Shown one piece after another: positions 1 to 64,000 of a DNA stretch of 64,000 nt. The stretch is from a virus. The stretch's first letter is position 1, and each line of letters begins with the position of its first letter. The notes under the pieces were generated by a model, which saw nothing but the letters and a program-made list of their open reading frames with translations, ran no database searches and was not told where the DNA came from. The DNA is taken from positions 1-64,000 of the IMG/VR virus record IMGVR_UViG_3300034095_001343, one strand, 5' to 3'. The translations under genes and the position numbers were made by a program.

Positions 1-154
1 CCTTAAACTACCCCCCCCTCCCAATCCCTCATCTTTCTACCAACAAGTCATTTATATATTGCATTGTTAGGGGGTGCTATTGAACCGCTCCCCGGCTACA
101 ATCTGACAGGGGGATGTCCCCCATAAGTTTAACCTAAAAAAAAATAATTTAACT
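1..154. other. 5' non-coding leader with C-rich tract and palindrome
   Basis: No gene is visible before the ATG at 155. The stretch has a run of eight C at 11-18 and a perfect short palindrome GGGGGATGTCCCCC at 109-122, about 30 bases ahead of the first gene. A TATATTGC box at 55-62 resembles a Bacteroidota -7 element, but no TTG is present 20 bases upstream, so a promoter is only possible. The palindrome could be an operator or an mRNA hairpin in the leader of the next gene. Confidence 0.4.
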
Positions 155-493
155 ATGTCAAATTCTGTATTTTTTCGTAAAATTAAAGTCAATGCTGACA
201 CACAGAGTGCTGTCATCATTGTCTCCTCTGCACCCTTGATACAAACCAAGGCAGAGATTGCAGGATTCACTGTTGGTGCACGCACACAACAGAATCTGCA
301 ATTTGGCATTCTTGCTCTTACCGACCCTAAGACGGGCGAGAGCATGAAAGCCAATCATCCCACCATTAAAAGCTTGCAAGCAAAGCTTAATGTTGGGGAT
401 GAGATCCCAGGTTTCAGGATGAGCAACGTTGCTGTTGTTGATCAGAAAACCAGTGAGGCCCTTAAAGACCTCTTCTGGGTTGAACCTGCCTAA
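155..493 (+). CDS. Hypothetical protein, 112 aa
   Basis: Not recognised. The protein has no signal peptide or membrane segment and is soluble-looking, with a near-even charge balance and an Ile/Val/Ala-rich middle that suggests a beta-rich fold. Its codons are more GC-rich than those of the AT-rich genes downstream, for example runs with GCA/GGC/GAC. It stands alone between two folded non-coding stretches and is likely transcribed from its own promoter. The ATG at 155 is the first in frame and follows a typical A-rich Bacteroidota leader. Confidence 0.6.
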   Translation: MSNSVFFRKIKVNADTQSAVIIVSSAPLIQTKAEIAGFTVGARTQQNLQFGILALTDPKTGESMKANHPTIKSLQAKLNVGDEIPGFRMSNVAVVDQKTSEALKDLFWVEPA

Positions 494-660
494 AGCAGGG
501 ACTGGGGAAACCCAGTTGAACCCAGAAGTAACTGAGCATAGTTACTTGCTGGTATACATTCTTACACCTGAGCATGTGTATAAACTGCTTTAATTTGAAC
601 TACACCTGAGTAAGTGTCTAAACTGCTCATTTTTTTATTTGTATGTTGGTGATTGTTAGG
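494..660 (+). ncRNA. Tandem hairpin array downstream of first gene
   Basis: Four hairpins follow one another. Nested pairing at 498-516 has ACTGGG closed by a GAAA tetraloop. AGTAACT/AGTTACT (527-546) encloses GAGCAT. ACAC/GTGT (564-579) encloses CTGAGCAT. ACAC/GTGT (602-617) encloses CTGAGTAA. The last two are copies of one another and both are followed by AAACTGCT; the loops keep CTGAG while the stem of the first differs. Loop GAG(C) can pair with the downstream GCTC/GCTT, so small H-type pseudoknots are possible. The array ends in a T-run (631-636) that may terminate transcription of the 155-493 gene. Confidence 0.45.
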
Positions 661-889
661 GTGATACCTTCACACCCTACATATTAAAAAATTCTAGGTA
701 GCTTCATATCTTTGCTCTTTAAAGATATATATAGCTATCCAGTAAGATATTCTCTTTGTACACTCACTCTAAGGTGAGCAGTTGTAATAGAGTATAGATT
801 AAGGTTGGACATACAAGATGTCACGCGTCCCAACATCTATTACAACTAAGTGCAGAGGGATTAATTAAAAACTTTAAATACTTAAGCCC
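661..889 (+). ncRNA. Structured element 1 (long-stem RNA candidate)
   Basis: This is a non-coding stretch in front of the gene at 890. GTTGTAATAGA (781-791) pairs perfectly with TCTATTACAAC (836-846). An outer arm at 751-766 can pair with 849-860. Inside lie GTTGG/CCAAC and GACAT/ATGTC nested hairpins. An ATCTTT/AAAGAT hairpin lies upstream. The outer design (CACTCA, GTGAGCAGTTGTAATA, then TATTACAACT, AGTG, AGAGGGA) recurs in element 2 at 1263-1425 with compensating changes, which supports a real RNA fold. Function is unknown. Confidence 0.5.
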
Positions 890-1102
890 ATGTTTATAAC
901 ATTTAAAACCCGAGCACAAGCCAAAAACTATATCAAAAGAAATAATCGTTATAATTATTCTCATAGTGAAGGCTGTGGTTGTTGTTACCAATATGGTAGT
1001 ATCTTTATTGATGGTAATAAAGTAGTTATCAGCAACAGTGGACAACACCAAGGAGCTTGCTATGCATCAGCTACCGTAATAGGTAAAATTAATGGTCGTT
1101 AG
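890..1102 (+). CDS. Hypothetical Cys-rich small protein, 70 aa
   Basis: Not recognised. The protein starts with a basic amphipathic stretch and contains a GCGCC cluster near residue 30 plus one later Cys, which might bind metal or form disulfides. There is no signal peptide. It lies between two related structured non-coding elements, and the ATG at 890 follows the 3' arm of element 1 by about 30 bases. The upstream fold may therefore act as its 5' leader. Confidence 0.55.
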   Translation: MFITFKTRAQAKNYIKRNNRYNYSHSEGCGCCYQYGSIFIDGNKVVISNSGQHQGACYASATVIGKINGR

Positions 1103-1481
1103 GAGTGATGCCCTTGAATTGGTTCAGACTAAACCAATAGACTAAATTTCATACCCTAGTCAGATATGCCAAGGTTGAGCTTAATCTTTATAGATAAAGA
1201 ATGTCTATTAAATTGTTCTATAGTAACTACATCAAAACTTGCTATAGAACAAGTAAGCTACTACCCTTTGCACACTCACTAGTGAGCAGTTGTAATACAA
1301 AGACTACATAATATTGGCTCAACCAGCTATAGAAAACGTTTACCACATACTGAGGAACAGTAGAAAGTGTGGAGTAGAAGTAAGTTTAGCGACTGAATTA
1401 TGTATTACAACTGAGTGTAGAGGGAATAAAAAACTTAATAACTTTTAAAAATAACAGTAATTAACAATTAATAAATACAAC
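1103..1481 (+). ncRNA. Structured element 2 and neighbouring hairpins
   Basis: There is no gene in this 379-base stretch. It contains hairpins ATTGGTT/AACCAAT (1118-1138), TTGTTCTATAG/CTATAGAACAA (1213-1252), a perfect palindrome CTCACTAGTGAG (1275-1286), and a 12-bp stem CAGTTGTAATAC (1287-1298) with GTATTACAACTG (1402-1413), followed by AGTGTAGAGGGA. The last stem matches structured element 1 in design but encloses a longer, unrelated interior. It precedes the membrane protein gene at 1482. Confidence 0.5.
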
Positions 1482-1724
1482 ATGAAACGGACATTTATCA
1501 CACTTATGGTAGCAGCCCTGCCTACCTTTTTTAGCTTATTTGTAGCGAGTCACATTGCTGCTGTCATTCTAATTTTTACCACAATATTGGCGGGTGCCGG
1601 TACCTCACTTATAGACCCAAAAGAGGATAGTTCATTAACTGATAGGGTGCTGTTGGGTTGGTGTGTTCACCTTGTTGGTATTTGCATCTCTATTGCATAC
1701 CACGGCCTACTTAAAAACAACTAA
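1482..1724 (+). CDS. Small membrane protein, 80 aa
   Basis: Function is unknown. Three hydrophobic segments (about residues 7-28, 28-42 and 58-76) suggest two or three transmembrane helices with a short polar DPKEDSS loop between. It is the first gene of a tight run; the next gene starts two bases after its stop. A holin-like or host-envelope role is possible but unsupported. Confidence 0.6.
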   Translation: MKRTFITLMVAALPTFFSLFVASHIAAVILIFTTILAGAGTSLIDPKEDSSLTDRVLLGWCVHLVGICISIAYHGLLKNN

Positions 1725-1726
1725 TT

Positions 1727-1975
1727 ATGAGAAAATTAATTTTATTAATCTGGCTAGCATACATTGTATTATTAGCTACTTTATTTGCCGCTCAATGGAA
1801 TTATAAGCAAGCAGTAAAAGCCTCTACTAACTCATGTGGTACTGACGTATGTATAGAGGAAACAATGTATGCATATGGTTTTCAAATAGAGTGGTACTTG
1901 GTTCCTACTTTAGCTAACAAATTAAGAGCTTTAAAATTCAGAACTATTAAAATAATTAAACAATCTATCACTTAA
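1727..1975 (+). CDS. Membrane-anchored small protein, 82 aa
   Basis: Not recognised. Residues 3-22 form one hydrophobic helix following a short basic N-terminus, so the protein is probably anchored with its C-terminus outside the cytoplasm. Two Cys in the sequence CGTDVC (about residues 37-42) could form a disulfide there. It is co-transcribed with the preceding membrane protein, with a 2-base gap. Confidence 0.6.
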   Translation: MRKLILLIWLAYIVLLATLFAAQWNYKQAVKASTNSCGTDVCIEETMYAYGFQIEWYLVPTLANKLRALKFRTIKIIKQSIT

Positions 1976-1986
1976 AATCAAAATTT

Positions 1987-2265
1987 ATGAGAATTGTAGT
2001 ACTTAGACCAGAAATGTTTGTGTCCTATCAAAATGATATAGGACTAGCGTTATTCAGTAATTCAACCTACACTTGGTTTTTTAATGAAGGAGATTCACCT
2101 GTAAAGTTAAATACTAAACAAGTGGATTTCTTATCTAAAGATGAAATCTTAGAAGAGTTGGAAGAAAACACAGATCTATTAGAATTAGCCATCATACATG
2201 ATGCAGCAGAAGTTCAAGATAGAGATGATGAAGATTACTTAAATTATTGTTTAAGTTATGACTGA
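1987..2265 (+). CDS. Hypothetical acidic protein, 92 aa
   Basis: Not recognised. The N-terminal half is mixed, and the C-terminal half is strongly acidic with runs of Glu and Asp, for example EELEENTD and DRDDED. There is no membrane segment. Acidic phage proteins of this size sometimes mimic DNA or bind host proteins, but nothing here proves that. Its end overlaps the start of the next small gene. Confidence 0.55.
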   Translation: MRIVVLRPEMFVSYQNDIGLALFSNSTYTWFFNEGDSPVKLNTKQVDFLSKDEILEELEENTDLLELAIIHDAAEVQDRDDEDYLNYCLSYD

Positions 2266-2410
2266 GAATGCTATTTACTATTATCAGAGAGACGGGAAAG
2301 AATTTAGTACCGTCTCTCTAAATGTAGCCATTATAAGAAGAGACATAGAAAGCTCTATTTATGTGCAACATGAGAACACATCAGAAAAAATCTTAATTAA
2401 TTTGAAATGA
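2258..2410 (+). CDS. Small hypothetical protein, 50 aa
   Basis: The ORF starts at an ATG that overlaps the last codons of the previous gene (stop 2263-2265) and ends at 2408-2410, where its stop overlaps the next start as ATGA. The translation begins MTENAIYYYQRDGKEF and ends in ILINLK. The chain of short overlaps is the main reason to accept it. No function can be proposed. Confidence 0.5.
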   Translation: MTENAIYYYQRDGKEFSTVSLNVAIIRRDIESSIYVQHENTSEKILINLK

Positions 2411-2532
2411 TAAAATCAAAAATATCCTTTGCATTAGTACCTGCTTTAGGAGTTTTTATTGCATATAATACAAACTATAAAGCTCTGGAATTTTTATTCT
2501 TATTTGTTTATATCAAACTAGGTAGAAGATGA
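2407..2532 (+). CDS. Small membrane peptide, 41 aa
   Basis: The translation begins MIKSKISFALVPALGVF and has one or two hydrophobic stretches (about residues 7-20 and 27-36) and a basic KLGRR end. It overlaps both neighbours by ATGA-type four-base overlaps, which argues for translational coupling and for its being real. Function is unknown. Confidence 0.5.
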   Translation: MIKSKISFALVPALGVFIAYNTNYKALEFLFLFVYIKLGRR

Positions 2533-3104
2533 ATGATGAATGTAGACTTATTGCAATTGATGAGTTACATAAAAGAATATTAATCACCACTGACAATGAA
2601 GAAAAAACTATAAATACATACATAAGATTTTATAACTATACAAAAAAACAATCTTATCATATATCAAAAGATAAAACTTATACATCACTTAAACTTCACA
2701 CAAGTTTACCAAAGTGGATGCAAAAGAAATATCATGATATTTATTCTATAGTTACTTCAGAACCATATTATTTATTCCAATACATATCATTAATCTTCTA
2801 TATAGAATATCCTGATTATTTGTATATTATAAATATGCCCACGCAAATACAATATGTATATGGCGTTAACTATACCCAGGATGGTTTAAAGTTTATTTCT
2901 ACTTATGACATGATTCAAATTAAAAATAGGTTGAAAGATACTCACAAACAATTTACATCCATGTTTAAAGAATGCAATGATCTAAATAAGCTAATCAATA
3001 ATCCGTCTAATAAAACATATGAGATGCTTTCAAAACATCCAGCTTATAGACAGCATTTATTTGATCATACATGCACTCTAATTAATATTGGAGATCTTAT
3101 TTAA
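2529..3104 (+). CDS. Hypothetical protein, 191 aa
   Basis: Not recognised. The protein is Tyr-, Ile- and Lys-rich with an aromatic middle (about residues 75-105) and a mostly helical C-terminus. There is no clear signal peptide. It is the last gene of the 1482-3104 overlapping run. Base composition is very AT-rich, like the phage core. Confidence 0.6.
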   Translation: MNDECRLIAIDELHKRILITTDNEEKTINTYIRFYNYTKKQSYHISKDKTYTSLKLHTSLPKWMQKKYHDIYSIVTSEPYYLFQYISLIFYIEYPDYLYIINMPTQIQYVYGVNYTQDGLKFISTYDMIQIKNRLKDTHKQFTSMFKECNDLNKLINNPSNKTYEMLSKHPAYRQHLFDHTCTLINIGDLI

Positions 3105-3256
3105 TATTCCGGTATACCGGAGACTAACAATACCAGTAATATATTACTATAATAACACTAGTAGTATATAGCTATCGTTTGGTAAGTGGAGAATACTAAT
3201 GGGTCCGTAAGGCGTAAGTGGTTAACCAGCCCGTTTTTATTCATAATTTTTTTTAT
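3105..3256. promoter_or_regulatory. Intergenic region with palindrome and hairpin
   Basis: A perfect 14-base palindrome TCCGGTATACCGGA lies at 3108-3121, right after the stop of the preceding gene. A second, GC-richer fold at 3201-3232 holds the palindrome TGGTTAACCA (3219-3228) and GGG/CCC arms followed by five T. The first could be an operator and the second a terminator for the preceding operon. Confidence 0.4.
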
Positions 3257-3457
3257 ATGATAGATGAACAATACACAAAATGGTTAAAAGGATTAACTCC
3301 AGATAAACTATTCAGAGAAGAATACAACTTAAATTTTGTGCTTAATACAAATTCTATAACAACTAAATCAAAAATAAATGCTGAACGTAAGTTAAATCTA
3401 TTAAAAAAACTAATAAATGATACATCTAGAAAAATCAATAATAGTGAAAATTATTGA
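3257..3457 (+). CDS. Small basic hypothetical protein, 66 aa
   Basis: The start is set at the ATG at 3257, after the T-rich tract, because the longer reading frame upstream runs through the folded region. The protein is Lys- and Asn-rich and probably helical, without a signal peptide. It overlaps the next gene by 41 bases. No family was recognised. Confidence 0.5.
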   Translation: MIDEQYTKWLKGLTPDKLFREEYNLNFVLNTNSITTKSKINAERKLNLLKKLINDTSRKINNSENY

Positions 3458-3923
3458 AAAGTATATTAAATCGTCTAAAGCAACTGAAATTGCTAGTTTT
3501 ATTGTTAGTAATTCTGGTTCAGATCTTCTACATGGTTTTATAAGTATGCTTCTTACTGAAGAAAGTATCACACTTTTTCAACCAGGTGATTATTTTAAAA
3601 CAAAAGTTCCATATGGTCATAATGCTAAACACTTTTATGAAGATAAACTTATTGATCTAGGTTTATTTGAAAATGGTTATGTGTTTGGAAAGATAATAAA
3701 AAGTAATGATTGGCATAATGAACATGACCCTTATTATGTTACAATGAAATGCCAACTTTTTTACGGAGATGATTTACCATTTGAACATAATTTACGTATA
3801 TTTGACATTGAAAAAATTCAAAAATCTGAAATACCCCATTACAATGGCCAATATATCACCAGAATTATTGACGAGACATTTGAAAGAGTATCTGACATTG
3901 AAGAGCATAACGTCAATGAGTGA
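3417..3923 (+). CDS. Hypothetical protein, 168 aa
   Basis: Not recognised. A helical N-terminus (residues 1-45) is followed by a region with aromatic and acidic residues that looks alpha/beta. The gene overlaps the previous one by 41 bases and the next one by about 80 bases in another frame, as in other dense phage runs. The true start could be slightly downstream. Confidence 0.55.
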   Translation: MIHLEKSIIVKIIEKYIKSSKATEIASFIVSNSGSDLLHGFISMLLTEESITLFQPGDYFKTKVPYGHNAKHFYEDKLIDLGLFENGYVFGKIIKSNDWHNEHDPYYVTMKCQLFYGDDLPFEHNLRIFDIEKIQKSEIPHYNGQYITRIIDETFERVSDIEEHNVNE

Positions 3924-4053
3924 CGCTATAGTTCCTTTATTTGGTAAATGGATGTCTACCAAGTATAATTGGACTAATGAAGAACTAATTATTGAACAAG
4001 ACTTAAATAAAGCTCTTACTTTAATTAATGAACTTTATGTTCAAAAAATATAG
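3844..4053 (+). CDS. Small helical protein, 69 aa
   Basis: The start was chosen at the ATG at 3844 (MANISPELLTRHLKEYL), since the frame upstream is only a shadow of the previous gene. The sequence is predicted helical and acidic. It overlaps the previous gene by 80 bases and the next by about 26. No known family was recognised. Confidence 0.45.
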   Translation: MANISPELLTRHLKEYLTLKSITSMSDAIVPLFGKWMSTKYNWTNEELIIEQDLNKALTLINELYVQKI

Positions 4054-4288
4054 TAGTTTTGGTATAGTTACTAAAAATATTATGACTGATCCTGATCTAA
4101 CTTTACAAGCAAAAGGATTATATGCAATACTTTGTACATATGCTAATAAGCAAAGACAATGTTATCCATCATTAAATACATTATCGGATATCAGTAATAA
4201 AAGTGTATCACAAGTATCTTCATATATAAAAGAGCTTAAATCTAAAGGTTATTTAATAAGAGTTGGAAAAGTTATAACTTTAAGATAG
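4028..4288 (+). CDS. Winged helix-turn-helix protein, 86 aa
   Basis: This is a likely DNA-binding regulator or initiator-type domain. The pattern DPDLTLQAKGLYAILCTYAN, then YPSLNTLSDISNKSVSQVSS, then IKELKSKGYLIRVG is the helix-turn-helix plus wing seen in phage replication proteins and primosomal initiators such as the DnaD/RepA N-terminal type. At 86 residues it is only the DNA-binding domain. The ATG at 4037 (MFKKYSSFG) is an equally good start. Confidence 0.65.
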   Translation: MNFMFKKYSSFGIVTKNIMTDPDLTLQAKGLYAILCTYANKQRQCYPSLNTLSDISNKSVSQVSSYIKELKSKGYLIRVGKVITLR

Positions 4289-4390
4289 CTATATATCTGC
4301 TAAATTTTTTTTCTTTTTAAATATTATCTAAATATTTTAAAGTATAGTAATTTTATAAAATTGTAAATTTGATTATATTTTTTATATAAA
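4289..4390. promoter_or_regulatory. Very AT-rich intergenic gap
   Basis: The gap is nearly all A and T with long T and A runs, between the winged-helix gene and the next gene. No hairpin or clear promoter spacing is visible. Confidence 0.3.
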
Positions 4391-4669
4391 ATGATCTTAC
4401 AATTGCCTAACGGGCGTATAATTGAACTATCTGTAGAAGAATATCTTGATATGTCTGAACAAGATTTACGAGATTTAAATTCATTAGGTAATCTATATAC
4501 CAAAGATTATGTTAATCCTTTTTATGGTTTATATTCTTCTAATACAAAAAAAATTGCTTTAGAAGATATTAGCAAAGAAGAAGAAAGTTTTCTTACAGAT
4601 GATGAAATAGATCTTCTGAGTAACAGGATTGACCTATATTATTTTCCGGAAGAGGGAGACCTTTTCTAA
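4391..4669 (+). CDS. Hypothetical acidic protein, 92 aa
   Basis: Not recognised. The N-terminus (MILQLPNGRIIELSVEEYLD) looks like a small beta-hairpin followed by a helix; the rest is acidic, with SKEEESFLTDDEID. The protein is soluble and stands alone, 26 bases before the next gene. Proteins with an 'LPNGRxIELSVEEYL' opening are common as small conserved proteins in Bacteroidota phages. Confidence 0.6.
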   Translation: MILQLPNGRIIELSVEEYLDMSEQDLRDLNSLGNLYTKDYVNPFYGLYSSNTKKIALEDISKEEESFLTDDEIDLLSNRIDLYYFPEEGDLF

Positions 4670-4694
4670 TCATTAACAATTTAATTTAAAACCA

Positions 4695-5276
4695 ATGCAA
4701 AGCCCAGTTACAGTAGTTCCTGATGAGAATGGTATGATCATTCGTCAAAGCAAGAACAATCCAGAGTATGCCTATGTTATCTTAAAGCAAACTCGTAGTA
4801 TGATTCAGTCTAATCCTGCAAATATTAAAAATGTAGGATGGTTAAAAACCCAAAACATGACAACCCTTATTAAAGGTACCATGCAAGATCTTAAAGTTTT
4901 CGGTTTTACAAAAGACACTATTCTTCCAGGTAAAATTGTAGTTAAAGAATCAACTACACCTTTTAGTGAAGAAAATCCTGATCAGCATTTAAAAATTGCT
5001 GGTGATACAGGAGTTATTTGTTGTTTACACGGTGAACCTATTTATAGAATCACTTATTATACAACAAATCCCGATGAGCAAGATGAATTTATGCAACATG
5101 ATAATGTTGATGCAATTCGTCAAGCAAATGGTATTGTATCAGATAAAATTAAAAATTCAGTGAAAGAAACTGTTAAAATTCAGGAAACTTTTGATATCAC
5201 TGAAAATGATGAAATAACTGATATAACTGACGATTCTACAATTATAGATGAAGTAGAAGATACTTTTGAGCTTTAA
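4695..5276 (+). CDS. Conserved phage protein with acidic tail, 193 aa
   Basis: Function is not certain. Residues 1-125 look like a compact beta-rich domain (TVVPDENGMIIRQSKNNPEY, later GVICCLHGEPIYRI). Residues 150-193 form an acidic, disordered tail ending DTFEL. A beta domain plus an acidic tail is the layout of single-stranded DNA-binding proteins, so a role at the replication fork is possible. The gene is followed by a strong terminator, so it closes its transcript. Confidence 0.5.
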   Translation: MQSPVTVVPDENGMIIRQSKNNPEYAYVILKQTRSMIQSNPANIKNVGWLKTQNMTTLIKGTMQDLKVFGFTKDTILPGKIVVKESTTPFSEENPDQHLKIAGDTGVICCLHGEPIYRITYYTTNPDEQDEFMQHDNVDAIRQANGIVSDKIKNSVKETVKIQETFDITENDEITDITDDSTIIDEVEDTFEL

Positions 5277-5300
5277 AAATAAAAGTAATTCATGATTAAA

Positions 5301-5331
5301 AGAGGTAAGTTAATGCTTGCCTCTTTTTTTC
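5301..5331 (+). terminator. Rho-independent terminator
   Basis: AGAGGTAAG (5301-5309) pairs with CTTGCCTCT (5316-5324) over 9 bp with a six-base loop, followed by a run of T. It lies 24 bases after the stop of the 193-aa gene. Confidence 0.85.
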
Positions 5332-5359
5332 TTTATATCCACAACTAAAAACCAAACTT

Positions 5360-5869
5360 ATGATAGCTTTAGAACAAATTGAACTAATTAAAAAACAACA
5401 GCAAGTAGAATTCCTTAAACTTAGAGAAGAAAGATATGCTTATTATGGTTTACTTCAAGAATATCAACTACACACTAAGGAAGAATTAATGAGATTAAAT
5501 TACACTAAACTAAACCCTAATCAACATTTCTTATTTAAACGTGTTCTTCACGGTTTAAATGTCTATACTCAAGAAGAGATAAATACTCTTCATTGGGACA
5601 AAAAACGTAGAATTAAAAAAGTATGGCAAAGAGGTCAAGAAATAATTAATATTTGGAAACAAGTTATTTCAAATAAAAAAATTAATGCTTATCTTCATAA
5701 TACTTTTGGAAAACATGTTAAAGCCATTACTGATATACCAGATGATGATTATCTACCTGATTATAAGAATACTCTAACTTTAAAAGATTTAGGTTTAACT
5801 TATGAAGATGTAATCTTAAAATTTATGGCAGAAGGTTTATTACCAAAAAATTTCTTAAGTTTGAAGTAA
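5360..5869 (+). CDS. Hypothetical protein, 169 aa
   Basis: Not recognised. The protein is a highly helical, basic sequence rich in Lys, Gln and Tyr, with an N-terminal coiled-coil-like stretch (EQIELIKKQQQVEFLKLREE). The C-terminus (LKDLGLTYEDVILKFMAEGLLP) resembles a short helical interaction segment. It begins a new transcript after the terminator at 5301-5331 and overlaps the next gene by one base (TAATG). Confidence 0.6.
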   Translation: MIALEQIELIKKQQQVEFLKLREERYAYYGLLQEYQLHTKEELMRLNYTKLNPNQHFLFKRVLHGLNVYTQEEINTLHWDKKRRIKKVWQRGQEIINIWKQVISNKKINAYLHNTFGKHVKAITDIPDDDYLPDYKNTLTLKDLGLTYEDVILKFMAEGLLPKNFLSLK

Positions 5870-6138
5870 TGTTTTTGAAAAAAGTATCAAAAAAAATGGC
5901 TAAAACTAACTCTGAATATTCAAAGTTAAGATTAGAATATTTATATAAATATCCTATGTGTCAAGCTAAAATTTTTGAATGTACTTTAAAAGCAACTGAT
6001 ATTCATCATAAACAAGGCCGAGGAAAGTATCATTTAGATACAAGTACTTGGCTTTCTGTTTGTAGAAACTGTCACAATTATATTCATGATAAACTATCAT
6101 CTGAAGATGCTATAGAATTAGGACTTAAACTAAAATGA
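5869..6138 (+). CDS. HNH-like nuclease domain protein, 89 aa
   Basis: This is a probable zinc-binding HNH nuclease or HNH-fold protein. Visible residues are the CQ...C pair near 31-38, the DIHHKQGRG segment (45-53) that matches the first His of HNH, and CRNCHNYIH (64-72) for the second CxxC and final His. The length fits a minimal HNH domain. Its place among early genes, not inside an intron, suggests a phage function rather than homing, but a free-standing homing role cannot be excluded. Confidence 0.7.
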   Translation: MFLKKVSKKMAKTNSEYSKLRLEYLYKYPMCQAKIFECTLKATDIHHKQGRGKYHLDTSTWLSVCRNCHNYIHDKLSSEDAIELGLKLK

Positions 6139-6593
6139 AAAAATTAATAACATTAATATTACTTCTACTAGGTGGAAGTGTTATAGCACAAAATTTAAAA
6201 TCAATTCCTAAATGTTCTGATTGTATAGAAAGTGAATACATTGTATTGCATAAATGGCAATGCCATTTAGGAAAAGATTATATTTTTTATACTTATTATT
6301 TTGATGATGGTGCTTATAGAATGAATCAAGCATTCAATATACTTAATACTATTTTATATGATAATGGATTAACATTCAGTAAACCAGATATTGATGATTC
6401 ACATATTAGTGATTTAGTTGATGATATATATGATTATACATATCTTGATTTAACAATTAAAATGGGAGCATCATATATGACAAAACTTTGGTATATTATT
6501 GGAACAAATAACTTAAAAACAAAAGTATATTTTGAGTTAAATGAAGAAATTAGAGGTATAAGTATAATAATATTAAAAGATTATGGAAAATAA
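6135..6593 (+). CDS. Secreted hypothetical protein, 152 aa
   Basis: The N-terminus MKKLITLILLLLGGSVIAQ is a clear Sec signal peptide with AxA-like cleavage after Ala, so the product is exported to the periplasm. The mature part has two CxxC-like Cys (KCSDC) and a third Cys nearby, and no known domain. It overlaps the HNH gene by ATGA. A role in envelope modification or superinfection control is possible. Confidence 0.6.
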   Translation: MKKLITLILLLLGGSVIAQNLKSIPKCSDCIESEYIVLHKWQCHLGKDYIFYTYYFDDGAYRMNQAFNILNTILYDNGLTFSKPDIDDSHISDLVDDIYDYTYLDLTIKMGASYMTKLWYIIGTNNLKTKVYFELNEEIRGISIIILKDYGK

Positions 6594-6789
6594 ACAAACA
6601 GCAGTAGAATGGTTAGAACAAAAACTTATTGAAAGTGGAGTTAATTTACTTTCAGAAGAAATTAAATTTTTTGAACAAGCCATAGAAATGGAAAAGCAAC
6701 AGATAATAGATGCTTGGATTGCAACTGATAATGAATTACAAAGAATAGTAGCCGAACAATACTACAATGAAACCTTTAAACCAAAATAA
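6583..6789 (+). CDS. Small helical phage protein, 68 aa
   Basis: The opening KQTAVEWLEQKL is of a type that recurs in small, uncharacterised proteins of Bacteroidota phages. The whole protein is acidic and helical. It overlaps the previous gene by 11 bases and is followed two bases later by a similar small acidic helical protein. Confidence 0.6.
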   Translation: MENKQTAVEWLEQKLIESGVNLLSEEIKFFEQAIEMEKQQIIDAWIATDNELQRIVAEQYYNETFKPK

Positions 6790-6790
6790 T

Positions 6791-7030
6791 ATGAACAAAG
6801 AAACATTAGAAGAAGCCGCTGAAAAATATGCTAATGAATTACCAGAACCTTATAATTATGGAATTAACTCAGATAAGAAAAAAGGTTTTATTGAGGGTGC
6901 TAAATGGCAACAAGAAAGAATGTATAGTGAGGAAGAAGTTAAACAAATAATAGAAGCAACTTTAATTGAGTATTCTGATTTTGTATTAGCTGATATACCA
7001 CAATGGTTTGAACAATTTAAAAAGAAATAA
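6791..7030 (+). CDS. Small conserved phage protein, 79 aa
   Basis: The start was placed at the ATG at 6791. The segment KKGFIEGAKWQQERMYSEEE followed by VKQIIEATL is a common signature of short uncharacterised proteins in Bacteroidota phages and prophages. It is helical and acidic, with no catalytic motif. It lies in the same run as the 68-aa gene before and the lipoprotein gene after. Confidence 0.6.
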   Translation: MNKETLEEAAEKYANELPEPYNYGINSDKKKGFIEGAKWQQERMYSEEEVKQIIEATLIEYSDFVLADIPQWFEQFKKK

Positions 7031-7031
7031 T

Positions 7032-7268
7032 ATGAAAACAATAGTATTAATTTTAGCCGTATTATCAGCATTTAGTTGTTCTGAAAAAGAACCACAACCA
7101 TGTAATTGCGGTATAGTTGCTAATGATGGTATTGATGGAAATTGCCATTGGATTGAAATTAGAAATAATTGTTCAGGCAATAAAAAGATATTCTGCATTG
7201 ATGAAGACAAATGGATGAATGCTCATCCCGGAACAGAATTTTGTATTACTAATATTAGTAGTTGGTAA
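7032..7268 (+). CDS. Small Cys-rich lipoprotein, 78 aa
   Basis: The ATG at 7032 gives MKTIVLILAVLSAFSCSEKE, a signal peptide with lipobox SAFSC, so the protein is probably lipidated at Cys16. The mature part has six more Cys, suggesting disulfides in the periplasm or at the cell surface. Phage lipoproteins of this size often alter the host surface, for instance in superinfection exclusion. Its 3' end (agtagttggtaa) begins the repeat shared with the end of the methylglyoxal synthase gene. Confidence 0.6.
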   Translation: MKTIVLILAVLSAFSCSEKEPQPCNCGIVANDGIDGNCHWIEIRNNCSGNKKIFCIDEDKWMNAHPGTEFCITNISSW

Positions 7269-7279
7269 TTAAAACAAAC

Positions 7280-7409
7280 AGTCAGGTGGCGGAATTGGTA
7301 GACGCTATGAATAAAGGTTAATAGTAAAGATAACGCGGAGTAACCTTGAAAAACCCGGTGAAAGTCCTGCTCATAAGTTATTATACAGGTTCGAATCCTG
7401 TCCTGACTA
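7280..7409 (+). tRNA. tRNA-like element 1, Leu-like arms, non-standard anticodon region
   Basis: The acceptor arm AGTCAGG pairs perfectly with CCTGACT. The D-arm GCG/CGC with loop GAATTGGTAGA is the Leu-tRNA type, and the T-arm ACAGG-TTCGAAT-CCTGT is perfect. At about 130 nt it is far longer than a class II tRNA. In place of the anticodon arm, TATGA/TCATA closes about 60 nt holding the 7-bp stem AAGGTTA/TAACCTT. No plain 7-base anticodon loop is visible, so it is either a tRNA with an unusual insert or a tRNA mimic. No CCA is encoded. Confidence 0.55.
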
Positions 7410-7424
7410 CTAAATTAAAAAATT

Positions 7425-7799
7425 ATGAAAATTGCAGTTATTGCTCACGACGGAAAAAAAGCTGACATGGTTGCCTTTGTTATGAAGAGATTAGAGTTCT
7501 TCAAAAGGGTTGATGTTATTGCAACGGGAACCACAGGAAGACATATTGAACACGCAGGATTGGATGTTGAATGTATGAAGTCAGGACCACTTGGTGGTGA
7601 TGCTCAAATTGCATCAATGATTGCCAACGGTGAAATATCTGGTGTTGTATTCTTTATTGACCCGTTGGAAGTTCATCCTCACCAAGTTGATGTGAATATG
7701 TTGTTAAGGATTTGTAATGTGTATAACACACCTTTGGCAACAAACTACATGACTGCATCATATATTATTTCAGGTTTAGAAAAAAAGTTGAATCAGTAG
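7425..7799 (+). CDS. mgsA: Methylglyoxal synthase
   Basis: Methylglyoxal synthase converts dihydroxyacetone phosphate to methylglyoxal and phosphate in the cytosol. The 124-aa sequence covers the usual single MGS-like domain: IAVIAHDGKKADMVAFV at the start, the phosphate-binding ATGTTGR (about 43-49), SGPLGGDAQI with the catalytic Asp, FFIDPLEVHPHQVDV, and ATNYMTAS near the end. Its base composition is less AT-rich than that of its neighbours. It sits between two related tRNA-like elements with matching upstream repeats, as a cassette would. It is an unusual gene for a phage and was probably taken from a bacterium. Confidence 0.9.
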   Translation: MKIAVIAHDGKKADMVAFVMKRLEFFKRVDVIATGTTGRHIEHAGLDVECMKSGPLGGDAQIASMIANGEISGVVFFIDPLEVHPHQVDVNMLLRICNVYNTPLATNYMTASYIISGLEKKLNQ

Positions 7800-7927
7800 T
7801 TGGTAATTAAAATAAATAGTCAGGTGGCGGAACGGTAGACGCTACAAGTAAGTCCAACGATGACCTGAGGCATGATGACCGAAGGAGTTACTGGTTGGTA
7901 TTACAGGTTCGAATCCTGTCCTGACTA
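7798..7927 (+). tRNA. tRNA-like element 2 with upstream repeat
   Basis: The RNA-like part is 7818-7927 (110 nt). Its acceptor AGTCAGG/CCTGACT and T-arm are identical to element 1, and the D-arm is almost the same (loop GAACGGTAGA). The middle is unrelated: a long imperfect stem AGTAAGTCC/GGAGTTACT encloses about 28 nt with two GATGACC copies, and no normal anticodon loop is seen. The bases upstream (7798-7817) repeat those before element 1 with two or three changes, so the two elements arose by duplication around the mgsA gene. Confidence 0.5.
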
Positions 7928-7931
7928 CTAA

Positions 7932-8138
7932 GAATGAGAAAACTCTCTTACAGAGGACGGATTAGCACCGTTGAAAGAAACTTTGGCTCTTGGGAGTAAT
8001 TACCCAAATGAGATACATGCCCCAAAGTGAACTGTGATGGATCCTGCTCTGTAGTGCACTACAACAGGTAGACAGTAAACTATGTCTAATAAAAACTAGA
8101 AGCATGGTAGAACATGCAAGAGAGTTTCTTATTCTTTT
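7932..8138 (+). ncRNA. Multi-branched structured RNA candidate
   Basis: No ORF is supported in this 200-base stretch. The ends pair over about 17 bp (7932-7949 with 8118-8134), followed by TTTT. Inside are ACGG/CCGT (7957-7970), ACTTTGG/CCAAAGT around TTGGG/CCCAA (7980-8027), a hairpin on TGTAGTGCACTACA closed by CCTG/CAGG (8043-8067), TAGACA/TGTCTA (8069-8088) and GCATG/CATGC (8102-8116). Together they form a closed multi-way junction. It starts five bases after tRNA-like element 2. It does not match RNase P, tmRNA or 6S RNA signatures that I know. Confidence 0.55.
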
Positions 8139-8189
8139 ATAAATTTCACTGCTTATAATATTCAATTATAAGCTTAAACACTAATAATT

Positions 8190-8768
8190 ATGTTTTATAA
8201 ATATAACAAACAAAAACTATTATTTGAACCTGTTTATAGGGAAATAATAGTATTCGGAAGTATTTGCTTTATTATTGTAGTATCTACACTATTAAGTGGT
8301 ATTGTAGTAGGAAAAAATATTACAAAAGCGCAAATTATTGAGTTAGAAGGTGGTATTCATATAATAAGAGATAATGATCAGGTCTTCTCTAAAAACGATT
8401 TAATAGATATGATTAAAGAGTTAGATGTTAAATACCCTTATATAGTATTAGCACAATCTATTCTTGAAACCGGTCATTGGACATCTATAGTGTTTAAAGA
8501 GAATCATAATTTATTTGGAATGAAAATGGCCAATAAAAGAATTAAAACTGCTAAAGGAACACAACTTAATCATGCTTATTATAATAACTGGCAAGAAAGT
8601 GTCTATGATTATGCTTTTTATCAATGCAGATATTTAAGCAAAATTAATTCTGAACAAGAATATTATGATGCGTTAGATGCAACTTATGCAGAAGCATTTA
8701 AGTATTCTGAGAAGTTAAAAGAAATTATTAAAAATGAAAAATTAAAAGAAATTTTTTATCATGAATAA
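8190..8768 (+). CDS. Membrane-anchored glucosaminidase-type peptidoglycan hydrolase, 192 aa
   Basis: This is a likely phage lysin that cuts the glycan strand of peptidoglycan (beta-N-acetylglucosaminidase, FlgJ C-terminal/Glucosaminidase family). Residues about 18-38 form a single membrane segment or signal anchor. The catalytic domain from about 80 onward shows LAQSILETGHWTS with the general-acid Glu, then HNLFGMK, and later NNWQESVYDYAFY, all typical of the family. The next gene, a helicase, overlaps by eight bases. It probably acts in lysis together with the holin and spanin candidates on the other strand. Confidence 0.8.
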   Translation: MFYKYNKQKLLFEPVYREIIVFGSICFIIVVSTLLSGIVVGKNITKAQIIELEGGIHIIRDNDQVFSKNDLIDMIKELDVKYPYIVLAQSILETGHWTSIVFKENHNLFGMKMANKRIKTAKGTQLNHAYYNNWQESVYDYAFYQCRYLSKINSEQEYYDALDATYAEAFKYSEKLKEIIKNEKLKEIFYHE

Positions 8769-9849
8769 CAAAGACTCTATTCAAGAACAAGCCTTAAAAG
8801 AGATAGAAAAACACGAAAGATGCGGTGTAGGTATTTCAATGGGTGTTGGTAAGACAAGAATTGCCATAAAACATTTAATAAAAAACTTTCATCCTTTTGT
8901 AAAAGCTTTAGTTGTAATACCTAAATTATCTATTAAGGATTCTTGGGATGATGAACTAAAAAAAATGAATCTAGAAAAATTAAGCAGTCATATAGTATTT
9001 ACAACATATCTTTCTATAAACAAGCAGGATCCAACTGATTATGATATTGTCTATTTAGATGAATGTCATAGTCTTTTGGATACTCATGAAATGTTTTTAA
9101 AAAAGTTTAAAGGAAAAATTGTTGGTTTAACCGGTACACCACCCATTAGAAAGGAAAGTGAAAAATATAGGATGGTTTATAAATATTGTCCTATGGTATT
9201 TAATTTTTCTGTAGATCAAGCCACTGATCAAAAAATTCTAAATAATTATAAAATCTTTATTCATAAAATTGAACTAAGTAAATTACAAACATTAAAGAAG
9301 AAAAAGAAAAATGGTGGAGTGTGGTATACTTCTGAAAGAAATGATTATGAATATTTAACAAGACAATTAGCAGAAGCCACTACACCAAAACAAATGCAGT
9401 TTTTTTCTATTTTAAGAATGAGAGCAATGATGGATTATAACACTAAAGAAATGTATGTTAAAAGCATTTTAAAACAAGTAAATGATAAGTGTATTATATT
9501 TGCTAATACTCAAGAACAAGCTGATAGAATTTGTAAATATAGTTTTCATTCTAATAATATTAAGTCTGATGAGAATTTGCAATTATTTAAAGATTCTAGA
9601 ATACAAAAATTATCATGTGTTATGCAATTAAATGAAGGTGTCACTATTCCCAATTTAAAAGTTGGAATTATTATGCATTCATATGGTAATGAACGTAAAA
9701 GCAATCAGAGGATAGGTAGACTCCTCAGACTTAATCCTACTGAAACTGCATATATACACATTCTTTGCTATAAAGATACCATTGATGAAAAATGGATAAA
9801 CAATGCACTGGAAGGATTAGATCAAAGTAAAATTATAAATGTAAATTAA
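8761..9849 (+). CDS. SF2 (SNF2/DEAD-like) helicase, 362 aa
   Basis: This is an ATP-dependent DNA translocase or helicase. Motifs in order are Walker A GISMGVGKTRIA (about 24-35), motif II DECH (about 101-104), motif III-like GLTGTPP, and motif VI IGRLLRLNP near residue 320. At 362 residues it is a compact two-domain SF2 enzyme. A single-copy SNF2-like helicase is part of the crAss-like replication module. The translocation partner and substrate cannot be told from sequence. Confidence 0.85.
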   Translation: MNNKDSIQEQALKEIEKHERCGVGISMGVGKTRIAIKHLIKNFHPFVKALVVIPKLSIKDSWDDELKKMNLEKLSSHIVFTTYLSINKQDPTDYDIVYLDECHSLLDTHEMFLKKFKGKIVGLTGTPPIRKESEKYRMVYKYCPMVFNFSVDQATDQKILNNYKIFIHKIELSKLQTLKKKKKNGGVWYTSERNDYEYLTRQLAEATTPKQMQFFSILRMRAMMDYNTKEMYVKSILKQVNDKCIIFANTQEQADRICKYSFHSNNIKSDENLQLFKDSRIQKLSCVMQLNEGVTIPNLKVGIIMHSYGNERKSNQRIGRLLRLNPTETAYIHILCYKDTIDEKWINNALEGLDQSKIINVN

Positions 9850-9853
9850 GATT

Positions 9854-10105
9854 ATGAACAAATTAAAACTATCAGCATCCAAAGAGATTTGGGATGAAAC
9901 CAACCCACTTCCATGCGTAAGAATAGCGTTTTTATCAGACTTCACGGATGGCAATTTATTGATTGATTGGGAGAAGTGGATTGACTATTGTCAAACATAT
10001 TATAAAGAAGAATGGGTACAAAAGCCAAATACGGTAATAGATTATGAAGGCACTTTGGAAGGTGCGAACAAATGGATATTACTTAATTTTATAAATTGGC
10101 TATGA
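9854..10105 (+). CDS. Hypothetical protein in cassette-like insert, 83 aa
   Basis: Not recognised. The protein is rich in Trp and acidic residues (DWEKWIDYCQTYYKEEWVQKP) and ends NFINWL. Its codons are GC-richer than the helicase before it, consistent with recent acquisition. It is followed by an attC-like fold (10146-10200), so it would be the cargo of cassette 1. No left-hand repeat matching that attC was found upstream, so the left cassette boundary is uncertain. Confidence 0.55.
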   Translation: MNKLKLSASKEIWDETNPLPCVRIAFLSDFTDGNLLIDWEKWIDYCQTYYKEEWVQKPNTVIDYEGTLEGANKWILLNFINWL

Positions 10106-10145
10106 TATGAATAGGAAACTGTTGCCTGATGTGAGCGGTAATTTT

Positions 10146-10200
10146 GCACCTAACGTTTTGCAGCTTGATAGGGCTATTACGCAAAACCCTTGTTATGTGC
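10146..10200 (+). repeat. attC-like recombination site 1
   Basis: GCACCTAAC (10146-10154) and GTTATGTGC (10192-10200) are inverted with one mismatch. Just inside lie GTTTTGC (10155-10161) and GCAAAAC (10181-10187), perfect complements. The outer boxes fit the integron R'' (RYYYAAC, here ACCTAAC) and R' (GTTRRRY, here GTTATGT with one misfit) patterns, and CCTT is an extra spacer on one side. Recombination would fall between G10192 and T10193. Confidence 0.55.
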
Positions 10201-10216
10201 CGTTAAATTTAGAAAT

Positions 10217-10429
10217 ATGATAGGAGTACAAATAAAAAATGGCTTTATTGATTTTGCCAAAACAGACTTTGAATGTCCAATTTGTAAAAAGCAATACAAT
10301 GATAGGGATGATAAATACCTTGAACGATGCCAAAGAAACAAGCAAGGAATAACCAAAATAAAATGCGAATGTGGTAAGCCGTTTTTTATGACTTACAATT
10401 ATATGGGTGATGCTGTGTCGTTTGTATAA
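10217..10429 (+). CDS. Zinc-ribbon-like protein in cassette 2, 70 aa
   Basis: The ATG at 10217 is chosen over an upstream one inside the cassette end. The protein shows CPIC (about 21-24) and, after some 25 residues, CECG, which could make a zinc ribbon; an extra Cys lies between. It resembles small cassette-encoded proteins of unknown function. It is flanked by TTATGTGCC on the left and GGCACATAA on the right, the paired ends expected of one excisable cassette. Confidence 0.55.
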   Translation: MIGVQIKNGFIDFAKTDFECPICKKQYNDRDDKYLERCQRNKQGITKIKCECGKPFFMTYNYMGDAVSFV

Positions 10430-10430
10430 T

Positions 10431-10526
10431 GGCACATAACGGTTGAGGCTAAGAGCAGTTGCCTTAAATACTGCTTAAAATTTGCACTATGCTTAATGGC
10501 AATTGCTTTTAGCCTTTGTTATCGGT
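10431..10526 (+). repeat. attC-like recombination site 2
   Basis: GGCACATAAC (10431-10440) ends the cassette that began with TTATGTGCC. GTTATCGG (10518-10525) opens the next. Between them GGCTAAGAGCAGTTGCC (10447-10463) pairs with GGCAATTGCTTTTAGCC (10498-10514) with a few bulges or mismatches, giving a long hairpin with about 34 bases in the loop. Length and layout match integron attC sites. Confidence 0.55.
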
Positions 10527-10549
10527 TCGGTGCGGTAATTGAAACGAAA

Positions 10550-10681
10550 ATGACAGATAAAGAAATTTTAGAAATCGACTTTTATGACTTATGCGGATGC
10601 GCTGCATTATGGATGACTGATGAAGATAAGATTAAGTATTACAGGGAATGTATGAACGCAGCTTCAAGCACTGACCGATAA
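10550..10681 (+). CDS. Small acidic protein in cassette 3, 43 aa
   Basis: The start is the ATG at 10550 (MTDKEILEIDFYDLCGCAAL); the frame upstream of it runs through the attC-like site. The protein has CGC and is acidic. Its stop codon lies inside the right-hand box ACCGATAAC. The cassette begins TTATCGGT and ends ACCGATAA, again a matched inverted pair. Function is unknown. Confidence 0.45.
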   Translation: MTDKEILEIDFYDLCGCAALWMTDEDKIKYYRECMNAASSTDR

Positions 10682-10735
10682 CATAGATATTGGCGAACAT
10701 TTTACACGCATAACTGTGTCCAAGTAAAATTAGAA
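10674..10735 (+). repeat. Incomplete attC-like site 3 and insert edge
   Basis: The R''-like box ACCGATAAC (10674-10682) is present, but no clear inner arms or R' box follow. The GC-richer sequence continues to about 10730 and then returns to AT-rich phage sequence. This is best read as a decayed or truncated attC at the right edge of the cassette insert. Confidence 0.35.
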
Positions 10736-10762
10736 AAAAGAAATTATTAAACCCACATTAAA

Positions 10763-10969
10763 ATGAGTAAAACAAAACAATTATTTATGGAAATTAGAGA
10801 AAAAGAAGGAGATCAACATATGTTGGAAAATTCTTCTGTATTTAATTCAAACATATTATGTCCTAACTGTATGAAAAGGAATCTCCTGGAATACAGTCAT
10901 ATTGATCTATACTGTGAAGGATGTGGTCAAGAATTTATTAAAGTTGGAAAAGCAGTGAGATTTAAATAA
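10763..10969 (+). CDS. Small zinc-ribbon protein, 68 aa
   Basis: Two CxxC pairs, CPNC (about 33-36) and CEGC (about 50-53), form a zinc-ribbon pattern (CPNCMKRNLLEY..., LYCEGCGQEF). It is probably a small metal-binding protein that contacts nucleic acid or another protein. It lies just after the cassette-like insert, but its AT-rich composition is that of the phage. It converges with the minus-strand gene at 10983. Confidence 0.6.
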   Translation: MSKTKQLFMEIREKEGDQHMLENSSVFNSNILCPNCMKRNLLEYSHIDLYCEGCGQEFIKVGKAVRFK

Positions 10970-10982
10970 ATTAAATCAAAAA

Positions 10983-11405
10983 TTATAATCTTGTTTTTAT
11001 ATTAGGTACTATAATAATTTGTACATCAAAAGTACGGGCATGCATAACATAATTTCCCCATACTTCAATATTTGCAATTTTTGTTTTTGCTATATAACCA
11101 AGACTTGTAGGAATTTGATAACCAATTGTTTTATCATAACTTCTTAACCAGAATGGTGAGATAAAGAATCCCTTATATTCAATAATATTTTGCCAATAAA
11201 AATTATTCCAAGCCGTGTTTAACGGATGATATATTAAACCAACTCTTGGACCAAAATTAAAATCTCCTTCTGTATAGATCTGTTGATAACTTATTTGAAT
11301 AGCAGCACCTTTATTATTTACAGTAAGTGCTGGCAAAAGTCTCTCTTCTTGTGCTTGAGATAATACAAAAGTAAAAACGAGCATTATAGTTAAGTAAATC
11401 TTCAT
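10983..11405 (-). CDS. Exported beta-barrel-like protein, 140 aa
   Basis: A signal peptide (MKIYLTIMLVFTFVLSQAQ) precedes alternating aromatic/polar stretches (NFGPRVGLIYHPLNTAW, YKGFFISPFWLRSY) typical of outer-membrane beta strands. With 120 mature residues it is small for a barrel, so a partial or minimal barrel is likely. It is one of only two minus-strand genes in the plus-strand replication block, which suggests separate control. Roles such as surface blocking of other phages are conjecture. Confidence 0.55.
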   Translation of the reverse strand: MKIYLTIMLVFTFVLSQAQEERLLPALTVNNKGAAIQISYQQIYTEGDFNFGPRVGLIYHPLNTAWNNFYWQNIIEYKGFFISPFWLRSYDKTIGYQIPTSLGYIAKTKIANIEVWGNYVMHARTFDVQIIIVPNIKTRL

Positions 11406-11524
11406 AATTATAATTTAGATATAAATTTTGAATAATGCAAGATTTAAAGATTAATTTTACATTAAATCTGTTATTTAACAATTTTTTAATAAAAATAATT
11501 AGTAATTAAAAAAAATAATTAAAT
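11406..11524. promoter_or_regulatory. Divergent AT-rich intergenic region
   Basis: The gap of about 120 bases between a minus-strand and a plus-strand gene must carry both promoters. It is almost all A and T with several TTTA/TAAA runs; no exact -33/-7 pair could be fixed. Confidence 0.35.
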
Positions 11525-11863
11525 ATGATAAAATTAAATAAATCAGTTAATTCAATTAAAGTAATAAAAAGAAAAATAAATAACTTTCTTTACCCAATTG
11601 AAAATGACTTTAATATTGAATATATAAAAAAGAAAACGGCAGAAGAATGTTGTGAGCTTGCAACTGCTTTGATGCAAAATGTAAATAAAAAAAAAGCATT
11701 TAATGATCAGCAAATTGAAAATGAAATAGCTGATGTTTTAATGTGGATAAATGAATTAGCAAAATATTATGATTCAGATTATATTGGTGCTAGAATAGAG
11801 AAGAAAAAAAATAATTATTTTAAAGATGAAAAAGTACATCATAATTATCTCAGATCCTGGTGA
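11525..11863 (+). CDS. MazG-like nucleotide pyrophosphohydrolase, 112 aa
   Basis: This probably hydrolyses non-canonical or excess NTPs/dNTPs to monophosphate and pyrophosphate. It shows the MazG metal-binding pattern EExxE in TAEECCELATAL (about residues 39-50) and ExxD in NEIADVLMWINELA (about 67-80). The length fits a single-domain, all-helical MazG-like protein. A second MazG-like protein is encoded at 31887-32189. It may clear dUTP or damaged nucleotides, or act on host alarmones as proposed for other phage MazG proteins. Confidence 0.75.
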   Translation: MIKLNKSVNSIKVIKRKINNFLYPIENDFNIEYIKKKTAEECCELATALMQNVNKKKAFNDQQIENEIADVLMWINELAKYYDSDYIGARIEKKKNNYFKDEKVHHNYLRSW

Positions 11864-11896
11864 TGAACAAGCTGGAAGCCATATTTTATTGGAAAT

Positions 11897-12280
11897 ATGA
11901 AAGATAATCTTTTTATGAAGCTTACTGTCAAAGATGGTGAGCTTTATTTTCCGTTAAAAGCTAATGAAACAAGGTTTAAAAACTTTCTAAAATCTATTCC
12001 TGATGGTGCTCATTTAGAATTATTTATTGGAGTTACTACAGATAAAGGTAGCAATGCACAACTTGCAAGAATACACGCCATGTGCAGAGAAATAGCTAAT
12101 GAACTTGGTTATACATTTGAAGAAATTAAACTTATGGTAAAAAGAAAGTCAGGTTTATGTTTTACAAGAAATAAAACAGAGTATTGTAAATCTTTTGCAG
12201 ACTGTGATAAATTAGAACTAAATCTTGCAATTCAAGCTTGTATTGAAATAGGAGATTTTAGTGAATTAAATTTGAGATAA
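11897..12280 (+). CDS. Conserved phage protein, 127 aa
   Basis: Not firmly assigned. The segment ARIHAMCREIANELGYTFEE, then IKLMVKRKSGLCF looks like the helical part of NinB-type recombination proteins that bind single-stranded DNA, preceded by a small beta domain (GAHLELFIGVTTDKG). It sits among recombination and repair genes and overlaps the convergent minus-strand gene by 15 bases. Confidence 0.5.
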   Translation: MKDNLFMKLTVKDGELYFPLKANETRFKNFLKSIPDGAHLELFIGVTTDKGSNAQLARIHAMCREIANELGYTFEEIKLMVKRKSGLCFTRNKTEYCKSFADCDKLELNLAIQACIEIGDFSELNLR

Positions 12281-12685
12281 TAAATCATTTTTTGCTTCTT
12301 CATAAAGTTTTGTTACTTTACTTGAATCATTATTCATATATGCTTGAAGTATATCTTTAATTTTTGATTCATCAAAGGTAGTTGAAGATTTTTTAACTAA
12401 ATTTTGTTCAAAAGCAGCAGCCCTTAGTAATTGTTGTAATGCAAATAAAGTATACATATGAACTTCAAGTTCTTCAAGTTTAATTTCTTCGGGATTACTA
12501 CTGGTAAGAAGTTGTTCAAATTTATTAAACATTGTAGGAACAACAGATTTATCAGTAAAATGCTCTGTTAAAAAAAATAAAATAATTCTTTCTAGACCTA
12601 AAATAAAACCTGTATTAATTTCAAGACCTGTAACATTTTTTGTAAGGTCATATATTTCAATAGGTTGGATGTTTTTATCTGACAT
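12266..12685 (-). CDS. Hypothetical helical protein, 139 aa
   Basis: The start was set at the ATG at 12685 (MSDKNIQPIEIYDL) because the frame upstream overlaps the divergent uracil-DNA glycosylase gene. The protein is predicted all-helical with a long acidic C-terminal part, without known motifs. Its orientation against the surrounding genes is odd; only 21 bases separate its start from that of ung. Confidence 0.55.
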   Translation of the reverse strand: MSDKNIQPIEIYDLTKNVTGLEINTGFILGLERIILFFLTEHFTDKSVVPTMFNKFEQLLTSSNPEEIKLEELEVHMYTLFALQQLLRAAAFEQNLVKKSSTTFDESKIKDILQAYMNNDSSKVTKLYEEAKNDLLSQI

Positions 12686-12706
12686 AAAATAAATTTTAAC
12701 AAAAAT

Positions 12707-13405
12707 ATGGAAAAAATAATAGAAATTCCAATCATCAAGCAAAAACTTTCTGAAATCATGATTAATCATAATTGGAAAGCTTTAGATTTTTTTCTTAATC
12801 AATTAGAATTTCAAATCTTAATAGAAAAATTAATTCAAGAACATACACTTGGCTATAAGTTTACTCCTAAACTAACTGAATGTTTTAATGGTATTTTAAC
12901 TTGTCCATCAAATGATGTTAAAGTATTAATTATTGGACAAGATCCATACCCTCAAAAAGATGTTGCTGATGGTATTGCTTTTAGTTGTAGTAAAACAATG
13001 AAAGAACAACCTTCATTAAAACATATTTTTAACGAAGTACAGAAATTATACCCTGAAGGATATAATAGAGACCCAAACTTAGAAAAATGGACCCGACAAG
13101 GTATAATTATGTTTAATACTGCACTTACATGTAGAGTTGGAGACATTGGTTCACATTATCACATTTGGAAAGGCTTTACAGCTTTTTTTCTTGAATACTT
13201 AAATAGATCTAATAAAGATTGCATAACCGTTCTTCTTGGTAAAAAAGCTGAAGAATGGTCTAAATATGTTAATAATCATGATGTTATAAAAGTAAGTCAT
13301 CCGGCATCTGCTGCTTATACAGGAGGTAACTGGGACAGCAATAATTTATTTGAAACTATCAACAAAAAGCTTCAAAAACTTGGCAAAAAGCCTATTATTT
13401 GGTAA
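12707..13405 (+). CDS. ung: Uracil-DNA glycosylase
   Basis: This excises uracil from DNA, the first step of base-excision repair. Family 1 motifs are clear: water-activating LIIGQDPYP (about 68-76), the Phe-containing pocket GIAFSC (about 83-88), and the minor-groove loop SHPASAAYTGG near residue 200 in place of the usual HPSP. The length of 232 residues is normal. A UDG is a regular member of crAss-like replication modules. The DPYP in place of DPYH changes one residue of the active-site motif. Confidence 0.9.
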   Translation: MEKIIEIPIIKQKLSEIMINHNWKALDFFLNQLEFQILIEKLIQEHTLGYKFTPKLTECFNGILTCPSNDVKVLIIGQDPYPQKDVADGIAFSCSKTMKEQPSLKHIFNEVQKLYPEGYNRDPNLEKWTRQGIIMFNTALTCRVGDIGSHYHIWKGFTAFFLEYLNRSNKDCITVLLGKKAEEWSKYVNNHDVIKVSHPASAAYTGGNWDSNNLFETINKKLQKLGKKPIIW

Positions 13406-13420
13406 ATTTGATAAAAAACT

Positions 13421-13861
13421 ATGAGTATAAAAATCAATTATTTGTATAAAGAAATACAAAAATTTAAAGATAAACTATATGAGAACTACAAAATTAAAGT
13501 TCATATATTTTTTGATGAGACAGAGTTAGTACGTCTTACACTAGAAGATCTTGAATCTATTCTAATTTTAAAGTTAAAAAAAAATTACCCTGATTTTAAA
13601 AAAATAACATACTTCAGAAATACTAAATCCAGAAAATATCATTTGGTATTATATTCACAATTATTTTCATATATAGCTAATAAAAAGTATAACTATTCAA
13701 AATCAGAAATTGCTAGATATATGTCAAAAGATCATAGTACAGTAATTCATAGTATTAAAAGTATCAATAATTACTTTGATACAGATCATAAACTTGTAAA
13801 AGAATTATATAATGAAATAAATGAATATGTGGGAATTATTACAAAAAATACTAGAATATAA
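13421..13861 (+). CDS. DnaA domain-IV-like DNA-binding protein, 146 aa
   Basis: The C-terminal half carries the DnaA DNA-binding signature: KSEIARYMSKDHSTVIHSIK (about 99-118) matches the DHTTVxxA/SxxK(I) helix-turn-helix of bacterial DnaA domain IV. The AAA+ domain of DnaA is missing. The protein may bind origin-like boxes for phage replication or compete with host DnaA. It precedes the DnaB-like helicase by one gene and overlaps that gene by about 40 bases. Confidence 0.7.
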   Translation: MSIKINYLYKEIQKFKDKLYENYKIKVHIFFDETELVRLTLEDLESILILKLKKNYPDFKKITYFRNTKSRKYHLVLYSQLFSYIANKKYNYSKSEIARYMSKDHSTVIHSIKSINNYFDTDHKLVKELYNEINEYVGIITKNTRI

Positions 13862-14435
13862 AATATCACCTAATGCTTGTTTATTTTTATTTTCAATTAA
13901 AGAAAATGTTCAATGTCCTTTTATTAAACAAGAAGATTGTATTAATGAATTAATTGATGCTGAATTTATTACTTATAATATTGAAGATCAAAGAAAAGTA
14001 ATAGAAATTACAGGTGAAGGAATGTTTTTTATTAGTTTATTGGATAATTATTTTGTTAAAGCAAAAAAAAGGACAAATATTCAGCTAATGGGAAAAGAAT
14101 TTGTAGAAAACATTGAAACATACAGAGATAGTTTTCCAAAAGGTAAGTTACCAAGTGGTATGCCAGCCCGGAATAATACTAAAGCTTTAGGAGAATCATT
14201 CAGATGGTTCTTTGAAACTTTTGATTATAACTGGAATGAAGTACACAAAGCAACTAAGATGTATATCAATGAATACAAAGACAATAATTATCTTTATATG
14301 CAAACAAGTCAATACTTTATTGCAAAACAAGATAAGCATAAAGTTAAAAAATCAACTTTAGCTGATTATTGTGATATGGTTAGAGATGGTGTTACTATGG
14401 AAGAACCTAAATTTTTTAAAGATAAAGTAGTATGA
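13821..14435 (+). CDS. Hypothetical protein next to DnaB-like helicase, 204 aa
   Basis: Not recognised. It is a mostly helical protein with an N-terminal winged-helix-like part (KISPNACLFLFSIKENVQC) and a C-terminal part with many aromatic and Lys residues. Position directly upstream of the helicase gene (ATGA-type overlap at 14432) makes a helicase loader or primosome role plausible. The ATG at 13827 is an alternative start. Confidence 0.5.
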   Translation: MNMWELLQKILEYKISPNACLFLFSIKENVQCPFIKQEDCINELIDAEFITYNIEDQRKVIEITGEGMFFISLLDNYFVKAKKRTNIQLMGKEFVENIETYRDSFPKGKLPSGMPARNNTKALGESFRWFFETFDYNWNEVHKATKMYINEYKDNNYLYMQTSQYFIAKQDKHKVKKSTLADYCDMVRDGVTMEEPKFFKDKVV

Positions 14436-15388
14436 GTATATCAGAAAAATTATGGGGTGGTCAACATGCTGCATTTAATGAAGCCTTAAAGTACATGAAA
14501 AATAGGCAGGCTGGTTTAGAAAAATCTATATATACACCTTGGCCTAAGTTTAATGATGCTACCGTTGATGGTTTAGAATGGAATAGTCTTACCGTTATTG
14601 CAGCAAGACCTGGTTCTGGTAAAACGCTTATTAAAGATCAAATTATTAGAGAATCCTTTGTACTTAATCCTTATGATGACTTCAGAGTTTTAGAATTTCA
14701 ATTTGAAATGGTTGGTAGAAATTCAGCTATTCGTGAATTTACTTCTATAACAGGCAAGCCTTATAAAGAATTAACCAGTGCAAATGGTTCTAAACTATCA
14801 AATAACACTCTTAATCAATGTTATGAATATGCAAAACTTAGAGTAAAATATCCTGTAGATGTCATTAGTACACCATTAACTGTAAATCAAATGAGAGAAC
14901 AAATTGATATGTATATGGAAACTCATAAAGGAAAAAAAACTATTATAACTCTTGATCATACATTACTTGTAAAAAGAGCTCCTTATCAAAAAGATAGATT
15001 AGATGTACTTTTTGAACTTGGTGAATTTTTTACGCAATGCAAAAGAGAATATCCATGCTTATTTATTGCTTTATCACAATTAAATAGAAACGTAGAAGAT
15101 CCTGAACGTGCAATAGATGGCAAATATGGAAATTACATTACTGAACAAGATATATTTGGTTCAGATGCAATGCTTCAACATGCTGATACTCTAATAGGTA
15201 TAAATCGTCCAGCTCATAGAAAAATCAGATTTTATGGACCGGATAGATTTATTATTGAAGATGACAGTGTGTTAGTATTTCATTTTCTTAAAGCAAGAAA
15301 TGGTGATACAAGGATGAGTTTTTTTAAAGGTTTATTTAGTCAAATGGAAATTATAGAAATGGAAACACCCTCATGTCAAATCAGATGA
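14432..15388 (+). CDS. DnaB-like replicative helicase, 318 aa
   Basis: This is a RecA-fold hexameric helicase. Walker A is ARPGSGKT (about 58-65), preceded by LTVIAA as in DnaB. Walker B is likely KKTIITLDH near residue 173 (TLDH, where the usual second acidic residue is His), and FIALSQLNR (about 213-221) matches the DnaB sensor region. The DnaB N-terminal primase-binding domain is absent, as in many phage homologues. It would unwind DNA ahead of the PolB polymerase and work with the DnaG-like primase at 19368. Confidence 0.85.
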   Translation: MSISEKLWGGQHAAFNEALKYMKNRQAGLEKSIYTPWPKFNDATVDGLEWNSLTVIAARPGSGKTLIKDQIIRESFVLNPYDDFRVLEFQFEMVGRNSAIREFTSITGKPYKELTSANGSKLSNNTLNQCYEYAKLRVKYPVDVISTPLTVNQMREQIDMYMETHKGKKTIITLDHTLLVKRAPYQKDRLDVLFELGEFFTQCKREYPCLFIALSQLNRNVEDPERAIDGKYGNYITEQDIFGSDAMLQHADTLIGINRPAHRKIRFYGPDRFIIEDDSVLVFHFLKARNGDTRMSFFKGLFSQMEIIEMETPSCQIR

Positions 15389-15915
15389 TAACTACCAAAA
15401 AAAATCAAAAACAAAGTCAAATGACTCCAGAAGAAAGAAAACAAAAAGTAAATTTATTAAAAAAAGAACATGAACCGTATTTTAATACTTTAGAAATACC
15501 TGATGTTTTATTTATTCCTAAAATGGCCTATAGACCATCTGATAAAGATGATCTGCATATTAGTTTCTTTTTAAGTGAACTTCAAAAAGCACAAGATATC
15601 TACACTGAATTTGTAAGTATTGATTATGATTGCGAAGATCCAAAAAGAACTCTATATCTTTTAAAATATAATCCTTATTGGAAAGAAGAGTATGAACTTA
15701 ATACATCTAATTCAGGATTTGAAAGATATTTAGTACCTGTATCTGAATTAAAGATTATAAATGATATTTCTAATAGAAATAATTCAGAAATTAAATCTAT
15801 TTTAAAAATTGAAGAACTACCAGATCCTGATGAAACATTTTCTTATTATGGATTAATTCAAGTTTTAGAAAAGATATCTAATTCATTAGAAAAGATTGAA
15901 CAAAAAATAAAATAA
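15373..15915 (+). CDS. Hypothetical protein, 180 aa
   Basis: Not recognised. A Lys/Gln-rich charged N-terminus (residues 1-40) is followed by an acidic, aromatic middle and a C-terminal coiled-coil-like helix (LIQVLEKISNSLEKIEQKIK). It overlaps the helicase gene by 16 bases and the next gene by one base, so it belongs to the replication operon. Confidence 0.55.
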   Translation: MSNQMITTKKNQKQSQMTPEERKQKVNLLKKEHEPYFNTLEIPDVLFIPKMAYRPSDKDDLHISFFLSELQKAQDIYTEFVSIDYDCEDPKRTLYLLKYNPYWKEEYELNTSNSGFERYLVPVSELKIINDISNRNNSEIKSILKIEELPDPDETFSYYGLIQVLEKISNSLEKIEQKIK

Positions 15916-16367
15916 TGATAGATAAAGAATTTGTACCATACGAGCCATCTCTAGCTTTAAAAGAATTAGGATTTGATGAACCTTGTTTAGGGTATTGGAG
16001 AAATGAAGATTTACCAAATACAATAACAATAGGTCGATACACTACTAAAGAAGATATGGAGTATGAAATTAGTGGTCAAGATGAGTGCCATAATTTTAAA
16101 AATATAATTGCTTTAGCACCAACCTACTCACAATGTTTTAGATGGTTTAGAGAGAAGTATGTGCTGTTAGGTTTTATAGAACCTGCAAATGGATATGAAG
16201 ATAAAAGTTTATTTGCATTTTATATTTGTGATGATGAGCAAAATATAATAAATGATGAACATTCATATTCAAAAGATAGCAGTTTACATTTTAAAACCTA
16301 CGAAGAAGCAGAACTTGAATGTCTTAAAAAACTAATTGAAATCTGTAAAACTAAAACCAATGAATAA
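15915..16367 (+). CDS. Hypothetical protein, paralogue A, 150 aa
   Basis: Function is unknown. It is a tandem paralogue of the next gene: both begin KEF(V/I)PYE.SLALKELGFDEPC and share APTYSxxFRWFREKY and a C-terminal EEAELECLKKLIEI-type helix. This 'SLALKELGFDEPC...AFRWFREKY...EEAExxCLxKLIE' pattern is common in small proteins of Bacteroidota phages and prophages. The middle differs between copies. Confidence 0.6.
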   Translation: MIDKEFVPYEPSLALKELGFDEPCLGYWRNEDLPNTITIGRYTTKEDMEYEISGQDECHNFKNIIALAPTYSQCFRWFREKYVLLGFIEPANGYEDKSLFAFYICDDEQNIINDEHSYSKDSSLHFKTYEEAELECLKKLIEICKTKTNE

Positions 16368-16779
16368 AGAATTTATCCCTTATGAACAATCATTAGCTCT
16401 TAAAGAACTTGGGTTTGATGAACCTTGTTTTGCTCTATGGTTTACTGAAAATAAACAACTGGTACAACAAATCTTTAATGATACAAGGCAGTATGATAAA
16501 GGTATGTTTATACAAGCACCAACTTACTCAGCAGCATTTAGATGGTTTAGAGAGAAGTATAATATACATGCAGAAATAACATGGTCTCCTTCTTATGAGT
16601 ATGATCCTGGAGAATGGTCTGATGCTATTTATGAAATAACTTTTGTAGATGTATCATATACTAAAGAATGGAAAGCTGAATCACCCGATATGCAAAGAGG
16701 TAATGGTAAACAGTTAACATTCGAAGAAGCAGAACAAGCATGCTTAGATAAACTAATAGAAATAGTAAAAACAAAATAA
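16360..16779 (+). CDS. Hypothetical protein, paralogue B, 139 aa
   Basis: The start was placed at the ATG at 16360 (MNKEFIPYEQSLALKE), overlapping the stop of paralogue A by eight bases. It shows the same N- and C-terminal signatures as its neighbour with a diverged middle containing a Trp-rich beta stretch. The pair suggests a recent duplication kept for function. Its stop overlaps the start of the ATPase gene by one base. Confidence 0.6.
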   Translation: MNKEFIPYEQSLALKELGFDEPCFALWFTENKQLVQQIFNDTRQYDKGMFIQAPTYSAAFRWFREKYNIHAEITWSPSYEYDPGEWSDAIYEITFVDVSYTKEWKAESPDMQRGNGKQLTFEEAEQACLDKLIEIVKTK

Positions 16780-18621
16780 TGGCACAATCAATTCTAGTAA
16801 TCGCTGAGTCCGGCTCAGGTAAATCAACATCCATTAGGAACTTAGATCCTAATGAAACATTAATCATTAACATTGCAAATAAACCTTTGCCTTTTAAAGG
16901 TTGGAAAAGTAAGTATGCACTTTTAGACAAAGAAAATCCTAAAGGAAATCTTTTAAATGTATCTTCTGGTCCTGGTGTATTAAAAGCAATGATGCATGTT
17001 AATGAGAAAATGCCACACATCAAGAACTTAGTTATTGATGATAAAAATTGCTAGTCATCATTAAATTACGTGAATCTGGGAAAGCCTTGTAGAAGGTAAC
17101 CCTGTTCCAAGTGCCATAGAAATATGGTAAAGGATCAACGACTAGTACATACAGTCTTACCAAGTGAAGTTGGAGACAATGAAGTACCAAGAGTGCGTAA
17201 CATAAAGGGAGGTCAACCTCATTAACTTTTATGAAGAGATAGTCTGGACTATAGATATAACTAAAATTAACATTTAAACTTGCAAATCGTCTGAAAAATT
17301 TGTATATTGCAGTATGGCTTACATATATACATTAGAACACCCTGTAAACTCAGAAATAAGATACATAGGTGTAACAATGAGAACGTTGCAATCAAGATTA
17401 TATGATCATTGCTCTTCATATTACCTTAAAAAAGTAAATAATAGAAGGGCAACGTGGATAAAATCATTGAAAAAGCAAAACTTAAAACCAATAATTAAAT
17501 TATTAGATGAAGTACCTGATGACAAAAGGTATGAAACAGAAATGTTTTACATAGAACAATTTAAACAATGGGGATTTGATTTAGTTAATTCTACTAAAGG
17601 TGGATCTGGAGGTACAACATATGTGCGTCCAAAATTTTACCATAAGGAAGAAACAAAGTTAAAAATAAGTAAGGCAAACACAAGATCTCATTCAACAGAA
17701 TGGATTGCTAATGCGGCAAAAGGAGCTTTTAAACCAATTACACAATATACTTTAGATGGTATAATACTAAAAAATTGGGATTCAACAACAACTGCAGCAC
17801 TAGCACTAGGTGATATAAATTATAAAAAAAATATATCATCTTGTTTAAGAGGTTTGCGTAATCATGCATATGGATTTAAATGGGAATATAAAACTATAGA
17901 TCTACAGGATAAAGAGCCTGTAGGGTAACAATATACGTGGCAGTATATGTCAAGCTTTGAGTATTTTGACAAAGCAAATGAGAAAGGGTGGAATTAATCA
18001 TGCCCTTGTAAAATCGCTTAAATTGCGGGGACATCCTAAAGTTCATAATACCAACTTAATATAGTAATATAATTAAGGGCATTGCTAATCACAATGATAT
18101 GGTAAAAAGTTATGAGATAATAATGGACAATCCGCAGCCAAGCTTCCTTGAAAAAGGATGAAGGTTCAGAGACTAAAGAGGCGAATTTTGTTTATAATTA
18201 AATGAAATATGATATAGTCCGGCTATATATGAAAGTATATGGAATCACCGATGATAAATTTACCTCTATTGCTGCAAACCTTGCAGCCGTTGCTAAAGCA
18301 CCAAAAGATCTCAGAGATAATCTCTATGTGTTTTTCTTAACACATTCAGAAGATAGCACTGATATTAATGGTAAACGTAAAATTAAAGCTAAAACTGTTG
18401 GAAAAATGATCGATAATTCCCTTACCTTAGAGGGCTTATTCTCAATTGTTTTATTTGGTAAAGTAATTAAAGAAGAAAATGGTAAAATGAACTATATGTT
18501 TGCAACACAAACAGATGGTGAGACAACCTGTAAATCCCCAATGGGTATGTTTGATGAAGAGATGATCCCGAATGATCTTCAATATGTCAAAGAATGTATC
18601 CAGAAGTATGAAAATGAATAA
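16779..18621 (+). CDS. AAA/RecA-like ATPase, split by two group I introns (228 aa when joined)
   Basis: Exons are 16779-17042, 17938-17989 and 18251-18621. Their sum is 687 nt and restores one frame. The product has Walker A AESGSGKST (residues 9-17), Walker B LVIDD (84-88), then WQYMSSFEYFDKANEKGYDK across both junctions, DNLYVFFLTHSED with the sensor-1-like region, and a Gly/Met-rich end. It matches the P-loop NTPases found in crAss-like replication modules, thought to act in DNA repair or recombination. Intron A falls directly after Walker B. Exon 2 is only 52 nt long and encodes 17 residues plus one base. Confidence 0.8.
17280..17310 (+). promoter_or_regulatory. Bacteroidota-type promoter for intron endonuclease
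   Basis: TTG (17280-17282), a 20-base spacer, then TATATTGC (17303-17310) fits the Bacteroidota primary sigma pattern TTG-N19..21-TAnnTTTG with a near match at -7. The start codon at 17314 follows so closely that the message would be nearly leaderless. It lets the homing gene be expressed independently of the host gene. Confidence 0.5.
17314..17928 (+). CDS. GIY-YIG homing endonuclease, 204 aa
   Basis: This is an intron-encoded endonuclease that cuts intron-less alleles to spread the intron. The GIY-YIG domain is at the start: YIYTLEHPVNSEIRYIGVT (about 3-21), in which YIY and YIG are the eponymous motifs, then Arg and Glu of the catalytic core (YETEMFYIEQF near 71-81). The C-terminal half (KLKISKANTRSHSTEWIANA, then YTLDGIILKNWDSTTTAA) has NUMOD-type DNA-binding modules. 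It ends nine bases before the intron boundary. Confidence 0.9.
   Translation: MAYIYTLEHPVNSEIRYIGVTMRTLQSRLYDHCSSYYLKKVNNRRATWIKSLKKQNLKPIIKLLDEVPDDKRYETEMFYIEQFKQWGFDLVNSTKGGSGGTTYVRPKFYHKEETKLKISKANTRSHSTEWIANAAKGAFKPITQYTLDGIILKNWDSTTTAALALGDINYKKNISSCLRGLRNHAYGFKWEYKTIDLQDKEPVG
17990..18250 (+). mobile_element. Group I intron B (261 nt), no ORF
   Basis: The 5' exon ends AAGGGT. Guide GCCCTT (18002-18007) pairs with it, with a G-U at the site. TCAT (17998-18001) pairs with the 3' exon start ATGA (P10). The core shows TTAAATTGCGGGGACATCC and AATCCGCAGCC, P7 strands GACTA and TAGTC, and a P9 hairpin CTATATAT-GAAA-GTATATGG ending at 18242. The intron ends CACCG with G18250. Splicing gives Tyr at the junction (T|AT). 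Confidence 0.85.
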
Positions 18622-18648
18622 TAATTTTAAATTTTAAAATCAAATCAA

Positions 18649-19314
18649 ATGTTTAGTACAAAAAACGTATCAGCAAACAAAGTAAGTCCAGTTATTGGAC
18701 CAGGTAATCACAAAGTAAAAATCAATAGCTTAAGCTTTGATCCTACTCCTTATGATCCACAAGCATTTAACATTACATTAAATGTAGAAACAGAACCAGT
18801 TAGTGGAGAATTTCAAGGTTTCTTAGTAGATGCTAACAATCCTAATGGTCCACGTTATGTAGGTCAAGTAGGACGTGTTAGAATGTCCCCGTATCCTTAT
18901 AAGGATACAACTCTTACTACAGGGAGAAAAATTGTAGCTGCAGATGAAATGGTAAAAGCAATTGCTTTCTTAGCAGATGTTACCGGTAAAAGAGATGAAG
19001 TAGATATGATTGAAGCTAATTCTCTTGAACAATTTTCAAAAGCTTGCTCTCAAATTTTCAAAAACACTGATTATATCAATGCTTGCATTGGTGGCCGTGA
19101 GTGGGAAAATAATGATGGTTATGTAAATGTAGATTTACACTTACCTCGTTTATCTAAAACAGGTTTACCACTTGAAGCTGTTGGTTCTACTGCAGGTAGA
19201 TTGCTTACTTTTAATTATGAGGAGCATGTAAGAAAACTTGTAAAGAAAGAATCAACATCTGCGGGTAATTTTGAACCTACAGATAGTAAAAACGGAGATG
19301 ATTTTGATCTATAA
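18649..19314 (+). CDS. Putative single-stranded DNA-binding protein, 221 aa
   Basis: This is a candidate for the phage SSB. The first 200 residues look beta-rich without membrane segments, and the last 25 are a Ser/Asp-rich disordered tail ending GDDFDL, the acidic hydrophobic tip typical of SSBs that recruit partner proteins. It lies between the ATPase and primase genes. An OB fold cannot be proved by eye. A terminator follows directly. Confidence 0.55.
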   Translation: MFSTKNVSANKVSPVIGPGNHKVKINSLSFDPTPYDPQAFNITLNVETEPVSGEFQGFLVDANNPNGPRYVGQVGRVRMSPYPYKDTTLTTGRKIVAADEMVKAIAFLADVTGKRDEVDMIEANSLEQFSKACSQIFKNTDYINACIGGREWENNDGYVNVDLHLPRLSKTGLPLEAVGSTAGRLLTFNYEEHVRKLVKKESTSAGNFEPTDSKNGDDFDL

Positions 19315-19330
19315 GTAGTACTGATAATTA

Positions 19331-19363
19331 AAAAAGGGAGGGTCTTTTGATCTTCCCTTTTTA
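19331..19363 (+). terminator. Rho-independent terminator
   Basis: AAAAAGGGA (19331-19339) pairs with TCCCTTTTT (19354-19362). It ends the SSB-candidate transcript; the primase start follows within a few bases. Confidence 0.75.
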
Positions 19364-19367
19364 ATTT

Positions 19368-20348
19368 ATGTTTAGCACAAAAAATATTATTGTTGAAATA
19401 AATCAAGTTCCAAGCTATTGGGCTTTTCAATACTATTTGCAAATTCATGAAAAACTTACAGGACAAAATATTAAAATAAAATCCGTTTGGAATTCTACAG
19501 AAAGAACTCCTAGTTTCTGCATCTATGTAGATAGATCTCAAATGCAGTATTTATTTAAAGATTTTTCAACTGGTAAGTTTGGTAATAAGATTACCCTAGT
19601 CATGGAGTTGTTTAATATTGACTATGCTACAGCTTGTGATAAACTTGTACATGATTATAATGTCTATATAAAGAATCAAGGAACTGAATCTATTGAGCTT
19701 AATCCAGATAATAAATGGGAACTAGGTAGTATTAGTCCAAGACAATGGAATACTTTAGATTCTGCTTATTGGTTGAGTTATAGGATAGGTAAAACAATGC
19801 TTGAAGAATATAATGTTAAGCCTCTTGAATACTATACTATGCTTAAAGATGAAGATGGAACTACCAGTAAATTAAAAATTGAAGGTGAGCACATTTATGC
19901 TTATTGTGATAACGATGGTATTCCTTATAAAATCTATCAACCTTTTAAAAAGAAGCATAAGTTTCATAAGCTCAAGTCACATATTCAAGGACTTGATCAA
20001 CTTAAATATAATCAACCTAATCTAGTTATTTGTTCATCCCTTAAAGATGCAATGTCTTTAAAAGGTTTTGGTTATAATATAGAAGTTATTGCACCTGACA
20101 GTGAAAATAGCATAATTAAAGCTTATATTATTCAAAATCTAAAAGAAAAATACAAAAAAATTATTACTCTTTTTGATAATGATGAAGCTGGTCATAAAGC
20201 TATTGAAAAATATATAGAAACATATGATATCAATGGCGTAAGTTTAACTATAAGTAAAGATGTATCAGATGCAGTAAAGGAATATGGTTTTATTACAACA
20301 CATGAACATTTAAAACCGCTTTTAAAAAAAGCATTATATAAAATATGA
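19368..20348 (+). CDS. DnaG-like primase with TOPRIM domain, 326 aa
   Basis: This makes RNA primers for DNA synthesis. The N-terminal part has the DnaG core FKDFSTGKFGNKITLVMELF (about 62-81, matching xxDFxxGxxGxxxxLV). The TOPRIM domain shows LVICSSLKDAMSLKGFGYN with a diverged first acidic motif and ITLFDNDEAGHKA (about 265-277) with the DxD pair. The zinc-binding domain of cellular DnaG is reduced. It ends overlapping the RusA-like gene by four bases. Confidence 0.85.
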   Translation: MFSTKNIIVEINQVPSYWAFQYYLQIHEKLTGQNIKIKSVWNSTERTPSFCIYVDRSQMQYLFKDFSTGKFGNKITLVMELFNIDYATACDKLVHDYNVYIKNQGTESIELNPDNKWELGSISPRQWNTLDSAYWLSYRIGKTMLEEYNVKPLEYYTMLKDEDGTTSKLKIEGEHIYAYCDNDGIPYKIYQPFKKKHKFHKLKSHIQGLDQLKYNQPNLVICSSLKDAMSLKGFGYNIEVIAPDSENSIIKAYIIQNLKEKYKKIITLFDNDEAGHKAIEKYIETYDINGVSLTISKDVSDAVKEYGFITTHEHLKPLLKKALYKI

Positions 20349-20722
20349 AATTTTTTATACCAGGAAGTGTACCGTCATCTAAAAATGGTAGACGGTGGAC
20401 AGGCAAATACTTTATTGCCAGTAAAACAGTAGTTAATTACAGAAAAATTGCTAAGCCTTATTATCTTCAATATGCTGATGCATTTAAAGCTGAATTAGCT
20501 AAGCACAAATTTCCTGTAGAAATAGGCCTAACATTTATTAGGGGAACCAAACATAAGTTTGATTATATTAATCCAGCACAAACTGTACAAGATGATATGG
20601 TTACATATGGCTGGATTGAAGACGATAATGTTGACTTCATTAAACCAGTGTTTTTTGATTATCAATATGATAAAAATAATCCAGGAGTAATAATTGAAAT
20701 AAATCCAAATGGCAAAACTTAA
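20345..20722 (+). CDS. RusA-like Holliday junction resolvase, 125 aa
   Basis: This probably cuts four-way DNA junctions. The sequence follows the RusA family: IPGSVPSSKNGRR at the start, a hydrophobic strand GLTFIRG, the metal-binding DYINPAQTVQDDMVTYG (about 74-90), and WIEDDNVDFI (about 91-100) with the family's second acidic pair. Length is normal (about 120). It would resolve recombination or replication intermediates before packaging. Confidence 0.8.
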   Translation: MKFFIPGSVPSSKNGRRWTGKYFIASKTVVNYRKIAKPYYLQYADAFKAELAKHKFPVEIGLTFIRGTKHKFDYINPAQTVQDDMVTYGWIEDDNVDFIKPVFFDYQYDKNNPGVIIEINPNGKT

Positions 20723-21074
20723 CCAAAACATGTTACCTCTTTTAGTAAACCTAAAAGATAAGGGCGTAACAAAAATTGAAATTACTTTTTCTGGTTCTGG
20801 TGATTCAGGAGATATTGATGAAGTAAATCTTTATGCAGATGATGATTATATATCCGATAGGAAAGATTATATATCTAATGAAGATTATAATACGTTAGAA
20901 AGTAACTGTTATACATTAATTGATGAATGTATTGAAGGAGCTGATTGGTATAATAATGAAGGCGGTTATGGCAAAATATACATTAATCTTGAGTCAATAA
21001 CAGCTGATGTAGAGTATAGTCAAAGAACTATAGATGACTATAGCTGGGAAGATGTATCAATATTTGATATATAA
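20709..21074 (+). CDS. DUF6878-like protein, 121 aa
   Basis: A family of unknown function, recognised from the pattern ITFSGSGDSGDIDEV (about 25-39) and DWYNNEGGYGKIYINL (about 79-94). Such proteins occur in phages and mobile islands. It is acidic and soluble. It overlaps both the resolvase gene (14 bases) and the next gene (one base), so it is co-expressed with recombination genes. Confidence 0.6.
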   Translation: MAKLNQNMLPLLVNLKDKGVTKIEITFSGSGDSGDIDEVNLYADDDYISDRKDYISNEDYNTLESNCYTLIDECIEGADWYNNEGGYGKIYINLESITADVEYSQRTIDDYSWEDVSIFDI

Positions 21075-21421
21075 TGGCCCATCCAAACTTGCATGCTAAA
21101 AGCTCTGCAAGAAAGTTTGGCGGTAAACCTGAGGAGTACTTGAAGTATCATGAGTGGTTTGATGAGACTAAAGCTTGGCTTGGTCATTCAAATCATAGGT
21201 TATTCCGTCATCATTCTGAAGGAATCTTTGAAGCAGAAAAAGTATTTGGAAAAAGTTTTATCAACTCAGATGGTAAAACTGTATATACAAGATATGTAGG
21301 TGAACAACATGTAAAGGAGGACTGTAATAATTATATTCCTTCAGCAAAAGAATGGATTGTTCATCTAAATAGTAAGTCCCGTCCAGATTGGATGAAAAAA
21401 ACTCTAGAAATAAATGACTAA
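21074..21421 (+). CDS. DUF6915-like protein, 115 aa
   Basis: This belongs to a family of unknown function found across phages and plasmids, recognised from MAHPNLHAKSSARKFGG, WFDETKAWLGHSNHRLFRHH and GIFEAEKVFG, plus VRYVGEQHVKED-like TRYVGEQHVKED. The conserved His and Asp/Glu could bind metal, but no activity is known to me. It is probably encoded with the preceding DUF6878-like protein as a pair. Confidence 0.7.
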   Translation: MAHPNLHAKSSARKFGGKPEEYLKYHEWFDETKAWLGHSNHRLFRHHSEGIFEAEKVFGKSFINSDGKTVYTRYVGEQHVKEDCNNYIPSAKEWIVHLNSKSRPDWMKKTLEIND

Positions 21422-21803
21422 TATGAAAATTTCCATTACAGAACTATTAGAATTAGAACGTATGCTTAATGCGGGTAATGAAGATTATGAAGTTGCAGTA
21501 AATAATATTAAAAATTTAAATTTTAATGTTATCTATATAATGTTACTTTCTAAAAATCTTAACTCTGATAAAAGACGAGAGTTCTTAAATTATTTTGAAA
21601 TTGACTCTGTTAATCTTGTAGAATTATCATTTAATAATCTATATAAAAAGATTAGCTTAAATGTAGAATTAATTCAGGATGAAATTCTCAAAGAGTACTT
21701 CCATCATTCTATTAAAAAATTAGTTACACAATCATTAGATGCACTATCATTACCAATATTGGATGCATCTATTAAAATTAAATGGCCTAAATGCAAGCAG
21801 TAA
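21414..21803 (+). CDS. Hypothetical helical protein, 129 aa
   Basis: Not recognised. It is an all-helical, Leu/Asn-rich protein (MKISITELLELERMLNAGNE). It overlaps the previous gene by eight bases and the metalloprotease-VWA gene by 13 bases, so it may be part of that operon, either as a small partner or as an unrelated rider. Confidence 0.5.
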   Translation: MTNMKISITELLELERMLNAGNEDYEVAVNNIKNLNFNVIYIMLLSKNLNSDKRREFLNYFEIDSVNLVELSFNNLYKKISLNVELIQDEILKEYFHHSIKKLVTQSLDALSLPILDASIKIKWPKCKQ

Positions 21804-24061
21804 TTGACAAGGTATCAAAAGCTTCTAAGCTATTGATATTTAGTGAACCTTTTTATGGATTGTTCTTGATTGGTCTTAACAAAAAATATAGAAAAGATAT
21901 TCCAACAGCTGGTGTCAGTAAAAATGGCATTGGTGTGCAGTTGGCTATTAATCCTGATTTTGTTAATCCTTTATCTGAAGAACACACAATTGGTCTTTTG
22001 AAGCATGAGCTCAATTAGGGCTCCTTATACAGTAATGTATATGTAAAACGTCTTAAATTGCCGGGGACCCCCTAAAGCTTTATCTACTAAGCATGCACCG
22101 TGAGGTAGTATGTGGCTGAATTAATTACTCAGATACAGTAAAAAAGATAAAGATGTCGAAATGGGAAATCCGCAGCCAAATTTCTTGGTTATATGATTTA
22201 TTTTTGGTATATTGTAGTATAAATACTTACATATATGAAAACAGAAATAGAACAAAAAGTAATTGATTATTATGTTACTGATAAATTATCAGGTAAAAAG
22301 ATTGCAAGTATTTTAACTATAAATGTTAAAACAGTATTTGCCATTTTAAAAAGAAACAATATAAAATCAAGAACTTCGTCTGAGTCAGCAATGAAATATA
22401 CTTGCCAAGATGACTTTTTTAATGTTATAAACACAGAAAAAAAAGCATATTGGTTAGGTGTTTTGTTTGCAGATGGTAATATTACAAAAAAAGCAAGTAA
22501 ATCTGGACAGATTATTTTTTCATCAAAAGACAAAGAATGGGTAGAACTATTCTTATTAGATATTGGTTCAAATAACTCTCCAAATTGTGAATATCAAAAA
22601 TTATACAAGAAGTATATATGGAAAGCTCAAATAACATCAGCTCAAATGTATAATGACTTAAATATTTTAGGATGTACACCAGCTAAAACTAAAACAATTA
22701 AAATACCTATACTAGATGTTTCTTTAATACATCATTTTGTTAGAGGTTATTTTGATGGTGATGGTACAGTTGGAACTTACAAAAATTTAAAAAATAGTGA
22801 TTGGAAAATCCTAAAATCAGGTTTTTGTTCAGGTTCAAAAGAATTTATAATTGACTTATTAAAAATATTACCAGTAAAAAATAAAACTATTAAACAAAGT
22901 AATGATTGTTATATTACACAGCATTCTTTGTATGATACACTTAATTTATATAACTTTATGTATGAAAATCATACATTATGTTTAGAAAGAAAGAAACAAG
23001 TTTTTATTAATTACTTAGACACATATAAACCAAGAAAGAGGTTCAACGACTACAATAGACCATCCTAATAAGGATGAAGGTATAGTCTGATCTCATGTGA
23101 AAACATGAGTTAACAAAAATGCTTACACATAGCCTTTGGTCACTTGACTGTTAAGGATATGTATCCAGACCACAGACTGTTTAATATTGCAGCTGACCTT
23201 GAGATCAATCAATATATTGATGAGAAGTGCTTACCTGAAGGAGGTTTAACACTGGATACATTTCCAGAATTGAATCTTCCTCCAAAGGCGGGTACAAAAA
23301 CATACTATGATTTGTTACAGCAAGCCCGTGATGATGGAACCTCAGAGACATTAAATAACATTCTTAGTCAGATGGATGGTGAAAGTATTTATGATCACAA
23401 GACATGGCAAGAATTTGATGATTTATCTGAAGCAGAAAAGAAGTTGATTGAAAAACAAATTGATCATCAAATTAAAGAAGCAGCTGAACAAACAGAAAAA
23501 AAACAAGGAGATTTACCCGGAGAACTGAAAGAAATCTTTAGAAGACTATTTACAATTGAACCTTCAAAGTTTGATTGGAAAGGTTATCTAAGAAGATTTA
23601 TTGGTAATTCATCTATTGTCTATACAAAAAAGTTAAGAAGAAAATATAACAAAAGATATATTGAAAATCCTGGCTTAAAAATTAAACACAAAAATCATAT
23701 TCTTGTTGGTGTAGATACTTCAGGTTCTGTAAGTAGTGATGAACTTAAAGAATTTATGAATGAGTTGAATCATATGCATAAAACTGGACATAAAATTACA
23801 GTTGCACAGTGTGATACTCAGATTAATTCTGTAGAAGATTTTAATCCTAAAAAAGACTGGAATATCAAAGGCCGGGGAGGTACTGATTTTCAACCAGTTA
23901 TTAATCATTATAATGAATTTAAGCGTTATACCGCACTTATATATTTAACAGATGGTGAATGTTCCGCTCCATTAGATTGTCCTAAGAATGCTTTATGGGT
24001 TCTTAGTAGTAAATCAAGCATGGTGGATTATTTACCAGGAAAAACAATTCAATTAAATTAA
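21791..24061 (+). CDS. HExxH metalloprotease-VWA protein, split by group I intron C (386 aa when joined)
   Basis: Exons are 21791-22011 and 23122-24061, 1161 nt together. The N-terminal domain shows KHELLHIAFGHLTVKDMYPD (H72, E73, H76 as zinc and catalytic residues) and NIAADLEINQYI, as in the DUF2201 metallopeptidase-like family. The C-terminal VWA domain has the MIDAS residues DTSGSVS, GGTDF and TDGE (about 245-335). In between lies a charged helical linker. The next gene encodes a MoxR-type ATPase, the usual partner of such VWA proteins. The intron splits codon 74 (CT|C), inside HExxH. Confidence 0.85.
22185..22215 (+). promoter_or_regulatory. Bacteroidota-type promoter for intron endonuclease
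   Basis: TTG (22185-22187), exactly 20 bases, then TATATTGT (22208-22215), followed 19 bases later by the ATG of the endonuclease. It has the same design and spacing as the promoter in intron A. Confidence 0.5.
22235..23068 (+). CDS. LAGLIDADG homing endonuclease, 277 aa
   Basis: This is an intron-encoded double-motif endonuclease. The two LAGLIDADG-type helices are visible as YWLGVLFADGNIT (about 70-82) and HFVRGYFDGDGTVG (about 168-181), each with the acidic metal ligand. An N-terminal helix-turn-helix (GKKIASILTINVKTVFAILK) probably adds DNA contacts. The spacing of about 100 residues between motifs is normal. It is inserted between the intron core halves, in the loop before P7. Confidence 0.9.
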   Translation: MKTEIEQKVIDYYVTDKLSGKKIASILTINVKTVFAILKRNNIKSRTSSESAMKYTCQDDFFNVINTEKKAYWLGVLFADGNITKKASKSGQIIFSSKDKEWVELFLLDIGSNNSPNCEYQKLYKKYIWKAQITSAQMYNDLNILGCTPAKTKTIKIPILDVSLIHHFVRGYFDGDGTVGTYKNLKNSDWKILKSGFCSGSKEFIIDLLKILPVKNKTIKQSNDCYITQHSLYDTLNLYNFMYENHTLCLERKKQVFINYLDTYKPRKRFNDYNRPS

Positions 24062-24063
24062 TT

Positions 24064-25335
24064 ATGGCACAAGTAAATTTAAACATTGACGACCTTAAGG
24101 GTTTCGTAAATCACATTATTCAAAACAACAGATTCTTACAAGAACAAGGAAAACCACCTGTAGCTGTTGAAGTTGTAGGAGAATCAGGAATTGGTAAAAC
24201 ATCTACCATTGTTGAACTAGCTAAAGAAAACAACTTAAACTTTGTAAAATTAAATTTAGCACAGATTGAAGAATTAGGAGATTTAGTGGGATTCCCTGTA
24301 CGTCAATTTCAGATGTATAAAGAACAAACAATTTCTTCTAATTCTGAAAATACACTTAATTATACAGCAGCACAAAGAGCTGCAGCATCAGCAGATGTAT
24401 CTAACATTAAAGGAAACCAAGTTAAAAAAATTGGTATATGGGTAGATGAACTTGCTGTTAGTGAGTATTTTAAGAACGGTTATAAAATGACAGGTAAGAA
24501 CAGAATGTCTTATTGTGCACCAGAGTGGATTGCTGATAAAAAAGAAGGTGGTATACTATTGTTAGATGATTTTAACAGAGCTGACCAAAGATTTTTACAA
24601 GCCACAATGGAGTTAATAGATAGACAAACTTATATCTCTTGGAGTCTTCCAAAAGACTGGCATATTATATTAACAAGTAATCCAGATAATGGAGATTATA
24701 TGGTTAATAGCATTGATGCTGCACAAAAAACAAGATATATTACAGCAAATCTAAAATTTGATGTAAATGTATGGGCACGTTGGGCAGAAGAAAGTGGTAT
24801 TGATACACGTTGTATCAACTTTTTGTTGATGCATCCTGAATTAATTACAACAGAAACTAATGCAAGATCTATTACAACTTTCTTTAATGCTATTTCTAGC
24901 TTTGAATCATTTCAGGATAACTTAAGCCTGATTCAAATGATTGGTGAAGGTTCTGTAGGTGATGCATTTGCAAGTATGTTTACTGTATTTATTAATAATA
25001 AATTAGATAGATTAGTTACTCCTAAAGATCTTTTGACACATGATAATGAGTCTTATATCTTGGGTGAACTTAATTCTTGTATTGGTAGTGGTGATAATTA
25101 TAGAGCAGATATTGCTTCTACACTTGCAACACGTCTTTCAAATTATGCTCTTGTTTATGCTAAAGATAATACAGTTACACAAAAAATAACAGATCGTATG
25201 ATATCCCTTTGTACTAAGGATTATTTTACAAATGATCTAAAGTATTTAATTGTACGTACTGTGTTTAATGGTAATAAACAAAAGTTTAATAAAATGATGA
25301 TGGACCCTAATATTATTAAAATGACTATAAAATAA
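24064..25335 (+). CDS. MoxR-type AAA+ ATPase, 423 aa
   Basis: This is an AAA+ ATPase of the MoxR/dynein-midasin-like kind. Walker A is GESGIGKTST (about 39-48), Walker B LLLDDFNRADQ (about 162-172, with DDFNRA as in MoxR), and sensor 1 ILTSNPDNGDY (about 199-209), followed by the sensor-2 Arg region. Such ATPases act as chaperones that remodel complexes together with VWA proteins. It starts two bases after the VWA gene and is followed by two further genes of the same operon. Confidence 0.85.
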   Translation: MAQVNLNIDDLKGFVNHIIQNNRFLQEQGKPPVAVEVVGESGIGKTSTIVELAKENNLNFVKLNLAQIEELGDLVGFPVRQFQMYKEQTISSNSENTLNYTAAQRAAASADVSNIKGNQVKKIGIWVDELAVSEYFKNGYKMTGKNRMSYCAPEWIADKKEGGILLLDDFNRADQRFLQATMELIDRQTYISWSLPKDWHIILTSNPDNGDYMVNSIDAAQKTRYITANLKFDVNVWARWAEESGIDTRCINFLLMHPELITTETNARSITTFFNAISSFESFQDNLSLIQMIGEGSVGDAFASMFTVFINNKLDRLVTPKDLLTHDNESYILGELNSCIGSGDNYRADIASTLATRLSNYALVYAKDNTVTQKITDRMISLCTKDYFTNDLKYLIVRTVFNGNKQKFNKMMMDPNIIKMTIK

Positions 25336-25336
25336 T

Positions 25337-26359
25337 ATGACAAGTAAATCTGTTTATCAAAATTTAGATCAAACAGTATTACAACACTTTGGATTAGAAA
25401 GTGCCCCTGTATATGGGGTACTTTCTTCCAATTTGGATACTGTTGAATCAGTAATATGTATACAAGATCCTGATATATACAATAATATAGAAAATACTCT
25501 TAAAAAAGAAACTCTCAGTACAAGCTGGAAGAATTATAAGAGAGCTTTTGTATTACCTAAATGTCCGGTATCTCTAGATAGAATAAAAGCTGCAGCAAAA
25601 GAGCACAATATTGTTATAGTAGGTGACTATAAAAAAGCTGATTTCATAATATCTCATAATGATATAAATGAATCAGTTAGTAACAGTGATACTATTAAAT
25701 CAACATTGCTTTTAGCTAAGCTTTGGAACTATAATTTAATTGATGATACATTAGGCAGACTTCCAATTGTAGATTCAAGCGGTATGTCTTTTATTTATGA
25801 TGACAAATGGACTAAGCATATAAGTATATGGAATTATAATACAAAATCTCTATATGATTCATGGATGATTACAGGTATGGCTATTGATATCGCTTACTTA
25901 TTAGAAACTGGATCTTTAGGAGGTACTGTTAATATTGATACTTTTATGCATTCATCTGCAACAATTCAAGATTTAACAGAAGAACTAGTTGAAACAATAA
26001 CAAACATGCTAAGTAGCTATAGTGATGATGATATTGAAATTGTAAGTAAATTATTACCAACAATTAATTTAAATGAAAATCATCATCTTCTTTGGTTATT
26101 ATTCAATAAAATAGATCATAAACTACGTCACTTTAATAGAAATAAAGATGTACAGTTTTGGTTGTCCCGTAAGAAATATAATTATGCAAATTTAGATGCT
26201 CAAGACCTTATCTTAAAACTAGAAACAGATAATTTATTAGATAAAAAAACATTTAAATTTTTAGAGCCAATTTGCAGAAAACAAATACAAATTTATAATA
26301 GAGATTTGTATGTATTTAATGTATCAGTTAAACCTAAATATCAAGAATATTTAAAATGA
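25337..26359 (+). CDS. MoxR-VWA operon protein X1, 340 aa
   Basis: Function is unknown. The N-terminal third is alpha/beta, ending FVLPKCPVSLDRIKAAAKEH and KADFIISHND. The rest is helical with leucine-rich helices (SDDDIEIVSKLLPTINLNEN). It is a distant paralogue of the next gene: order, length and the 'LP-x-hydrophobic-(K)ADxxII' and 'LL-P/A-N-LLF' patterns agree. It starts one base after the ATPase stop. It may be a substrate or adaptor of the MoxR-VWA machine. Confidence 0.55.
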   Translation: MTSKSVYQNLDQTVLQHFGLESAPVYGVLSSNLDTVESVICIQDPDIYNNIENTLKKETLSTSWKNYKRAFVLPKCPVSLDRIKAAAKEHNIVIVGDYKKADFIISHNDINESVSNSDTIKSTLLLAKLWNYNLIDDTLGRLPIVDSSGMSFIYDDKWTKHISIWNYNTKSLYDSWMITGMAIDIAYLLETGSLGGTVNIDTFMHSSATIQDLTEELVETITNMLSSYSDDDIEIVSKLLPTINLNENHHLLWLLFNKIDHKLRHFNRNKDVQFWLSRKKYNYANLDAQDLILKLETDNLLDKKTFKFLEPICRKQIQIYNRDLYVFNVSVKPKYQEYLK

Positions 26360-27477
26360 AATGTTATAGAATAAAAATAGACATAGATCATGTATCTCAA
26401 AAGCTTTTTATAAAATCATATACTTTAGATAAACCTATAGTTATATTTAAAAAGTATGATGATGATGATTTAAATATACCAATTAAAACAATTGATATTA
26501 ATTCATCTGATTTAAAAAATAAAAGTATTTTTAGATATCCAAAGTTAACTCTTCCAAGAAATAAAATAGATATTTTTAAAAAAAAGTATGATTTATCAAT
26601 AACTAGATCAAAAGATGAAGCAGACTATAAAATTATATCTAATGAATATTTAAAAACTTTAGTTAATACCTCATGGCATAAACATGTAGTTTTAACAGAT
26701 TTTGAAAATTATATTTATAAAACACTAGAGCATTGGAATGATGATACCATCTCTTTAATTAATAAAATTAAAGATGAATTAGATGAAAATGAAAAGTGTG
26801 CGCTAAGTATACAGGATTGTGTTAGTTATAGCTATTATCATAATGTTACTTATGAAATTTTACAAAATAGACCTACCATTGCTGGTAAAGTATATGAAAT
26901 TGAAAATGAAAATGATATTAAAGAAATATTAAGTTCAAATAATCTAATTTTTGATCATGTATTATGCTCTATGTCTACTGAAGACTCGGTTATTTTAACA
27001 GAAGTAGATTATTATAATATGCTTAAAATGATTGAAAGTAAATCTTCTGACAATATTAATTTAGTATTAGAAATAATGGCTAATAGTAATACTGAAAAAT
27101 CAATGGATATAATTGGTTTATTATTTTTTGAAAAATTCAACCTTCTAAAAGATATATCAACAAACTGGCAAAATGTAAATATAAAGACTTTAAGAAAAAG
27201 ATTATCTAAATTTATTCCATATGGTCAAGCTAATGTGCATTATTATGATCGTTTAACTAAACTTCTTATAAATGAAAAAGCCTTAACTGTATTTGCATTT
27301 AAAATAATATCCATTCAAATGTTAAATCATTTATCTAATGCCGTGGGCTTTGGAAAAAGTGTTTTTGATATAAGACTTGAAGATATTAAATTAAAATCTG
27401 AATATGAACAATGTTTAGTTTTAAATGAAAATGGTCAAAAAATTATTGAAAATACTACTTCATTTAATAAAATATAA
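26356..27477 (+). CDS. MoxR-VWA operon protein X2, 373 aa
   Basis: Function is unknown. It is paralogous to X1: the segments KLTLPRNKIDIFKKKYDLS, DEADYKIIS, and SDNINLVLEIMANSNTEKSM align in the same order with X1. Lys- and Asn-rich, AT-biased codons suggest a long stay in the phage. It overlaps X1 by ATGA and closes the operon in front of a terminator. Confidence 0.55.
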   Translation: MKCYRIKIDIDHVSQKLFIKSYTLDKPIVIFKKYDDDDLNIPIKTIDINSSDLKNKSIFRYPKLTLPRNKIDIFKKKYDLSITRSKDEADYKIISNEYLKTLVNTSWHKHVVLTDFENYIYKTLEHWNDDTISLINKIKDELDENEKCALSIQDCVSYSYYHNVTYEILQNRPTIAGKVYEIENENDIKEILSSNNLIFDHVLCSMSTEDSVILTEVDYYNMLKMIESKSSDNINLVLEIMANSNTEKSMDIIGLLFFEKFNLLKDISTNWQNVNIKTLRKRLSKFIPYGQANVHYYDRLTKLLINEKALTVFAFKIISIQMLNHLSNAVGFGKSVFDIRLEDIKLKSEYEQCLVLNENGQKIIENTTSFNKI

Positions 27478-27505
27478 ATAAGTATTTTAGAGAGTTCTTA
27501 TAATT

Positions 27506-27537
27506 AAAGGGGAGTTTTTTAAAATTCCCCTTTTTTA
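27506..27537 (+). terminator. Rho-independent terminator
   Basis: AAAGGGGAGTTTT (27506-27518) pairs with AAAATTCCCCTTT (27521-27533) over 13 bp with a two-base loop, followed by T. It ends the MoxR-VWA operon. Confidence 0.85.
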
Positions 27538-27539
27538 TT

Positions 27540-27596
27540 ATAATGTTCATTTAAAGTTACAATTAGTGCAATATTGTGCATTTAAATGAACATTAT
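27540..27596. repeat. 16-bp perfect inverted repeat
   Basis: ATAATGTTCATTTAAA (27540-27555) and TTTAAATGAACATTAT (27581-27596) are exact inverted copies around 25 bases that hold a near-palindrome TGCAATATTGTGCA. Lying between a terminator and the nuclease gene, it could be an operator or a replication-related site. It has no T-run and so is not a terminator. Confidence 0.6.
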
Positions 27597-27623
27597 CTTT
27601 TAAAATTATTAAAAAATCAAGCT

Positions 27624-28631
27624 ATGGTGCATTATAATACACTTAAAGAAAAGGAGTTTTACTCCAAACCATTTAAATTTAGTTATTCATCATTGAATAA
27701 ACTAATATTCTCTCCCTCATTATTCTACAAAGATTATATACTTGGAGATAAAGAAGAGAGATTAGACAAGCATCTTATTGAAGGTAAGCTTATTCACTGT
27801 TTAGTTTTTGAACCAGAAAAACTAGAAACAAAATTTAAAATTATTCCAGGTAAGGTACCTACAGATAATGTCCGAAAAATCCTACATAAACTAGCAGAAA
27901 GAAGCTTAGTGAATGATAAATCCAACATTGATCTTATGTCTAAAGAACTTGAAGAAACTATTTTGGATATACTAAAAGAAGAAAATTTATATCAATCACT
28001 TAAGGAAGATTCAGCTAGAGTCATTAAGATTCAATGTGAAGAAAATTTAGAGTACTGGAATTTTATAAATAATCCTAAAGTAGATGTAATAGACCAAGAA
28101 ACATTACTTAGATGTCAAGAACAAAGTAATATTATATTACAAAATGAAAATGTCAAACTTATTTTTGCTAAAAAAGAAACAGATTTTGCATTAGATCCTA
28201 TTCAAACATTCTCAGAAAAATATTTAGAATGTGAACTTAATGAATTACCTTTTGGCTTAAAAGGTTATATTGACTTTTATCAAATTGATGATGATAATAA
28301 AGTAATTACAATTTGTGATCTTAAAACAACAGGTAAAGCTCTTATTGATTTTCCAGAGACAATTAATTTCTATAATTATTGGTTGCAAGCAGCTATATAT
28401 TCTAAATTAGTTTATGAAAATCTTCCGGAAGAAAAAAAAGATTATGACATTTTATTTAAATTTATTGTAATTGATCGTTATAATCAAGTTTATCCTTTTG
28501 ATGTATCACAATCAACTTTAGCAATTTGGGCAGATAATTTTAGGGATACAATTAATAAAGCATCTTATCATTATAAAAATAATAATTACTCATTACCTTA
28601 TGATTTTTTAACTGAAAAAATAATTTTATAA
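27624..28631 (+). CDS. PD-(D/E)XK nuclease (RecE/Cas4-like), 335 aa
   Basis: This is an exonuclease of the PD-(D/E)XK superfamily, probably for recombination or host DNA degradation. The start YSSLNKLIFSPSLFYKDYI is the family helix, KHLIEGKLIHCLVFEPEKL the GxxxHxxxL motif, and GLKGYIDFYQID followed by VITICDLKTTGKA (about residues 231-243) the catalytic G-x-D ... D-x-K core. The ATG at 27624 is preferred, since an in-frame GTG at 27576 lies inside the inverted repeat's loop. Confidence 0.8.
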   Translation: MVHYNTLKEKEFYSKPFKFSYSSLNKLIFSPSLFYKDYILGDKEERLDKHLIEGKLIHCLVFEPEKLETKFKIIPGKVPTDNVRKILHKLAERSLVNDKSNIDLMSKELEETILDILKEENLYQSLKEDSARVIKIQCEENLEYWNFINNPKVDVIDQETLLRCQEQSNIILQNENVKLIFAKKETDFALDPIQTFSEKYLECELNELPFGLKGYIDFYQIDDDNKVITICDLKTTGKALIDFPETINFYNYWLQAAIYSKLVYENLPEEKKDYDILFKFIVIDRYNQVYPFDVSQSTLAIWADNFRDTINKASYHYKNNNYSLPYDFLTEKIIL

Positions 28632-28632
28632 T

Positions 28633-29214
28633 ATGAGAATCGTATACACAGAGTATTTTCAGAAAAGTAAAGTTTTTTTATATCCGTTATTAGGATTGAA
28701 AAAGGGTTTAGAATATGTACCAATAAATACATTTATTTGTTGGGACATGTTATATGAAAGTAGTGACTATAAATTTATATGCGTGTATAATAATGAAAAA
28801 ACAATTGATTTTAAAAACTTTGAGTTAAAATATCTTAAAAATCATAGTTTTTTAGAATTTTATTATAATCTTGGTGATAAACAAATATATATTTTTGATA
28901 TGAAATCATACAAACATGATTATATGATGTTTGTATCTGGAAAATATTCTAAAATGTCTATAGGAGCAAAAAATAAAATTCTTCAATATTTTGGTGATAC
29001 CAATAAAGTATCAGAATATGTTGAAAGTTTTTTAAATCCCTCTGAATACCATGAAGTATACGCAGAAAGTTTAAATGTAGATATAAAGTTAATCATAAAA
29101 GTTTATGAAATTTGTAGTAAACCTAACTTAATTAAAGAAACATTTTTTAAAAAAATTCCTGAAGATCTTCAATTATTAAAAAATAAATCTATATTTTTGA
29201 AGCAAAACCACTAA
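28633..29214 (+). CDS. Hypothetical protein, 193 aa
   Basis: Not recognised. It is AT-rich with many aromatic residues, alternating hydrophobic strands and Lys-rich loops. There is no signal peptide. It starts one base after the nuclease stop and ends one base before the next gene, so it belongs to the same transcript. No motif points to a function. Confidence 0.55.
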   Translation: MRIVYTEYFQKSKVFLYPLLGLKKGLEYVPINTFICWDMLYESSDYKFICVYNNEKTIDFKNFELKYLKNHSFLEFYYNLGDKQIYIFDMKSYKHDYMMFVSGKYSKMSIGAKNKILQYFGDTNKVSEYVESFLNPSEYHEVYAESLNVDIKLIIKVYEICSKPNLIKETFFKKIPEDLQLLKNKSIFLKQNH

Positions 29215-29215
29215 T

Positions 29216-29635
29216 ATGACAGAAAAATCATCGTTTGGAAAAAACATGATGCTGATTAGTTCAGCATTCAGAGGAGTTAAATCCTTTAGTATTATTCCAG
29301 TAACTCAAGATTGCCCTTATGTAGAGGCAATGTTTGATCCTACTTCGGGAATCCTTGCAGTAATTAGCAAGATTAAAAAACAAGCAATGCACATGGTGCC
29401 AAAGCTTGATGAAAACGGTCAGCCCGTTAGACTTAAAGCTCCAAACATGGAAACAGGTAAAACTGTAAAAGAGCAAAGAGTTCAAATTGAAACTTTTTCA
29501 GAAATTTATATTACTGAAAAAGATGAAATTGCACAATTTGTGTACATGTTTGCTGTAAATGTTGAGCAGTTTGATATTTCTCCTTTTTTTGTTGATGTGA
29601 AAGAAACAAAAACATCTAGTATTATAATGCCTTAA
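29216..29635 (+). CDS. Conserved phage protein, 139 aa
   Basis: Not assigned. The protein is compact and beta-rich (FSIIPVTQDCPYVEAMFDPT, then GILAVISKIKKQAMHMVPKLDENG) with a Val-rich C-terminal strand. It has less AT bias than its neighbours, suggesting strong expression or conservation. It lies three genes before PolB and may act in replication. Confidence 0.55.
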   Translation: MTEKSSFGKNMMLISSAFRGVKSFSIIPVTQDCPYVEAMFDPTSGILAVISKIKKQAMHMVPKLDENGQPVRLKAPNMETGKTVKEQRVQIETFSEIYITEKDEIAQFVYMFAVNVEQFDISPFFVDVKETKTSSIIMP

Positions 29636-29641
29636 TTATTT

Positions 29642-29803
29642 ATGAATACTTTTATAAAATTATTTGTAATTGTTTGCTGCGGAGAATTAACTCCATATAA
29701 CACTTATACATATCAAGCTAAATGTGTTAATGATAAAACAGAATATACTATTTATAGTCCTTATAAATATAATTCAGGTGACACATTAGTATATAAAAAA
29801 TAG
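29642..29803 (+). CDS. Small exported peptide, 53 aa
   Basis: A short ORF beginning MNTFIKLFVIVCCGELTPYN, with a hydrophobic segment at residues 4-13 that may act as a signal or anchor. Three Cys are present. It starts six bases after the preceding stop and ends just before a terminator, which supports its being a real last gene. Confidence 0.4.
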   Translation: MNTFIKLFVIVCCGELTPYNTYTYQAKCVNDKTEYTIYSPYKYNSGDTLVYKK

Positions 29804-29827
29804 TAATACAAACATATTTTAAAATAA

Positions 29828-29860
29828 AATAAGGAATGCGTTGTGTTCCTTATTTTTTTT
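29828..29860 (+). terminator. Rho-independent terminator
   Basis: AATAAGGAA (29828-29836) pairs with TTCCTTATT (29846-29854) over 9 bp, followed by T. It separates the nuclease operon from PolB. Confidence 0.8.
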
Positions 29861-29881
29861 ATATAACTAATTATATTAAAT

Positions 29882-31885
29882 ATGAATCACTGGGTACATG
29901 ATTATGAAACATTAAAAAATTGCTTTGTTGCAGTATTTGAACATTATAAAAACTCAGAGAGAAAAGTTTTTATTGTTCATGATTTACAAAATGACTTTCA
30001 AAACTTTATAAATTTTTTAAAACAGAATGAAAAAAATAAGGAGTGGCATATATCTTACAATGGTTTAGCTTTTGATGCTCAGATAACACATTATATTATA
30101 GACAACCAAAATTTATGGATTAATCTAAGCGGTTGTCAAATTGCTGAAATCATTTATGCTTATGCCTCTAAATGTATAAGTAGAAGTAACACAAAAGAAT
30201 TTCATGATTATGCACTGTGGAATATGTGTATTGGTCAAATTGACTTGTTTAAAATGCATCACTGGGATAATCCTGCAAAGAGATCTAGTTTAAAATGGAT
30301 ACAGTATAGTATGGATTGGGATAACATTCTTGAAATGCCTATTCATCACAATACTTTGATTACAACTAAAGAACAGATAGATACTATTGTAGACTACTGC
30401 ATAAATGATGTGCAGTCTACCAAAGAAATATTTAAAAGATCAGAATCACAAATTAGATTAAGAAAAGAACTGACTAAGACATATGGTATTAATTTGTATA
30501 GTGCCTCAGAACCAAGGATAAGTAAAGAACTCTTTGCTTATTACATGTCTGAGAAACTAAATATACAGAAGAAAGATATTAAAGCAATGAGAACTTATAG
30601 AAATAAGATTAAGTTGGCAGATGTCATTCTACCTTATGTAAAGTTTAACTCACCTGAATTTAAATCCTTATTAGAAAGATTCCGGGCTGTTGAACTTAGT
30701 CCAGATAACTTAAAAGGCGGTTTTAAATACTCCGTTAACTATAAAGGTGTTACAACACATTTTGGTTTAGGCGGTGTTCATGGTGCTAGAAAAGCAGGTG
30801 TATATAAATCAGATGATGAATATGTAATTATGACTTCTGATGTAACAAGCTTTTATCCAAATCTTGTTATCAGGAATCAATGGGCACCAGGTCACTTTCC
30901 TAAGAAAGAATTTTGTAATCAATATGAATGGTTCTTTGAAGAAAGAAAAAAGATTCCTAAAAAGGACCCAATGAATTATGTTTATAAGATTATTTTAAAT
31001 TCTACTTTTGGTTTAAGTAATGATAAGAATAGTTTCTTCTATGATCCTGAACTTACTATGCAAATTACAATTAACGGTCAGTTAAGTTTGATGATGCTAT
31101 ATGAAATGATCATGGAAAGAATACCAAAGGCAATACCTCTAATGCAGAACACAGATGGTATAGAGACAAGAATTCCTAGAATTTACATTGATGAATACAT
31201 GAATATATGTAAAGAATGGGAACAGATTACTAATCTAGCTTTAGAACATGATGAATATCAAAAATTGATAATAGGTGATGTAAATAACTATATTGGTTTG
31301 AATAACTTTAAACAGGTTGATATCACTACATGGAGAAATGTTAAAAAAGAATACCCTCATTATGTATTTAAAGTTGAAGGTGATAAATTCATGTATGCAC
31401 CGGCTAAACTTAAAGGTAGATTTGACTTTTATGATTTAGCATTGCACAAGAATAAATCTAAATTAATTATACCTAAAGCTATCTACCATTATTTTATCCA
31501 TGATACTTTACCTCATGTTTATCTAGAACAAAACAAGAATATTCTTGATTATTGTATAGGTAGTAAATCTAAAGGTGAATGGAAACAAGTTGCTAAAGCA
31601 ATTAAAGATGGTAAATACTATGAAGAAGATCTTCAGAAGATTAACAGATACTATATTGCCAAAATGAGTGGAAATGAAGAAGTTAAAATAATAAAAGTAA
31701 ATACAATTGACAAAAGAGAAATTCAGCTTGAAGCTGGTAAATGGATGCAAAAGCTATTTAATAAAATAGATATCAAACCACAATGGGAAGATTATAATAT
31801 TGATAAAGAATATTATATTAACGCAATTGAATCAGAAATAAATAATATTATTAATACATCAGTAAATCAAATAAAACTTTTTTAA
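29882..31885 (+). CDS. Family-B DNA polymerase, 667 aa
   Basis: This is the phage replicative polymerase. The 3'-5' exonuclease part shows Exo I HDYETLKN (about 5-12), Exo II SYNGLAFDAQ (about 59-68) and Exo III YCINDVQSTKE (about 173-183). Polymerase motifs are A SDVTSFYPNLV (about 319-329), B KIILNSTFGLSND (about 366-378) and C MQNTDGIE (about 420-427). At 667 residues it is small, like PolB enzymes of crAss-like phages. Genes for nucleotide metabolism follow directly. Confidence 0.9.
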   Translation: MNHWVHDYETLKNCFVAVFEHYKNSERKVFIVHDLQNDFQNFINFLKQNEKNKEWHISYNGLAFDAQITHYIIDNQNLWINLSGCQIAEIIYAYASKCISRSNTKEFHDYALWNMCIGQIDLFKMHHWDNPAKRSSLKWIQYSMDWDNILEMPIHHNTLITTKEQIDTIVDYCINDVQSTKEIFKRSESQIRLRKELTKTYGINLYSASEPRISKELFAYYMSEKLNIQKKDIKAMRTYRNKIKLADVILPYVKFNSPEFKSLLERFRAVELSPDNLKGGFKYSVNYKGVTTHFGLGGVHGARKAGVYKSDDEYVIMTSDVTSFYPNLVIRNQWAPGHFPKKEFCNQYEWFFEERKKIPKKDPMNYVYKIILNSTFGLSNDKNSFFYDPELTMQITINGQLSLMMLYEMIMERIPKAIPLMQNTDGIETRIPRIYIDEYMNICKEWEQITNLALEHDEYQKLIIGDVNNYIGLNNFKQVDITTWRNVKKEYPHYVFKVEGDKFMYAPAKLKGRFDFYDLALHKNKSKLIIPKAIYHYFIHDTLPHVYLEQNKNILDYCIGSKSKGEWKQVAKAIKDGKYYEEDLQKINRYYIAKMSGNEEVKIIKVNTIDKREIQLEAGKWMQKLFNKIDIKPQWEDYNIDKEYYINAIESEINNIINTSVNQIKLF

Positions 31886-31886
31886 T

Positions 31887-32189
31887 ATGGACTATTTTGA
31901 ATTAGAATGTGCAGTAGAAGAATGGGCTTTGGATAAGGGAATCTTGTCCAAAGCTACACCTATGGCTCAAGCTCTTAAGACTCTAGAAGAAACTACAGAG
32001 TTTTGTAGAGCAGTAAACAGTAATGACCGTGAAGAAATCATTGATGCAATGGGGGATATCATGGTTACTTTAATTATTCAGGCTAAAATGCAGAATCTTA
32101 AATTAGAGGAATGCCTTGAGTCTGCCTATAATGTTATCAGTAAACGTACTGGTGTTATGAAAAACGGACAATTTCATAAGGATAATTAA
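31887..32189 (+). CDS. MazG-like nucleotide pyrophosphohydrolase, 100 aa
   Basis: This is a single-domain MazG-like enzyme. EETTEFCRAV (about 30-39) gives the EExxE/ExxxE helix and EIIDAMGDIMVTLI (about 49-62) the downstream acidic pair ExxD. It probably hydrolyses nucleoside triphosphates to keep the pool clean. It starts one base after the PolB stop and is the second such protein of the phage; the first at 11525 has the variant EECCE. Confidence 0.75.
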   Translation: MDYFELECAVEEWALDKGILSKATPMAQALKTLEETTEFCRAVNSNDREEIIDAMGDIMVTLIIQAKMQNLKLEECLESAYNVISKRTGVMKNGQFHKDN

Positions 32190-32239
32190 TTTTTGTTTAA
32201 TAAATATTGTATATTTGTAAAATCTTAAACATTTAAATT

Positions 32240-32869
32240 ATGGGAAAAACAAATAAACAATGTATGATTGGTAAAAAATATGGTATACTAACAGTTATAT
32301 CTGAAATTGAAACCAGAAACAAAAATGGTCACATATTGTATAATGTACAGTGTGACTGTGGAAAAGAAAAACAAGTTTTAGGTGCATCATTAAGAAGTGG
32401 TGCATCTAGAAGTTGTAATAAATGTTCACTTCTAACAGGATCACATGGTATGTGGAAGTCTAGAGAATTTTCAATATGGCAATCTATGAAAGACAGATGT
32501 TATAATTCTAACAATCCTCGTTATAAAAACTATGGAGGAAGAGGAATTATTATCTGTGATAAATGGAAAGATTCATTTAGTAATTTTTATTTAGATATGG
32601 GAGAATCAAAAGATTTAACTATAGATAGAATAGATGTAAATGGAAATTATGATCCTAATAATTGTAGATGGGCTACACCAAAGATTCAAGCTAGAAATAG
32701 AACTAATAACAAAGTATATACGTACTTACAAGAAACTTTATGTATGTCAGAGTGGTGTGAAAAATTAAATATTTCAACCTCAACATTTAATAATAGAATT
32801 CTTAGAGGATGGTCTATAGAAAAAATAGTAAATACACCAATTAATATTAAAAATAGAAAAATAAATTAA
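32240..32869 (+). CDS. HNH homing-type endonuclease, 209 aa
   Basis: This is a free-standing HNH endonuclease with a zinc finger: CDCGKEKQVLGASLRSGASR preceding CNKC forms a Cys4 site near 45-75. The catalytic region is MKDRCYNSNNPRYKNYGGRG and WKDSFSNFYLDMG, then DRIDVNGNYDPNNCRWATP (about 135-153). This layout is typical of seg/mob-like phage endonucleases that spread between genomes. It sits between two phage genes, without an intron, and has a TATATTTG box at 32210 as a possible own promoter. Confidence 0.85.
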   Translation: MGKTNKQCMIGKKYGILTVISEIETRNKNGHILYNVQCDCGKEKQVLGASLRSGASRSCNKCSLLTGSHGMWKSREFSIWQSMKDRCYNSNNPRYKNYGGRGIIICDKWKDSFSNFYLDMGESKDLTIDRIDVNGNYDPNNCRWATPKIQARNRTNNKVYTYLQETLCMSEWCEKLNISTSTFNNRILRGWSIEKIVNTPINIKNRKIN

Positions 32870-32871
32870 TT

Positions 32872-33174
32872 ATGAAATATAGAAAGAAACCAGTAGTAAT
32901 TGAAGCAATTCAATATAATGGAATGAACTCAGCTGAAATAGCTGAATTTATGGGTGTTATGATTAGAACTAAAACAGTTCCTTTAGAAGGAACTCCTTCT
33001 GGTAAAGTTACAATAGAAACATTAGAAGGAACTATGACTGCCTCAGAAAATGATTATATCATCAAAGGAGTCCAAGGAGAATATTATCCATGTAAACCAG
33101 ACATCTTTGAATTGACTTATGAAAAAGTAGAAGATAATCTAATAAATGGACAATTTGTAAAAGATGTCAAATAA
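32872..33174 (+). CDS. Conserved phage protein (YRKKPVVIEA type), 100 aa
   Basis: Its opening MKYRKKPVVIEAIQYNG and the pattern VTIETLEGTMTA, DYIIKGVQGEYYPCKPDIF mark a small family widespread in phages of many hosts, of unknown function. It is beta-rich and soluble. It overlaps the next gene by 11 bases. Confidence 0.7.
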   Translation: MKYRKKPVVIEAIQYNGMNSAEIAEFMGVMIRTKTVPLEGTPSGKVTIETLEGTMTASENDYIIKGVQGEYYPCKPDIFELTYEKVEDNLINGQFVKDVK

Positions 33175-33559
33175 TCAGCAATTAGTTTACAACTCTGTTA
33201 CATGTCAAGAGTGTGATGAAACAATCGTAAGTTATCATAGACATGACTATAAAACCTGTTCATGCCCTAATCAAGCAACGGTAGACGGAGGTACAGATTA
33301 TTTAAGATATGGTGCAAAAGACATGAGTAAAATCAAAATCTTTGCAGTATATGATGATGATCCGTATGAAACTGTCAGACAGTATGCTACACGCGGTAGC
33401 AGAGGAACAGATGGTAAGCAGCCACTTAAATGGATTCCATTATCTGAAATGGAAGATGATCACTTAGAAGCTGTTTTAGATTATGGTGGTGCTGAATGGC
33501 ACATAAATCTTATTAGGAAAGAGATTCAATATAGAAAAGAAAATGGAATTACAATCTAA
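33164..33559 (+). CDS. DUF7695-like phage protein, 131 aa
   Basis: The first half contains a Cys4/His zinc finger: CQECDETIVSYHRHDYKTC followed by C, then a GGTDYLRYG motif, as in DUF7695 and similar phage families. The second half has an acidic helical segment (PLSEMEDDHLEAVLDYGG). Function is unknown. The 11-base overlap with the previous gene and 17-base overlap with the next suggest a common operon. Confidence 0.6.
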   Translation: MSNNQQLVYNSVTCQECDETIVSYHRHDYKTCSCPNQATVDGGTDYLRYGAKDMSKIKIFAVYDDDPYETVRQYATRGSRGTDGKQPLKWIPLSEMEDDHLEAVLDYGGAEWHINLIRKEIQYRKENGITI

Positions 33560-33884
33560 AAAGCTTAGTAATCATGAAGTAGCCACAGGTTTAGCAATGG
33601 TGGGTATTTCTGTATCTAAAAATGTAGCTGGTCTAATTCAAGATACAATACACGCCTTGATTGATCAGGGTGATCAGTTTGATTTAAACACTGCAGTAAG
33701 TATTCAGTCTAATTATAATTCTGATGAGACCGTTATAGGAGAGTTAAATGCTCAATATAGAGTACTTAGTGAGTTATATAGTCCCAAAAGTAAACATAAG
33801 ACTCAGATCAATATTGGTTTACTTTTGAATGATATTCTAAAACAAATTGAAAATATTAATAAAAATGAAACAGATAAAACGTAG
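33543..33884 (+). CDS. Hypothetical protein, 113 aa
   Basis: Not recognised. It is a helical protein, acidic at its centre (HALIDQGDQFDLNTAVSIQSN), with no motif. It overlaps genes on both sides. It may be a small structural or regulatory partner in the nucleotide metabolism run. Confidence 0.5.
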   Translation: MELQSKKLSNHEVATGLAMVGISVSKNVAGLIQDTIHALIDQGDQFDLNTAVSIQSNYNSDETVIGELNAQYRVLSELYSPKSKHKTQINIGLLLNDILKQIENINKNETDKT

Positions 33885-34107
33885 AAACCTAAGTGGTGTT
33901 TACATCTTCCATAAATTTGAAGATGAAGAAAGTAGAGAACCAACTTGCTTTGAAGATTGCCCTGAAGAAAAACAAGATGAATGGTTAAATTCTCTTGATC
34001 CAGAATCAGTAAAAAATCTAGCCAAACATCTATCTGGAACATTAAGAAAATTAGGTGATCACTTTGACATTTTAGTTGGTGAAGAAGATGAACTTGATAG
34101 GGATTAG
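33865..34107 (+). CDS. Hypothetical acidic protein, 80 aa
   Basis: The ATG at 33865 gives MKQIKRRNLSGVYIFHKFED. The protein has an 'RRxLSGVYxFxKFEDE...PTCFEDC' start and a 'FDI...GE' end, seen in small phage proteins of Bacteroidota. It overlaps the previous gene by 20 bases and the kinase gene by 20 bases. Function is unknown. Confidence 0.55.
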   Translation: MKQIKRRNLSGVYIFHKFEDEESREPTCFEDCPEEKQDEWLNSLDPESVKNLAKHLSGTLRKLGDHFDILVGEEDELDRD

Positions 34108-34786
34108 TGGTAAAGCGGGTTCTGGGAAAGATACAACCGGTGAAATAATTCAAAAACTGTGTCTTAGTAATAAAGGTCCGCAATTTGAAATTAAAAAGTT
34201 TGCTGGCAAACTAAAACAAACAGCATCTCTTCTTACAGGTATACCTATAGAAAAGTTTGAAGATCAAGAATTTAAAAAAACAATTCTTGGATCTGAGTGG
34301 GGCAAACCTACTAAACAAAATCCTTTAAATGCAATTGAACCTTTTAAAGATATCACCTTTGTTGAGATGATGTCTGTAAGAGATCTATTACAAAAACTAG
34401 GAACTGAAGCTATGAGAAATGGTCTTCATGAAAATACTTGGGTAAATGCTTTGTTTGCTGATTATGAAGAAAAATTTGCTAATAAAGGTATTGGTGGATT
34501 TCATGATCCTATAACATATAAAAGATCATTAGGTTTTCCTAATTGGATTATCACTGATGTTAGATTTCCAAATGAATTTAAAGCAATCAAAGAAAAAGGT
34601 GGTATTGTAATTAGAGTTAACCGTCCTGGCCATAGTAATTCTATGAAAGAACTTGCTGAAGCTCATCCAAGTGAAACAGCTTTAGATGGACATGACTTTG
34701 ATTATGTTATTGAAAATGATGGCAATCTTGAGAAACTCATTGACAAAGTAAAGAAGATTTTATTAACTGAAAATATTATCAAGTAA
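34088..34786 (+). CDS. Deoxynucleoside monophosphate kinase-like, 232 aa
   Basis: This is a P-loop kinase of the T4 gp1 kind that phosphorylates dNMPs. The P-loop is GISGKAGSGKDTT (about 4-16). A LID-like Arg region and IITDVRFPNEF (about 155-165) follow, matching the dNMP kinase pattern where an Asp and Arg position the substrate. The ATG at 34088 (MNLIGISGK) is preferred over the one at 34076, because the P-loop strand should be near the N-terminus. Confidence 0.75.
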   Translation: MNLIGISGKAGSGKDTTGEIIQKLCLSNKGPQFEIKKFAGKLKQTASLLTGIPIEKFEDQEFKKTILGSEWGKPTKQNPLNAIEPFKDITFVEMMSVRDLLQKLGTEAMRNGLHENTWVNALFADYEEKFANKGIGGFHDPITYKRSLGFPNWIITDVRFPNEFKAIKEKGGIVIRVNRPGHSNSMKELAEAHPSETALDGHDFDYVIENDGNLEKLIDKVKKILLTENIIK

Positions 34787-35211
34787 TGACATTCAATATT
34801 GATTTTGATGGAACAGTTGTAACACACGACTTTCCACGTGTAGGTAAAGATATAGGAGCAGTACCAGTACTTAAAAAACTAGTTGCTGCAGGTCATCATT
34901 TGATTTTATTTACAATGAGAGATGATAGATTAGAAAAGAATGATCCAGGAGATCCTTTAATACAAGATGTTACAGGTACATTTTTGACCGATGCTGTTAA
35001 CTGGTTTAAAGAAAATGATATCCCTTTATATGGAATCCAAACAAATCCAACACAAAAGAACTGGACTAATAGTCCTAAGTCTTTTGCAGAAGTTATGATT
35101 GATGATTCGGCTTTAGGGTGTCCTTTAAAGTATAATCCTGAACTTTCTTATAGAGCCTTTGTAGATTGGGTTAAAATTGAAAAATTACTAATTGAAAGAA
35201 AACTTATCTAA
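34786..35211 (+). CDS. HAD-superfamily phosphatase, 141 aa
   Basis: This is a HAD-fold hydrolase, perhaps a 5'-nucleotidase or polynucleotide phosphatase. Motif I is NIDFDGTVVT (about 4-13, DxDGT), motif II is LFTMRDDR (about 46-53), and motif IV VMIDDSALG (about 104-112). It has no cap domain, so it may act on large or nucleotide substrates. Neighbouring a dNMP kinase, it fits nucleotide metabolism. Confidence 0.75.
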   Translation: MTFNIDFDGTVVTHDFPRVGKDIGAVPVLKKLVAAGHHLILFTMRDDRLEKNDPGDPLIQDVTGTFLTDAVNWFKENDIPLYGIQTNPTQKNWTNSPKSFAEVMIDDSALGCPLKYNPELSYRAFVDWVKIEKLLIERKLI

Positions 35212-35865
35212 ATGAAAAGTAATAACAAAAAAAGTAAATTTTATAAAGTACCTACACTCAAACAACGTTTAGAAGATCTGAAATATTTCTTTTTATTCTG
35301 GAGAGGACGTAATAAAGGTATGGTCTATACTCGTAATATTAAATTAGATGACTTTAGATACATCTTTTTTGCTAAAAGGTTTGAGAAATATGGTTATTTA
35401 GGAACAGATCTTTATGATACAGTAGGTGTTTATTTTAAGGCATTATACCCATTAGTATTAGCTATGGATTATGAAGCTAAACCTAAATTCTGTCCAAGAT
35501 GGTTTCTTAGATTTTTACATGTGTTCGGTAGTGACAGATCCATTGTAAGAGTCCGCAACTGGACTTTACATAACTTGCTACGTAAACTAACTAGAGGTAT
35601 TGCTTTTATTGACTGGAAGACTAAGTGGGAAAATTATGACCTACGGATTTCTATTCATGGACCTCAACATCTGCAAAACTTAGCTGATGACATAGAACAC
35701 GGCTTTTATTCTAGAGGTAAACAGCAAGATTTAGTAGATAAGATTAAAAAAATAGATCCTAATGCATCTATTGTCTGGGGAAGTATTGATAAGTTAGAAA
35801 AGCAACTAGAGACTTTAAACAGAGAAACTGATTATGATAATTATTGGCATAATGAAGACATTTAA
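35212..35865 (+). CDS. Hypothetical phage protein, 217 aa
   Basis: Not recognised. The first 80 residues are basic and aromatic (KYFFLFWRGRNKGMVYTRN), the middle holds many Trp/Phe/Arg, and the C-terminus is helical with Lys and Asp. There is no signal peptide. It starts immediately after the phosphatase stop. Confidence 0.55.
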   Translation: MKSNNKKSKFYKVPTLKQRLEDLKYFFLFWRGRNKGMVYTRNIKLDDFRYIFFAKRFEKYGYLGTDLYDTVGVYFKALYPLVLAMDYEAKPKFCPRWFLRFLHVFGSDRSIVRVRNWTLHNLLRKLTRGIAFIDWKTKWENYDLRISIHGPQHLQNLADDIEHGFYSRGKQQDLVDKIKKIDPNASIVWGSIDKLEKQLETLNRETDYDNYWHNEDI

Positions 35866-36031
35866 TATAAACTTTTATAACTTCTTTCAAAAAAAACAAG
35901 GACAGAGACAATACCCGTATGTGTATTTTTATCCAATCCCTCTATTTGCAATTTCAAAGACAAAACCAAAAGAATTAAAAGTTCATTTAGGCTGGCTTTA
36001 TTTTACAGTGCTATTTACTTATAACAAATGA
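35852..36031 (+). CDS. Small aromatic protein, 59 aa
   Basis: The ATG at 35852 gives MKTFNINFYNFFQKKQGQ. The protein is rich in Phe, Tyr and Lys and has a possible hydrophobic segment near its end (GWLYFTVLFTY). It overlaps the previous gene by 14 bases. Function is unknown. Confidence 0.45.
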   Translation: MKTFNINFYNFFQKKQGQRQYPYVYFYPIPLFAISKTKPKELKVHLGWLYFTVLFTYNK

Positions 36032-36052
36032 CAAAATCAGATTTATTTAAAT

Positions 36053-36083
36053 TTGTCTGTTTGAGTTCTAATTACTATATTTA
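36053..36083 (+). promoter_or_regulatory. Bacteroidota-type promoter
   Basis: TTG (36053-36055), 20 bases, then TATATTTA (36076-36083), with the next ATG at 36104. Spacing and boxes fit the Bacteroidota consensus with one change in TAnnTTTG. Confidence 0.55.
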
Positions 36084-36103
36084 CACAATAAAAGTTTAAA
36101 CCA

Positions 36104-36952
36104 ATGGGATACAAAAAACCAACAGAAGTCTCTAGAAATATTCTAGAATCAGCATGTCTGCCTAATCACGCAGACTCTTACACAGTTATATCACATAAAT
36201 TTGTGATAGATAACACAATCAAGCTCTTAAATGATAGTGGTTTTAGAATCACTAAAGAATTTTACAGAGCTAATCAAGAAGCAAATGTTGCACAGGGCAT
36301 ATATCATATTATTCCAGCAACACTTGACTCAACAATAAATAATGAATCAGAATTAGGAATGATGTTTGCCTGGACTAATTCATATGATAAATCTATTAGA
36401 TTCCAATGTTCTATTGGTGCATATGTAATGGTTTGTTATAATGGTATGGTTTGTGGTGAAATAGATTTTGCTAGAAAACATACAGGAAATGCTGATTCAG
36501 ATATTATTTCACAAATTTCAAGTCAAATTAAAAATGCAGAAAAGACTTTTAAAAGTATTTTAGCAGATAAAGAAAATCTTAAAAAAGTTAGTCTATCTAA
36601 AAAAAGACAGGCAGAACTAATAGGTAGACTTTATTATGAGGAAGAATTACTTGAACCAACGCAGCTTACAATAATAAAATCTGAGATGGAAAAAGCTAGT
36701 TTTAATTATAATGTTAGTCAAGATAATGCTTGGGCTTTTTATAATCATGTTACACATGCCTTTAAAAAGACTCATCCTCGTACTTGGTTAGCAAATACAA
36801 AAAAATTTCATAATTTTATTACAGTTGAATTTTTAAACAATAATAATTTTAATTACAATGATACAATTCAAATTGCAGACTTTGATATAGTAACTGATGA
36901 TTATCATATTAATGTAGATATAGAAGCTAATCTTTCTAGTATTGAATATTAA
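36104..36952 (+). CDS. DUF932-like protein, 282 aa
   Basis: It resembles the DUF932 (phage/plasmid-like) family, with WTNSYDKSIRFQCSIGAYVM, CYNGMVCGEI and QDNAWAFYNHVTHAFKK as family-type blocks. The role of DUF932 is not known; members occur in phages, plasmids and mobile islands. It has its own promoter (36053-36083) and is not tightly linked to the preceding genes. Confidence 0.65.
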   Translation: MGYKKPTEVSRNILESACLPNHADSYTVISHKFVIDNTIKLLNDSGFRITKEFYRANQEANVAQGIYHIIPATLDSTINNESELGMMFAWTNSYDKSIRFQCSIGAYVMVCYNGMVCGEIDFARKHTGNADSDIISQISSQIKNAEKTFKSILADKENLKKVSLSKKRQAELIGRLYYEEELLEPTQLTIIKSEMEKASFNYNVSQDNAWAFYNHVTHAFKKTHPRTWLANTKKFHNFITVEFLNNNNFNYNDTIQIADFDIVTDDYHINVDIEANLSSIEY

Positions 36953-37123
36953 AATAATCAACTGTGTCAATATGGATTATTATAAATCTAGTTATTGGAA
37001 TTTTAATAATTAAAATTTTATTAAAAAATAAAAACAGGTTCAATTAGGTTAAACAAATAGGGAAAACCAACTGGAATAGTTTACCTGTTCTATTCCACTT
37101 CCCTAATTTAATAAATCAAAAAA
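36953..37123 (+). ncRNA. Structured leader with possible pseudoknot
   Basis: There is no gene here. TAGGGAA/TTCCCTA (37058-37064, 37099-37105) encloses TGGAATAG/CTATTCCA (37072-37079, 37090-37097), whose loop contains ACCTGTT (37083-37089), complementary to the upstream AACAGGT (37033-37039). This would be a two-tier hairpin with a loop-to-leader pairing. It ends 19 bases before the next gene, so it may control that gene's translation. Confidence 0.5.
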
Positions 37124-37408
37124 ATGAAAAAAGAAGATAAGATAAGTAAAATTATGATGAATATATATTATGAACTTTATGCTGCAGCAACTCCTTCTAT
37201 TGATTTTGAATTATTAATGGAAAAATCTCCTAGAAATGAAAAAGGTCAGATTATTATACCTTATGATGATTATGAAATTGAAGAAAGTATCTATAATGAA
37301 ATAATTAAAAATATAATTAATGCAACAAAATTAACAAAATATCAAAAAGATGCAATAATTAAAAGTATTTACTTAGGTTGTTCTCCTAGATTTAAAAAAA
37401 TAGATTAA
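37124..37408 (+). CDS. Hypothetical acidic protein, 94 aa
   Basis: Not recognised. It is helical and acidic with a Lys-rich C-terminal part (TKYQKDAIIKSIYLGCSPRF). It is the last plus-strand gene of the replication block and its stop overlaps that of the convergent minus-strand gene by four bases. Confidence 0.55.
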   Translation: MKKEDKISKIMMNIYYELYAAATPSIDFELLMEKSPRNEKGQIIIPYDDYEIEESIYNEIIKNIINATKLTKYQKDAIIKSIYLGCSPRFKKID

Positions 37409-37710
37409 CCTTTCTTCCATTTCTTACTAGAAGATGCCGTCTTACTTGGACTCCATTTTACTTTGTCTGACCAATAAGCTGCTGACATCTTTCCTTTTGA
37501 AATGTTCTTTCCATGCCTAGACTTAAAAGCTTCTCTCTGACCTACAGTTTGGTTAGTCTTAACCCCCTGTTGTCCAAATCTAATAGTTTTAGTTGTATCA
37601 CCTTCCTTAGCTACAACAATATGTGACTTAGTAGGATGTGATGGTGTACGTTTGGGTTGATTATACCCGGATACACCGGCTTTTTCTAATCTTGAATCTT
37701 TCTTTTTCAT
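37405..37710 (-). CDS. Small basic virion-type protein, 101 aa
   Basis: A Lys-rich protein with the blocks SGYNQPKRTPSHPTKSHIVVA, KTIRFGQQGV and FKSRHGKNISKGKMSAAYW SDKVKW. This family is shared between crAss-like phages and other large phages and giant viruses, and looks like a conserved DNA-packaging or capsid-associated basic protein of unknown role. It is the 3'-most gene of the virion block. Confidence 0.65.
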   Translation of the reverse strand: MKKKDSRLEKAGVSGYNQPKRTPSHPTKSHIVVAKEGDTTKTIRFGQQGVKTNQTVGQREAFKSRHGKNISKGKMSAAYWSDKVKWSPSKTASSSKKWKKG

Positions 37711-37711
37711 A

Positions 37712-37825
37712 TTACATTAGTTCAATAACATGGTATTCATTGCATATCTTCTGTCTTTGTTTCTTGGTTACAATACAAGAAGTAAAAAGAATAGATAGAG
37801 CTAATGTGACTATTAGTTTTTTCAT
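37712..37825 (-). CDS. Tiny lipoprotein, 37 aa
   Basis: Translation begins MKKLIVTLALSILFTSCIVT, a signal peptide with lipobox FTSC. The next residues (KKQRQKICNEY) match the u-spanin at 40507, which has ITKEQREIICNEC after its lipobox, so it may be a partial copy. Start and stop are coupled to its neighbours by ATGA and a one-base gap, which supports expression. Confidence 0.55.
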   Translation of the reverse strand: MKKLIVTLALSILFTSCIVTKKQRQKICNEYHVIELM

Positions 37826-39162
37826 CGGCTTACTTCTTCCCAGTCTATAGAGGCATAAGCACTTTCACCACCAGAAGTTGTTGCTACAGCTACTTCAAAT
37901 GTTAGTTCATAAGCTACACCAGTAAAAGGATTTCTTTCTAATTGGTTAGCAAAAAGAGCCTGTTTTAATATATCAAGAGAAGGAGAGCCTTGATTAGAAG
38001 AATTAATATATCCACTAGCTAAAATCCTACCTCCTGTTACACTAGTTCCTGTAAGGTTATATTCTACAGAGGAATCACCTGGAGCATTAAACCAAGTTCC
38101 ACCAGAAGTTATAGCTCCGTTCACTACTCTCCATTGGTAGTTTTTACCATTGCCTGTTCCTAAGAAAGAAATAGCAGTTGCAATAATAATAGCATCAAGT
38201 CTAGTAGATTGTAACCTAATAGTTAATATAGGGTAATATGTACCAGCTACAGCAAAAGTTCTAGGTGCAGTAATAGGAACACCAATTGCTTGTTGTGCTC
38301 CTCTAAGTTCGTAACCTCCTTCTGAGATTACAGTAGAACAGATTTGCTTAAATGTAGAAGAACCGGTGGTACCTGCTGTATTAAATATCTCATAACAGAT
38401 AGGAAGAGAAGCAGTAGTAATATAAGTACTAGTAATTAAATTGGCGTGATGGAAAGTATGACAAACAATAAACTGTCCGTTAATTACAAATCCCATTCTA
38501 ACTGAACCAACACCTAACCACTCAAAGTCAGCCCATAAGATTTGAGCTTTAGTTAAATCTAAAGTAAGTCCTGAAGGACCAGTACCGTTTAACTTATCTC
38601 CATTCCAAGCAGACTGTACAACAGGAGTATTTACAACAGCTCCTGTTACAGAAGACCTTTCTACTAATTGAACTGTGGTTCCTACTTGTTCTAAATAATA
38701 ACCATTACTAGTTCCAAAGTATCCAACACGTTGAGTAAGTCCTGCTTTAGCAGAACTCATTACAAATGTATTAAGAACTAAAAGAGATTTACCAGGCTGA
38801 TAAGAGAAAACTTTAATAGTCTCTCTAAGTACTGAAGAACCTGAAGCTGCTGTTACGTTTAAGTCAATAAGTCCTTCGTTAGCATTAAACACTGAAGTAC
38901 CTCCAGTAGCAGTAGAAGTAGCCCAGAGTCCGTTATCATCAAATCTATGGCTTGAATCAAATAAAGTAAAAGGAGAAGATGTTCTCAGTCTGCCAAAAGA
39001 ATCCAAATAAGTTGGGTTAAATGAAATAGCTTCTGTAGTTTGGTTATTAATACTTGTATCAATATCAACTAGTTTCTTAAGCATTTCATAATGCCAAGTA
39101 TACCATTCTGGATGTTGACCATAACCATCTAGGTAGAATCTTCTTTTTGGATCAAGTGTCAT
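37822..39162 (-). CDS. Virion structural protein or tail adhesin, 446 aa
   Basis: Beta-rich, Gly/Ser/Thr-rich, with few charged residues, as in tail fibres and capsid decoration proteins. Recognisable blocks are TYLDSFGRLRTSSPFTLFDS (about 50-69), found in large phages and giant viruses, and repeated hydrophobic strands. The gene lies next to basic virion-type proteins. Base composition is less AT-rich than that of the replication genes. Confidence 0.65.
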   Translation of the reverse strand: MTLDPKRRFYLDGYGQHPEWYTWHYEMLKKLVDIDTSINNQTTEAISFNPTYLDSFGRLRTSSPFTLFDSSHRFDDNGLWATSTATGGTSVFNANEGLIDLNVTAASGSSVLRETIKVFSYQPGKSLLVLNTFVMSSAKAGLTQRVGYFGTSNGYYLEQVGTTVQLVERSSVTGAVVNTPVVQSAWNGDKLNGTGPSGLTLDLTKAQILWADFEWLGVGSVRMGFVINGQFIVCHTFHHANLITSTYITTASLPICYEIFNTAGTTGSSTFKQICSTVISEGGYELRGAQQAIGVPITAPRTFAVAGTYYPILTIRLQSTRLDAIIIATAISFLGTGNGKNYQWRVVNGAITSGGTWFNAPGDSSVEYNLTGTSVTGGRILASGYINSSNQGSPSLDILKQALFANQLERNPFTGVAYELTFEVAVATTSGGESAYASIDWEEVSR

Positions 39163-39335
39163 TACTTTTTATTAATTTTATTTTGTACTTTCTTTGGAAG
39201 CTCTTTTAAATGAAAAAGATCCACACTTGATTTAGTATGAGTTTTTCCCGTCATAATTCTACCACTACTATCTTTATGAGTATTCTTCCCTTTATAAAGA
39301 GTTCCATCTTTTTTATAATGTGGTACACCTTTCAT
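39162..39335 (-). CDS. Small basic protein, 57 aa
   Basis: MKGVPHYKKDGTLYKGKNTH at the start and ELPKKVQNKINKK at the end. It is Lys/Gly/Thr-rich and probably disordered, of the virion-associated kind. It overlaps its neighbours by one base downstream and four bases upstream, so its reality is likely. No catalytic motif. Confidence 0.55.
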   Translation of the reverse strand: MKGVPHYKKDGTLYKGKNTHKDSSGRIMTGKTHTKSSVDLFHLKELPKKVQNKINKK

Positions 39336-39574
39336 CTTTTTTTACCTTTATGTAATCCATGACTAGCAAATTGCTTTCCACTTTTACTAGCCTCTCTTTT
39401 TTTAGCATTAGCAGTTGCAAGTTTTTGTCTACCTGCAGAAGTGCTTTTTAATTTAGAAATAGTTGCAGAAGGAGCATATACCTCACCCGTTTCACCAGAA
39501 GGTTTACCAGAAGGAGTTCTCCATTTTTGTTTGGTCCATCTGTCTAGACTCTTTTGTGGTGCCGCTTTTCCCAT
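39332..39574 (-). CDS. DUF5872-like basic protein, 80 aa
   Basis: A conserved small basic protein. KQKWRTPSGKPSGETGEVYA followed by PSA recalls the DUF5872 family (KWRTKSGKxSxxTGERYLP), also known from giant viruses. The C-terminus is Lys/Gly/His-rich. Such proteins are presumably virion- or DNA-associated. It abuts both neighbours. Confidence 0.65.
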   Translation of the reverse strand: MGKAAPQKSLDRWTKQKWRTPSGKPSGETGEVYAPSATISKLKSTSAGRQKLATANAKKREASKSGKQFASHGLHKGKKR

Positions 39575-39813
39575 TACTTCATTTTACTTGAAGCAATACT
39601 ATTAAGTTCTTTTACTTTTTCAACTGCCATTTTTTTGACATCTGCCATAAGTTTAGAATCTTTTTGAATCTCAACAGCTCTTTGCAGAGTACTCATTGCA
39701 GATTCAATTTCCCATTTTCTTTGTTCTGCTTTACCACCAAAAAGGGAAATACCAACTGAAGAACTTTTCTTAGTTGGTGTTGATTTTTTAGTTGTTGATT
39801 TTTTAGTTGCCAT
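39574..39813 (-). CDS. Basic small virion-type protein, 79 aa
   Basis: The N-terminus is a Lys/Ser/Thr tract (MATKKSTTKKSTPTKKSSSV) like a histone tail, followed by a helical region (WEIESAMSTLQRAVEIQ). It probably binds DNA or acidic surfaces. It is one of a run of such genes, sharing single-base overlaps with its neighbours. Confidence 0.55.
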   Translation of the reverse strand: MATKKSTTKKSTPTKKSSSVGISLFGGKAEQRKWEIESAMSTLQRAVEIQKDSKLMADVKKMAVEKVKELNSIASSKMK

Positions 39814-40076
39814 TACTTCTTAGTTTTATAAGTAAGAGCTTTAGTTTTAATAGCTCCACCCATTTTCTTTTTTTCAGATAATCTGATTTTGCGGTCTTCA
39901 ACTTTAGCTGCTCTACCTAAAAGTCTATCAGCTTTTTTATCTCTACCTTCATCTACAGCTTTATTTCCTTTACTAACAAGCTCATTTTCTTTTTTTTGCA
40001 GTCTTGCTATTTTTTTTATAGGATTTTTTGCACTATCAGACATTCCACCCATTTGCATTTTTTTTATTGTTTTCAT
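39813..40076 (-). CDS. Basic helical protein with KMQMGG start, 87 aa
   Basis: The N-terminus MKTIKKMQMGGMSDSAKNPI is followed by a Lys-rich amphipathic helix and ends KKKMGGAIKTKALTYKTKK. The 'K-x-M-x-GG' motif at both ends recurs in the 101-aa protein at 45355. It is probably a DNA- or capsid-associated protein; the GG may be a processing site. Confidence 0.55.
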   Translation of the reverse strand: MKTIKKMQMGGMSDSAKNPIKKIARLQKKENELVSKGNKAVDEGRDKKADRLLGRAAKVEDRKIRLSEKKKMGGAIKTKALTYKTKK

Positions 40077-40104
40077 AATTTTTTAGTAATTTTTCTTATG
40101 ATTA

Positions 40105-40290
40105 TTATTTTTTAGTTTTATATCCGCCACCAGCGGCTTTATACTCTTTTGCAAGCATTTGTGCTTTTCTAGCAGACCATTGTCCTGGATTACCACCTTT
40201 AGAACCAGATTTGATCTTTTCAAATAAAGATTTTCTCATACCCGGTTTAGTATAATTACCTGCTTCGTTTACTTTACTTTTAGATTGCAT
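40105..40290 (-). CDS. DUF6321-like basic protein, 61 aa
   Basis: The pattern KVNEAGNYTKPGMRKSLFEK, then GNPGQWSARKAQMLAKEYKA and AGGGYK, is a conserved block in large phages and giant viruses that I recall as DUF6321-like. It has no known activity. Size and charge suggest a nucleic-acid-binding or structural helper. Confidence 0.65.
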   Translation of the reverse strand: MQSKSKVNEAGNYTKPGMRKSLFEKIKSGSKGGNPGQWSARKAQMLAKEYKAAGGGYKTKK

Positions 40291-40510
40291 TGTTTCCTAC
40301 TTTAAATAAACCAAGAGTAATACCTTCTAATAAGGAATTTTTAGCCCATAAAAATACCCAACCTAATAATGATATAGGTATAATTGTAGACCAAGCAGCA
40401 AAATCTTTCTCATGAAATAAATTCATAACAATCATTATTAATGATCCAATCAAAAATAATACACCAATAAAAGTTGTTATACCCTCTCTTAATCTATGCT
40501 TTGCTGTCAT
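40280..40510 (-). CDS. Two-helix membrane protein, holin candidate, 76 aa
   Basis: Two hydrophobic helices (about 11-30 and 43-57) with a short charged loop. Position directly next to the u-spanin gene, overlapping by four bases, makes a holin function plausible. The charged ends (MTAKHRLREG, later KNSLLEG) are compatible. Confidence 0.5.
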   Translation of the reverse strand: MTAKHRLREGITTFIGVLFLIGSLIMIVMNLFHEKDFAAWSTIIPISLLGWVFLWAKNSLLEGITLGLFKVGNNAI

Positions 40511-41010
40511 CCTATTAATCTTTTTATAAACGTTAATATTGTTTTTCTATATGTAATAATTCCAAGCAATGTAATTAAAAAAGACCAAATAATTAAAGGA
40601 AATTTCCACCAATAGCTTTTATAAATAATTACCGGTTTTTCTACCTGCACTTCTTTTGTTCTATAACGGATCTCAGTATTACCTGGTACATGAACTTTAA
40701 TTGTATCTATTCTAGCTTTAGTTTTTAATCTATTATTCTTTAAATTTAGTTCTAAATTAACAAGCTTTCCCTGAAGACTAAATATTTCTACAATCTTTAC
40801 TTTTCCTAAACTGTCACATTCAAGTAAAGCTTCAATATAGGAACTATCTGCTTTAACATTAACAATAGTATCCTTTATGTAAATACTATCTCTTATAAAT
40901 TCAGTAGTATGTGTTTTACATTCATTACATATTATTTCTCTTTGTTCTTTTGTTATAAAACAAGAAGACAAAAGACTACTACCTATTAATATAATAAGGG
41001 TATTTTTCAT
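40507..41010 (-). CDS. Unimolecular spanin (u-spanin) candidate, 167 aa
   Basis: This would fuse inner and outer membranes at the last step of lysis. It has a lipoprotein signal with lipobox SLLSSC (Cys17) and a C-terminal membrane helix WWKFPLIIWSFLITLLGIIT (about 131-150), with a charged, coiled-coil-like periplasmic part in between. A single protein with both anchors defines a u-spanin. A two-helix membrane protein sits next to it. Confidence 0.7.
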   Translation of the reverse strand: MKNTLIILIGSSLLSSCFITKEQREIICNECKTHTTEFIRDSIYIKDTIVNVKADSSYIEALLECDSLGKVKIVEIFSLQGKLVNLELNLKNNRLKTKARIDTIKVHVPGNTEIRYRTKEVQVEKPVIIYKSYWWKFPLIIWSFLITLLGIITYRKTILTFIKRLIG

Positions 41011-41031
41011 TATTTTAGATACTAAGTTTTA

Positions 41032-41373
41032 TTATACTGTTACAACCTCAATATTATCAGCACCATATATAGGTGTAAGGGTATCCACTACAAACTCAAT
41101 TAACATGGCCTCCGCTGCCTCTGTTTCATATCTTAAAACTGCCAGCTCTCCTGTTAGTGTGGTGTTAAAATCTGATACATTTGGAATGGATGTTTTTCCA
41201 TCTAAAAACGCCTGCTCATTTTGATACAATAGAGTTGCTACTTGGGTGGGGATATACCCATCTTTTTGGCTTTTGTTATCTGTGTATGCCTCGGCAATTA
41301 CTAAGATACTTCCACTTGCTACGACCATACCGCTAGACAAGTTTACTTCTGAATTAATTTTTACTGTTTTCAT
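41032..41373 (-). CDS. Hypothetical protein near tail genes, 113 aa
   Basis: Not recognised. It is a mixed alpha/beta protein, MKTVKINSEVNLSSGMVVAS then SILVIAEAYTDNK, with an acidic helical end. It lies between the spanin and the adhesin genes with similar composition, so it may be a tail or fibre component or chaperone. Confidence 0.5.
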   Translation of the reverse strand: MKTVKINSEVNLSSGMVVASGSILVIAEAYTDNKSQKDGYIPTQVATLLYQNEQAFLDGKTSIPNVSDFNTTLTGELAVLRYETEAAEAMLIEFVVDTLTPIYGADNIEVVTV

Positions 41374-41398
41374 TTTTATTTGTTTTTTATTTTTATGA

Positions 41399-41635
41399 TT
41401 ATACTATTTCTGGCAAATTTACTTCAAATTCTGTTGGTTGTCCTAATATTGGAACAAGAGATACATCATACATAATATACCAAAATACAGGCACATTTAA
41501 ACCTGCATATAAGTAATTTGTCCAATGTGTAGTAGTATCACTTTCATTTGCAGGAATACCATGATAAACATCACACGCACTTATAGCATCTTTTGCATCT
41601 TGTTCTGTGTTGTATTTATATCCGTTATATACCAT
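41399..41635 (-). CDS. Small tail-associated protein, 78 aa
   Basis: It is aromatic-rich, with GYKYNTEQDAKDAISACDVY and HWTNYLYAGLNVPVFWYI. Its start overlaps the adhesin gene's end by 11 bases. The NTEQDAKDAI pattern resembles small tail-fibre-assembly or attachment proteins, but identity is not certain. Confidence 0.5.
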   Translation of the reverse strand: MVYNGYKYNTEQDAKDAISACDVYHGIPANESDTTTHWTNYLYAGLNVPVFWYIMYDVSLVPILGQPTEFEVNLPEIV

Positions 41636-42500
41636 AATATGCCCTAATATTATTTACAATGTTTACTTCATTTGATGAATTGTCTCCACTAAACATTACT
41701 ACCTCTTGAATTTGTCCGTCTAAAAAGTCCTGACTGTTATTATTTAATGAACCAAGTCCTAATTTTACTAATGTTGTTCTTGGTGTGCCTGAATAGGTGG
41801 CAGTATTATTCGCTCCACTGTTTAATCCTGCACGTATTTGAGTTCCAACTTTTGATGTTTTAAATACATATTGAGTATTTGCGGAAACTGTTGGGCTATT
41901 TACTGTAGTAAATGAACCTGCTGTATTAAAAAATAAATTTCTTACAACATTTGTAGATCTATAAATATATTGAGCCACTCTACCATTAGGTAAAACTAAG
42001 TCATCTTGGTCTAATATTGAACAATTTAAGGGAGCCGTTGTATTTACTAAACCAACTGCACACGCTAAAAATTCCCCATTTTGTACACTAACCCCTGCAG
42101 ATGTAAGTAATCCTGTACTTGATGCAGATATAAATTGACAAGATGCTAATAGATTTATAGTATTTAAAACTCCTGATATTACAATTTTTGGCTGCTTTAA
42201 TGCAGTAGTTTGTAACACATCATAAGTAGACCCTCCCACCTGCGAATACCACTTTACTACAAATCCATCTGTAGCAGAACAGAATGATAGCAAACTTGCT
42301 GTATCTAAAACATTTGCAACAAAACCTATGTCTGATTCTGCATTATCACTTGAACGTCTTACACGAATTGCCGCTCCTCCATAAGCATTTGTCAACTTTC
42401 TTAAAGAATATGCAGCCGTGCTATTTGGATATAAATCCAATAACAACGGGGTTGCAGGTGTTGCTGAAGTAGCTAATATGCCGTTTATTGCTAATATCAT
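41625..42500 (-). CDS. Tail adhesin with arabinofuranosidase-like lectin fold, 291 aa
   Basis: Very likely a receptor-binding domain. AAYSLRKLTNAYGGAAIRVR, then RSSDNAESDIGFVANVLDTA and TDGFVVKWYSQVGGSTYDVL match the start of the ArabFuran-catal (concanavalin-like) family found in carbohydrate enzymes and phage tail proteins. The rest is a beta-sandwich-like series of strands. Whether it still cuts or only binds sugars cannot be told. Confidence 0.7.
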   Translation of the reverse strand: MILAINGILATSATPATPLLLDLYPNSTAAYSLRKLTNAYGGAAIRVRRSSDNAESDIGFVANVLDTASLLSFCSATDGFVVKWYSQVGGSTYDVLQTTALKQPKIVISGVLNTINLLASCQFISASSTGLLTSAGVSVQNGEFLACAVGLVNTTAPLNCSILDQDDLVLPNGRVAQYIYRSTNVVRNLFFNTAGSFTTVNSPTVSANTQYVFKTSKVGTQIRAGLNSGANNTATYSGTPRTTLVKLGLGSLNNNSQDFLDGQIQEVVMFSGDNSSNEVNIVNNIRAYYGI

Positions 42501-42501
42501 T

Positions 42502-45039
42502 TTATACCGCTATATCTCCAAACAAATACCATTCATTTGTAGCAATCTTAATCAATGTTGCTCCGCTATATTGACCGCTTAATTTCAACTTGCCTCCATT
42601 ACTTCTAATTGTCACCCCACCTGTTGCTACAACTGTTGTCTGTCCTGCACCATATTGTGAGATTAATATCTGTGTGCCTACGCTATATGCAACTGTGCTA
42701 TCCAATGGAACAGTTAAATTGTTTGCACTTCCCACATTCATCTCCACTAATTTATTTGCATCACCAAGAACTAAAGTATATGATGCAGCTTGTCTGTTGG
42801 TAGTAACTAATTTTGTGTCTTCCCACGCAGTACCGTTATAAAAATTATTTGAATTTGTTGTTGTGTTGTATATCTCAAGTCCTGTTGCCGGAGATACTAT
42901 AGCATTTCTTTGGGTTGTAGTCATTCTTGGCATCAAAAACCCTTGTGTGGTACTATCTGCTTGAAGGACTGCACTTGCATTTACTGCCGATGTATTGAAA
43001 TATCCGCCTCCGGTAACACTTTCAAAAGCTCTGTGATCTATTGTGCCGGTTAATGTCGGGTTGTGGTATATTCCCCTAAATATTTTTGTCCCGGTCTGCA
43101 AGTTCATATTAATTGCCGGATTAATCTCGATTTGGTTTACTGTTACGTTAGTTGCAGGTAATACGGCAATATATCCTTGATTTACTTCAACGTGTTTTCT
43201 GGTTCCGGCTGTAATTGCTATTGTATTAACCGTAGTATTTCCAATAGTCACCCAACCAATATTTGCATTTACCGGCTGAATAGCTACACCAGTAGCATTC
43301 CCCTCAATAGTTAATACACTATTGTTAAGAGTAGTTATTGTATTTGGAACAAAAATAGTATTAGTATCTAATCTTAATACACCTGTACTTCCATTATTAA
43401 CTTGAAACCTTGTACCAGCAGGGTGTCCAAAACTACCACCACCAAACTTTACCGCACCATCATCTCTGATTTGCAGCGTATCATTCCCGGCACTATCTGT
43501 ATTGATCTGACTAAAAGTAGCCGTTGTTGTTCCACTTCCTTTAATTAATGTTTGTTGACCAAATCGTTGCCAAGCTGCACCATCATAAATGTCCGTTGTT
43601 TTTGTTGTGGTATTATAGATACTTAACCCGATTGCAGGTGTGGCTATGGCATTTCTTTGTGCCGTTGTCATTCGTGGCATTAAAAAACCTTGTGTAGTGC
43701 TATCTGCTTGCAATACTGCGCTGGCATTTACAGAGGTTGTATTAAAATGCCCTCCTCCGGATGATGATTCAAAGGCTCTGTGGCTTGTTACTCCTGTTAC
43801 TGTTGGATTATGATAAAATCCTCTAACTATTTTTGTCCCAGTACCGGTGGTGAGATTTATTACATTCTCACTTTTTAAGATATTTACTTCAGGATTTGTA
43901 GATACAGCAAAAGCAGTCCAGTTTCTTGTGAATCTTATAAAATTAAATTCTCCACTATAGGGAGCTGTGTTAACTTCTGAACCTCCAAAGTCTATGGTTG
44001 CAGAGTTGGGGTTTCCATTTCTAAAAGTAATACTTCCGGTTGGTTGTAATAGGCCATTCATAGAGCGCAAAACTGCACTATCTCCAAAAACACAATCACT
44101 TTGCGAAACTGCCAAACATACGTTGTCTGCTTGGTCTTTTACTTGAAATCTGACACTGAAGCTAAGGGCTCCATTAGGCCCAACAAATGCTGTCCCATCA
44201 TCTCGAACGGAAAACTGCAAAACATTAGAGCTATTGGTTATTATTTGACTAAATGTCGCTGATGTTGCTCCACTGCCTTTTATATTTAATTTTGCAGCTC
44301 CTCCAACAGCTACTCCAATACTCATTCTGGTGTTTGCGGTGTCAAATTGTAAAAGACTATTTTTTGCCAGCTGAATTGCAGAATCTACAAAGAGCATATC
44401 TCCGGAGGCTGCTCCAGATACTGCGTCTCCTATGGCTATCCCTCCAACACTTGATGAAGCAATGGTTATAATTCCATCTGCTGACGTTCCCGTAGTTGTT
44501 AATGTTATTCCACTACCTTCTACTAATTTTACACTTCCACCTGTTGCAGATAAAGTTGCTGTATGTGAAGTTGCATCTGATGTGTTAGCTAAGGTCTGAT
44601 TTCCGCTATTTGTTCCGCTTGTATTGCCTATTACTGTTAATTGTGCATCTGTTACATAGTTCTTATTAGTACTTGCTGCTATATCTGCTGTGGTTGCATC
44701 TGCACCTGCTGTTACAAGTCCTTTGGCATCATAGGTTATCTTGGTCTTTGTTGCACCCGTGATAGCTGCATTTTCATCAACCTTGCTATCTAATGCACTT
44801 TGTAAATCGGTTTGTAATGAAAGTGTACCCGTAATGCTACCCCATGTAAGAGAAGTAGAGCTTGCAATCCAAGTTTTAAGAGTTTTTAAACTCATTATAA
44901 ATGGTTGCATTCTGGGATTTGGCTTTAAAGCCTCTTGCGGATTATCAAAAGCAGCTAAAATGATATAATCATCATTTTTTGGAGACTTTGTTTGTTTTCT
45001 TTTAAGTAACCCTAATATGTCTTGAAGTACAGTATTCAT
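42502..45039 (-). CDS. Tail fibre protein, 845 aa
   Basis: A long Thr/Ser/Ala/Asn-rich protein with repeated modules. The N-terminal segment MNTVLQDILGLLKRK is a likely virion anchor (compare the gene at 45041). Residues 90-170 resemble phage fibre stem repeats. Two related blocks follow, each opening with KGSG.T.ATFSQI and containing VNASAVLQADSTTQGFLMPR, then MTTxQRNAI. Fibre stalks with a C-terminal tip are the expected form. Confidence 0.8.
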   Translation of the reverse strand: MNTVLQDILGLLKRKQTKSPKNDDYIILAAFDNPQEALKPNPRMQPFIMSLKTLKTWIASSTSLTWGSITGTLSLQTDLQSALDSKVDENAAITGATKTKITYDAKGLVTAGADATTADIAASTNKNYVTDAQLTVIGNTSGTNSGNQTLANTSDATSHTATLSATGGSVKLVEGSGITLTTTGTSADGIITIASSSVGGIAIGDAVSGAASGDMLFVDSAIQLAKNSLLQFDTANTRMSIGVAVGGAAKLNIKGSGATSATFSQIITNSSNVLQFSVRDDGTAFVGPNGALSFSVRFQVKDQADNVCLAVSQSDCVFGDSAVLRSMNGLLQPTGSITFRNGNPNSATIDFGGSEVNTAPYSGEFNFIRFTRNWTAFAVSTNPEVNILKSENVINLTTGTGTKIVRGFYHNPTVTGVTSHRAFESSSGGGHFNTTSVNASAVLQADSTTQGFLMPRMTTAQRNAIATPAIGLSIYNTTTKTTDIYDGAAWQRFGQQTLIKGSGTTTATFSQINTDSAGNDTLQIRDDGAVKFGGGSFGHPAGTRFQVNNGSTGVLRLDTNTIFVPNTITTLNNSVLTIEGNATGVAIQPVNANIGWVTIGNTTVNTIAITAGTRKHVEVNQGYIAVLPATNVTVNQIEINPAINMNLQTGTKIFRGIYHNPTLTGTIDHRAFESVTGGGYFNTSAVNASAVLQADSTTQGFLMPRMTTTQRNAIVSPATGLEIYNTTTNSNNFYNGTAWEDTKLVTTNRQAASYTLVLGDANKLVEMNVGSANNLTVPLDSTVAYSVGTQILISQYGAGQTTVVATGGVTIRSNGGKLKLSGQYSGATLIKIATNEWYLFGDIAV

Positions 45040-45040
45040 T

Positions 45041-45358
45041 TTAATAACTATTTAAAGTGGATCTTTTCCAGGTATTTAATGCTACGCAAATATAAATAAA
45101 ATTTGCATCAATTTTAATATCTCCTGGTTGTCCAGAAGATGTTGATATACTAACAGTGCCTTGTGAAATCTTTGTAGAAGGAATGGCAGCTATATCAGAA
45201 AGCTTAGCTAAACGTACACTTCTATAAGGAACTGGTGAAGCAACACCTACCATATCAGGTTCTTCATGAACTCCAACCACAAAAACATCATTGGCTTTAA
45301 GTTCTTTAACGTATTGCTTCTTTTTTAATAATAAAAGTATATCTGTTAAAATATTCAT
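45041..45358 (-). CDS. Short tail-fibre-like protein with shared anchor, 105 aa
   Basis: It begins MNILTDILLLLKKKQYVKEL, matching the anchor of the 845-aa fibre (MNTVLQDILGLLKRKQ). Its C-terminus GDIKIDANFIYICVALNTW is the strand seen in many fibre/tip proteins. It could be a minimal fibre, a truncated copy, or a base of the fibre attachment. Confidence 0.65.
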   Translation of the reverse strand: MNILTDILLLLKKKQYVKELKANDVFVVGVHEEPDMVGVASPVPYRSVRLAKLSDIAAIPSTKISQGTVSISTSSGQPGDIKIDANFIYICVALNTWKRSTLNSY

Positions 45359-45660
45359 TTCTTATAACCATTTATTCTAGAAGGCATGCTACCACCAATT
45401 TGTTTCTTTTTTAAGTTTTTCATATCACCACCACACTTATAACAAGGTTTTGGCATATTACCTCCCATTCTCATCTTCTCTACAAAATCTTCCGACATGT
45501 CAATGGTACCACCCATTTGCATAAGTTTACCAAGAAACTTTTCACCTCCCATTTTCTTAAAGCCCATTTTATTACGGACTTCAGTTGGAAGTTTGCCTAA
45601 GCTTTTTTCTTTTCCAGTAGGAACATTTTTAAGTTCCGAACCCATTTTGTATTTTTTCAT
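45355..45660 (-). CDS. Basic protein with repeated MGG motifs and CxxC, 101 aa
   Basis: The sequence repeats a K-M-x-GG motif: KKMGGEK, KLMQMGGT, KMRMGGN and KKQIGGS, with CYKCGG between the last two. No enzyme motif is visible. The motif also occurs at the ends of the protein at 39813. This may be a scaffold-like or DNA-binding protein with processing sites after GG, and the CxxC may bind zinc. Confidence 0.6.
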   Translation of the reverse strand: MKKYKMGSELKNVPTGKEKSLGKLPTEVRNKMGFKKMGGEKFLGKLMQMGGTIDMSEDFVEKMRMGGNMPKPCYKCGGDMKNLKKKQIGGSMPSRINGYKK

Positions 45661-45670
45661 TGTTTTGATT

Positions 45671-45820
45671 TTAATATATATCTAAGGTCAAAGTTATAAA
45701 TAATAAATAAAATGTCAAAGTAAAAAATGGTTGTTCTTCAGTTGGATTAACTGTATCCCACCCTAAAGCAAATCTATCATGAGGCCAATGAAAAGCTATT
45801 TCTAAAATAAAATTTGTCAT
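45671..45820 (-). CDS. Small membrane peptide, 49 aa
   Basis: Translation begins MTNFILEIAFHWPHDRFALG and has one hydrophobic segment near its C-terminus (FTLTFYLLFITLTLDIY). The 'FHWPxDxFALGWDxxxPTEE' core looks like a small membrane protein seen in Bacteroidota phages. It is preceded three bases upstream by the next basic protein's stop. Confidence 0.55.
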   Translation of the reverse strand: MTNFILEIAFHWPHDRFALGWDTVNPTEEQPFFTLTFYLLFITLTLDIY

Positions 45821-45823
45821 AAA

Positions 45824-45973
45824 TTATCTACCTTGACTTCTATAAGGTTTTTTATAGAGTTTACTATTTTTATTCTTACTATTTTTTGTTTTACTATGAA
45901 CACCAGGTCTGGAAATCTTTGGACGTGTCTTAAAAGTAACAGAACCTAATGATGATTTTTTACTTGCTGCCAT
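45824..45973 (-). CDS. Tiny basic protein, 49 aa
   Basis: MAASKKSSLGSVTFKTRPKI, then SRPGVHSKTKNSKNKNSKL. It is Lys- and Ser-rich and disordered. The SRPGxHSKTKxSKxKxSKxYxK pattern recurs in crAss-like genomes as a small virion-block protein. It is tightly packed between neighbours. Confidence 0.6.
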   Translation of the reverse strand: MAASKKSSLGSVTFKTRPKISRPGVHSKTKNSKNKNSKLYKKPYRSQGR

Positions 45974-45975
45974 TT

Positions 45976-46176
45976 TTATTTTCTTTTAATATTTTTCCAC
46001 ATAGCAGCTGCAGCCACTTTTTTTCCTGCCTCTTCTGATCCATATTTCTTAGATGCTTTGGCTGCAATTTTTTCAAAGGTCTTACCTTTTTTACCAATAT
46101 CTTTACCAGCTCTAGCAGCTTTAGCAACACTACTTCTTTGTGATTTAGTAGTTCCTGAAGATGGTTTATTTTTCAT
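45976..46176 (-). CDS. DUF7218-like basic protein, 66 aa
   Basis: VAKAARAGKDIGKKGKTFEK and KASKKYGSEEAGKKVAAAAM are blocks of a conserved small protein family (DUF7218-like) found across tailed phages and some bacteria. It is very basic and helical, and its role is unknown. It lies in the run of small virion-type genes. Confidence 0.65.
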   Translation of the reverse strand: MKNKPSSGTTKSQRSSVAKAARAGKDIGKKGKTFEKIAAKASKKYGSEEAGKKVAAAAMWKNIKRK

Positions 46177-46182
46177 ATTATA

Positions 46183-46431
46183 TTAAATTTTAGGTTTTCT
46201 ACCTTTCCGTTTTTCTCCTTTAAGACTGTTACCAACATCTTCCAACTGAGTACCAACTTCTTTAAGAGTTTTTTTTACATCTTCTAATTCAACAGTAACA
46301 GCTTTAGTTCTAGCTTTAACTTCATTAGTTACACTAATAGCTTTTTCATCAATAGTTGTTTTAGACCAAATCCAGTTCCATCCTTTTTGTAAGGAGAATG
46401 TCCAAATAGCATGTAAGACTTTTTTAATCAT
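46183..46431 (-). CDS. Amphipathic helical protein, 82 aa
   Basis: The start at 46431 (MIKKVLHAIWTFSLQKGWNW) is preferred over one ten residues upstream. Following is a long coiled-coil helix (TVELEDVKKTLKEVGTQLED) and a basic GEKRKGRKPKI tail. It resembles small virion or membrane-proximal proteins; function is unknown. Confidence 0.55.
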   Translation of the reverse strand: MIKKVLHAIWTFSLQKGWNWIWSKTTIDEKAISVTNEVKARTKAVTVELEDVKKTLKEVGTQLEDVGNSLKGEKRKGRKPKI

Positions 46432-46482
46432 TATGAATTGTTTTATATAATCAATATACAAAAAATTTTGAAAAAAATCAAA

Positions 46483-46797
46483 CTAAATATTTTTAAGCCT
46501 CTCGTTTTCTTTTTCTAAAAAAGTAACCTTAACACGTAGTTCACTTATTTCCCTTGTTAAAGAAAGAATCTGATTTCTCATTTCATCTTTCTCTTCAGAG
46601 CTTTGCTGCAGAAGTTGTTCAAGTCTTTTCACTCTATCTCTTAAATCATCCCTATACATATTATGATCATTTTTTTGATCTTCTGTATTCTTTGCTTTTA
46701 ATTTCATTTTTACTTCATAGAATTTCCAAGCTCCTGCTGAAAATAAGACTGTTACTATTGTAACAATAACGGTTGTAATACTATCTAGGGTAGCCAT
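46483..46797 (-). CDS. Membrane-anchored coiled coil, 104 aa
   Basis: Residues 5-25 form a membrane helix (ITTVIVTIVTVLFSAGAWKF); the rest is a long charged coiled coil (VKRLEQLLQQSSEEKDEMRN). This is the layout of phage i-spanins or of a membrane-tethered lysis/regulatory protein. Overlap with the next gene is 13 bases. Confidence 0.55.
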   Translation of the reverse strand: MATLDSITTVIVTIVTVLFSAGAWKFYEVKMKLKAKNTEDQKNDHNMYRDDLRDRVKRLEQLLQQSSEEKDEMRNQILSLTREISELRVKVTFLEKENERLKNI

Positions 46798-47165
46798 TCT
46801 TTATATTTTAAATAATAATGATTACTTAATCTTTTTAAATTAAAAAATGCACTTATTGATACAAGAACCCATCCCCAATGTGTAGGATCTTTAGGTAATT
46901 TACCAATAAGAAAATAATATGTAATTACGACTATTGAAAATAAAAAGACACCTAAACCAAGTGTCTTTCTTATTTTAATAGTGTGTAAACAGGCACCTTT
47001 AATGGATGCAAAACCTATTAAAACACTAGGAATGATAAGCCAAAGATTAAAGTTACAATCTAATGTATGTACAATTGGAAAAAATATTAACCATATAATA
47101 CCCTGAGTGATTTCAGTTGGCTCAGAGTCATAATAAGTTAATATTGTACGTAATCTTGATAACAT
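46785..47165 (-). CDS. Multi-pass membrane protein, 126 aa
   Basis: Four hydrophobic segments (about 20-33, 39-56, 69-86 and 94-108) suggest a four-helix membrane protein. It is the first gene of the minus-strand virion block and overlaps the next coiled-coil gene by 13 bases. It may act as a holin or antiholin together with that protein. Confidence 0.5.
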   Translation of the reverse strand: MLSRLRTILTYYDSEPTEITQGIIWLIFFPIVHTLDCNFNLWLIIPSVLIGFASIKGACLHTIKIRKTLGLGVFLFSIVVITYYFLIGKLPKDPTHWGWVLVSISAFFNLKRLSNHYYLKYKEWLP

Positions 47166-47265
47166 TTGACTTAAATTACTTGTGTAATTTATTTATACTA
47201 TAATATACAAATAAATTATTTCTCTTCATACAAAAAACCCCATTAAAATTTTTAAATTTGCAATT
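47166..47265. promoter_or_regulatory. Divergent promoter region
   Basis: This gap drives the minus-strand block leftward and the ribonucleotide reductase genes rightward. A TAAATTTG -7-like box lies at 47254-47261 just before the plus-strand ATG, with no exact -33 TTG. The minus strand contains TATATTAT-like runs. Confidence 0.4.
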
Positions 47266-47460
47266 ATGAATAAAGTTGACAAAGTAATGTTTGACCATAA
47301 AGTTGATGTTACATTTTTACCAAAGGAACCCCTTTTTGGAATTAAGGGTATAAACTGTGAGGTCTTATGCATCGATGATGTTTATAGACCTGTTTACGGA
47401 TTTGAAATAGGATTACTTTTTTTTAAATTTTCTTATGTACATCTTTTTTGGAAAGATTAG
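47266..47460 (+). CDS. Small hypothetical protein, 64 aa
   Basis: Not recognised. It is a beta-strand-rich sequence with VDVTFLPKEPLFGIKGINCE and FEIGLLFFKFSYV. It lies between a divergent promoter and a strong terminator, and so forms a one-gene transcript ahead of nrdB. Confidence 0.5.
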   Translation: MNKVDKVMFDHKVDVTFLPKEPLFGIKGINCEVLCIDDVYRPVYGFEIGLLFFKFSYVHLFWKD

Positions 47461-47492
47461 ATGAAAAGATAAAAAAAATTATTAAATTCAAT

Positions 47493-47541
47493 AAAGAGCT
47501 GTGCAATTCTGTAAGGATATACTGCACAGCTCTTTTTTATA
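47493..47541 (+). terminator. Strong hairpin terminator
   Basis: AAAGAGCTGTGCA (47493-47505) pairs perfectly with TGCACAGCTCTTT (47523-47535) and is followed by T. The nrdB start at 47561 comes 20 bases later; an upstream in-frame start would run through the hairpin and is rejected. Confidence 0.85.
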
Positions 47542-47560
47542 TAGAAACAATAAAACAAAT

Positions 47561-49522
47561 ATGAAAGCAAACATTTTTGAACCAAGATTAAACATTTTAC
47601 CTTATGAATACCCTCAGTTATTAGCATATAAAGATGCTATTCGTCACTCTTACTGGATTGATACTGAGTATAATTTTACTACAGATATTGATGACTTTAG
47701 AGTAAAAGTTACAGATAGTGAAAGAGAAGTTATTAAAAGAACAATGTTAGCCATTGCGCAGATTGAAGTTAATGTAAAAACTTTCTGGGCTGATATGTAT
47801 AAGCGTATGCCTATCACAGAAATAGGAGATGTAGGTATGACCTTTGCTGAATGTCATGGTGAAGGTACAGAAATACTAACCTTAAAGGGTTGGATAGACT
47901 TTAAGAATATTACTAACAATACAGAAGTTATTCAGTATGATATAGAAACTGATACAATGACATCTGTTTTACCAACTAATATAATAAATAAACCTTACAA
48001 AGGGAAAATGCATAGGATTAAAAACCAAACATACAATGCATTGCTAACTCCTAATCATAACATTATATATAGGACAAGAAGTGGTAATGTTATGAAAAAG
48101 ACCATTAAAGAAATCACTAAATTTAATAGTGATATGAAATTACCTTTTTCAGGAAAACTTCTCCATGATGGAATACAAGAGTTAACACCTATTGAAAGAT
48201 TAAGAATTGCTATACAAGCTGATGGATCTTCTAGATTTTGGAATAAGAATGGTGAGAAGATAAGAAGAGGATTAGAAACAAATAGTCATACTTATGAAAT
48301 TTCAGTTAAAAAAGAGAGAAAGAAACTTAGACTAAAAAATCTTATAATAGAATCAGGATTAACATACAGAGAATTTGAAGTATCAAGACCTGAATATGTA
48401 AAGTATGAAATAGATTTTCCTACTGATTATGATTTAAAACAGTTTAATTGGGTTGATTTATCAGATAAATCTCAGAATTGGTGTAACCATTTTATTGAAG
48501 AATTGATTGAGTGGGATGGAACAAGATTGGAAGGTAAGGGTAATGCTAAGAATTGTCTTATGAAATATTCTACTACTAATAAATTATGTGCTGATAAGGT
48601 TCAAGCTGTAGGTATTTTAGCAGGTTACAGAACTAATATAAATACTAAAACAGATAATAGAAAAGATTCATATAAAGATATTTATACTGTAAGTTTTGTA
48701 AATACAGAAAATTATTCATCAATAACATATACACCTACTATTGAGGATTATGATGGTAATATATACTGTGTAACTGTTCCAACGGGATGCATTGTAACTA
48801 GATATAATAATAAAGTTTTAATTTCAGGAAACTCAGAAGTTCGTCACAAAGATGCATATGCAAGACTGCTTAGAATTCTAGGTTTAGAAGATGAGTTTAA
48901 AACAGTAATTGAAATACCAGCTATTGAAGGTAGAATCAAATACCTAAAGAAGTACTTAGACGGTTCCCGCAGTAAGGATAATAAGATGTATACTAAATCT
49001 GTGCTATTATTTTCTCTATTCATTGAGCACGTTAGTTTGTTTAGTCAGTTCTTAATTATGATGTCTTTCAATAAGGAAAAGAATCTTTTTAAAGGTATCT
49101 CAAATGTTGTTGAGGCTACCAGCAAAGAAGAGGATATTCACGGTAATTTTGGTGTTGAGATTATTAATATCATTAAGTCTGAAAATCCTGAATGGTTTGA
49201 TACAGATTTTGAAGAGTTAATTTACTCCGCCTGTTTGAAAGCTTATGCCGCTGAATGCGGTATATTAGACTGGATTTTTGAAAAGGGTGAGTTAGAGTTT
49301 CTAAATAAGGAAACTATTCAAGAATTTATTAAGAATAGATTTAATAATTCTCTTAGAAAGATTAACATGCAGCCCTTATTTGAAATTAATACCAATTCGT
49401 TAGAATCAACAAAATGGTTTGAGGTAGAGATTACCGCAACTAAAGAGGGTGACTTCTTTTATAAAAAACAAATAGACTATAACAAAAAATCTAAAGCAAT
49501 TACAGAAGATGACTTATTTTAA
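47561..49522 (+). CDS. nrdB: Ribonucleotide reductase small subunit NrdB with intein
   Basis: The class I RNR radical subunit makes the tyrosyl radical used by NrdA to reduce ribonucleotides to dNTP precursors. The precursor is 653 residues and the mature protein about 326. After intein removal the metal site reads FAESEVRHKDAYARL, with Glu and His ligands (EVRH) and the radical Tyr; a second ExxH (EEDIHGNFG) lies further on. The ATG at 47561 (MKANIFEPRLN) is chosen because the earlier frame start overlaps the terminator. nrdA follows four bases after the stop. Confidence 0.9.
   Translation: MKANIFEPRLNILPYEYPQLLAYKDAIRHSYWIDTEYNFTTDIDDFRVKVTDSEREVIKRTMLAIAQIEVNVKTFWADMYKRMPITEIGDVGMTFAECHGEGTEILTLKGWIDFKNITNNTEVIQYDIETDTMTSVLPTNIINKPYKGKMHRIKNQTYNALLTPNHNIIYRTRSGNVMKKTIKEITKFNSDMKLPFSGKLLHDGIQELTPIERLRIAIQADGSSRFWNKNGEKIRRGLETNSHTYEISVKKERKKLRLKNLIIESGLTYREFEVSRPEYVKYEIDFPTDYDLKQFNWVDLSDKSQNWCNHFIEELIEWDGTRLEGKGNAKNCLMKYSTTNKLCADKVQAVGILAGYRTNINTKTDNRKDSYKDIYTVSFVNTENYSSITYTPTIEDYDGNIYCVTVPTGCIVTRYNNKVLISGNSEVRHKDAYARLLRILGLEDEFKTVIEIPAIEGRIKYLKKYLDGSRSKDNKMYTKSVLLFSLFIEHVSLFSQFLIMMSFNKEKNLFKGISNVVEATSKEEDIHGNFGVEIINIIKSENPEWFDTDFEELIYSACLKAYAAECGILDWIFEKGELEFLNKETIQEFIKNRFNNSLRKINMQPLFEINTNSLESTKWFEVEITATKEGDFFYKKQIDYNKKSKAITEDDLF
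47852..48832 (+). mobile_element. Intein in NrdB (327 aa) with LAGLIDADG endonuclease
   Basis: The insert begins CHGEGTEILTLKGW with Cys1 and the block-A form CxxxGT, and ends NNKVLISGN before Ser+1 of the extein. Inside, TYNALLTPNHNI is block B (TxxH-like) and IQADGSSRFW plus LIEWDGTRLEG are the two endonuclease motifs. The usual penultimate His is Gly. It lies between Ala-Glu and Ser-Glu, two residues from a metal ligand. Confidence 0.9.
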
Positions 49523-49526
49523 AAAT

Positions 49527-51152
49527 ATGGAAAGAAAGAAATATTATTGGCTCAATGAAGATAGCCGTACATTTTTATCAAGGGGTTACATTAATGAAAC
49601 TCCTGAACAACGTATACATGATATTGCAGTAATAGCTGAAAAGTATCTTAAGGTTAATGGCTTTGCTAAAAAGTTTGAAGACTACATGGCCAGAGGTTTT
49701 TATAGTTTATCTACCCCGGTATGGATTAACTTTGGTAAACAAAAAGGTTTGCCTATTAGTTGCTATGGTTCTAATGTGGATGACAATCTTGATAGCATAT
49801 TAAATGCAGGGCGTGAGATTGGTATGATGTCTAAGTATGGAGGGGGAACCTCTGTTTTTTTAGGAAACATTAGACCAAGAGGTAGTGCAATAACAACAGG
49901 TGGCACTGCAGATGGGCCCGTGCATTATGCTAGAATCTATGATACAGTCGTAGATGTATGTAAACAATCTGAAGCAAGACGTGGAGCTTGTGCTGCATGG
50001 TTACCTGTTGAGCATGCAGACATACTTGAGTTCTTAGAGATTGGCGGAGAAGGAAACCCTATTCAAAACTTACAGTTTGGTGTTACAGTCACTGACAAAT
50101 GGATTGAAGAAATGAAAGCTGGAGATTCTGACAAACGTAAAGTCTGGGCCAAGATAATTCAAAAAAGAAATGAGTTTGGTTTTCCTTACATTATGTTCAA
50201 GGACAATACCAATAACAATTCACCGTATAAAGAATTAGGATATGATATTACAGCAAGTAACTTATGTTCTGAAATTCAATTACCAACTGATTCATTCAAT
50301 TCATTTGTATGTTGTTTAGGATCTATTAACCTTTTACACTGGGATGAGATTGTTAAAACAGATGCTATTGAAACTTATACATTATTCTTAAATGCAGTAA
50401 TTGAAGAATTTATTACTAAATCTAAAGCAATGCCTGGAATGTCTAGAGCACATAGTTTTGCAAAAGAACATAGAGCAATTGGATTAGGTGTACTAGGATG
50501 GCATTCATATTTGCAATCTCAACTTATTGAGTTTGAATCAATGGAAGCTAAATTTTTAAATGTCCAAGTTTTTAAAATACTTAAAGAAAGATCTGAGGCT
50601 GCATCGAGAGAACTATGTGAAATTGGTAATGTAAAGTCAATTAGACCAGGATATGCAAATACTACACTAATTGCAATTGCTCCAACAAAATCTAGTTCAT
50701 TCATACATGGACAAGTATCTATGGGTATTGAACCAATCAAATCAAATTACTTTATAAAGGATTTGGCTAAGTCTAAGACTATCTACAAGAATCCTTTTTT
50801 AGAATGTGAATTAGAAAAGTATGGTTTGAATACACCTGAAACATGGGAAAGTATTTTAAAGAAAGATGGGTCAGTTCAACATTTAGATTTCCCTACTAAA
50901 AAAGTATTTAAATCATTTATTGAGATTAGCCCTAAAGAAGTTATTATACAAGCTGCTGCAAGACAAAAGTTTATTGATCAATCACAGTCATTAAATATAA
51001 TGATTCATCCATCAGTACCAGCTAAAGATATTAACCAGCTTTATTTATTTGCACATGAGACGGGAGTTAAAACTCTTTACTATCAATTTAGTCAAAGTTC
51101 AGCACAAGCATTCTCAAGAAATATATTAGAATGCGCAAGCTGTGAAGCATAA
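49527..51152 (+). CDS. nrdA: Ribonucleotide reductase large subunit NrdA, 541 aa
   Basis: This is the catalytic subunit. Visible are ISCYGSN with the first active Cys, GGGTSVFLGNIRPRGS, NLCSEIQLP with the thiyl Cys and Glu, VCCLGSINL, LYYQFSQSSAQ with the radical-transfer Tyr pair, and ECASCEA at the C-terminus as thioredoxin-facing CxxC. The N-terminal ATP-cone is missing, so dATP feedback inhibition is probably lost, as in many phage NrdA. Start at 49527 (MERKKYYWLNEDS). Confidence 0.9.
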   Translation: MERKKYYWLNEDSRTFLSRGYINETPEQRIHDIAVIAEKYLKVNGFAKKFEDYMARGFYSLSTPVWINFGKQKGLPISCYGSNVDDNLDSILNAGREIGMMSKYGGGTSVFLGNIRPRGSAITTGGTADGPVHYARIYDTVVDVCKQSEARRGACAAWLPVEHADILEFLEIGGEGNPIQNLQFGVTVTDKWIEEMKAGDSDKRKVWAKIIQKRNEFGFPYIMFKDNTNNNSPYKELGYDITASNLCSEIQLPTDSFNSFVCCLGSINLLHWDEIVKTDAIETYTLFLNAVIEEFITKSKAMPGMSRAHSFAKEHRAIGLGVLGWHSYLQSQLIEFESMEAKFLNVQVFKILKERSEAASRELCEIGNVKSIRPGYANTTLIAIAPTKSSSFIHGQVSMGIEPIKSNYFIKDLAKSKTIYKNPFLECELEKYGLNTPETWESILKKDGSVQHLDFPTKKVFKSFIEISPKEVIIQAAARQKFIDQSQSLNIMIHPSVPAKDINQLYLFAHETGVKTLYYQFSQSSAQAFSRNILECASCEA

Positions 51153-51155
51153 TTT

Positions 51156-51202
51156 TAAGGGGGAAGATATAAACCATGTAGGTTGAAAATCTGAACCCCT
51201 TA
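51156..51202. terminator. Convergent terminator-like hairpin
   Basis: TAAGGGG (51156-51162) pairs with CCCCTTA (51196-51202), with an inner AACC/GGTT hairpin. It lies between the ends of nrdA and of the minus-strand giant gene and may terminate both. Confidence 0.5.
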
Positions 51203-51209
51203 TAATTTC

Positions 51210-54200
51210 TTATTTAATATAGAAGTTGGTCAGATTTAAGAATTCATTGTATTTCTTAATTGAATATAATATAGGCACTACATCTGCCCAGTTTTTATAA
51301 AGTTTTATTTCTCTCTTTCTAGTTCCTCTTTGATAAACATAATCTGAATCTAAGTAGAAATCTTCTTTACCTTCAACCAGATAAGCAAGCGGTGTCATTA
51401 CACTTAAAGATAATGCTTCACCAAACTCACCCAAGGTTCTTGTTGATGCAATAGGAGATTTAAACATTTGATAGATTTGCTGAGCACCTATAGGAGTAAA
51501 TAGAATAAGTTCCTTATAAGTTCTATCTGCTTGATATCTCATAAAGTTTTCCATTCTCTTTTCAAACTCAGTATCATCATCATCATCTGAGAACATTGCT
51601 GCAAGAATACCATTAAGAGCAACTGTCACCATGATGATTCCAATTTCTCCTAAAGTTCTATAGGCACCAAACAGTTTGTCTCTGGCTCTTTGATCTCTCT
51701 GTGAACCATCTCCAGTATAACCATATTGCTCCATAAAGTTCTCACTATGCTTACCAAATTCAAGTTGAAACGTAGCAAGCTGTTTTGTGCTATAAGCTAA
51801 AAATTTCCAGAAGGCTCTATATCTACCTTCCATCCATCCTAAGTTTTCATCAAAGTATTCTCTACGAAATCTTGCTTTAATTGCTGGAGCAACCCACTTG
51901 TGAAATTGTGCAGCAAGTCTACCAACAGCATATGATTGAATAACCATTCTATCATCCTTAGCATAGTTACCGTGAATTTGTTTATTCACTTCACGGATCT
52001 TATTTCTAAGTTGATATCTAAAGTCATTAGTGTATTTGACTTCTTTAATTACTTTAGGCTTTCCTTCATCATCAACATTCTTTCTATCAAGGGTTACAAT
52101 TGTATCATAACCATCTTTTAGTTTTGCTTCTTTTGTTTCTGAATCAAATTCAAAAGCATCATACATAGAGATGATATCTCCAGTTGCTTTATTCATGATC
52201 ATGGTATCTATAAGGATAGCCATACCAATCTTAGTCTGAACATTGTATTCAGCCATATCTTGAAGTACATAACCAAAGTCAGCAGCTTTTCTAAACCAAG
52301 ACTTGCCAATAGGCTCAGGACCAAATTGACTTTCACGTATGTCAGATTTAGCATCCATCATTCTAAATAAATCAACTAAAGCTTCATACTTACTTGAAGG
52401 CTCTTCAGGATCATAATCTGATTTATTAAAAGGTTTCTTTGCAACAGCTCCCAATCTTACTACAAGATCTGGCAAAGCTCTTTTGTTAAATTCAAACTCA
52501 GCTCTAGCATATGAAGAACCAGCAAAGAATCTTTGACCCAGTGCTTCAATAGTATTGTTAATTCTACCTAAAGCATAGTTATTAAAGTTACCAAATGGGT
52601 TAAATGCCACATAAGATAAAGATGAATATTCCATCAAACCGTCAGTAACTTTTTCTAAGAAGCCTTTAGTGATTCTATCATTGTCATAGTATACCATTGA
52701 CATCCACTTCTTAGCTCTCTTAACTACGTTACTTTCAGCTCCACCTTTTTTACCTTTTGGTATGAACTTACCTTTTACCCACTTTCCTAATGTTACTCCA
52801 GGATCTGCAGGTTGGTAACTACGTTGTTCAAGAACTTTAATGAAAGCTTTAAAGGTGTCTTCAACTGTAGACATCACTTCATAATGTTCAGCCATTGAAC
52901 TGAATCTCATGAGGGCCGTACCCATATCTTTATTAATCTCACCTTTAGAAGGTCTTGCTTGAATAGTTGCAAGTCTTCCTTTTAAAATAGGCATTTGATT
53001 ATCATAGGCATCTCTAGTTACAAAACCTTTCTTTCTGTTATTTTCTAATGCAGTAATCTCTGCATTAATTGCAGCAAGCTCTTCATCTGTTCTTGCTCTT
53101 CCTGTATAGAAGATAGGAAGCTGATCAATAAGATTACCTTCTTCATCTAATACAATACCTCTCTGTTCTGCAGTTTCTGATACAAGATTGTTAACACTTC
53201 TTGTAGCCTTAGACCAAAGCTTACCTACAATATTAGGTTTAGCTTTTATATCTTGGAATAATTTACCTTTTACTACGGGCACATTACCTAACATTTGAGA
53301 TCTATATCCCATAGGTAATTTGCCAAGTAATTGATTTTCATAGTAATTTACAAATGCTAAATAAAACTCTTTTTGAGTTTGACCTAATGCATCTGAAGGA
53401 TTCATAATTTTTTCATACTTTTCACTTACCATTCTCTCACCAGTACGCAGATTATAATCATTTGCAATACGGTTTTGTGGTTTAACAGCATGGAACACAG
53501 ACTCTCTTACAATTGCTCCAGTAAAATTACCATTCTGATCTTTTTTAGCATATGTATATTCAACTTCATTAAAATACTTAGCTAAGTAAACTTGATAAGC
53601 TCTGTCAGATACACCAGCCTTTCTTCTCCATACAGGTTTGCCATTAACCGGAACATAGTATTGGAACTTAGCTCTTTCAGTTTTAAACTCATCAGTGTAT
53701 TTATGGAAGTCCCCATCCATAAGTTTATCATCTAGACCCACTCTTTCAGCAGCCCAGAATGCAGCATACTCAGACTTAGCCTTAGCAAGTTTAATGTTAA
53801 ACTCTAAATCTTCTTTTTTAGCAGTTGCTGCTTCACTTACATCTCTATATTCTAAGGCATTACCATTTTCATCATAGAGTTTATCTCTAAGCTCCTGTTG
53901 CTTTTTATAGTATTGTCTACCTAATCTTTGAACATATCTTCCGTTAAATTCACCATCATCGTCAAACTCAAGCATGAAGTCATACATTTCTTGAGTATTC
54001 TTATTAGGAGATAGTTTCTGAAGTCTTGATGCTAGACCTGCAATAGTTCTGTTTCTTGTTTCTACATTATCCAAAAGCTCTTGCTTTTTAGTCTTGTAGA
54101 TTTTATCCATTACTGCAAGAATAGTATCTCTTGAAGTTGCTAGATCACCAGTACCCAGTTCCATATAATCTATATCACGGGCATGCTTCATTAAATCATT

Positions 54201-56939
54201 TAAAACATCATCGGTTAAGTCATCTCTTGTTGACCAATTCTTAATCTGTGCTTTTACATAATTTGTAATAGCTTCATTGATAAGACCTTCTTGCTTTGAG
54301 TTACTAACACCCAAATTATTCAATTGAGTTTGTAACTGTAAGATTAAAGATTTCTGTGTAGCATTGATACCTTCAAGATCTTTTACAGAATATAATCCTT
54401 CAAAAGTTTTAATGAATCTATTGAAGTTAAGAACGTATGTAATGTATTCTGATTTGTCAAAGTTATCTACATTGTTTACATAGTCTGTAAAGTTTTTAAT
54501 CTGCTTGAAAGCATCTCTTAATAACTCTGTAAATAGTGCAGCACGTGCCTTAGGACCTTCAGCCATTGCTAAGCTAATGGCAGATAGAGCATTAAGAATA
54601 TTTTCTTCAGTTTGCTCTCTAGTTCTATCAATATAGATAGCACTTTTAATCTGCTCCATTGCTTTAAGCTTTGTTGTCAAAGCCATTCTATAGTTTTCTA
54701 AAGCTTGTGTAATAACTTCATACTCAGTATATGGATCAGCAAAGTCTGTATCTTCTGGCATCTTTTCAGCATCTGTTAATTCTGAATCCCAGTTAACAGC
54801 ATTGTCTAATGCATCATCAATGTTTTTCTCTAAATCTTCTAATGAAATTGAGTCAACATTTTTTGGAACAAGAAGATCAACATATAAACTATTTTGACTT
54901 GCAGGATGAGCCACCCATTCATCAGATCTAAACTCACCAGTGAATTCTTGCTGAGCATCTTTACCTTTGATACCAACTTGAATGTGGAAAGTAGAAGCAC
55001 CCATTTCACTCATGTCTACTTCATAACCCATATTTTCAAGCATCCTTCTATACATGTTTACTTGAATACCCTGTTGAGCTCTTGTAGAAAGACTTTCAAT
55101 CCCTGCCTTTTTAAGATCACTATTTTCTCCTAGTTTATATTCTTGGTCATACTTAAGTTTACCTTGAAGTCCTACTTTAGTTTTAGCTTGCTCACTTAAC
55201 ACCATATCTCTTACAGAGTTCTTGCTTGTCTTAAGATCAACAATTCTAAGTTTACCATCTGGCAAAACAACAAGAATGTCAATTGATCCGGCAGTCTTTG
55301 ACTTCTGGTCATAAACAACAACTTGAGGAACGGCAACACCGCCACCTCTAGTAATCTCTCTAAGATTTTCTTGTAATTGTAAATAAGCTTTCTCAGCTTG
55401 TTCTCTATTAAGAACTTTCATTTGAGAAAAGACTTCATCTAATTGTTTATCTGAAGTTAATCCTTGCAATAACTTATCAAAGTCATTACCCAGATCAATG
55501 TTCAGTTTCTTATTAAACATATCTTCTTCAGAAAGCTTTCCTTTAATTCTTTCTGTAGTAGAACTGAAAGTCTCAGTTGTATCTAATAAGTTATAGTATA
55601 CATGATTCTCTTCATTAAGAACAACAATTGGTCCTTCAAATCCGGCAGCCATTGAACCAACTTCTTCTTTTGTAGTTTGTGCTTGATGGAATAGTCTATT
55701 GATTATTTCAGCTTGAATTGCATTTGATTGTCTTGTAGCATAATCTACAGTAGACTGAAGTTCAGGAGTTAAAGAAAATCTAATCTTAGCATCTGCTCTA
55801 GCCGCTGCGTTAAACTGAATACCAGAAGTATTTAACAACTTAGCAATATCAGATAAAGTAGTTGTAGGTTTAATGTCTTGAAGATTAATTCTCACAACTT
55901 CAGAAGGTGTTTGAGATGGTTGAACAACTTCAGAACTTCTTAAAGAAGATATATTAATACCTGTAATATATTTATGAAGATTGTTTATAATATCAGCAAA
56001 CCAATCCAAAAACTCTTTTACTCTTTCTTTAAAGGTCTTGGTTGGATTTTCTTCATATTCTTTTTTGAAGTGTCTTGTCAAAGCTTGTGTAACAAGTTCA
56101 AGATCTCTGTGTCTTTGATTAAAACCACGTTTCTCACTATAAGCATCTTCAATTTGCTGACTTAATACTGGAAACATAGTCTTTGCTTCTGATAGTAATG
56201 AATCAAACAAAGCTTTATTATCTACAAACAAAGCATCTGTAAATGGGTGAAGTATCTCTTCAATAGCTGTCTCATCTGTAACACGTCCTCTAATTAAAAC
56301 AACTTTATTTGATAGAGGATTGAAATAAGAATTTACTTTTTCAAAAGGTACATTAGCTTTTTGAAATTCTGAAAGACTATTATAATAAGCTTGTGCCTCA
56401 GCAACTGAAACTAACTCTACTTCAACATTAGGAAACATTCTCATTAAATGAGTAACAACGTGTCTACTTCTAGTTTGATCCCAACCTCTTGTTGATTGCA
56501 TCATATCTTTAGAAGTAAATACATTCTCATCTACAGTAATTTTAACTAAATTTGCAGTAGGTTGAAAATTAACAGCCTTCTCAGGAATGTTATTAATATC
56601 AAGATATCTTTTTACTTTGTTCAGATTACTTTGCAAAACTTGAGCATCATAAGCTCTAGTTTGTCTGTTAGAGTTATTTATATAATATAAATTACCAATC
56701 TTGATAATTAAGTTCTTCCTAGATAAATTACCCAGAATAGCTTCTGCAAAATTTCTTTGCTGAATGTTAAAAGCAATTTTCTTATCCTTTAAGAATTGTT
56801 TTGCTTGTCCAACTGTAGGAAAAGCTTCACTATTATTTACATTTTGCCAAGACGTAATTATTCCATCAACCTGTATATTGCTACTGAAAGCACCTAATAA
56901 GTTTTTATATTCTTGGGTATTTCTATTAAAACATGCCAT
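51210..56939 (-). CDS. Giant virion protein with PD-(D/E)XK-like domain, 1909 aa
   Basis: Likely partner of the virion RNA polymerase, co-injected with it in crAss-like phages. The N-terminal 350 residues include TAIEEILHPFTDALFVDNKA, a possible decayed metalloprotease-like segment. Around residue 550, GSIDILVVLPDGKLRIVDLK, then TSKNS has the G-x-D ... D-x-K pattern of PD-(D/E)XK nucleases. Then come long charged helical regions and, near residue 1770, a hydrophobic segment followed by SDDDDD. The start at 56939 is three bases from the upstream stop. Confidence 0.65.
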   Translation of the reverse strand: MACFNRNTQEYKNLLGAFSSNIQVDGIITSWQNVNNSEAFPTVGQAKQFLKDKKIAFNIQQRNFAEAILGNLSRKNLIIKIGNLYYINNSNRQTRAYDAQVLQSNLNKVKRYLDINNIPEKAVNFQPTANLVKITVDENVFTSKDMMQSTRGWDQTRSRHVVTHLMRMFPNVEVELVSVAEAQAYYNSLSEFQKANVPFEKVNSYFNPLSNKVVLIRGRVTDETAIEEILHPFTDALFVDNKALFDSLLSEAKTMFPVLSQQIEDAYSEKRGFNQRHRDLELVTQALTRHFKKEYEENPTKTFKERVKEFLDWFADIINNLHKYITGINISSLRSSEVVQPSQTPSEVVRINLQDIKPTTTLSDIAKLLNTSGIQFNAAARADAKIRFSLTPELQSTVDYATRQSNAIQAEIINRLFHQAQTTKEEVGSMAAGFEGPIVVLNEENHVYYNLLDTTETFSSTTERIKGKLSEEDMFNKKLNIDLGNDFDKLLQGLTSDKQLDEVFSQMKVLNREQAEKAYLQLQENLREITRGGGVAVPQVVVYDQKSKTAGSIDILVVLPDGKLRIVDLKTSKNSVRDMVLSEQAKTKVGLQGKLKYDQEYKLGENSDLKKAGIESLSTRAQQGIQVNMYRRMLENMGYEVDMSEMGASTFHIQVGIKGKDAQQEFTGEFRSDEWVAHPASQNSLYVDLLVPKNVDSISLEDLEKNIDDALDNAVNWDSELTDAEKMPEDTDFADPYTEYEVITQALENYRMALTTKLKAMEQIKSAIYIDRTREQTEENILNALSAISLAMAEGPKARAALFTELLRDAFKQIKNFTDYVNNVDNFDKSEYITYVLNFNRFIKTFEGLYSVKDLEGINATQKSLILQLQTQLNNLGVSNSKQEGLINEAITNYVKAQIKNWSTRDDLTDDVLNDLMKHARDIDYMELGTGDLATSRDTILAVMDKIYKTKKQELLDNVETRNRTIAGLASRLQKLSPNKNTQEMYDFMLEFDDDGEFNGRYVQRLGRQYYKKQQELRDKLYDENGNALEYRDVSEAATAKKEDLEFNIKLAKAKSEYAAFWAAERVGLDDKLMDGDFHKYTDEFKTERAKFQYYVPVNGKPVWRRKAGVSDRAYQVYLAKYFNEVEYTYAKKDQNGNFTGAIVRESVFHAVKPQNRIANDYNLRTGERMVSEKYEKIMNPSDALGQTQKEFYLAFVNYYENQLLGKLPMGYRSQMLGNVPVVKGKLFQDIKAKPNIVGKLWSKATRSVNNLVSETAEQRGIVLDEEGNLIDQLPIFYTGRARTDEELAAINAEITALENNRKKGFVTRDAYDNQMPILKGRLATIQARPSKGEINKDMGTALMRFSSMAEHYEVMSTVEDTFKAFIKVLEQRSYQPADPGVTLGKWVKGKFIPKGKKGGAESNVVKRAKKWMSMVYYDNDRITKGFLEKVTDGLMEYSSLSYVAFNPFGNFNNYALGRINNTIEALGQRFFAGSSYARAEFEFNKRALPDLVVRLGAVAKKPFNKSDYDPEEPSSKYEALVDLFRMMDAKSDIRESQFGPEPIGKSWFRKAADFGYVLQDMAEYNVQTKIGMAILIDTMIMNKATGDIISMYDAFEFDSETKEAKLKDGYDTIVTLDRKNVDDEGKPKVIKEVKYTNDFRYQLRNKIREVNKQIHGNYAKDDRMVIQSYAVGRLAAQFHKWVAPAIKARFRREYFDENLGWMEGRYRAFWKFLAYSTKQLATFQLEFGKHSENFMEQYGYTGDGSQRDQRARDKLFGAYRTLGEIGIIMVTVALNGILAAMFSDDDDDTEFEKRMENFMRYQADRTYKELILFTPIGAQQIYQMFKSPIASTRTLGEFGEALSLSVMTPLAYLVEGKEDFYLDSDYVYQRGTRKREIKLYKNWADVVPILYSIKKYNEFLNLTNFYIK

Positions 56940-56942
56940 ATG

Positions 56943-59900
56943 TCAAAGATAACAATTATTAAAGTGATCTAAAAATTCTTGTTCATTTGTGAACTCACTA
57001 TTTTCAAACAACTCAATAAAATCTTCAAGGTCTTGCACCTTAAATTTCATATCTGGATTGTCTCTGTGAGCTTTAAGTTTGTTTCTATTATCTAATGCCG
57101 CCTGACTAAATGGATCATCAATATTTGAATCCCACCAAGTAGAAAGCTCTGGATATTTATTTTCACCAGCATCATTATCAGCAAGTAGATTATTGAAGAA
57201 TGAGTTAGCTGAGATATCAATTGCTCCACTAAGATCAATTAAATCTTCACCACCAGTTTCATCAACTTCAGGTTCTACAAGATCTTGATTTTCAATTGAT
57301 TCTGCAGACTCACTTACTTTACTAATATTCTCACCATTAACTTGGATACCTTTTTCAGTAGCTACTACACTAGAACCTGCTGAAATTTTTACACCTTTTT
57401 CCAAATCAATGTTATCTAATACTGAGTCAATATCAATTGAATCAAAAGCTGCATCTAAAGGATCTGAAGAGTTTACACTATTTACAAAGCTTCTTAATTT
57501 TTTTGTAGTAGGTCTTTCTCCAAACATAAATCCAATTGGATTCTGAGCAGTTGAACCTTTTATGTCTACTTCAACGTATTCAGCATAACTACCAACAGCC
57601 TTATTATTAAAATTGATTAAATTTTCTGCTGGGAATAAGCTTTGTGTTTTTGCAAGTACATAGTATCTATACTCAGCTTTATATTCTGATCCAACATTTT
57701 GTCTAACAACCATTGGGAATTCTACTTCAGTGTGATAGTCAGAACCTTTCTTAAGATTGATATTCTTAAAACCCGCCTTAATTAATTCTTCTTTGTTTTT
57801 ATCAAAAGTATCCGCCAATTGCTTAGTTAATTTAGAAACAGGTGGAGTATTTCTTACTGAAGAAACATTGTTTGTTTTATCAAGTCTAGAAATACCAGCA
57901 TATAAATCTACAACTAATCTTCGTACCAAGCCTGAAGCATTTACGTGAACAGGAGCTCTTAAGATAGCAGGATCTGCAACTTTTGCAGCTTTCTTTTCTT
58001 CTGCAGACTTCTTAGCCTTAGGATCAATGTTATATTGAAGATCTTGTAAAAGTTTTGCTTTTACATATTCAAATACAACCGGACTATTCTTTTTAAAGTC
58101 TGCAAGTTCTGGTGCTGAAATCAAATCTTTTGCAAAAATAACTTGCTTTCTTTCTGCAATCATATTTGTTAACTGCTCTACTTGCTCATCAAAGATTGTA
58201 ATAAAGTCTCCTGCTTCAGCATTTGTGTAGTAAGAAGACTCTATTCTATTCATATCCTTTTTGAAGAACAAGCCAAATGCATTATCCAAACCTCTAACTG
58301 AGCTATTACCAACACTACCTTGTTTTGCAACGTTATCTCCAAATACATAAATGGCTTCAGGATTAGATGTTGCAAGTGCTTTAGTAAATACTTTAGGCTC
58401 AATAGTAATACCTTTTGTTTCTGGAGCATAGATTGCAGCTCTTACTTTTTTAATCACATAAGCATTAGGAGCTGAAGTTAGATAACCTTGCATGAAATCA
58501 ATAACCAAATCATCCAGCTGCATACCAAATGTTGACTGAAATACAGTATCATTAGGTCTTTCTATTGCTGCTTGTACAGTATCAATATGAGATAAGTAAC
58601 CATCAAGAGCAATTGGAGCTACAGATTCTACAATAGATTTATAACCATACTGAAGACCATCTTTAACCATCATATAATGAACAAGTGTCTTTGCATCAGA
58701 TCTTGTTAAAGGATTTGCATACAAAGTCATAAAGCCATTTTGGATATCTAGCTTTTGTGAATCATTATATCTTAAGAATGTATTTGCTCCCGCTAAATTT
58801 AAACCAGTCTTATTACCTTTCAAATTTGCTTTCTCTGTGATGATAAAAGACTTTAAGAAATAATTATTAGCACCTTCTTCAGTTGCTCTAAGTCTGTCTA
58901 ATACTGCGGTTATATTCTCAACACCATCTTGATTATAAATTAATCCATTAGTAAGAGTAGCTACAGACTGTGCGTTATTAACTAAACCATTATGCATGTA
59001 AGCCTTAATAGTTAAGTATGATAAAAAGTCTCTAGCAATTTTAGTTTTAGTTTTATCTCTTAGTTCATAAGGTAGATTGTTTACAGTACTTTGGTAAACT
59101 ACTTCATCAGTTACTCTTCTAAATAGAGGGCTTGCTGAAAGAACCACTTTAGGTAATAAGAAATTAGTAAACTCCTGGAATCTTTCAAGATAACCAGCTT
59201 GCCATGTTTCACCTTTAAATATAGGTCTAGCATCAATCATTGGTCTATTAACACCTAATGCTAAGAACTCTTTGTCAGATAAGTTAAGACCTAACTTTTC
59301 TGTTGCTTCATTTCTCTTATCAATTGCTTCAAGACCTTGACCTAAACCATTGGTAAGATTTATGATGTCTCCCATATATTTTGTAGTGTTAGATAAACTA
59401 GCAGCATTTAAGAATTGTTCTAAGATTGAAATTTCTTCAATCACCTGCATTTTTGTAATCTCACCATTTTCTCTAAGTTCAGCCATATCAGCTTTAGTAG
59501 CAGTTGCTTTAATTAAAGGAGTGTCAATTGCTTCCATCAAAGAATTTTGAGTAACAGAAGTTCTTATCTTTTCTTCTTTCTTCTCAAGAAATGCTGTTTG
59601 TAATGCTATAATTCTTTCTTCTACAATACTTCTTGCATATACTTTTTTATCTGCAGAAGCATTAGCTTCCATAAAATAAGCTTGTCTAATAACAGGGTGG
59701 TTAACCAAAAGAACTGAAGTCTTTACAGGAACGCCTAAAGCTATTAGATTAGCTACAATAGAAAGAGCATTGATATTAAGACCAAGCTTAGCCAAAAGTC
59801 TTTCTTTAGCGTTATCCGTTGCTGCAGTAATTAAAGCAGATAAGATATACTGAGTTCTTTGACCTTGACTACCATCTTCATTTAACTCAAATGTATTTCT

Positions 59901-62900
59901 AAAGTTGCTGAATGTAACTCCTCCAAATTCAATTTGAGGCAATACTTCTTCACCGCCAACTTTAGTGCTGGCAATTTTTACATCATACTCTTGAAGAAGA
60001 TTTAAGTATAGGTTAGGTAATACAACCGCACCAATTGATCTAGAACCTTCTTTGTTGTTAGCAAACATTCTAAGCTTGCCGTATAGGTTGTCTACATCAA
60101 TACCTTCTTCTTCAGACAAAGCGGCCCATTCAGGAAGTTCTGTCTTAAGTTCATCCCAAAGATCCTTTAAAACTTCTATATCTGCAGCCTCATAAGAAAT
60201 TGCCACAGCTGTTCTTTGTTTACCGTTTTTATCCAACGCAGGCTTACCAGTATTTACAGTAGTTGTTTTACCATTCTTATCTAGGAATAAAGGTTTTCTT
60301 TCTGTAACATGGTCATTACCCATAAGAGCAACTTTGTAATCAAGAATATCATTGTTGATTGCTGCAGCATATGGTTCATGTCCAAATTTTTTCTTATAAG
60401 TCTTATATTGAGCTAAAGTAACAGGCATTCCTAATACTAAAAGAGCATTTATTGAATCTTCTTTTAAACCACGACTTTGAGCAGTTAATAAATCTGAATT
60501 TGTAATGCTTATATTCTTACCCGTACCCCTTCCATTATATTTATATAATGCTTCTCCATATATAGAATCTGAATCTTTTACTTTTTCGTTTACATATCTA
60601 ACATAATCTAAATATTTATTATCTTCTGTTTTAGCTTTACCATATTCAAAGAACTCTCCATTCTTTTCATAAAACTCTTTAAACTGCATGTAAACCTTAT
60701 CAATATCAAAGTCAGCTCCTGATATCTCAATAAGTTCTCTTGCAAACACACCAGAAGAACCATAAGCGGCAGGCATAAAGTCTATCCACTTAACGTTATA
60801 AGTTGAATGGTTATCTTGTGAAGGAATACGTACAGCAAACATTTTACCTACAACATCAGGAATAGATTTTCCTTTAAGTTGTAATTCTTTCATCACTTCT
60901 TTGTGATGAGGTGGTAATAACATCTCACCATACTTTTGTCCTGTTGCTTTTCCTTTTGAGTCATACTCTTTCATGTTATGTCTCAAACGGTCAATAATAA
61001 CAACACCGGCACCTTTAGATTTTTTTACTGCATCTTTAAGACCTGCAATATTTTCATCATTACCAGGATAAGAACCTTCATCAATATTAAATAGAATGTC
61101 AGGCTTACTAGCCATAGCTTCATATTGTGCTTCAGTAATAATCTCATGTTTATCTGGCATACCGTTTTCATCTACAGAAAGAACTCTTCTGTAAACTCTT
61201 ATACCATAGTCAGAAACCAATGATACTGTTGCACCAGGTACCTTCTCATTAAATACACTCTTACTAAAATAGCTCATAAATAAATTCAAGAACTTATCAT
61301 AAGTAAGAGGGTTGTTAAGATTATACTTTTGATTTCCTGATTCATCAAGTGAGAATAGTTCCATCAAATGACTTGAAGAACCTGTAGATGCAAGACTGGC
61401 TTCAGCATATCTTAAGTATGTATAAAGATCTGCAGTAATAGCATTTTCTTTAATACTCTTCTGAAGTTCATCCATTGCGTAGTCTACATCAAAAGAGAAT
61501 ACTAAATTTCTCTTGTTGATATAATTCAAGTTACCTCTATCTCTAGTTGCTTTGTGATAAGCAGCTCTTACCTCACCTAATGTTAATTTCTCACCATTGA
61601 TGATTACTTCTGTTGAATCATTTTGTTCTGAAGTAACCAAGGTCTTAACCTGAGTAGGATCTGTTATAACAGTTTTGTTAGATGGGTTGATTACCTGCAA
61701 TCCTAAATAATTAGCATCAAGAGTAACAGATTGATCTTGCCCTAATGGAGTTGTTGTTCCAGTAACACCATGAATGTTAGATACATTCTTTTGCATCATC
61801 TTTAAGGCTGATCTTGGAGCAGCTACTGAAACTGTATCATTTTCTTTTTCAAATGCTTCAAGCTTAACTCTTAAGTTATGTAAAGCAAGTTTGTTAGGTT
61901 TAGGAATAGTGTAGTTACCTTCAGAATCTTTCAATGAAGTAAACTGTGGTAATAATGGGAATGCAGACATCTTAACAAATGTTTTACCATCTGCATATAC
62001 AAGCTTCTGAGAGTTGAGCATTTCTTGTCTCTTAGCATATCCTGTAGATTCTTCTGTCCCAAAAATATCCTCAGCACTAATATCCTCACCTCTTTCAATT
62101 CTATCAAACAATTCTGCTTGAGCCGGAGTAAGTTTACCAAAACCATATTGGAAGTTACGGAAAGCTTTAGTAGTCATCCATAACTGAGCATCCGCATTCT
62201 TAACTTCACCTACATTGTATGTTGCATTAACAATAGGTTCTGTTAATTCAAACAATGAGATTTCTTGTAATGGTTTAAAAATACCATACTCTGGTGCAGC
62301 TACTGTACTTGCAGCACTATAGTAAGATGCAGATTGTGCTTTTGCTCTTTTAATTTCATCAACAGCATCTTTCAAACTATAAGCACTATCACCTAACAAA
62401 ATCTGATTGATAGCTGTGGTATTAATATAATCATTAAAGAAGATCTGCTTTAAGTTGTATTCAGTATCTTCAGGAATAATGTTTAGTAATCTAGCAGATT
62501 TTTGGGCATCTCCAGTTACTGCACCACCTGCTGTCTGAATACCATTGGTTAAGAAAGTTCCTAACCCACCTTGTGAATCAACAACTTTCTTGTTAGTTTT
62601 TGAACCAACAAGTTCATCTAGTGTAATATTAAACTCTGCAAATTCTTGGTCCATTCTATTTTGCAAGAATGCTTTCAACTCTGATTCCTTTATACCAAGC
62701 TTTTGGATAGCTTCAGCAAAAGTTAATCCTGCAAACTCTGGAGAACGTGCAGCTTCGGTTAGTTTATTTACGTAACCTTCTACTTCAAATCCACCAACAA
62801 GACCTGCAACTTGTTCCATTAAATTAGCTTCTCCAGCTTCCATCAAATCATACATGTACATAGGTTTCTTACCTTGTAAGAAATTTTGCTCATTGCTTGA

Positions 62901-64000
62901 CTCTACATAGAACTTCTTAGTTCCAATACGTACTTCATATTTGAACTGATCATTTTGAATAAGTGAAATAGAACCCTTAAGATCTTCAAAGATTCTTTCT
63001 CTATTCTCAGGAGTAACTCTTACCAAACCTCTACCAATAATTCTCTTTGGTACATTCTTATCTCCATCTTTAGTTTTTACAATAGCATCACGGACAACAC
63101 CTGTAGATGTAAAACCAATAAACTGTTCTGCAGCTTTTTTATCATATACAAGAGAAGTCTGATCTCCTTTTTCAATTCTCGCTAACTTGATATCAGAAGT
63201 TTGAATTGTAACAATACCTTGACGGCTTTCTTTCTTCTGACCTAGTGGACTTAAAAGAACACCTGTTTTATGGAAGTTGAAAGCTCTAGCTTTATTTACA
63301 CTATCACTTGCTACATTGATAGGAATGATTTCTTCAGTTCCTGTCTCTGCATTTGGAATTGCGAGTGCGTTATATCCAACATGTAACTCTTGAGTTGCAG
63401 TTTCAGGATTAGATTCTCTTTGTATTCTTGCAAATTCTACAGCAACATTATTCAATATAGCATCAAGAGCTTCTTCTGTTAAAATAGTTTTCCCCCCTTT
63501 TTTATCTACAGCTTTAAATACAGGAAGAGTAATCATGTCACCAGTATTTGATGCTTCAAGTACACGTAAAAGTACTGGAGCTAATGTAGCAACCTCTATA
63601 GTTCCATCTTCTTTTGTCCAGGAAACAGTATTAACTTTTCCAGTCAAAGGATCTACAGCATATGTGTAAGAGTTAATCAAGTTAAGAATAAACTCTCTTG
63701 GAGTTGAATCACCATAGGTTGTGCCTGATGACGGAGTTCTACCTGAAGTTTCAGACATCAAACCATTTTCATCTACATCTATATTTCCTGTTTTTGAACC
63801 GGCAATTCTTAGAATTCTTAATCTACCTTCTGCAGAAAGCTGTTTAAAAGCCTCACTGTTTAATAAAAAGTTATTTATAAGATACTCATCTGAATTCTTA
63901 AGTTCTTCAATCTTAGAACCTTCACCGGCAACATCATTCAATGCAGCTATTTGTTTCAGGTGAAATGAAGGTAATTGGTGAGCATATACCAAGTCTCCAT
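56943..64000 (-). CDS. Giant virion RNA polymerase-like protein, partial at window end
   Basis: The reading frame continues beyond base 64000, so the true N-terminus is outside. The visible part is over 2340 residues. SGADFDIDKVYMQFKEFYEK (D codons at 60699-60713) carries the DxDxD metal-binding signature of the two-barrel RNA polymerase fold known for crAss-like virion polymerases. In the C-terminal region AIYVFGDNVAKQGSVGNSSV (codons near 58330-58352) recalls nucleotide-binding YpsA/macro-like segments. Such polymerases are packaged and transcribe early genes. Confidence 0.75.
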   Translation of the reverse strand, partial: GDLVYAHQLPSFHLKQIAALNDVAGEGSKIEELKNSDEYLINNFLLNSEAFKQLSAEGRLRILRIAGSKTGNIDVDENGLMSETSGRTPSSGTTYGDSTPREFILNLINSYTYAVDPLTGKVNTVSWTKEDGTIEVATLAPVLLRVLEASNTGDMITLPVFKAVDKKGGKTILTEEALDAILNNVAVEFARIQRESNPETATQELHVGYNALAIPNAETGTEEIIPINVASDSVNKARAFNFHKTGVLLSPLGQKKESRQGIVTIQTSDIKLARIEKGDQTSLVYDKKAAEQFIGFTSTGVVRDAIVKTKDGDKNVPKRIIGRGLVRVTPENRERIFEDLKGSISLIQNDQFKYEVRIGTKKFYVESSNEQNFLQGKKPMYMYDLMEAGEANLMEQVAGLVGGFEVEGYVNKLTEAARSPEFAGLTFAEAIQKLGIKESELKAFLQNRMDQEFAEFNITLDELVGSKTNKKVVDSQGGLGTFLTNGIQTAGGAVTGDAQKSARLLNIIPEDTEYNLKQIFFNDYINTTAINQILLGDSAYSLKDAVDEIKRAKAQSASYYSAASTVAAPEYGIFKPLQEISLFELTEPIVNATYNVGEVKNADAQLWMTTKAFRNFQYGFGKLTPAQAELFDRIERGEDISAEDIFGTEESTGYAKRQEMLNSQKLVYADGKTFVKMSAFPLLPQFTSLKDSEGNYTIPKPNKLALHNLRVKLEAFEKENDTVSVAAPRSALKMMQKNVSNIHGVTGTTTPLGQDQSVTLDANYLGLQVINPSNKTVITDPTQVKTLVTSEQNDSTEVIINGEKLTLGEVRAAYHKATRDRGNLNYINKRNLVFSFDVDYAMDELQKSIKENAITADLYTYLRYAEASLASTGSSSHLMELFSLDESGNQKYNLNNPLTYDKFLNLFMSYFSKSVFNEKVPGATVSLVSDYGIRVYRRVLSVDENGMPDKHEIITEAQYEAMASKPDILFNIDEGSYPGNDENIAGLKDAVKKSKGAGVVIIDRLRHNMKEYDSKGKATGQKYGEMLLPPHHKEVMKELQLKGKSIPDVVGKMFAVRIPSQDNHSTYNVKWIDFMPAAYGSSGVFARELIEISGADFDIDKVYMQFKEFYEKNGEFFEYGKAKTEDNKYLDYVRYVNEKVKDSDSIYGEALYKYNGRGTGKNISITNSDLLTAQSRGLKEDSINALLVLGMPVTLAQYKTYKKKFGHEPYAAAINNDILDYKVALMGNDHVTERKPLFLDKNGKTTTVNTGKPALDKNGKQRTAVAISYEAADIEVLKDLWDELKTELPEWAALSEEEGIDVDNLYGKLRMFANNKEGSRSIGAVVLPNLYLNLLQEYDVKIASTKVGGEEVLPQIEFGGVTFSNFRNTFELNEDGSQGQRTQYILSALITAATDNAKERLLAKLGLNINALSIVANLIALGVPVKTSVLLVNHPVIRQAYFMEANASADKKVYARSIVEERIIALQTAFLEKKEEKIRTSVTQNSLMEAIDTPLIKATATKADMAELRENGEITKMQVIEEISILEQFLNAASLSNTTKYMGDIINLTNGLGQGLEAIDKRNEATEKLGLNLSDKEFLALGVNRPMIDARPIFKGETWQAGYLERFQEFTNFLLPKVVLSASPLFRRVTDEVVYQSTVNNLPYELRDKTKTKIARDFLSYLTIKAYMHNGLVNNAQSVATLTNGLIYNQDGVENITAVLDRLRATEEGANNYFLKSFIITEKANLKGNKTGLNLAGANTFLRYNDSQKLDIQNGFMTLYANPLTRSDAKTLVHYMMVKDGLQYGYKSIVESVAPIALDGYLSHIDTVQAAIERPNDTVFQSTFGMQLDDLVIDFMQGYLTSAPNAYVIKKVRAAIYAPETKGITIEPKVFTKALATSNPEAIYVFGDNVAKQGSVGNSSVRGLDNAFGLFFKKDMNRIESSYYTNAEAGDFITIFDEQVEQLTNMIAERKQVIFAKDLISAPELADFKKNSPVVFEYVKAKLLQDLQYNIDPKAKKSAEEKKAAKVADPAILRAPVHVNASGLVRRLVVDLYAGISRLDKTNNVSSVRNTPPVSKLTKQLADTFDKNKEELIKAGFKNINLKKGSDYHTEVEFPMVVRQNVGSEYKAEYRYYVLAKTQSLFPAENLINFNNKAVGSYAEYVEVDIKGSTAQNPIGFMFGERPTTKKLRSFVNSVNSSDPLDAAFDSIDIDSVLDNIDLEKGVKISAGSSVVATEKGIQVNGENISKVSESAESIENQDLVEPEVDETGGEDLIDLSGAIDISANSFFNNLLADNDAGENKYPELSTWWDSNIDDPFSQAALDNRNKLKAHRDNPDMKFKVQDLEDFIELFENSEFTNEQEFLDHFNNCYL

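Follow-up and report, generated by a model that had tools for sequence, protein, structure and literature searches.

Clusters of attC sites without an integron integrase have been described in virulent phages, and their recombination by IntI1 has been demonstrated (Qi et al. 2023, PMC9892861). One such cluster, in the virulent Polaribacter phage P12002L, was tested experimentally with IntI1 (PMC9892861), and 21 phages with integron components were listed in 2023. Here we analysed a 64-kb stretch of DNA (the window), part of a 114,929-base virus record, in which a block of ~890 bases lies between a helicase gene and a gene for a Zn-ribbon-like protein. We conclude that this block is very probably a fragment from an array of integron cassettes (a CALIN), inserted between backbone genes of an integrase-less crAss-like phage. 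The original prediction had taken an integrase-less attC array carried by a phage to be a new route for cassette spread; this part does not stand, because such clusters and their recombination by IntI1 had already been reported (Qi et al. 2023, PMC9892861). Our literature search, which was incomplete in coverage, found no report of integron cassettes in crAss-like phages; the locus places them in the best-known phage group of Bacteroidota.

Judged from its genes, the carrier is a crAss-like phage. A 1909-aa protein (51210-56939) matches 63 phage records; among the matches listed all are crAss-like, mostly annotated as an RNA-polymerase subunit, and this ORF qualifies as a crAss-type RNA polymerase subunit. 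The genes for DNA polymerase, helicase, UDG and ribonucleotide reductase are similar to the set found in Cellulophaga phage phi14:2 (Steigviridae). Together, the crAss-like matches and the phi14:2-like gene set indicate that the host is most likely a member of the Bacteroidota. No integrase had been seen in the window, and the same is true of the full 114,929-base record, which contains neither an integron integrase (TIGR02249) nor a tyrosine recombinase (PF00589) and thus not the intI of a complete integron.

Several other features were observed elsewhere in the window. An Rfam tRNA match extends over 130 bases (7280-7409, 38.1 bits) with no ARAGORN call, perhaps reflecting a tRNA gene with an insertion. 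Beyond it are a gene with an MGS-like domain (PF02142; 7425-7799), a methylglyoxal-synthase-like gene in a phage, and a freshwater-1 RNA (8033-8094, 78.4 bits). At 17314-18241 a GIY-YIG endonuclease gene adjoins a group I intron match (17955-18241), and the gene for the ribonucleotide reductase small subunit (47501-49522) is split by an apparent intein, with a weak match to PF14890.

Examination of related loci indicates how the block relates to the phage backbone (Table 1). The SF2 helicase gene on its left has relatives in 28 other viral loci. In the nearest of these (L002-L005, with helicases 82-85% identical), one different small gene occupies the position of the block, and in L007-L009 the gap between the helicase and the next gene is just 29 bases; we therefore consider the block an insertion. 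The Zn-ribbon-like gene on its right lies one gene past the helicase in L002-L005 and in L027. As predicted, the block is richer in GC than its surroundings, at 35.2% compared with 28.1 +/- 3.2% between 2 and 30 kb; 2.3% of equal-length stretches in that region are at least as GC-rich. The block is identical in a second record, IMGVR_UViG_3300042562_001667, which agrees at 11,117 of 11,117 bases, making an assembly chimera unlikely.

Table 1. Features of the block and its flanks, with positions in the window, and recombinase genes of other viral records, with positions in the loci named.
Feature	Position	Strand	Remarks
SF2 helicase gene, phage backbone, left flank	8761-9849	+	phrog_16 DNA helicase, E 6e-31
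ORF0, 83 aa	9854-10105	+	GC 35% (ORF and downstream spacer) vs 27% and 24% in flanks
attC1	10146-10200	+	R'' GCACCTAAC, L'' GTTTTGC (extra A), L' GCAAAAC, R' GTTATGTGC
Cassette A, complete, 326 bp (from the TT in R' of attC1 to the G in R' of attC2)	10193-10518	+	self-closure; hairpins at both ends
ORF A, 70 aa; small protein with CxxC/CxC, zinc-ribbon-like	10217-10429	+	relatives in three other viral records
attC2	10432-10526	+	R'' GCACATAAC, stem GGCTAA.AGCA.TTGCC, R' GTTATCGGT
Cassette B, right end lost after R'' ACCGATAAC (10674-10682)	10519-10682	+	self-closure, 9 nt; no hairpin beyond
ORF B, 43 aa	10550-10681	+	stop codon within R'' box (from sequence)
Residual sequence, truncated cassette B to phage	10683-10735		no fold (z +0.4); no R1 match of note
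68-aa Zn-ribbon-like backbone gene, right flank	10763-10969	+	homologues 60-63% identical in L002-L005, L027
XerA-like tyrosine recombinase, viral record with attC2-type site	L187 4615-5448
XerA-like tyrosine recombinase, viral record with attC2-type site	L202 1453-2283
XerA-like tyrosine recombinase, viral record with attC2-type site	L184 10550-11467

The original prediction had each of two small ORFs begin and end with complementary boxes, and these boxes are indeed where it placed them and are exact complements. In cassette A the boxes are TTATGTGCC (10193-10201) and GGCACATAA (10431-10439); with the flanking G/C they extend to GTTATGTGCC and GGCACATAAC, complementary over 10 nt, such that TTATGTGCC stands at the start of the cassette and GGCACATAAC just before its attC. 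In cassette B the boxes are TTATCGGT (10519-10526) and ACCGATAA (10674-10681), and the closure formed by GTTATCGGT and ACCGATAAC is exact over 9 nt counted from the G. As a background we used the 5810 GTT...AAC pairs that lie 120-400 nt apart within the window, where complementarity extends to 9 nt in only 6 and to 10 nt in 2; plain counting of complement pairs across the whole window is unselective (22 pairs vs 10-19 in shuffles). The self-closure of A and B is the arrangement expected of former circles.

The ORFs themselves are small and have few relatives. The start of ORF0 has no complementary box, and self-closure is not seen for ORF0; it presumably stems from a first cassette that has lost its left end, and in viral contigs and phages we found no relatives of it beyond the same phage. 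ORF A ends at 10427-10429 and attC2 begins at 10432, the order of small ORF and then attC that characterizes a cassette. Its Pfam zinc-binding matches are all sub-threshold, its predicted structure has a mean pLDDT of 58, too low for interpretation, and searches of phages, plasmids and genome contigs returned no relatives. ORF B has no family match.

The two sites that join these cassettes share the architecture of attC while differing in their stems: the stem of attC1 (GTTTTGC/GCAAAAC) is short and contains one extra base, and that of attC2 is long with two mismatched positions. In addition to these imperfect inner stems, both have bottom strands that, as ssDNA, fold more stably than shuffles (z -2.8 for 10138-10206 around attC1; z -3.7 for 10428-10530 around attC2), as is characteristic of attC. 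Outer boxes with the G|TT crossover are found at 10146-10154/10192-10200 in attC1 and at 10432-10440/10518-10526 in attC2; the R' boxes GTTATGT and GTTATCG are one or more letters away from the classical GTTRRRY. The sites start 286 nt from one another, and the locus is a CALIN in the sense of IntegronFinder, with at least two close attC sites and no integron integrase. The palindromes predicted at the joints are present in two cases, but no hairpin follows the third R'' (10674-10682), where the fold has a z of +0.4; the array here comprises two attC sites, not three.

To score these sites we built our own attC covariance model, R1. Its seed was a recurrent attC arm from a long array in viral contig L035, which we searched for exactly in genomes and viral contigs; this 17-nt motif occurs in 68 genomic stretches, mostly from Bacteroidota, and in 68 viral stretches. 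R1 was made from 26 aligned short sites from these stretches and from L035 and L038, with the window's phage excluded; the training set comes partly from viral contigs, some of which are possibly host DNA. A covariance-model check had been proposed along with the original prediction, and in the 64-kb window R1 ranks the two sites first and second. The match to attC2 is clear (44.5 bits, E 1.8e-7). That to attC1 is marginal, at 19.0 bits (with an E of 0.09 for the 64-kb window and of 1.8e-3 for a 1.3-kb stretch), compared with a background maximum of ~17-22 bits; because this score is no clearer than the background maximum, attC1 rests mainly on its fold and position. By itself attC1 is marginal, and it is carried by its fold, its place and its closure with attC2. 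In the 28 helicase-related loci used as a negative control, the best other R1 scores are 21.9 and 17.1 bits, nothing convincing, and in eight named crAss-like or helicase-related phage genomes no score exceeds 15.7 bits. As a positive control, Polaribacter phage P12002L gives five R1 sites (E 1e-8 to 2e-5), none of them individually equated with the published attC2. A 24-nt sequence that scores 17.1 bits recurs in several relatives (L003 2458-2481, L013 3250-3273 and others) and is too short for an attC.

The attC2 module is present in other viral contigs. Its 24-nt arm occurs in 18 viral stretches, namely the same phage and 17 other contigs, a few of which have flanks in common; across these contigs the stem is near-constant and is bounded at R'' and R', and the variable R'' letters differ. 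The core of attC1 was found in no other viral contig except the same phage. Recurrence of the ORFs in other arrays, which the original prediction had proposed as support, was seen for ORF A but not for ORF0. The relatives of ORF A are 74-80% identical: that in L038 (79% over 42 aa) is directly followed by an attC whose R'' box is again GCACATAAC but whose stem differs, that in L035 (79%) is at the edge of the long array, and that in L036 has no attC beside it. The L035 contig (G003, IMGVR_UViG_3300031566_000035) is identified as a phage by genes for terminase and portal, and its R1 matches span 17.7-34.9 kb of 57 kb. Inspected by eye, this ~17 kb attC cassette array (L178-L180) includes a cytosine-methyltransferase-like cassette.

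Over 67 viral loci R1 gives 149 matches at E up to 0.01, and this attC class looks widespread. These matches, together with the 68 viral stretches that contain the 17-nt motif, suggest that Bacteroidota phages carry attC arrays much more often than the 21 phages listed in 2023 would imply. A terminase match (phrog_2) is present in 15 of 32 viral records searched, the window's own included, and in 6 of 15 records with the attC2 arm; viral records that lack any hallmark gene may represent host DNA. One 93-kb record (G088, locus L195) has 13 R1 matches at E <=0.01 within 14.6 kb and no terminase or PF00589 match.

Could the hairpins be ordinary repeats of the REP or MITE kind, or terminators, that merely resemble attC? 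Lone R1-type sites are scattered through Bacteroidota genomes, mostly without an integron integrase, as such repeats might be. However, the R boxes vary by cassette and match the start of their own cassette, and the same property is seen at motif sites elsewhere: an exact 10-nt closure lies upstream of 8 of 58 cellular and 10 of 55 viral sites, whereas downstream it is found at none of the cellular sites and one viral site (~0.2 by chance). Furthermore, the same stem is combined with different boxes in other phages, and R1 finds the sites of the P12002L control. A known REP/MITE family, which the original prediction had itself named as the competing outcome, does not fit boxes that are cassette-specific and close on their own cassette start, and we consider this explanation very improbable. 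It is also conceivable that the phage acquired its cassettes singly, each through insertion by a host IntI into a secondary site, and not as one fragment. The insert lies exactly between two genes and cassette A is complete, its crossover points being clean, as single insertions would produce; but the TT... start is missing from the left cassette and the attC from the right one, and thus neither outer border is a G|TT junction. These borders make single insertions unlikely.

We also considered which recombinase acts on this attC type. Integron integrases are common in the phylum to which a Cyclobacterium MAG belongs, with 105 of 395 sampled genomes having one, compared with 3 of 40 genomes that contain this attC type's motif, a share below that of the phylum sample; near 16 strong integrase genes we found no R1-type attC. 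A PF00589 recombinase is present in 5 of the 15 attC2-arm records. On contigs that contain the attC2 stem, three recombinases have NF040815 ('tyrosine recombinase/integron integrase') as their best match; one scores just above its cut-off and two below, and all fall well short of the TIGR02249 cut-off for IntI. These XerA-like enzymes of some attC2-arm phages are candidates for serving this attC type. Both the rarity of R1-type sites in genomes with IntI and the better fit to NF040815 would be expected if an enzyme distinct from IntI had brought in and moved the array, such as the XerA-like tyrosine recombinases of some phages that share this attC type. Against this, PF00589 recombinases are absent from all 32 viral records of the first set, IntI1 recombined the attC of a Bacteroidota phage in a published assay (PMC9892861), and a 9.8-kb contig of G013 (L224) contains an integron integrase and an R1-type site together. 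We regard entry and movement by such an enzyme as distinctly unlikely.

The preferred reading is that of an inserted array fragment, with two attC sites, the complete cassette A and two incomplete cassettes (that of ORF0 on the left and B on the right). The central claim of the original prediction, integron-like cassettes with attC-like sites inside a phage genome, thus stands, supported by the folds, the R1 ranks, the closure and the recurring attC2 stem. Because neither outer end has a proper attC or cassette start, we propose that the block most likely entered as a fragment through ordinary recombination without site specificity, its source being an array of a Bacteroidota host or of another phage; alternatively, it may have arrived whole and its ends eroded later. 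The cassette genes and flanking phage genes are all on the + strand, which suggests that they are probably transcribed together and that a cassette promoter would be unneeded. Cassette A keeps all that is needed for excision or rearrangement, that is, two attC sites that fold as ssDNA and intact G|TT crossover points. Its excision, and with it any present-day mobility, would presumably occur only if the cell provides an attC-acting recombinase in trans. As both ends of the fragment are damaged, the current mobility of the first and last cassettes is doubtful.

If attC arrays are indeed this common in Bacteroidota phages, integrase-less lytic phages could carry cassettes between bacteria and between phages, and the identity of the recombinase that serves this attC type becomes directly testable. 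We also raise, tentatively and with more doubt than confidence, the idea that attC cassettes serve integrase-less Bacteroidota phages as a common currency in gene exchange: a pool of their own with a shared attC type, swapped between unrelated phages via host recombinases, of which phages would be a main reservoir and not occasional carriers. The wide occurrence of attC arrays, if confirmed on contigs of assured phage origin, would be of more interest than the single case.

Comparison with known systems places the locus among them while setting it apart in several ways. Like the CALIN of P12002L, it is an integrase-less attC cluster with small cassettes in a Bacteroidota phage, and its attC type is found by the same R1. 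Unlike that cluster, it is carried by a crAss-like phage of ~115 kb, has only two attC sites, both borders damaged and no methyltransferase gene, and is known here from sequence alone. With the G003 array it shares ORF A, the attC type and the lack of an integrase, although that array has many complete cassettes over its ~17.7-34.9 kb. With the integron arrays of bacterial chromosomes it shares the attC architecture, the G|TT crossover, an ORF that ends at R'' and self-closure; in contrast to these arrays, it has no known attI or Pc promoter and is borne by a phage in which no intI was found.
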